Source of the DNA: a virus | Length of the DNA stretch: 24,399 nucleotides | Reading direction: 5' to 3' (one strand) | IMG/VR virus record: IMGVR_UViG_3300028392_002162 | Coordinates: 1 to 24,399 of that record | Shown: piece by piece, positions 1-24,399 of the stretch | Layout of the letters: the number at the start of each line of letters is the position of its first letter | Position numbering within the stretch: position 1 is the first letter of the stretch | Translations under genes and position numbers: made by a program | The notes under the pieces: generated by a model | Seen by the model: only the letters and a program-made list of their open reading frames with translations | Told to the model about the DNA's origin: nothing | The model's database searches: none

Positions 1-1048
1 TTCTATCTAACAACCAGCGCCAATCTTGACCGAATTGGTTCAATGGCAGCCAGAAAGGTCTTCCCAACGCACCTGATAAGTGTCCTACTGCGGTATCTAC
101 TGCTATAACTACATCTAAGTGATGTATCAAACCCGCAGTATCATTCCAGCTTGTGATGGCACCGGGATAGGCCTTTACACCTATCTCCAGCAACTGAGCC
201 TCTTCTTCTTTAGAACAATCAGTCTGTAGATTGATCCACTCATATTCTGGATTGCGTTTTACTAAGTCAAACATTTTAGCAAATGGCACCGCCTTATGCT
301 GATTGATCCAACTGTCTCTGCGACCACTCCAGCAAAACCCCACACGTAGTCGATGCTTTAATCCTAGGCGCTTGTTCCAAGTGGCTATGCTGTCTTTGCT
401 GGCAGTGAGATACTGCATCTTATAAGGGAGATTCTTATAAGTTATGCCTAGAAATCCCGGAATACTCATGATGGGAGTCCATACATCAAACTCTGGTAAT
501 ACATCGTCTCCGCTTAAGATTGTAGCACTCGATGGTGTAAATGACGCTTGTAATAAGGGTTTAAGGCCAGGGTCAACACTAACATATACATGGCTTGCGC
601 CAGCTTTGATGAGGTCTTCTACAAAACGCACAAATTGGATATTGTCCCCGTGACCTTGTTCCCCAGTGACCAATACTTTCTTATCTTTCAAACTCTCGCC
701 CTGCCAACGTGGTTGGGCTAGTTGTGGTAATCTGCCATCTAGATGTTCAAAATTCCAGCGTTTTTCGTATTGTGCCCACCCGTGTTCGAGATCTCCGGCC
801 AAGAGGTAAGCTACTGCTAGGTTGAACTGGGCTATACTGTCAGTGGGGTCGAGATCGATGGCATTTAATAAAAATCCTATAGCCTGACGAGGAAAACCCA
901 TCTCTCTAACAACATTGCCGTAATTATTATAAGCAGCGCCCAGTTTGGGGTTTTGTAAAAATGCCTGAGCATAACAAGCTAGAGCTTGACTTGGTTGTGA
1001 AATCGATCTGTAGTGATTTCCGTGTGCGATGAGTTCGTTAGTATCCAT
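1..1048 (-). CDS. TPR-containing glycosyltransferase-like protein, 3' end outside the window
   Basis: The reverse strand is open from an ATG at 1048 to the window edge, giving 349 residues with no stop. The first ~110 residues look like tetratricopeptide repeats (QALACYAQAF, AAYNNYGNVVREMG, QAIGFLLNAIDLDP, AQFNLAVAYLLAGD). Then comes the linker typical of TPR-glycosyltransferase proteins (WQGESLKDKKVLVTGEQGHG, DNIQFVRF), and near the end a GT-B/GT9-like nucleotide-sugar half (VGFCWSGRR; VVIAVDTAVGHLSGALGRPF; QDWRWLLDR). Such proteins may glycosylate virion or host surface components, but the substrate is unknown here. The gene diverges from the structural block at 1189. There is no clear Shine-Dalgarno before the ATG. 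The family is fairly secure; the specific activity is inference. Confidence 0.8.
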   Translation of the reverse strand, partial: MDTNELIAHGNHYRSISQPSQALACYAQAFLQNPKLGAAYNNYGNVVREMGFPRQAIGFLLNAIDLDPTDSIAQFNLAVAYLLAGDLEHGWAQYEKRWNFEHLDGRLPQLAQPRWQGESLKDKKVLVTGEQGHGDNIQFVRFVEDLIKAGASHVYVSVDPGLKPLLQASFTPSSATILSGDDVLPEFDVWTPIMSIPGFLGITYKNLPYKMQYLTASKDSIATWNKRLGLKHRLRVGFCWSGRRDSWINQHKAVPFAKMFDLVKRNPEYEWINLQTDCSKEEEAQLLEIGVKAYPGAITSWNDTAGLIHHLDVVIAVDTAVGHLSGALGRPFWLPLNQFGQDWRWLLDR

Positions 1049-1096
1049 GCTGATATTTAATAATGAAATAATGCTATGTTAAATTTTTTGACGTTT

Positions 1097-1104
1097 GCTA
1101 AATA
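1097..1104 (+). promoter_or_regulatory. Late-promoter-like octamer GCTAAATA
   Basis: GCTAAATA matches the NNTAAATA pattern that recurs before late genes in this window (T4 late promoters are TATAAATA). It lies about 84 nt before the ATG at 1189, farther than the 19-27 nt seen at the other sites. The rest of the 140-nt gap between the divergent genes holds only the ribosome binding site before 1189. Confidence 0.45.
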
Positions 1105-1188
1105 TTACTACGAGCAATAGTGCTTTTATGCGGCATCATCCCCGCGTAGTGGAATAGAACCCACAGTCCAAAAACAAAGGAATTCATC

Positions 1189-2148
1189 ATGGGCCGCCCA
1201 TTAAAGATACAGACAGTAAACAATTCGATACCAACCGACGTTGGTTTTAACAGTTTCGCAAATTTAGATCCTACCACAGCAGTTATTCCTGTGGGAATGA
1301 CATCAAGTGAGTTTTTAGGTGTAGTAGGTGGTAGTAACGTTAATGTAGCTACTAGTACCTTCCCTGTAGTAGCTATTACAGCTAATGTAAATGGTCAGCA
1401 AGGTGCTGCTCATATTATTGTACAAAAAGGCACGACCAAATATCTAGTTTCCGGTGAGAATTCAGTGTCAGCTGGATCATTTACACCGGGCTTTTCCTAT
1501 CAGATTCTTTCGTTAGGTAATACAAATTGGACCGCTATAGGTGCTGGCACTAATCCTCAAGTTGGAAAAGTGTTTACGGCAACTGGGGTTGGATCAGGAA
1601 CTGGTACAGCTTCTGATGCTGGGCAGTGTGTGTTAGTTGCTAACGCTAGCATTAGCAGTGGTCAGATGAATATGACCTTTAAGGCAAATGGTAATACAGT
1701 TTACGCTAGTCGTTTAACCAACAAGTATATTTTTGACAGTGCCAAAAATCGTTATGCTGTTAACTTCTTTGTCGCAGGCGAGTCCAGTGCTGTACAGCTT
1801 ACTAATGTAGCCATCGCCAATACTGCCGGCGGATTTACTTCTAACGTAGCTAGCATTACAACTGGACAAGTGGTTACTATTTCTGGTTCAGCTGCTAACG
1901 CATCTGGTAGTATCACAGGCTATGTTAATCCTACAAACTATTTTGTCATCAGTACAGCCAATGGCAACGCATTTGTTTTAGCTGCTACCACAGGCGGTGC
2001 CAACATCGTTACTACAACAGGCAATACAACTGGTCTTACGTTTACTTTAGCAGAATCGACCACTGTTAAGTCTGGAGCCGACGTTGCGACTTTCACTGGT
2101 AATAACGGCAACATCACATTAGCGCAAGTATCAAGTTACACATCTTAA
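1189..2148 (+). CDS. Virion structural protein with a Gly-rich beta repeat
   Basis: 319 residues. The start is supported by an AAAGGA ribosome binding site 7 nt before the ATG. The N-terminus (MGRPLKIQTVN) resembles a class of small virion proteins of marine T4-like phages that begin M(G/A)RPL. Residues ~97-142 carry a pattern common in phage structural proteins (YQILSLGNTNWTAIGAG, then VFTATGVGSGTGTA). The remainder is Thr/Ser/Asn/Gly/Val-rich, as expected of beta-structured virion proteins, with no signal peptide or membrane segment. It opens the plus-strand late block and is closed by a terminator at 2174-2204, so it is probably transcribed as a single gene. A role in the capsid or tail surface is inference; the exact function is unknown. 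Confidence 0.75.
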   Translation: MGRPLKIQTVNNSIPTDVGFNSFANLDPTTAVIPVGMTSSEFLGVVGGSNVNVATSTFPVVAITANVNGQQGAAHIIVQKGTTKYLVSGENSVSAGSFTPGFSYQILSLGNTNWTAIGAGTNPQVGKVFTATGVGSGTGTASDAGQCVLVANASISSGQMNMTFKANGNTVYASRLTNKYIFDSAKNRYAVNFFVAGESSAVQLTNVAIANTAGGFTSNVASITTGQVVTISGSAANASGSITGYVNPTNYFVISTANGNAFVLAATTGGANIVTTTGNTTGLTFTLAESTTVKSGADVATFTGNNGNITLAQVSSYTS

Positions 2149-2173
2149 GTGTTTTACTATTAGTAAGTAATTT

Positions 2174-2204
2174 AAAAATCCCCGCTTAAAACCCGGGGAT
2201 TTTT
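2174..2204 (+). terminator. Rho-independent terminator after the 319-aa virion protein gene
   Basis: A perfect 11-bp stem, AAAAATCCCCG (2174-2184) with CGGGGATTTTT (2194-2204), encloses a 9-nt loop and ends in a T run, 26 nt after the stop codon. The symmetric A/T ends mean it could also work on the other strand, but no gene ends there. Confidence 0.85.
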
Positions 2205-2229
2205 AATGATTATGATGCTTCAACACTAA

Positions 2230-2237
2230 CATAAATA
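2230..2237 (+). promoter_or_regulatory. Late-promoter-like octamer CATAAATA
   Basis: CATAAATA differs from the T4 late consensus TATAAATA at the first base only. It sits after a terminator and 19 nt before the ATG at 2257, where it would drive the 2257-7916 gene run. Confidence 0.65.
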
Positions 2238-2256
2238 CTCAAAAGGGTTCTTTCTG

Positions 2257-2862
2257 ATGTCGGCATATAAGATCGTTAATACAGATTATACATTAACATG
2301 TAATGGTGGGGATGGTATATTCACGGTTAATGCTCAGACAGTATTTGAAGGAAATGTAACTTATACAGTACCTGCGGTAACGATGAGTCCGTTTATCACT
2401 GTGGCAGCCAACAATACTGGTTCTATATCAGATATGGGCTTATTAGCACAGTTGAGCAATACTACATTTGCTGGATTGAGATTTGATGCTGTAGCAAACG
2501 CATGGCAAATTAGTAATCGTGTAGACTCTAATGGTAGCCCAGTGGTAAATTATCTTAACATTGCTACTGGTAATTTGGCATTAGCAGGATCTAACACACA
2601 GATACAATATAACGCTGGCAGCAACATGGGCGCCAGTGCTAATTTAACATTTGATTACGGTAACAATGTATTAACTTTGACGGGAGTTGAGGCATTGAAA
2701 AATCTAGGTGTAGCTGCCCCTACTAATGTCGTAGCTAATACCACACTATTGTTTAGTAATCCCAGCGATGGCGGAGCTACTGGTTTATATTTTGTATCTG
2801 CTAACTCTTCAGGTGAGCTGATCAGTAAAAAACAAGCTATCATTTACAGTTTAATATTTTAA
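2257..2862 (+). CDS. Tail-fibre-type structural protein
   Basis: 201 residues. AAGGG lies 8 nt before the ATG, downstream of a late-promoter octamer. The centre (~aa 110-150) has a short beta motif, NTQIQYNAGSNMGASANLTF followed by DYGNNVLTLTG, that is common in phage fibre proteins; related forms occur in the 999-aa protein at 3597 (NNTDIVFNKNGNIAASDNLR). The C-terminus (ELISKKQAIIYSLIF) resembles the ends of small marine T4-like virion proteins. It is first in a closely packed set of four genes leading to the 999-aa fibre gene, so they are probably made together. A structural role is likely; its place in the virion is unknown. Confidence 0.7.
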   Translation: MSAYKIVNTDYTLTCNGGDGIFTVNAQTVFEGNVTYTVPAVTMSPFITVAANNTGSISDMGLLAQLSNTTFAGLRFDAVANAWQISNRVDSNGSPVVNYLNIATGNLALAGSNTQIQYNAGSNMGASANLTFDYGNNVLTLTGVEALKNLGVAAPTNVVANTTLLFSNPSDGGATGLYFVSANSSGELISKKQAIIYSLIF

Positions 2863-2871
2863 GGAATAAAG

Positions 2872-3186
2872 ATGACTATTGCGGTTAACACATTAACAAC
2901 AACAGCGAGTGCCATTTATACCAGTGTTGGTAATACGGCCATCACTTCGCTGACTCTGTGCAATTACTCAACATCCAATGTCACAGCTAATTTATTTGTA
3001 GTTCCCAATAGTTCTAGTCCAACAACAAATAATATAATGTTAGCTAATTTATTGATACAGTCTAGTGACACATATCAGATTTATTCAGCAGCTGAAAAGT
3101 TAGTATTAGGTCCCGGCGATGCCATCTATGCTGACGCACAGATGTCTAATACTATTAGCACAATAACTTCTTATACCTCAATTTAA
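2872..3186 (+). CDS. Small virion structural protein (conserved phage family, unknown role)
   Basis: 104 residues with an AAGGA ribosome binding site 6 nt before the ATG, starting 9 nt after the previous stop. The sequence is Thr/Ser/Asn-rich beta type (AIYTSVGNTAITSLTLCNYS), ends in a section with LVLGPGDAIYADAQMS and resembles small structural proteins of marine T4-like phages. Its stop TAA shares its last A with the next ATG (TAATG at 3184-3188), implying translational coupling. No enzymatic motif is visible. Confidence 0.65.
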   Translation: MTIAVNTLTTTASAIYTSVGNTAITSLTLCNYSTSNVTANLFVVPNSSSPTTNNIMLANLLIQSSDTYQIYSAAEKLVLGPGDAIYADAQMSNTISTITSYTSI

Positions 3187-3587
3187 TGGGATACTTTGTC
3201 AAAAATCGTAGATTACAGTCAGGTAGTACCGGTGTGGTACTACCCACAGGTTCGACACTTGAAAGACCGACAGATCCAGTATTTGGTTTGATACGATATA
3301 ATACTGATCAAGGGCAGATAGAATTTTTTAACGGTATAACATTTCAATATCTAACTTCTTCGGCTAGCATCAACTACGTTGTAGATAATCTAGGTCCTGG
3401 TGACGGTGTAACTACAACTTACACAATGACAGTGGCAGCTCCTGCTGCGGCCTCTATTATAGTGTTTGTGGGATCGTTATATCAGATACCCAGTGTAAAT
3501 TATACTGTAAACGGAGCATTTGATATTACCTTTACCAGTGCTCCACCGTTGGGTACTACCATCGATGTAGTTCATACTACAGCATAA
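3186..3587 (+). CDS. Small fibre/virion protein built from two recurrent modules
   Basis: 133 residues. Its start overlaps the preceding stop (TAATG) and has no clear Shine-Dalgarno, so it is probably translated by coupling. It consists almost entirely of two modules. The first, around aa 26-55, has ERPTDPVFGLIRYNTDQGQI followed by EFFNG. The second, aa ~70-133, has GPGDGVTTTYTM, a hydrophobic segment (SIIVFVGSLYQIP) and FTSAPPLGTTIDVVHT. Both recur in the 439-aa protein (6597) and the giant protein (8000). In marine T4-like phages such modules sit in fibre and virion proteins. This appears to be a stand-alone copy. A structural role is likely; detail is unknown. Confidence 0.7.
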   Translation: MGYFVKNRRLQSGSTGVVLPTGSTLERPTDPVFGLIRYNTDQGQIEFFNGITFQYLTSSASINYVVDNLGPGDGVTTTYTMTVAAPAAASIIVFVGSLYQIPSVNYTVNGAFDITFTSAPPLGTTIDVVHTTA

Positions 3588-3596
3588 GGATGATAA

Positions 3597-6596
3597 ATGG
3601 CAATCAGTAAATTAACAGGACAAATGCTAAAAACCACGCTTGAAAGAGATGGTGTTCCTTTATCATTTGTTGACACTGCCAATTCAGTTCCTGCTCTGTA
3701 TATAGATATAGCCAATACATACGTGGGTATAAACACTGATACACCTGCGGCGAATTTAGATGTAAATGGCAATATTATTGCTAATAATATATCTACAACA
3801 GGAAATATTACAGCAGGAAATCTTTTAGTTCCAAATATAGTTAGTGCTGCTGGTAATATCTATACTAGCAATTACTTTGTGGGTAACGTGATAGGCAATG
3901 TATCAGTATCGGGTAATAATACTGACATCGTATTCAATAAAAACGGAAATATCGCAGCTTCGGATAATCTAAGATTTGACTACGCTAATAACATATTGGG
4001 CGTGACGGGTAATATCACAGCAACTGGTAATATTTCTGGGAATTATTTCTTAGGTAACGGCAGTCAACTGTCAGGTGTGGCGGCTGACAACGTTAACGCC
4101 AATGCCCTGGTTGGAAACATATTAAGTGCCAACGTTACAACATCTACACTGACACAAGTGGGCACTTTGGCTAATTTAGTAGTGAGTACTACAATAAGTG
4201 CTAGCGGTAACATCACTGGCGGTAATGTAATCGGTGGTAACTTGTTGACTAACGGTGTCGTTAGCGCAACTGGAAATATATACACACCTACATATTTTGT
4301 GGGTAACGTGATAGGCAATGTATCAGTATCGGGTAATAATACCGACATCGTATTCAATAAAAACGGAAATATCGCAGCTTCGGATAATCTAAGATTTGAC
4401 TATACCAGTAATGTGCTAGCTGTGACAGGTAATATCACAGCAACTGGTAACATCGCTGGTAATTATTTCTTAGGTAACGGCAGCCAGTTAACTGGTGTCG
4501 CAGCAACGAATGTTAATGCCAATGCCCTGGTTGGAAACATATTAAGTGCCAACGTTACAACATCTACACTAACACAAGTTGGCACTTTAGCTAACTTAGT
4601 GGTAAGCACTACTATAAGTGCTGGCGGCAATATTACTGGCGCTGGTATTTTAACTGGTGGATTAGTAAGCGCGGCTGGCACGATAACTGGGACCAGTTTT
4701 CTGGGCAATGTTGTTTCAGTTACAGGATCTGTTACGGCAACATCAATATACGGTAATGTTATAAATGCTGGTACTATTAGCGCCAGCGGAAATCTTACTG
4801 GAAATTATTTGACAGTTAGTGGCGGTAACATCGTCAGTACAGCAAACGCAAATATTACTCTTGTGCCTAACGGTACTGGTGTAGTGTCGATAGCAGATGT
4901 AAACGGCGGAGCTACAGGTATAGCGATGGGTACACCTACATTAGGTAATTTAGTCAGCAATGCTGTCACTTTATATACGACGACGTCAGTTACAAACGGC
5001 ATCGCAGAATTAAATTATGTATTGGGTAAATTAGTTCCACCAGCCCCGCCACAATTTCCAGCATCGCAGTATTTGTCAATCAATAGTTCTTCTAGCTATA
5101 GAATGGCCAATAACGTAACACAACAGAATAATACTAGAACCGGCAGTAAGTATGTACCTGGTGGCACAGTAGTATCTACAGTATTACGTTCGGGCACATA
5201 CGGCACGACGTCAATAGTCAATGTTGGGCCAGGTGATTCGGGAACATTAGCTACCTATTTGAATAGTAGTGTGTCTGGAAATGTCACATTTAATTCCGGA
5301 GCTAATCCTACGGCAAACGGTGTTTACGGTAATCTATCGGTATATAATAATTTCGATTATCACTATGCTAATTCTAATATTATTTTAGGATTTTGGTATG
5401 TGTTCTCAACTTCGGCATCGGGTACGGTCACGCAAGGCTGGAACGAAGTGTATATAAGTGATAATGTAGCATCTAACACCAATACCTCAGTATGGTATTA
5501 TGACAATAGTAATCCCGGTACTCCGCAGTTTACATCTACATCGTTGTCAACTCCGGTATCTCCGGTCTATGCTTATAGTAGTACGATACCACATTATGTC
5601 AATACCAATAATTTTACTATCGCAGCCAACGTCAACAGATTGAGTGGAAATATGTATCCACTGTCAGATACATTCGTATCTGGTTCATCTGGCGGCGCGT
5701 TTAGTGCTCCAGTTAGTTTAACTTATGCTTCTGCCAATATACCAACACCGTTGGCACAGAATCTATATGCGAATTCGGGTAATATACAGATATCAACAAC
5801 GGCTACGATTATTTCAGGATTCGGTGCTAGTAGCGGTGGCCCAACATTAAACATTTTCAATAGTTATGCCACAGGAACGAATACATTTACTCCAGGTTCG
5901 ACGGTATTATACAAGACTGGGAATACAACTGCTATCGATGAAGGAAATATAGTTATCGGTTCAACAATCGGATCAGGATCAGGTAATGCTGTTAGAATCG
6001 TAAATCCCGGTACAGGTAATACTCCAGTATTTTCTGGAAATGAGCCGGTGTTTAATAGTCAAACTGGGCCGCTCTTCACATATGACGCCATCGTAGTTGG
6101 AAATGGCAGTCAGGGTTTATTGACATTTAGTCAGACTAATTTTGCCAGTGGTTACGTTCCCGTAGGTCCAAATTTAAGTGGTCAAGGCGCGAGTCAATGG
6201 TTTACATTTAAATTTGTGAGATCATCAACTAGTAAATTTAATATATCGATAGCGGGAACAGTGGGTGGGGTTTGGGTAGCATTGCCCGGTAGCGTGATTG
6301 ATTCTAATATAGGCGGAATTGGCCCTACGTCAAGTTTAAATGGTTGGCTTGATATGAGTGTTCCCTATGCCGGTAGCGGTAGACCAGGAGCTAATAGCGG
6401 TAACGGTGGTAACGGTAGCGATGGATGTAGTTTAGGCGGCGCCATACCATTAAATACTTCTATTAACGGCGGGTATACTTGTACGTTTGGTACAGTATCT
6501 AGTTCTAGTACTAGTTCAAATGAAATTTATGTAAGAATCAGGCTTACATCAGGGCAAAGCATCACTGCTCTTTCTCTACAGACAGCGAGCAACTAA
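3597..6596 (+). CDS. Large repetitive tail-fibre-like structural protein (999 aa)
   Basis: AAGGATG precedes the ATG. An N-terminal segment (MAISKLTGQMLKTTLERDGV) resembles heads of phage fibre proteins. Residues ~40-430 are repeats of the GNITATGNI / VSATGNIY / GNVIGNVSVSG type, including two ~140-residue copies in tandem (DNA 3841-4680) that each hold NNTDIVFNKNGNIAASDNLR and GNGSQL(S/T)GVAA. From ~aa 475 (VLGKLVPPAPPQFPASQYLS) the protein changes to non-repetitive, Ser/Asn/Tyr-rich sequence with a Gly/Asn-rich patch near aa 930 (SGNGGNGSDG) and a beta-type end (YVRIRLTSGQSITALSL). The most likely role is a trimeric fibre shaft followed by a distal, perhaps receptor-binding, half; that division is inference. 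The next ATG follows its TAA directly. Confidence 0.75.
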   Translation: MAISKLTGQMLKTTLERDGVPLSFVDTANSVPALYIDIANTYVGINTDTPAANLDVNGNIIANNISTTGNITAGNLLVPNIVSAAGNIYTSNYFVGNVIGNVSVSGNNTDIVFNKNGNIAASDNLRFDYANNILGVTGNITATGNISGNYFLGNGSQLSGVAADNVNANALVGNILSANVTTSTLTQVGTLANLVVSTTISASGNITGGNVIGGNLLTNGVVSATGNIYTPTYFVGNVIGNVSVSGNNTDIVFNKNGNIAASDNLRFDYTSNVLAVTGNITATGNIAGNYFLGNGSQLTGVAATNVNANALVGNILSANVTTSTLTQVGTLANLVVSTTISAGGNITGAGILTGGLVSAAGTITGTSFLGNVVSVTGSVTATSIYGNVINAGTISASGNLTGNYLTVSGGNIVSTANANITLVPNGTGVVSIADVNGGATGIAMGTPTLGNLVSNAVTLYTTTSVTNGIAELNYVLGKLVPPAPPQFPASQYLSINSSSSYRMANNVTQQNNTRTGSKYVPGGTVVSTVLRSGTYGTTSIVNVGPGDSGTLATYLNSSVSGNVTFNSGANPTANGVYGNLSVYNNFDYHYANSNIILGFWYVFSTSASGTVTQGWNEVYISDNVASNTNTSVWYYDNSNPGTPQFTSTSLSTPVSPVYAYSSTIPHYVNTNNFTIAANVNRLSGNMYPLSDTFVSGSSGGAFSAPVSLTYASANIPTPLAQNLYANSGNIQISTTATIISGFGASSGGPTLNIFNSYATGTNTFTPGSTVLYKTGNTTAIDEGNIVIGSTIGSGSGNAVRIVNPGTGNTPVFSGNEPVFNSQTGPLFTYDAIVVGNGSQGLLTFSQTNFASGYVPVGPNLSGQGASQWFTFKFVRSSTSKFNISIAGTVGGVWVALPGSVIDSNIGGIGPTSSLNGWLDMSVPYAGSGRPGANSGNGGNGSDGCSLGGAIPLNTSINGGYTCTFGTVSSSSTSSNEIYVRIRLTSGQSITALSLQTASN
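3841..4680 (+). repeat. Two 420-bp tandem copies inside the 999-aa fibre gene
   Basis: Bases 3841-4260 and 4261-4680 align at a fixed offset of 420 bp (140 codons, in frame). Parts are almost identical: about 100 bp from 3878 and from 4298 differ at one base (ACTGACATC versus ACCGACATC). Other parts differ mainly at third codon positions. Confidence 0.85.
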
Positions 6597-7916
6597 ATGT
6601 CAATATCACAAACTCAATACGTTGACTTATTAGTTAAAAAGCTATATGGGGTCGCTAAAACTGACACCCAGACTAATAAAAGTCCATCAAACGAATCTAT
6701 AGCCAGTCCCGAACTTAATCGCGGTGATACTGTATGGACTCAGGCTAATCAGATCCCTAATTCTGCCGCTAATATAGCCAATTTAATTACTCAGTACGGC
6801 AATAGTAATCCGATACAATGTGTGCCTGATACTACTACCGTATCTATCACAAATAATTTTGGGCAACAGATTTATCCCACATGGCTGACTACAGTACCTG
6901 AATGGATTCCACAGCAGTTTGGATCAAGTTATACAGTAAAAGCCTATGTTGGTCCGGCTAATATAGGTAATCTAACAGGATCAAATGTAACTTTTATATC
7001 GGCAAATGGCGAAGGTGGGGGTTTTCCCGGCGAATATTTCTTTGACTATCAAGCAGGGCTATTAAATTTTATCGGTCAAACTATCCCCAATGTTCTCACA
7101 ACTGGTAATGTTGTCTATATCACTGGCTATGTCTACCGCGGATTGACCGGCGTAACTAATCTGCCCAGCAATAGTAATATTGGTAATATCAATATCGCTA
7201 ATTCGACGATCTCATCTACTAACGCCAATAGTCTCGTAGCCTTTGGTGGCACTGGCGGCATTGTTATTCCTTCGGGTACTAGTAGTCAATATCCCAATAA
7301 TCCAGCAATAGGAGCCACAAGATTCAACACCACTTCTAATAATTTAGAAACCTGGGATGGTGTGATCTGGGTAAGTGGAGGCGGTGGTGGCGGTGGTGGT
7401 TCTGGTAGCATTACCGATCAACAGATAACTCCTGACGGTGTATCTACTACATATACTCTGAATCAGCCAACTACATCAACGGCAGTTTTAGTCTCTCTAA
7501 ACGGTGTCCTACAAATCCCAGGTTATGCCTATACTGTAGCTAATACACAGATTACCTTTGCCAGTGCTCCTATGACCAACGATCTTATAGACATTAGATT
7601 CGTAAGTTATTCAATGTCAGTGTCATCATTGGTTAACACATCAGGCAATGCCTCTGTAACAGTATCACCGTCGGGTAACATCAATTTCTTATCTAACAGT
7701 GATGTAGTAGCTTCAGTAACCAACAATGAAGTTTTTAATGTTTTAACCAATTTGCAACTGCCGGTATACACTACAGCACAGACAGCAAATATACATAATG
7801 CTGCTGCAGGACAAGTGGTATATACTACTGATGGCAACTCAGGCAGTCCATGTCTTGCGGTATACAACGGTACAGCGTGGAAAAGGGTGGTTTTAGGCAG
7901 TACTATATCCCCATAA
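6597..7916 (+). CDS. Conserved virion structural protein with poly-Gly linker (439 aa)
   Basis: The ATG follows the previous TAA directly (TAAATG), with only a weak GCGAG upstream, so coupled translation is likely. The N-terminal ~200 residues (MSISQTQYVDLLVKKLYGVA; KSPSNESIASPELNRGDTVW; TWLTTVPEWIPQQFGSSYTV) match a structural protein family that I know from marine T4-like phages. Residues ~228-258 hold the NT-box module (QYPNNPAIGATRFNTTSNNL, then ETWDGVIW). A run of Gly ending in Ser-Gly (about aa 261-271) is a flexible linker. The GDG-like module follows (DGVSTTYTLN; VLVSLNGVLQIPGYAYTV; FASAPMTNDLIDIRF). A fibre- or baseplate-associated role is inference. Confidence 0.75.
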   Translation: MSISQTQYVDLLVKKLYGVAKTDTQTNKSPSNESIASPELNRGDTVWTQANQIPNSAANIANLITQYGNSNPIQCVPDTTTVSITNNFGQQIYPTWLTTVPEWIPQQFGSSYTVKAYVGPANIGNLTGSNVTFISANGEGGGFPGEYFFDYQAGLLNFIGQTIPNVLTTGNVVYITGYVYRGLTGVTNLPSNSNIGNINIANSTISSTNANSLVAFGGTGGIVIPSGTSSQYPNNPAIGATRFNTTSNNLETWDGVIWVSGGGGGGGGSGSITDQQITPDGVSTTYTLNQPTTSTAVLVSLNGVLQIPGYAYTVANTQITFASAPMTNDLIDIRFVSYSMSVSSLVNTSGNASVTVSPSGNINFLSNSDVVASVTNNEVFNVLTNLQLPVYTTAQTANIHNAAAGQVVYTTDGNSGSPCLAVYNGTAWKRVVLGSTISP

Positions 7917-7962
7917 TTTTTTTCTTAATATATTCACTGCCCAGCCCCGTAAAATTTTCCGA

Positions 7963-7981
7963 GTGCTATAAATACTAGCAC
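7963..7981. repeat. Inverted repeat centred on a late promoter
   Basis: GTGCTA (7963-7968) and TAGCAC (7976-7981) form a 6-bp inverted repeat around the TAAATA core of the late promoter. It could be an operator, or a hairpin in read-through RNA. It may also be chance. Confidence 0.4.
7967..7974 (+). promoter_or_regulatory. T4-type late promoter TATAAATA
   Basis: An exact match to the T4 late-promoter octamer, 25 nt before the GTG start of the giant fibre gene, in the only sizeable gap (7917-7999) of this part of the block. Confidence 0.75.
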
Positions 7982-7985
7982 AACT

Positions 7986-7990
7986 AGGAG
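7986..7990 (+). promoter_or_regulatory. Ribosome binding site fixing the GTG start at 8000
   Basis: AGGAG lies 9 nt before GTG at 8000. The following residues (ATGNALTRINNNQISDA) read as a normal fibre-protein head, so GTG is accepted as the start. Confidence 0.7.
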
Positions 7991-7999
7991 ACTATAACC

Positions 8000-10900
8000 G
8001 TGGCTACAGGAAACGCACTTACGAGAATTAATAATAACCAGATCAGCGATGCTATTTCTGGTAATACACAAGTTGGTATTAATGCCAATACTAAAGTTCA
8101 ACCATATTCAATTACGTCAACATTGTTGGCAAACAACTTAAGCTATGGTTCAGACTTAACCATTACTGGTAACTTATCGATCACAGGTAATGTTACGGCT
8201 ATCGATACAACTAATGTTACCATCGAAGATCCATTATTGCTTTTAGCAAATAATCAAACCGGATCTCCTACTGTAGACATCGGTTTTATTGGCCAACGTG
8301 GTACTTCTACCAATATCGCTTTCGTCTGGGACGAAAGTTTACAAAGTTTCGTAACAGTATACACCAGCTCTGGTGCAGGTGATAATACCAACGTCGTTAT
8401 CACAGCTTATGCTGATATTAAAACTGGCAACGCTAATGTAACTGGTACATTGAACGCTGCCAATATCAGTTTTAGTGGCAATGTATTGGGCAATTTAAAT
8501 GTTACTAGCTATTTAAATGCTGGTAATATAACAACACCAGGCTCCGCTAGTGTTACTGGCAATATCACTGCCGGCAACGTCTTTATTCCTACTGGTAATT
8601 TAACAGCGACTGGCGTAGTCTCCAGCAACATGTACAGTGGTATTACTGCTACTCAAATAGTTTACGCAGGTACAGGTGGTAAGTTAGTAGGTAGTGGTAA
8701 TCTTACATACGGCAGTGGCACATTAAGTACTACAGGTAATATTGCTGCTAGTAACAATTCTAATGCTGCTAATGTCTATGTTAGTAGTTTAACTACACAA
8801 AGCGGTATGGTATATGCTGGTACAAACGGTCAACTTTTAGATGCTAGTGGCATAACAACTGACGGCGTTGGTAATTTAACAGCGAGTGGCAACGTTTCCG
8901 CATATGGTATCGTAGGTACTGACTTATATAGTACAAGTACTACAGTTCCTGGTGAGCTTTTCTATGTTAGCAATAGTAGTGGTCGCTTAACAGCTGGCAG
9001 TGGGTTAATCACAGACGGCGCAGGTAACTTATCCGCAACTGGTTCTGTTTTAGTAACACAAACAGTTAGCGCAGGTGGCAACGTAACTGGTGGTAATGTA
9101 TTAACTGGCGGATCTGTGTCAGCAGCCGGCAATGTAAACGCATTTAACTCAGTAAACAGTCAATCATTGAGTTTAAGTGGTAATGTTATTAGCGATTTAA
9201 ATGTAACTAGTAACGTTGTGGCACAAAATGTAACTGCCACCAATAACCTCAGTGCTGCTGGTAATGTTAATGTTTTCAATTCAGTAAACACATCTAATAT
9301 CAGTATGTCTGGTAACGTTTTAAGTAATTTAAACGTAACTGCTAATATTACAGGTAACAACATCAGTGCAGTTGGCATTTTAAGCACAAATAGCTTAGTT
9401 GCTACAGTAGCTAGTGTAAGCGGTAATGTAACCGGCGGCAACGTATTAACTAGTGGTCTAGTAAGTGCTACAGGTAACGCAACTGTTGGCAACATGCTAA
9501 CAGGCGGCCTAGTAAGTGCCACAGGCAATGTAACTGGCGGCAACTTATTGACGGGCGGGCTAGTAAGTGCCACTGGCGATATTATAACAGCTGGCAACGT
9601 TAGTGCTGGCGGCAACGTGGTATTTGGTAATGTATTGACAGGTGGTATTGTAAGTGCCACAGGTAATGTGATTGGCGGCAATGTATTAACAGCTGGTGCT
9701 ATAAGTGCTACTGGTACAGTAACAGGTAGTAGTCTACTTGGTAGTGTTGTAAGTGCTAGTGGTAACGTAACCGGTGGAAATATCGCAACTGGCGGAACAT
9801 TAAGTGTAAGTGGTAATACCACAGTAGGCAATTTTGCTGCTTCGTATGCTTCAGTGAGTGGTAATGTTGACGTTGGCGGCAATGTAAATGCTACCAAAAA
9901 TGTAAACGGTGCTAACATATATGCTACTGGCGGTGATGTAAGTGCTAGCGGTAATATCACTGCTGGCACAACTGGTAATATTACTGGTGCTAATGTTACT
10001 ACACCAAACGTAGTAACAAGTGGGCAGTTAAACATTAATGCTGGCAATAGTGTACAGTTCAGCGTTGTTGGTAATATCAATGTAGGTAATACATATATTA
10101 CCAACTTAGCAACACCTCCTGTAAACCCACAAGATGCTGCTAGTAAAGACTATGTTGACACAGTAGCACAAGGTTTAAGTGCTAAAGCTGCTGTTGAAGT
10201 TGCTTCAACTACATATCTAGCTAATGTTTCTGGTGTTACTAATGTCGTTTACAACAATGGTACAAGCGGACTTGGGGCCACTATAACCGTAACTACAACA
10301 AGTCAACTATCAGTCGATGGCGTAAGTTTAGCCACTCTCTTCGCCAATTATGGCACTGCTTCTCGTGTTTTAATTAAGAATGAGGGCGCATTTACTAACA
10401 GTAACGGAGCATGGAATGGTATCTATAACATTGCTTCTACTGGTCCTACAAGTACAGTATTAACACGTAGTAGTGATTTTAATGCCCCAACTGAAATGTA
10501 TGGAGCATTTACATTCGTACAAGAAGGTAGTGTAAATTCTTCTTCAGGATGGACATGTACAAACAATGCTGAAACAAACCCAATTACTATTGGTACCACA
10601 GCAATTATATTTGTACAGTTCTCAGGAGCTGGAACTTATACAGCTGGTACAGCATTAAGTTTAACAGGCACACAGTTTAACGTATTGCCCGACAATGTTA
10701 CAGTAGGTGTTAACGGTAGTAACCAATTATCCGTATTTGGTAACGTGACATTAGATACTCCTACATTAGGCAATGCTACATTCAGTACATTAAGTGCTAC
10801 TGGCGGCCAGAGTGGGAATGTAAAACTTGGTAATTTAACAATGAGTGGTTCTACCAGTGCTGTTGGTGACATTCAAACAGCTGGCAATGTCAGCGCAACT

Positions 10901-13900
10901 GGTTATGTAAGTGCTGGATTTGCTTATGTTTCAAGTGTAGGCAACACCAGTGTCGTTTATGGTAATGCTAGCGGTGGTTTATCTACAAGTGCTAACATCA
11001 CATACGTTGATGGCACACAGACATTGAAGACTGGTAATTTAAGTATTACAGGCAACATCGTAGCAGGCAACATACTTGATAGTAATTTGAGCAATACACA
11101 AGTTGTATACTCTGGCCTAAATGGTCAATTATTAGGTAACAGTGGCTTTACCACAAACGGTACAAATGTTACAGTAAATGGCACAGCAACAGTAGGTAAC
11201 TTATCTGTTACATCAGGCGGCGTTGTTACTGGCGACTTAACACCCTCTGCTAATGTTACGTACAACTTAGGTAATGTTACTAACCTCTGGAAAGACTTGT
11301 ACTTGTCTGGTAATTCTATCTACTTAGGTCCACAAACAGTTTCTGCTAACGCAAATGGTCTTGCTTTATCTAACGTAATATATACCAGTAATGTATATGC
11401 CAATAGTTTATCTAACACACAGGTCATATACTCCGGAGCAAATGGTCAATTATTAGGCAACAGTAGCTTTACTACAGATGGCACAAATGTTACTGTAGGC
11501 GGTACTGTTAATATTGGCAACCTCAGTGTAAGTGGTAACATTATCGATAGTGGCATCTCTAACACTAGTGTTGTGTTTGCTACAACAGGCGGTAAGTTAA
11601 CTGGTAATTCAGGCATAACAACTGATGGTGCCAGTTTAAGTGTATTTGGTAATATCTCAACTGGTAACCTCAGCGTATCCGGTAATCTTTATGATACTGG
11701 CATTGCTAATACCAGTGTTGTTTACATGACAACAGGTAGCAAGTTAGTCGGTAGTTCTGGTTTTGTATATGACGGCACCAACTTAAGTGTAACAGCAAAC
11801 ATCGCAAGTGGAAATATTAGTAGTCCTAACATTTATGACACTAACGTTGGCACTGGTCAGATCGTATACGGTTCAACTTCAGGCAATGGCTTATTAACAG
11901 CCGGTACAAACTTATACACAGATGGCGCTAACTTAACTGCAACAGGCACAATTACGGCAGCTAACTTAACAACATCGGGTAGCAGTGGTAACATTTCCGG
12001 CGCTAACGTTGTTTCAGCCGTTACATTTACTGCTAGTGGTAACATTTATGCCGTACAGATCAGTACAAGCGGTAATATTACAGTTGATCCTACAAGTTAC
12101 TTTATCGGTAATGGTAGTCAGTTAACTGGAGTTACAGCTACCAATGTTAACGCAAATGCTCTAACTGGCAATACTTTAAGTTCAAATGTAGTAATTTCTA
12201 GCTTAACACAAGTTGGTACATTGGCTAATTTAAGTGTATCGGGCATTACTTCTCTTGGCAGTGATATGAGTATTACTGGTAGTATAGTACCAACAACTGA
12301 TAACGTATACGACTTAGGTGTTATCGGTACTGCTTGGAACACGCTATATGTTGAAAATCTAGCTGCCGATGCCGGTTCTAACTTAGTTGTTAATCCAGCA
12401 CGAAATACAAGTAGTTTTGCTGTAAACGGTACTAACGCTAATGTATTCTGGGTAGATGCTGCCACTAACACAGTGGAAGTAGGTAACAGTCAAGTAACAA
12501 CTGGTGCTACGTTCGCTATTAATGCTACTGACAGTTTCTTAATTCCAGTTGGTAATACAGCACAACGTCCTGGTTTCCCAACATTAGGTATGCAACGTTG
12601 GAACACTACAAACAGCTCGTTAGAGATGTGGAGTGGTTCAATGTGGGAAATGATCGGTGCTACTAACTTTACTGTTATCTTAAATGAGCAGTTTGATGGT
12701 GACGGATCAACAACAACATTTACCTTAACAGGCGCACAAGCAGCTAACCAGCCACAAACAACTGACAGTTGCTTAGTTACTATTAACGGTGTGATGCAGA
12801 CTCCTACTATATCTTATAGTGTAAGTGTCTACACATTAACATTTACCGAAGCACCACAAATTGGTGACGTAATTGATGTACGTGAATTAACTACTACAAC
12901 CAGTGTTAACAGTATTGCTTCTGCTAGTACACAGTTAACAGCAACACCAGGTAATGTTTACTTACAAAACGGTAATTTAACTGTTGAAAATGGTTTCTAC
13001 TTTGTTGGTGATGGTAGTCAGCTTACAAACTTAAGTGCTAACGTTAATGCTACACACATTGTTAGTGGTTCAAGTAACGTAGCCATTGCTACACCTGGTG
13101 CTAACGTAACATTCCAGATCAACGGAACAACTGGCGTACTTGATGTTGGTACAGCACAAACTACTATCAAAGGTAACTTTATACCCTCAAGTAACAATGC
13201 TTATAGTTTAGGATCTGCTACTAACCAGTGGAAAGAGTTACACGTAAGCGGTAACACCATCTACATCGGCGATGTGCCAATGAGTTTAACTTCCGGCAAC
13301 GGTTTATCATGGGGCGGTAATCCAGTGGTTACAGCTAATGCTACTGGTACATCTACTACAACAGGTAACATGGCAGTAACTGGTAACTTAACTGGTGGAT
13401 CATTATTCTCTGGTAGCGATGTAAGCGCGAGCGGTAATGTTATTGCTACTAGATTCTTAGGTACAACAGTAAGCACAAGTGGCACAGTAACAGCCAGTAG
13501 TCTAGTAGGTACATCAGTAAGCGCAAGTGGCACAGTAACAGCAGCCTCAGTAGTTGGCGGTGTAATGACTGGTACATCAACAAGTGTAAGTGGTAACGTA
13601 ACTGGTGGTAACGTGTTAACTGGTGGTGTAGTAAGCGCAACTGGCGCAGTAACTGGTGGTAATATATATACTGGCGGCGAAGTTAGCGCAGCTGGTGATG
13701 TAACTAGCACCAACGTAGTAGTAGGCGGTAATATTACAAGCCCAAGTGGTACAAATGGTAACGTAACAATTAACCCAGATGGTACTGGAGTATTGTTAGT
13801 AACCAATATTACTCCCGCAGTATTCGCTAATACAATAGCAGCAACAAATAGTACAACTGGTGCTGTAACAATAGCTGGTGGATTAGGTGTTGCTGGTAAT

Positions 13901-16900
13901 GTAATCTCAGGCGGTGCTATAACAGCTACTGGTAATATAGTTGGTGGCAATTTACGTACAGGTGGCTTTGTAAGTGCTGCTGGTAACGTAATCGGCGCTA
14001 ACTTAATCGTATCCTCTAACGGTAATTTAATTACACCAGTTGGCACAAATGGTAACTTAAACATTAACCCAGATGGTACTGGATCGTTCACTGTAACTGA
14101 TGCCCCTGTACACTTTGGTAATACAGCAGCAGCTACAAGTACAACAACAGGCGCATTTAGAATAGCAGGTGGTGCTGGTATCGCCGGTAACGTAATCGCA
14201 GGTGGTTTAGTAAGTGCTACTGGTACAATTACAGGTAGTAGTTTATTAGGTACAACAGTAAGCGCAAGTGGCGCAGTAACAGCAGCCAGTGTTGTTGGTG
14301 GCGTAATGACAGGCACTTCTGTAAGCGTAACTGGTACAGCTACAGCAGCCTCAGTAGTTGGCGGTGTAATGACCGGTAGTTCCGTAAGTGTAACTGGTAA
14401 CGTATCAGGTAGTTACTTAAATGGTAATGGCGCGTTTATAACTGGTTTACCTGCTGGATACTCGAACAGTAATGCTGCTAGCTTCTTAGCTGCTTTTGGT
14501 TCTAACGTAATCTCTACAACTGGCACAATTACTAGTGGCAATGTTACTGGTAGTAATTTCTTAACAAGTGGTTTAGTAAGTGCTACTGGTACAATCACAG
14601 GTAGTAGCTTCTCAGGCACTTCTGTAAGTGTAACTGGTACAGCTACAGCAGCTAGTGTTGTTGGCGGTGTAATGACCGGTTCCTCAGTAAGTGTAACTGG
14701 TACAGCTACAGCAGCCAGCGTTGTTGGTGGCGTAATGACTGGTACATCAACAAGCGTAAGTGGCAATGTAACCGGTGGCAATGTGTTAACTGGCGGCTTA
14801 ATCAGCGCAGGTGGTCAAGTTAGTGCTAATACACTGTATGTAAGTTCCAATGCTAACATTTTAGGTAACTTAAATGTACAAGGTAACGTAACATTTATTA
14901 ACAGTAACGTTATTACTACTAACGATTTGTACATTGAATTAGCAAACAATCAGACATCATATGCTAACATTAATGGTGCTGGTTTCAATGTTGGCCCCGC
15001 AGGTAACGCATTAACAAACTGGACATACAATAGTACAGCTAACGCCTGGAGTACCAATGTTGGCGTAAGTGTAACTGCTAACGTTATCGGTGGCAATATC
15101 ACAACAGCTGGTTTAATCAGCGCAACTGGTACAGTAACAGGTAGTAGCTTCTTAGGTACAACAGTAAGTGCAAGTGGTACAGTAACAGCAGCTAGTGTTG
15201 TTGGTGGCGTAATGACAGGTACATCAGTAAGTGTTACTGGTACAGCTACAGCAGCCTCAGTAGTTGGCGGTGTAATAACAGGTACATCAACAAGTGTAAG
15301 CGGAGCAGTAACAGCAGCCAGTGTTGTTGGTGGCGTGATGTCTGGCAGTTCCGTAAGCGCGAGTGGTAACGTGATTGGCGGCAATGTATTAACTGGTGGT
15401 TCCGTAAGCGCAACTGGTACAGTTACAGCAGCCAGTGTTGTTGGCGGTGTAATGACAGGCACTTCCGTAAGTGTAACTGGTACAGCAACAAGTGGTAATG
15501 TATTAACTGGCGGGGTAGTAAGCGCTAGTGGTAATGTCACTGGTAACTACATTATCGGTAACGGTAGTCAGTTAACTGGAGTTACAGCTACAAACGTTAG
15601 TGCTAATGCGTTAACTGGCAATACTTTAAGTTCAAATGTAGTAATTTCTAGCTTAACACAAGTTGGCACATTGGCAAACTTAACTGTAACTGCTAACGTA
15701 ACCGGCGGCAATGTATTAACAGGTGGCTTAGTAAGTGCTACAGGTACAGTAACAGGTAGTAGTTTATTAGGTACAACAGTAAGTGCAAGTGGTACAGTAA
15801 CAGCAGCTAGTGTTGTTGGTGGTGTAATGACTGGCACTTCAACAAGTGTAAGTGGTAACGTAACCGGCGGCAACTTAGTAACAGGTGGTTTAGTAAGTGC
15901 TACTGGCACAGTAACAGGTAGTAGCTTCTTAGGTAGTGTTGTATCAATTACAGGCGCAGTAACAGCAGCTAGCGTTGTTGGTGGCGTAATGACAGGTACA
16001 TCAGTAAGTGTTACTGGTACAGCTACAGCAGCCTCAGTAGTTGGCGGTGTAATGACTGGTACATCAACAAGTGTAACCGGTAACGTAACTGGTGGTAACG
16101 TGTTAACAGGCGGATTAATTAGTGCCGCTGGTCAAGTAAGTGCCAACACATTGTATGTTAGTTCTAACGCAAACATCCTTGGTAACTTAAACGTACAAGG
16201 TAACATAACATTTATCAATAGTAACGTTATTACTACTAACGACTTGTATATTGAGTTGGCTAACAATCAGACAACATTGGCAAACATTAACGGTGCTGGC
16301 TTAAACATTGGACCTAACGCAACACCATTGGTTAACTGGACTTACAATAGTACAGCTAACGTCTGGAATACTAACGTCGGTATTAGTGCTACAGGTAACA
16401 TCACAACTGCCTCTAACGTATTAACTGGCGGTTATATAAGTAGTACAGGCACAGTAACAGCTAGTAGTTTCCTTGGTACAGTAGTAAGCGTAACTGGTAA
16501 CGTTAACGGTGGTAACGTATTAAGTACTGTAGTATCCGCAAGTGGTAACGTTACCGGTGGTAACGTATTAACAGGTGGATTAATTAGCGCAACTGGTACA
16601 ATTACAGGTAGTAGTCACTTAGGTAGTGTTGTAAGTGTAACTGGCAACGTAACAAGTGGTAATGTGTTAACAGGTGGATTAATTAGCGCAACTGGTACAA
16701 TTACAGGTAGTAGTCACTTAGGTAGTGTTGTAAGTGTAACTGGCAACGTAACAAGTGGTAATGTGTTAACAGGTGGTTTAATAAGTGCTAGTGGTAACGT
16801 TACTGGTCAATACATTAACGGTAACGGTTACTTCTTAACTGGTGTTATTACAAGTGTTGCTAACATTAACTTAGGTAACAGTAACGTAACAGTAACAGCA

Positions 16901-17569
16901 GCTAACGCAAACGTCACTGTAGGTGTTGGTGGTACTGCTAACGTGGCAGTATTTGCTACAACAGGTGAGTACGTAACTGGTGTGTTATCTGTAAGTGGTA
17001 ACGTAACTGGCGGTAACGTGTTAACTGGTGGCTTAGTAAGTGTAACTGGTAACGTAACTGCTGGTAACTTGTCAGTATCTACCGGAACTGTAACTGTTGG
17101 TAATATTGTTAACGGCGGAACAAGTGCTGTTGGTAACATTGGTTCTACAACAGTACCGTTTAACACAATATTTGCTAAAGCAACATCGGCACAGTACGCT
17201 GACTTGGCAGAGAACTACTTAGCTGACGCAGCATACGCAGCTGGCACTGTTGTAAGTTTTGGTGGTGATTTAGAAATTACCGCAAGTACAGCAGACAGTG
17301 ATACTCGCGTAGCAGGGGTTGTTTCTACTAACCCAAGTTACTTGATGAACGGTGGTTTAGTTGGTGACAATGTTGTAGCTGTAGCGTTAACAGGTCGCGT
17401 TCCATGCCGTGTAACTGGTAATGTACGTAAAGGTGACTTAATGGTAAGTAACGGTGATGGTACAGCAAGAGCCGAAGCTAACCCCGCAGTTGGTACAGTA
17501 ATCGGTAAGGCGTTAGCAGACTTTGATGGTGTAACAGGCGTTATTGAAGTAGTTGTAGGCCGCGTCTAA
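8000..17569 (+). CDS. Giant repetitive tail-fibre-like protein (3189 aa)
   Basis: GTG start with AGGAG upstream. Rough order: aa 1-65 head; ~68-122 a module with IEDPLLLLANNQTGSPTVDI then GFIGQRG; ~125-700 GNVTGGNVLTGGLVSATG-type repeats; ~700-897 a conserved fibre segment (DAASKDYVDTVAQGLSAKAA; RVLIKNEGAF; NGIYNIASTG; SSGWTC; FVQFSGAGTYTAG); ~900-1500 further repeats with YNLGNVTNLWKDLYLSGNSI-like boxes; ~1523-1631 NT-box and GDG modules (QRPGFPTLGMQRWNTTNSSL; GDGSTTTFTL); ~1800-3050 dense repeats including 12 copies of AASVVGGV(M/I)(T/S)G; ~3059-3189 a conserved C-terminal domain (AQYADLAENYLADAAYAAGT; VAGVVSTNPSYLMN; VALTGRVPCRV; GKALADFDGVTGVIEVVVG). The repeats should form a long, probably trimeric, fibre or whisker. 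The C-terminal domain recalls domains that end and sometimes self-process phage fibres. Fibre class is likely; attachment point and receptor are unknown. Confidence 0.8.
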   Translation: MATGNALTRINNNQISDAISGNTQVGINANTKVQPYSITSTLLANNLSYGSDLTITGNLSITGNVTAIDTTNVTIEDPLLLLANNQTGSPTVDIGFIGQRGTSTNIAFVWDESLQSFVTVYTSSGAGDNTNVVITAYADIKTGNANVTGTLNAANISFSGNVLGNLNVTSYLNAGNITTPGSASVTGNITAGNVFIPTGNLTATGVVSSNMYSGITATQIVYAGTGGKLVGSGNLTYGSGTLSTTGNIAASNNSNAANVYVSSLTTQSGMVYAGTNGQLLDASGITTDGVGNLTASGNVSAYGIVGTDLYSTSTTVPGELFYVSNSSGRLTAGSGLITDGAGNLSATGSVLVTQTVSAGGNVTGGNVLTGGSVSAAGNVNAFNSVNSQSLSLSGNVISDLNVTSNVVAQNVTATNNLSAAGNVNVFNSVNTSNISMSGNVLSNLNVTANITGNNISAVGILSTNSLVATVASVSGNVTGGNVLTSGLVSATGNATVGNMLTGGLVSATGNVTGGNLLTGGLVSATGDIITAGNVSAGGNVVFGNVLTGGIVSATGNVIGGNVLTAGAISATGTVTGSSLLGSVVSASGNVTGGNIATGGTLSVSGNTTVGNFAASYASVSGNVDVGGNVNATKNVNGANIYATGGDVSASGNITAGTTGNITGANVTTPNVVTSGQLNINAGNSVQFSVVGNINVGNTYITNLATPPVNPQDAASKDYVDTVAQGLSAKAAVEVASTTYLANVSGVTNVVYNNGTSGLGATITVTTTSQLSVDGVSLATLFANYGTASRVLIKNEGAFTNSNGAWNGIYNIASTGPTSTVLTRSSDFNAPTEMYGAFTFVQEGSVNSSSGWTCTNNAETNPITIGTTAIIFVQFSGAGTYTAGTALSLTGTQFNVLPDNVTVGVNGSNQLSVFGNVTLDTPTLGNATFSTLSATGGQSGNVKLGNLTMSGSTSAVGDIQTAGNVSATGYVSAGFAYVSSVGNTSVVYGNASGGLSTSANITYVDGTQTLKTGNLSITGNIVAGNILDSNLSNTQVVYSGLNGQLLGNSGFTTNGTNVTVNGTATVGNLSVTSGGVVTGDLTPSANVTYNLGNVTNLWKDLYLSGNSIYLGPQTVSANANGLALSNVIYTSNVYANSLSNTQVIYSGANGQLLGNSSFTTDGTNVTVGGTVNIGNLSVSGNIIDSGISNTSVVFATTGGKLTGNSGITTDGASLSVFGNISTGNLSVSGNLYDTGIANTSVVYMTTGSKLVGSSGFVYDGTNLSVTANIASGNISSPNIYDTNVGTGQIVYGSTSGNGLLTAGTNLYTDGANLTATGTITAANLTTSGSSGNISGANVVSAVTFTASGNIYAVQISTSGNITVDPTSYFIGNGSQLTGVTATNVNANALTGNTLSSNVVISSLTQVGTLANLSVSGITSLGSDMSITGSIVPTTDNVYDLGVIGTAWNTLYVENLAADAGSNLVVNPARNTSSFAVNGTNANVFWVDAATNTVEVGNSQVTTGATFAINATDSFLIPVGNTAQRPGFPTLGMQRWNTTNSSLEMWSGSMWEMIGATNFTVILNEQFDGDGSTTTFTLTGAQAANQPQTTDSCLVTINGVMQTPTISYSVSVYTLTFTEAPQIGDVIDVRELTTTTSVNSIASASTQLTATPGNVYLQNGNLTVENGFYFVGDGSQLTNLSANVNATHIVSGSSNVAIATPGANVTFQINGTTGVLDVGTAQTTIKGNFIPSSNNAYSLGSATNQWKELHVSGNTIYIGDVPMSLTSGNGLSWGGNPVVTANATGTSTTTGNMAVTGNLTGGSLFSGSDVSASGNVIATRFLGTTVSTSGTVTASSLVGTSVSASGTVTAASVVGGVMTGTSTSVSGNVTGGNVLTGGVVSATGAVTGGNIYTGGEVSAAGDVTSTNVVVGGNITSPSGTNGNVTINPDGTGVLLVTNITPAVFANTIAATNSTTGAVTIAGGLGVAGNVISGGAITATGNIVGGNLRTGGFVSAAGNVIGANLIVSSNGNLITPVGTNGNLNINPDGTGSFTVTDAPVHFGNTAAATSTTTGAFRIAGGAGIAGNVIAGGLVSATGTITGSSLLGTTVSASGAVTAASVVGGVMTGTSVSVTGTATAASVVGGVMTGSSVSVTGNVSGSYLNGNGAFITGLPAGYSNSNAASFLAAFGSNVISTTGTITSGNVTGSNFLTSGLVSATGTITGSSFSGTSVSVTGTATAASVVGGVMTGSSVSVTGTATAASVVGGVMTGTSTSVSGNVTGGNVLTGGLISAGGQVSANTLYVSSNANILGNLNVQGNVTFINSNVITTNDLYIELANNQTSYANINGAGFNVGPAGNALTNWTYNSTANAWSTNVGVSVTANVIGGNITTAGLISATGTVTGSSFLGTTVSASGTVTAASVVGGVMTGTSVSVTGTATAASVVGGVITGTSTSVSGAVTAASVVGGVMSGSSVSASGNVIGGNVLTGGSVSATGTVTAASVVGGVMTGTSVSVTGTATSGNVLTGGVVSASGNVTGNYIIGNGSQLTGVTATNVSANALTGNTLSSNVVISSLTQVGTLANLTVTANVTGGNVLTGGLVSATGTVTGSSLLGTTVSASGTVTAASVVGGVMTGTSTSVSGNVTGGNLVTGGLVSATGTVTGSSFLGSVVSITGAVTAASVVGGVMTGTSVSVTGTATAASVVGGVMTGTSTSVTGNVTGGNVLTGGLISAAGQVSANTLYVSSNANILGNLNVQGNITFINSNVITTNDLYIELANNQTTLANINGAGLNIGPNATPLVNWTYNSTANVWNTNVGISATGNITTASNVLTGGYISSTGTVTASSFLGTVVSVTGNVNGGNVLSTVVSASGNVTGGNVLTGGLISATGTITGSSHLGSVVSVTGNVTSGNVLTGGLISATGTITGSSHLGSVVSVTGNVTSGNVLTGGLISASGNVTGQYINGNGYFLTGVITSVANINLGNSNVTVTAANANVTVGVGGTANVAVFATTGEYVTGVLSVSGNVTGGNVLTGGLVSVTGNVTAGNLSVSTGTVTVGNIVNGGTSAVGNIGSTTVPFNTIFAKATSAQYADLAENYLADAAYAAGTVVSFGGDLEITASTADSDTRVAGVVSTNPSYLMNGGLVGDNVVAVALTGRVPCRVTGNVRKGDLMVSNGDGTARAEANPAVGTVIGKALADFDGVTGVIEVVVGRV
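13540..16062 (+). repeat. Twelve interspersed copies of the AASVVGGV(M/I)(T/S)G unit
   Basis: Counting in the translated giant protein gives 12 copies of AASVVGGV followed by MTG, ITG or MSG between about 13541 and 16062, usually flanked by SV(S/T)GT(A/V)T and TS(V/T)SV(S/T)G. At DNA level they differ at silent sites: the core appears as GCCTCAGTAGTTGGCGGT, GCCAGTGTTGTTGGTGGC, GCTAGTGTTGTTGGTGGC and similar forms. Confidence 0.85.
14640..15080 (+). repeat. First copy of a ~440-bp dispersed duplicated block
   Basis: This stretch encodes two AASVVGGV units, a GNVTGGNVLTGGLISA unit and a module with LYVSSNANILGNLNVQGN, DLYIELANNQT and NWTYNSTAN. A second copy lies at about 15957-16397, offset 1317 bp (439 codons). 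The proteins are very similar while the DNA differs at many third codon positions. Confidence 0.75.
15957..16397 (+). repeat. Second copy of the ~440-bp dispersed duplicated block
   Basis: Matches about 14640-15080 at an in-frame offset of 1317 bp. Aligned landmarks are GQVSANTLYVSSNANILGN at 14813 and 16130, and DLYIELANNQT in both. Divergence within the module rises after ANNQT (SYANINGAGFNVG versus TLANINGAGLNIG). Confidence 0.75.
16568..16776 (+). repeat. Perfect 99-bp tandem repeat, two full copies plus 11 bp
   Basis: Bases 16568-16666 and 16667-16765 are identical, and a third copy begins at 16766 (TTAACAGGTGG) before diverging. Each unit is 33 codons, starting LTGGLISATGTITGSSHLGS and ending VTSGNV. 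The absence of even silent differences contrasts with the other repeats in the gene and marks a recent duplication, or an assembly artefact. Confidence 0.95.
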
Positions 17570-17587
17570 AACGTAGCTAGTATGATA

Positions 17588-17617
17588 AACGATGGGACCT
17601 TAGGGTCCTATCGTTTT
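17588..17617 (+). terminator. Rho-independent terminator after the giant fibre gene
   Basis: AACGATGGGACC (17588-17599) pairs with GGTCCTATCGTT (17604-17615), 12 bp with one G-T wobble and a 4-nt loop, ending in TTTT, 18 nt after the stop codon. The T run is short. Confidence 0.75.
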
Positions 17618-17656
17618 GGCTGTAATATCTAGGCAAACTTGGTTTACCGTTTTGAA

Positions 17657-17664
17657 GCTAAATA
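17657..17664 (+). promoter_or_regulatory. Late-promoter-like octamer GCTAAATA
   Basis: GCTAAATA lies after the terminator and 25 nt before the ATG at 17690, the same spacing as the TATAAATA site before 8000. It would drive the two genes 17690-18574. Confidence 0.65.
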
Positions 17665-17689
17665 TAGTATAACATAATAGAGGATTAAA

Positions 17690-17893
17690 ATGGGTTCAAC
17701 ACAGATTACTGCCGGACAGATATCAAATCTAGATTTTATCGTGACTATGGCAGTAAATGACTACATAGAGTTATATTGGGCGACCAGTATGCAAAATCAA
17801 GCAACATTAGTTGCCACAGCAGCTCAGACTACACCATTTGCATGTCCTGCCAGCCCTTCGGTTATTGTTACATTAACGCCAGTCAGCGCATAG
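17690..17893 (+). CDS. Small structural-type protein (67 aa)
   Basis: A GAGG ribosome binding site lies 7 nt before the ATG, downstream of a late-promoter octamer. The C-terminal two thirds (AVNDYIELYWATS, then PASPSVIVTLTPVSA) resemble a short beta module that ends longer virion proteins in marine T4-like phages; here it stands alone. No signal peptide, membrane segment or enzyme motif is visible. A minor virion protein is the best guess. The next gene starts 18 nt downstream and is probably co-transcribed. Confidence 0.65.
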   Translation: MGSTQITAGQISNLDFIVTMAVNDYIELYWATSMQNQATLVATAAQTTPFACPASPSVIVTLTPVSA

Positions 17894-17911
17894 TGAATTT
17901 GGAATACTATA

Positions 17912-18574
17912 ATGGATGCTAGATACCGCAGAGACTACATGGGTGAGTTTGTTATTTTAGAAACCAGATGGTCGGGCAGTAAAAAAACGGAAAAGCGTGA
18001 GTGGGTTGCTAACCCTATCGAAAACCGTCATTTATCGGGTATGGCCGCTTGTATTGCTAGTGAGACAGATCAAGATGATTTTAGATGTCAGATTCTAGAA
18101 ACACACAATGGCGGATTACTGGCTAGCAGAACTTTACAGACATATGGTACAGCCAAGATCGCGCAGATCATGAGACTAGACTTTGCTGTTGACATCGATC
18201 TAACAAACATCGAACCATTAATCGAAAACGGTTATATAGACGATAACATTGTCTACACCACAGCTAGAAATTGTATATTAAAGCCGGGAATATTTTATCT
18301 CATACCTTTGAATCCACACTTATCGGCAGAAGCACTACCTTTGTATCTAGCCGCATTTGACGGACATAAAGAAATTTATATGATAGGATACAATAAAGAG
18401 TCTCCGAATACTCGCGATGACTGGATACAGCAAGTAGCTTCTGTTATTCGAGCTTACAGCGGAACTAAATTTATCATGGTGGGCAATAAAGACAATATGC
18501 CCGAAGAATGGCTTGCGCTACCTAACACAGATAATTTTACCTACAGGCATTTCATCAGCTATTGTGATGTGTAA
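17912..18574 (+). CDS. Conserved phage protein of unknown function (220 aa)
   Basis: The ATG follows a weak TTGGAA site. The sequence is of globular, enzyme-like composition, unlike the fibre proteins: the N-terminus has RRDYMGEFVILETRWSG and REWVANPIENRHLSGMAACI, the middle LLASRTLQTYGTAKIAQIMR, and the C-terminal half alternating hydrophobic strands (IFYLIPLNPH; LPLYLAAFDGHKEIYMIGYN; TKFIMVGN) that suggest an alpha/beta fold. I recall similar proteins in marine T4-like phages but no assigned function. A nucleotide- or sugar-binding fold is possible but not shown. Its last 20 bases overlap the 3' end of the Nudix gene on the other strand. Confidence 0.75.
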   Translation: MDARYRRDYMGEFVILETRWSGSKKTEKREWVANPIENRHLSGMAACIASETDQDDFRCQILETHNGGLLASRTLQTYGTAKIAQIMRLDFAVDIDLTNIEPLIENGYIDDNIVYTTARNCILKPGIFYLIPLNPHLSAEALPLYLAAFDGHKEIYMIGYNKESPNTRDDWIQQVASVIRAYSGTKFIMVGNKDNMPEEWLALPNTDNFTYRHFISYCDV

Positions 18575-19049
18575 AATGTTGCTGAACTGTAGCTATCTTA
18601 CTCTGAACTTCTGAAAAATTAATCGTAGCCCAAAGCCCTGGATGCATGGGCCTGGGTGTTACTACACTATCAATCCAAGCATAGCCGTAATGTTCTTCGT
18701 TTAATATGGGTTTAAATTCTTCTTCGACTACACAAAAGAAAGTGTGATAGCAGAATTTATTATCCGTGCTGGTGAATTTTTCTAGTGGAATTATTTTCTT
18801 ATAGGCAGGCATACTACCTATTTCTTCCTCACACTCTCTAGTCATGGTAGTCATAAGCGATTCGCCCTCTTCGACTTTCCCGCCAGGTAGAGACCAACAT
18901 TGTGAGTGTTTGACATCGTTCCTCATAAGATACAGATATCTTCTAGTGGTGACGGAGTAAAACCATACACCCACGGCGTCAATACTATTGTGTAGATCAT
19001 TCATGCTGGTATTTACTACGATAAAACGGTCTAAATTATTATCGACCAT
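18555..19049 (-). CDS. Nudix hydrolase (164 aa)
   Basis: A complete Nudix box (GX5EX7REUXEEXGU) occupies residues ~57-79: GKVEEGE, seven residues, then RECEEEIGS. The Glu residues that bind the metal are all present. It follows WSLPGG, as in active family members, so hydrolysis of a nucleoside diphosphate linked to another moiety is expected; T4 NudE is a phage precedent, but the substrate here is unknown. The chosen ATG at 19049 overlaps the end of the gp15-like gene by 19 nt and has GGCGG just upstream. A longer in-frame start at 19103 lies deeper in that gene and is less likely. It is last in the minus-strand neck operon, and its 3' end overlaps the convergent 220-aa gene by 20 bp. Confidence 0.88.
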   Translation of the reverse strand: MVDNNLDRFIVVNTSMNDLHNSIDAVGVWFYSVTTRRYLYLMRNDVKHSQCWSLPGGKVEEGESLMTTMTRECEEEIGSMPAYKKIIPLEKFTSTDNKFCYHTFFCVVEEEFKPILNEEHYGYAWIDSVVTPRPMHPGLWATINFSEVQSKIATVQQHFTHHNS

Positions 19050-20419
19050 TTTCCGCCGGGGTATAGTCCTTGATATGATTTGACCCAAGCATGTCCGATC
19101 CATTTGTACTGTATCTCAGTTGTTATGTTTGTGACAAATTGAGTATGGTTGATACTGTCTTGACTATTAAATGATATGTTCCATTGAGTTCCATCATATT
19201 CGATGATGTCGTTGGGATAAGCAGTAATGGTTTGGCCATATGTACTAGTCCACCCAGGTGCTGCTCCTACAGGTTCTGTTAATAGATAGCGTTGTCCTAC
19301 TGCGGCATCGGGTAGGCCATACCCTGGCCCACTTCGTTGTGGATTGATTACCGCGTTAACTGGTGGTAAAGTATTGGGAGGAATAGATTCTGTTATTACG
19401 GTAAACAATAAGAATTGATCATTTGTGGGATCAAATGCTATTGTTCCATAAACTTGGCTACCGTCTTCTTGAGTTAAAGCAATTAAGCTAATACCTGGTC
19501 GTAAAACCCCGTACATATTAACAATAGGTATCCAGGTTAGATTATTTGGAACAACGGGATCGGGCGGAGCTAATTTATAATTAGGCTCGTCTACTACTGC
19601 GCTTTGTGGTAAAATCTGTAATTTGTTGCCTATAAGCACTACCTGGTACCCATAAGGAGTAATATATTGTCTTGTTCCTAGTAGCAGGTCATTATCTGCT
19701 ATGGCATTAACCAAATCCCCACTTCCGTCGTAAATACTTGCTACGATAGTTTCTACCACACCCAATTTCTTAACTTTAGCAGGCAATGAAAGCCAGATAG
19801 GCAAGGCAAACTTAAGTGTGCTTATGTCGATAGGATCCGAAGTACCTTGCGGAACTTGTCTGCTTGACCATCCGGTGCTTACTAACTCTACAATACTTAA
19901 ACTTGTCCAATCCATAAAATTATCAGTACTTTGAATCTCTAAACTGGGATTGAATAACGGTAGAATTTGCTCTAGAATTTGCATCTTTTGATTGGTGTTA
20001 CTGGTCCATATGTCTAAATTTATAGATAATTTATATGGGGCAGGCATGTAACGTTCTATGGTAAATGCATTTCCTTGTGTGGTTTCGTAAGTATTAGTAG
20101 CCGAGTCATACTCACGCTGACGTATAGATTTATTATCTACATATGTGGGATTCTGCATACGTGGTCTATCGTAGTCTAATCCGGTTATATAAAATGTCAT
20201 CAAAGGTGTGGATGGCATATTGTTTGCTGAGTTATCCTGCATAATAGTCTGGGCTTGCCGACTAGCATCACCATAACGTATGGGAACACGATATAATGTA
20301 TCACCAGTGCCGGCTACACCAGATTCGTTACGGCCGAATTCTACTTGGAACCCGGAAAACATGCGGGCAAACTGTGTCAAGAATCTTCTGACTTGCCCAT
20401 CAAAAAAGAAAGATTGCAT
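19031..20419 (-). CDS. gp15: Tail sheath stabiliser/completion protein, gp15-like (462 aa)
   Basis: The N-terminal ~250 residues match the T4 gp15 pattern: an aromatic start, FFDGQVRRFLTQFARMFSGF, then QVEFGRN, YRVPIRYGD, and the diagnostic PAPYKLSINLDIWTSNTNQK, then MQILEQILPLFNPSLEIQ. In T4, gp15 forms a hexamer that caps the sheath end and joins the tail to the neck. T4 gp15 is about 272 residues. Here the protein continues with a C-terminal region containing VLRPGISLIAL, VGQRYLLTEPVG and WIGHAWVKSYQGLYPGGKW, which I believe is shared by marine T4-like homologues. The ATG follows the gp14-like stop directly (TAAATG) with AGGGGG 7 nt upstream. The Nudix gene overlaps its 3' end. Confidence 0.82.
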   Translation of the reverse strand: MQSFFFDGQVRRFLTQFARMFSGFQVEFGRNESGVAGTGDTLYRVPIRYGDASRQAQTIMQDNSANNMPSTPLMTFYITGLDYDRPRMQNPTYVDNKSIRQREYDSATNTYETTQGNAFTIERYMPAPYKLSINLDIWTSNTNQKMQILEQILPLFNPSLEIQSTDNFMDWTSLSIVELVSTGWSSRQVPQGTSDPIDISTLKFALPIWLSLPAKVKKLGVVETIVASIYDGSGDLVNAIADNDLLLGTRQYITPYGYQVVLIGNKLQILPQSAVVDEPNYKLAPPDPVVPNNLTWIPIVNMYGVLRPGISLIALTQEDGSQVYGTIAFDPTNDQFLLFTVITESIPPNTLPPVNAVINPQRSGPGYGLPDAAVGQRYLLTEPVGAAPGWTSTYGQTITAYPNDIIEYDGTQWNISFNSQDSINHTQFVTNITTEIQYKWIGHAWVKSYQGLYPGGKWSIII

Positions 20420-21769
20420 TTATCGCCCCCTCGGCGGTGGGTTAGGTGGTAGATTACCGCCGTCGTTACCATTGTCAGCCTGCGGCCTGAGCAACTGCGA
20501 TAGACTCTGACGACTCGGTATATTACCTTGATCTGATGTTGGCACGGTATACGGATTGTTAACAAAACTAGAACGCTCAGTTTTATTTGATAATCCCCAA
20601 TCAAGAGGTGTGCGTACATCATCGCTTATAGCTAGCCACATGCTACCATTGTATCTAAATAATCTATTTGGAAAATAATCTAATCTCAAACAATAGTCTC
20701 CTGACGCTGGTGATAATGGAAAACTTACTCCCGGTGTAACTGGTAGACCGTTTGGTGCCATGTTGTCACCAGTTAGATATCCCATGGTATAACCAAAGGA
20801 TTTCGGGGTCGTACCTTCGCCGGGCTCTGATCCATCTACGGTATTAGACTGATCAGTATAGAGCCCTTCTCCGGACGGCTCCCCAGAGGGAGTAGTGGGT
20901 AAGATATAAAAAGAAACATTATCGTAACCACTAAGTGGGACATCTATATTCGCCTGGGTCACTAGCGAATCATTAATAGAGAGATCTACTTTGCGCGTGG
21001 ATGAAATATCGCCTAGTGTAGTAGGTTTTTCTATCAGTGCCCAGTAGTTTGGGTCGTTGATATCGGTTCCCGGAGGAACATTTTTTGTAGCTTCGTAATA
21101 TTTTCCGCCATTATCAACTACCATACCTGCCGGATAAAAATTTCCATTATCCCAGATGTTGTCTGGCATCAGTGGCTGATTTATGATCTGTTGATATTCT
21201 TGTGCGTTGACCATTGGGGTGGCTTTGACACGCCACAAGTGTGGTAACCAAGTTTGACTGAATCCTTCGGCAGCGTAAGCGGCATCTTGAATCACATAAT
21301 ATTTAGGCAGGGCTCTGGTTATACTTGTGTTAAGAGGATAGTAGTCTTTTAGATTAGGCAATTCTAAAACGTCTCCGGACATTAACTTACGACCATAAGT
21401 GTCTATCATGTCGTTATAATGAAACGTGATAAAAAGAGTATCATTGTTTAAAAATAACCCAAACTGAGTCAAGTCAAAATCAATATCACTGTGTGTATAA
21501 ACACCTCGCATGATATAAATGTTTGGATCATATGCGCGGTCACGGTTTTCTAATAGTAATAAGTCCTCTATGAACATGGGATTTTGACTAGTGTATACTG
21601 GTAGGGTGGCATCGGCATTTCCGGGATTATCGCTGGTATCCACAATTGGGCCCATATATTTGTGAACAAATATGTCAAGACCTCCAACTTGGTAACGTTC
21701 AGATATGGTGCGGTCTAAAAACTGATAGTCAGATGTTCTGTTGGGGCGATAAAGACTGAGGCGTGGAAT
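20420..21769 (-). CDS. gp14: Neck protein, gp14-like, with probable ATT start
   Basis: From the first ATG (21655) the frame gives 411 residues. The frame stays open 38 codons further upstream, and those codons read as a conserved N-terminus (PRLSLYRPNRTSDYQFLDRT; VGGLDIFVHKYMGP). The only sensible start there is ATT at 21769, 9 nt after a strong AGGAG. The body has LLLLENRDRAYDPNIYIMRG, FDLTQFGLFLNNDTLFITFH, LMSGDVLELPNLKDYYPL and QTWLPHLWRVKATPM. These match the layout of T4 gp14 (head-completion/neck protein) and, as I recall, marine homologues more closely. T4 gp14 is 256 residues. The C-terminus is Pro/Gly/Asn-rich. It lies directly before gp15, as in T4. Neck function is well supported by sequence and order; the exact start is inference. 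Confidence 0.78.
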   Translation of the reverse strand: MPRLSLYRPNRTSDYQFLDRTISERYQVGGLDIFVHKYMGPIVDTSDNPGNADATLPVYTSQNPMFIEDLLLLENRDRAYDPNIYIMRGVYTHSDIDFDLTQFGLFLNNDTLFITFHYNDMIDTYGRKLMSGDVLELPNLKDYYPLNTSITRALPKYYVIQDAAYAAEGFSQTWLPHLWRVKATPMVNAQEYQQIINQPLMPDNIWDNGNFYPAGMVVDNGGKYYEATKNVPPGTDINDPNYWALIEKPTTLGDISSTRKVDLSINDSLVTQANIDVPLSGYDNVSFYILPTTPSGEPSGEGLYTDQSNTVDGSEPGEGTTPKSFGYTMGYLTGDNMAPNGLPVTPGVSFPLSPASGDYCLRLDYFPNRLFRYNGSMWLAISDDVRTPLDWGLSNKTERSSFVNNPYTVPTSDQGNIPSRQSLSQLLRPQADNGNDGGNLPPNPPPRGR

Positions 21770-21778
21770 TTTAGTGAT

Positions 21779-21783
21779 CTCCT
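21779..21783 (-). promoter_or_regulatory. Shine-Dalgarno site before a non-ATG start of the gp14-like gene
   Basis: On the minus strand AGGAG is followed after 9 nt by ATT at 21769. No ATG, GTG or TTG occurs in this frame between it and the ATG at 21655, which has no such site nearby. Confidence 0.6.
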
Positions 21784-21796
21784 GGTAATCTATACG

Positions 21797-21804
21797 TATT
21801 TAGC
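21797..21804 (-). promoter_or_regulatory. Late-promoter-like octamer GCTAAATA for the gp14-gp15-Nudix operon
   Basis: The minus-strand GCTAAATA is identical to the plus-strand sites at 1097, 17657 and 23285. By analogy with T4, transcription would begin near 21790, just ahead of the AGGAG at 21783-21779. Confidence 0.65.
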
Positions 21805-21814
21805 TTGCAAACGG

Positions 21815-21843
21815 TTGACATTAAATACCAGAATGTGTATAAT
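21815..21843 (+). promoter_or_regulatory. Perfect sigma70 promoter (early), leaderless spacing
   Basis: TTGACA (21815-21820), a 17-nt spacer and TATAAT (21838-21843) give a full consensus host promoter. Six nt separate the -10 box from the A of the ATG at 21850, so transcription should start at or within a base or two of the start codon. Confidence 0.85.
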
Positions 21844-21849
21844 TATGAT

Positions 21850-22104
21850 ATGCTGACAGATCTTACTAATCGAATAACTAGGGCTGAGAACCAGATTTTC
21901 ACTATCAAAAACAAGCAGATTCGTCGAGATCTAGCAAAAATGCTAGCCACCATCGATGCTGCCTACACTGAAGCAGACAAGGAACTAGTGGTGTGTAGAA
22001 GAATACAGCGCACCACTATACGTTTTACAGAATTACATAAGAGGATAGCGGATTTGCTGGATAATTTAGAGCAGCACATTACTCTAGCTCTATTATTAGG
22101 TTGA
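21850..22104 (+). CDS. Small helical protein of unknown function (84 aa), probable early gene
   Basis: The ATG at 21850 is chosen because the perfect sigma70 promoter just upstream would start transcription there; an in-frame TTG at 21805 lies upstream of the -35 box and so outside that transcript. The protein is rich in Lys, Arg, Glu, Leu and Ile with heptad-like spacing (LTNRITRAENQIFTIKNKQI; RFTELHKRIADLLDNLEQHI), suggesting long, possibly coiled-coil, helices. No Shine-Dalgarno is visible. I do not recognise the family. Its position next to other early genes suggests a small host-takeover or regulatory protein, but that is a guess. Confidence 0.6.
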   Translation: MLTDLTNRITRAENQIFTIKNKQIRRDLAKMLATIDAAYTEADKELVVCRRIQRTTIRFTELHKRIADLLDNLEQHITLALLLG

Positions 22105-22129
22105 CTTTTTTACAATTTTAGTATACAAT
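22101..22129 (+). promoter_or_regulatory. Sigma70-like early promoter, leaderless spacing
   Basis: TTGACT (22101-22106), a 17-nt spacer and TACAAT (22124-22129), each 5 of 6 matches to consensus. Six nt separate the -10 from the A of the ATG at 22136. The -35 box overlaps the last codons of the preceding gene. Confidence 0.8.
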
Positions 22130-22135
22130 ACGGAT

Positions 22136-23281
22136 ATGATTAAAAAACTTAACACTATTAAACGCTTAAAACCTTCAAACGCTGATGCTACCTATCTAGG
22201 TCCTGAACCTGAGTGGTTGGAACAACCTGCTGAGGGTTTTAGAATCTCTACTATATCTCGAGCATTTAACTGGTACAATCAATTTTATGGCAGGAAAGAT
22301 GCCAAAGATATGATTGCCACTTATTTAGATTTGAATGCTAAAAGTCAAGATGCCAAACTGATTCGTGGGGTACCCGACAGCCAGATACGTATAACTATAG
22401 GTTGGATCTGTCGCATGACCTTGCTGGGGCTAATCTTGACAGATTATGAACAATCCATCGTCGATGATGAAATCGCGAGATTATTAGCTATTGTCCAACC
22501 CGCACCTAAGCCTGTTGATAACGTACTACAACAAGAACAGATAAAACTAACCATCCAAGATCATTTGCGTGAAAAAGCCGATGCTTGCGCCGGCGAGCTA
22601 GAAGGATTGTTTGACGATTTTATTGTCGCCGATGCCAAGATCTCTGACAAATTTAAGCCTATGACGGTGCTGCGCACTATGAATATAGCCCCTCAGATGG
22701 TGGGTACCATCACTAAAGTATGGCAGTTGCGCATACAAGAATTTAATGAAGTACTAGCTGGCAAAGATGATCAATTGGTGGAAGGATACAGCCATTTGAC
22801 CAAAGCACAATTAAAAAATTGTGTAAAATTCTGTGAACTTGTTATAAGTGATTGCGAATCTTATATTAATATAAAGAAAACTGAACGCAAACCACGAGCA
22901 AGGAAAGCGATTAGTCCGGAAAAATTAACTGCTAAATTTCGTTATCTTAAAGAATTTAAAGAGCTAGAACTTAAGTCAGAGCCTGTCACTAAATTAGTCG
23001 AAGCTGCCGAAGCATTCTTATTTGATTCTGCTAAACGCAAACTGATTTACGTCGCAGCCGATAGTCATGTGGGTACTTTTACTGTCAAAGGATCTGCTAT
23101 CGTGGGATTCGACACACTACGTACTGTGTCTAAAACTTTGAGAAAACCCGCTGAACAGTTAAAGCTGCTATTAGCGGGCGGCAAGCCGGCTATGCGCAAA
23201 GCATTTAAAGACATCAAAGCCACTGAAGTAAAATGGAATGGGCGTGGTAATGATGACTTATTGATATTGAAAGCATGGTGA
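22136..23281 (+). CDS. Conserved phage protein of unknown function (381 aa), probable early gene
   Basis: The ATG sits where its sigma70-like promoter should start transcription, and no Shine-Dalgarno is visible. The protein is mainly helical and charged. Segments include PEPEWLEQPAEGFRISTISR then AFNWYNQFY near the N-terminus, QIRITIGWICRMTLLGLIL around aa 80-100, a basic stretch KKTERKPRARK near aa 250, and a C-terminal section with YLKEFKELELKSEP, KRKLIYVAADSHVGTFTVKG and KWNGRGNDDLLILKAW. I recall similar unnamed proteins in marine T4-like phages. The basic region could bind nucleic acid, but nothing proves it. It lies just upstream of gp13, and read-through RNA would include the gp13 leader hairpin. 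Confidence 0.75.
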   Translation: MIKKLNTIKRLKPSNADATYLGPEPEWLEQPAEGFRISTISRAFNWYNQFYGRKDAKDMIATYLDLNAKSQDAKLIRGVPDSQIRITIGWICRMTLLGLILTDYEQSIVDDEIARLLAIVQPAPKPVDNVLQQEQIKLTIQDHLREKADACAGELEGLFDDFIVADAKISDKFKPMTVLRTMNIAPQMVGTITKVWQLRIQEFNEVLAGKDDQLVEGYSHLTKAQLKNCVKFCELVISDCESYINIKKTERKPRARKAISPEKLTAKFRYLKEFKELELKSEPVTKLVEAAEAFLFDSAKRKLIYVAADSHVGTFTVKGSAIVGFDTLRTVSKTLRKPAEQLKLLLAGGKPAMRKAFKDIKATEVKWNGRGNDDLLILKAW

Positions 23282-23284
23282 TAA

Positions 23285-23292
23285 GCTAAATA
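23285..23292 (+). promoter_or_regulatory. Late-promoter-like octamer GCTAAATA before gp13
   Basis: GCTAAATA lies 22 nt before the ATG at 23315. With T4-like spacing, transcription would start near 23299, at the first base of the loop of the hairpin at 23293-23311. Confidence 0.65.
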
Positions 23293-23311
23293 TAAGGATG
23301 GAGAGTCCTTA
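23293..23311 (+). promoter_or_regulatory. Hairpin holding the gp13 ribosome binding site in its loop
   Basis: TAAGGA (23293-23298) pairs with TCCTTA (23306-23311) around the loop TGGAGAG, which carries GGAG, 11 nt before the ATG at 23315. Late transcripts starting near 23299 would lack the left arm, while read-through from the upstream early gene would carry the whole hairpin. Confidence 0.5.
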
Positions 23312-23314
23312 CAC

Positions 23315-24085
23315 ATGGCATTAGAAACCCAATCCACTCTAGAAACACTAAAACAAAATTTAATCGAATATGTCCGTCTACAACTAGCAGATGAGATAAT
23401 CGATGTTGAATTAGATGCTAGTCATTATGAGTCAGCTTATCGTAATACTATAGGGACTTATCGTCAGCGGGCGCAAAATGCCTACGAAGAGAGCTACATC
23501 TTCATGGAGCTAGTAGAAAATGTAAATATCTATGATTTACCCCAAGAAATCATACAAGTTAGACAGATTTTCCGTAGAACATTCGGCGATTCAACTGGAC
23601 CTTATGCTTCAAATTTTGATCCGTTTAGCCAAGCCACACTTAATGTTTACCTGATGAATTTTAATGTATCGGGCGGTTTGGCAACTTATGATTTTTATAG
23701 TCAATATGTAAAATTAGCTGGACGTATGTTTGGCGCTTATATGAATTTTACCTGGAATCAAGTTACCAAAAAGTTACAGTTGATACGTGATCCCAAAGGT
23801 ACGGGCGAAGAAGTTTTACTTTGGACGTATAATTTGAAACCCGAAGTTAATTTACTGTCAGATTTTCAAATTCAGCAATGGATTAAAAATTACATGTATG
23901 CTAACTGTAAAATGATAATAGGCGATGCTCGTGAAAAGTTTGCGAGCATATCCGGACCACAAGGTCCTACATCATTAAATGGCGCTGCGATGAAGGCAGA
24001 TGCTAAAGAAATGATGGCCCAGTGCCTGTTAGATCTTAAGAATTATGTTGATGGCTCGGCCCCAATTACCTGGGTTGTTGGATAA
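23315..24085 (+). CDS. gp13: Neck protein (head completion), gp13-like (256 aa)
   Basis: The sequence matches gp13 neck proteins of marine T4-like phages, as I remember them, along its whole length: VELDASHYESAYRNTIGTYR, QRAQNAYEESYIFMEL, IYDLPQEIIQVRQIFRRTFG, YDFYSQYVKLAGRMFGAYMN, FTWNQVTKKLQLIRDP, VLLWTYNLKPEV, then AREKFASISGPQGPTSLNGA and LKNYVDGSAPITWVVG. In T4, gp13 and gp14 complete the head after DNA packaging and form the collar to which the tail joins. T4 gp13 is about 309 residues. The GGAG site is 11 nt before the ATG. Unlike in T4, it is on the opposite strand from gp14 and gp15 and sits among early genes with its own late promoter. Confidence 0.85.
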   Translation: MALETQSTLETLKQNLIEYVRLQLADEIIDVELDASHYESAYRNTIGTYRQRAQNAYEESYIFMELVENVNIYDLPQEIIQVRQIFRRTFGDSTGPYASNFDPFSQATLNVYLMNFNVSGGLATYDFYSQYVKLAGRMFGAYMNFTWNQVTKKLQLIRDPKGTGEEVLLWTYNLKPEVNLLSDFQIQQWIKNYMYANCKMIIGDAREKFASISGPQGPTSLNGAAMKADAKEMMAQCLLDLKNYVDGSAPITWVVG

Positions 24086-24147
24086 AAACATGCTGTAACT
24101 TGGATAATCGGTTAATAAATTCAAAGACTTATACGGTAATATTTTTC

Positions 24148-24176
24148 TTGTAATATAGGTTGCGTCGTGCTATTAT
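24148..24176 (+). promoter_or_regulatory. Sigma70-like early promoter, leaderless spacing
   Basis: TTGTAA (24148-24153, 4 of 6), a 17-nt spacer and TATTAT (24171-24176, 5 of 6). Six nt separate the -10 from the A of the ATG at 24183. The T/A repeat allows another -10 register 3 nt downstream, with a poorer spacer. Confidence 0.6.
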
Positions 24177-24182
24177 TATAGC

Positions 24183-24399
24183 ATGAGTAACTTAATGATC
24201 GACATAGAAACACTTTCAACTACGAATGATGCTGTTATATTGACTATAGCAGCACAGAGTTTTGATCCGTTTGGTCTGGGATATCTTGATAGACATTATT
24301 ATGCCAGGATAACTCTAGAAAGTCAAGAAGATCGAATAATAGATGACAACACTATCGAATGGTGGGCCACACAGCCTGAGGCTCAGTTAGAAGCATTTG
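24183..24399 (+). CDS. dexA: 3'-5' exonuclease, DexA-like, 3' end outside the window
   Basis: Seventy-two complete codons are visible. The N-terminus MIDIETLSTTNDAVILTIAA carries the DxE of exonuclease motif I (D7, E9), followed by QSFDPFG. Later, NTIEWWATQPEAQ matches the STIEWWKNQSPEA section of T4 DexA. This places it with DexA / Rv2179c-like DEDD exonucleases, which in T4 degrade single-stranded DNA from the 3' end. The remaining acidic motifs lie outside the window. The ATG is chosen because it sits where the upstream promoter should start transcription; no Shine-Dalgarno is present. Confidence 0.82.
   Translation, partial: MSNLMIDIETLSTTNDAVILTIAAQSFDPFGLGYLDRHYYARITLESQEDRIIDDNTIEWWATQPEAQLEAF

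Follow-up and report, generated by a model that had tools for sequence, protein, structure and literature searches.

Does the neck gene gp13, a virion gene that directly follows a gene with a predicted host-type promoter, carry a translational switch that keeps it silent on early transcripts? The locus lies near the 3' end of a 24,399-nt stretch of viral DNA (IMG/VR record IMGVR_UViG_3300028392_002162; hereafter the window), which comes from a T4-related jumbo myophage and covers a fragment of its genome. The gp13 protein matches phrog_211 (E 4e-27), and its nearest named relatives, mostly phages of 280-490 kb, are at most 43% identical. The order on the + strand is sigma70-type promoter, phrog_11903 gene, 3 nt, GCTAAATA, hairpin (23293-23311) and gp13 (Table 1). 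The answer proposed here, which I consider likely on comparison of sequences, is that the gp13 leader is a T4-type switch combining a late promoter with a hairpin at the ribosome binding site (RBS), in which the late start removes early silencing.

Table 1. Features of the gp13 locus, in positions of the window.
Feature	Position	Strand	Remarks
Neck protein gp13 (head-tail adaptor Ad2; 256 aa)	23315..24085	+	phrog_211
Gene adjoining gp13 on its 5' side, 381 aa, phrog_11903	22136..23281	+	putative early gene
T4-type late promoter octamer GCTAAATA	23285..23292	+	motif class also at gp18 in relatives
Hairpin left arm TAAGGAT	23293..23299	+	mostly 5' of the predicted late start
Predicted late transcription start	23298	+	octamer end + 6, by the T4 rule
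Shine-Dalgarno (SD) GGAG of gp13	23300..23303	+	within the hairpin loop (23300-23304)
Hairpin right arm GTCCTTA	23305..23311	+	interval from SD to start codon
sigma70-type promoter TTGACT-17-TACAAT	22101..22129	+	-10 end to next ATG, 6 nt
Consensus sigma70-type promoter TTGACA-17-TATAAT	21815..21843	+	12/12 match; possible extra source of early read-through

An earlier note on this DNA had proposed early read-through from 22136, and in sequence terms this source is real: the promoter is conserved and no terminator was called before gp13. An equivalent of the promoter, scoring at least 10.5 of 12.5 and having the form TTGACN-17-TAtAaT, precedes the phrog_11903 gene in 100 of 107 distinct relatives, and a scan of the + strand from 21600 to 24399 called no terminator, hence none between the sigma70-type promoter and gp13. 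No late octamer was present in the 90 nt 5' of the phrog_11903 gene among the 60 relatives listed. The PA5oct homologue of this gene, EST35_0192, has no virion-MS note, while the neighbouring gp13 and gp18 have one. I infer from this arrangement that the sigma70-type promoter may be active early and that its transcripts may run on into gp13. In most relatives only 6-7 nt separate the -10 element from the start codon of the phrog_11903 gene, an ATG, so that the mRNA of that gene is probably leaderless, and the TTGAC of the -35 element overlaps the TGA stop of the preceding gene. Placed as it is after a putative early gene and ahead of a late one, the hairpin might be an intrinsic terminator or attenuator of early transcription, but this is scarcely credible: no T-run follows the stem, the scan just described called nothing there, and in relatives the right arm continues straight into the ATG.

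The hairpin itself can be read directly in the window, as the earlier note had it: TAAGGA (23293-23298) and TCCTTA (23306-23311) form the stem, TGGAGAG (23299-23305) lies between them and the ATG is at 23315, while the octamer, found at 23285-23292, ends where it was said to end. A closing G-U pair (T23299-G23305) lengthens the stem to 7 bp and leaves GGAGA as the loop. The accompanying doubt, that the block might be partial because the stem counts just 6 bp and its loop carries GGAG, is eased by the opening energies of the window given below and by T4 soc, whose SD likewise sits in the loop. By the T4 rule, which puts the octamer at -13 to -6, late RNA would start at about 23298, one base off the 23299 proposed before, and RNA starting there is predicted to fold weakly. 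The window alone gives no above-chance signal for the hairpin, which emerges only with relatives: the long leader folds at -14.4 kcal/mol (z -0.83, 38 of 200 shuffles being equally good), CTAAATA matches number 7 against 7.45 expected, without enrichment, and an Rfam scan returned nothing relevant.

Because GGAG sits in the loop, the opening energy of the SD core alone is blind to such a lock (0.0 kcal/mol on the long RNA of the window) and was rejected as its measure. The cost of freeing the whole initiation region, from 14 nt 5' of the start through the start codon, was the second measure tried and was adopted after the SD-only measure had proved uninformative; the predicted late RNA was taken as the RNA starting at octamer+6. 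So measured in silico, opening costs 10.1 kcal/mol on the long RNA of the window and 3.9 kcal/mol on its predicted late RNA. At the 96 distinct sites with a homologue of the 22136 gene directly upstream, the medians were 10.5 kcal/mol (long) and 2.9 kcal/mol (late), as against a long-late difference of 1.8 kcal/mol in the shuffled-leader control, and across loci the RBS opening energy exceeded this control (Wilcoxon p ~2e-17, uncorrected for shared ancestry). Under the identical script the T4 positive controls fell from 16.2 to 3.9 kcal/mol for e and from 16.8 to 3.6 kcal/mol for 49, and T4 soc showed no drop with the opening measure (7.0 long vs 7.1 late kcal/mol). Folded in this way, e and 49, two of the T4 genes to which the earlier note had pointed, share the geometry of the gp13 leader, and the T4 precedent is documented (PMC3014915, PMC2988022).

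Conservation of the stem was assessed among relatives. The collection held 142 distinct gp13 sites, from IMG/VR loci and ten cultured-phage records, and the stem tests used the 88 distinct IMG/VR leaders, 87 of which were testable. Shared ancestry makes these sequences non-independent, a dependence that the p values leave out of account. In most of the 88 leaders the stem runs from 0-2 nt past the octamer to the ATG or just before it, and GGA(G) falls within the loop or next to it. Since a MAFFT alignment of these leaders misregisters the stems, arm swapping was chosen over column counts. A strong stem is kept in 67 of the 87 leaders, compared with 40.4 expected on arm swapping, and there are 47 distinct stems overall. 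The own-arm stem score is 11.42, as against 6.54 (sd 0.39) when right halves are dealt among loci and 7.56 for the highest of 500 such permutations. Near relatives show the replacements in pairs, AGAGAAC/GTTCTCT against AAGGAAC/GTTCCTT and GGGGAC/GTCCCC against AGGGAC/GTCCCT; only same-register changes of this kind were relied on, because some apparent double changes stem from a shifted stem register. The search for compensatory changes that the earlier note had suggested therefore found arms preserved by paired substitution, the opposite of the unconserved arms that it took as refuting its proposal. In every strong case, late RNA beginning at octamer+6 would retain 0-4 bp of the stem.

About one quarter of the relatives have no strong stem, among them several in which a radical-SAM gene is inserted just 5' of gp13. 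Read-through would still be expected at these stemless loci, which counts against the switch. Loci with an inserted gene are weaker as a group (median long-late difference 3.8 vs 7.1 kcal/mol, p 8e-4, uncorrected), and the rule that an inserted upstream gene abolishes the lock was set aside as only partly true, many such loci retaining it. The inserted genes (radical-SAM, GDSL/SGNH-hydrolase-like and unidentified) occupy one hot spot between the phrog_11903 gene and gp13, at L013, L025, L029, L049, L062, L139, L183 and other loci.

The stem is specific to gp13. In the first 80 loci together with the window, it was strong at 45 of 58 distinct gp13 sites vs 4 of 49 other late-type leaders, mostly those of gp18. 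Two long relatives have 25 and 31 octamer sites, among which gp13 ranks fifth and fourth and only 2 and 5 show a difference of at least 5 kcal/mol. A reading in which the arms lack any function as RNA, and mark only chance or a preference for certain sequence near the SD or the late promoter, would agree with the fold z of -0.83 in the window and with octamer matches at chance level, but the arm-swap result, the 47 stems and the specificity for gp13 over gp18 in the same loci make it very improbable. A broader idea, that every late gene has such a hairpin, was also dropped, gp18 leaders being unstructured except in L007 and L020 and large differences being few at the octamer sites of the two long relatives. 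In those two the tail sheath leader (at about 6502 and 7541, respectively) carries an 8-9 bp hairpin (TCCTTATAA/TTATAAGGA) directly after the late octamer, unlike the unstructured tail sheath leader of other relatives. In two long freshwater relatives, leaders of the form GGTAAATACAA(G)CCAGAGGAC (L257, about 7151, - strand; L274, about 4581, + strand) outscore gp13 for an RBS lock.

As a late promoter, GCTAAATA departs from the T4 octamer TATAAATA by GC in the first two places, and an a/gC variant of the T4 late consensus has been described in phage Aeh1 (PMC2988020). The same octamer variants precede the tail sheath gene gp18 in relatives. A further variant, GGTAAATA, is found at 43 distinct sites, where it overlaps the upstream stop codon; it did not turn up at gp18, which makes its activity as a promoter uncertain. 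T4 spacing from the octamer predicts a late RNA without the 5' arm of the hairpin, the start being a prediction throughout. A gp55-type late sigma (phrog_234, E ~1e-23) is encoded by 7 of 9 long relatives, the window being a fragment. Elsewhere in the window, at 21655-21804 on the - strand, the late octamer GCTAAATA and an AGGAG stand ahead of an open frame (...TKIPRLSLYRPNRTSDY...) without a nearby ATG, GTG or TTG. Relative L047 has MPRLSLYRPNRTNDY with an ATG at the matching position, so that the virion gene at 20420-21655 (- strand) may start at ATT and have a longer N-terminus.

The hairpin might alternatively be a cleavage site, the early read-through RNA being inactivated or split there by a RegB-like RNase (GGAG) or by RNase III/E. 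As a rule, RNase III requires longer duplexes. Of 8 long relatives, 7 gave no match to the RegB family and the eighth a 31-residue partial one (4.8e-4). GGAG occurs in 82 of the 88 leaders, and T4 RegB does cut GGAG in early initiation regions, but its strong sites prefer an A-rich 3' context over a stem (PMC3014915). I regard cleavage as a very improbable explanation.

Cultured jumbo phages carry a gp13 hairpin as well: CCCCTAAATATG...CATGTTTAGGGG in GAP32, CBB, XbC2, Kaldavass and BF (longer in BF), GCACCCCTAT...ATAGGGGTGC in Munch, PHA46 and fENko, and GCACCTC...GAGGTGC in RaK2, 121Q, Muenster and Hallingskeid. In these phages the left arm starts 5' of the octamer and crosses it, and the SD lies in the right arm. 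This is a different build, enclosing octamer and SD, with the same predicted consequence: in GAP32, opening at gp13 falls from 23.6 to 3.3 kcal/mol, and gp13 ranks first of the 63 octamer sites in the genome. There are thus two architectures, as read from the leaders, with the left arm after the octamer in the freshwater lineage and upstream of and across it in the RaK2-like lineage. For 121Q and RaK2 (L239, 2935, and L240, 2941), the annotated gp13 start codon falls inside the right arm (ATGAGGTGC); the ATG that immediately follows the hairpin, which is the start annotated for Muenster, is more likely. Further leaders that combine a late octamer with a strong RBS stem, one that the predicted late start would cut, occur in GAP32 (JN882285) at 278826, 188413, 16348 and 235913 and in loci L312-L315, and their genes include those of an HNH endonuclease and a T5orf172 protein.

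A translational repressor offers another way to silence gp13. Whether host CsrA/RsmA or a protein of the phage, it would bind the GGA displayed in the loop, and silencing would depend on it and not just on the fold. ANGGA is a CsrA-type motif; it is found in 63 of the 88 distinct leaders, many loops reading ACGGA, AAGGA or ATGGA. However, the SD by itself requires GGA, ANGGA is missing from 25 of the 88 leaders, the SD of the cultured jumbo phages is in the stem and not in the loop, and repressor binding does not account for the constant overlap of left arm and late start. I regard it as very unlikely, if somewhat less so than cleavage.

The surroundings of gp13 provide natural controls. In the cultured jumbo phages gp13 comes after an operon that includes genes for a nudix hydrolase, a glutaredoxin and a macro-domain protein. 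The T4 homologues of such operon genes are nudE and tk.4, which belong to the T4 early region; nudE is the immediate upstream neighbour of gene e, itself under such a lock. No lock was seen in Atu_ph07 (6.6/4.9 kcal/mol) or Phosso (3.7/3.8 kcal/mol), in which the gene upstream of gp13 points away from it; the likewise divergent SCTP-2 gives a modest signal (6.4 to 1.0 kcal/mol) though read-through is not expected there. Gene 13 of T4 itself has no octamer in the 70 nt upstream.

A switch at gp13 would work as follows. Early transcripts made with host sigma70 would start before the 22136 gene and continue into gp13 without a terminator, and on this long RNA the hairpin would lock up the SD together with the nucleotides as far as the AUG, so that the 30S subunit would bind poorly and the neck protein would not be made. 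After the onset of replication, a gp55-type late sigma would direct initiation within the left arm, some 6 nt beyond GCTAAATA; because what is left of that arm would be too short to fold, the SD of the late mRNA would be free and gp13 would be translated alongside the remaining virion genes. The sequences show the hairpin and its covariation, the octamer, a sigma70-type promoter that is conserved, the absence of a called terminator and, in relatives, a late sigma; read-through, the position of the late start, the translational block and temporal silencing as its purpose would follow by analogy with T4. The observation in the earlier note is thus confirmed and comparison supports its interpretation, the mechanism being borrowed from T4.

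In T4, long early transcripts of e and 49 are silenced and late transcripts are without the 5' arm (PMC3014915). Both genes resemble gp13 in having an RBS hairpin with a late octamer directly before or within it, and in geometry and energies; they differ in product (lysozyme and endonuclease VII), in their stabler stems and in an SD within the stem. The function of the e hairpin was shown experimentally, whereas the gp13 switch is proposed here from sequence. T4 soc shares with gp13 an SD GGAG in the loop of an AT-rich stem, but encodes the small outer capsid protein and has a larger loop that holds a second TTTAAATA. The leaders of I-TevI, segB and Aeh1 mobE also belong to late genes in early or middle transcripts and have an RBS hairpin, which late RNA loses through the siting of the late promoter (PMC2988022); these are mobile genes, whereas gp13 is a core structural gene. 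For CBB, which like GAP32 is a RaK2-like phage, an ATAAATA late motif and a gp55-like sigma have been described, and a neck-gene RBS hairpin was not found mentioned in the parts of that account consulted (PMC5259590). In the open-licence literature, no published account of an RBS-hairpin switch at gp13 was found. The type of switch is known from T4; the gp13 neck gene is very probably a new gene for it, conserved across a jumbo-phage lineage.

On this reading, a textbook form of control in T4 would also act on a core virion gene, in a lineage of jumbo phages that is large and for the most part uncultured. The pairing of a late octamer with an RBS stem that is cut at the octamer's start site may serve as a simple signature in genome scans for late genes within early operons; the GAP32 scan also yields the HNH endonuclease and T5orf172 genes, and homing endonucleases are already known for such control in T4-type phages. 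Natural controls are at hand in the differing positions of the gene and in loci that have lost the hairpin, and the cultured phages allow testing. A tentative explanation, to which I give rather less than an even chance, is that gp13 is stranded behind early genes in jumbo myophages and that early neck protein is harmful, so that the lock was kept or rebuilt at least twice, in two architectures. If this is true, the timing of gp13 would be a checkpoint of head-tail joining.
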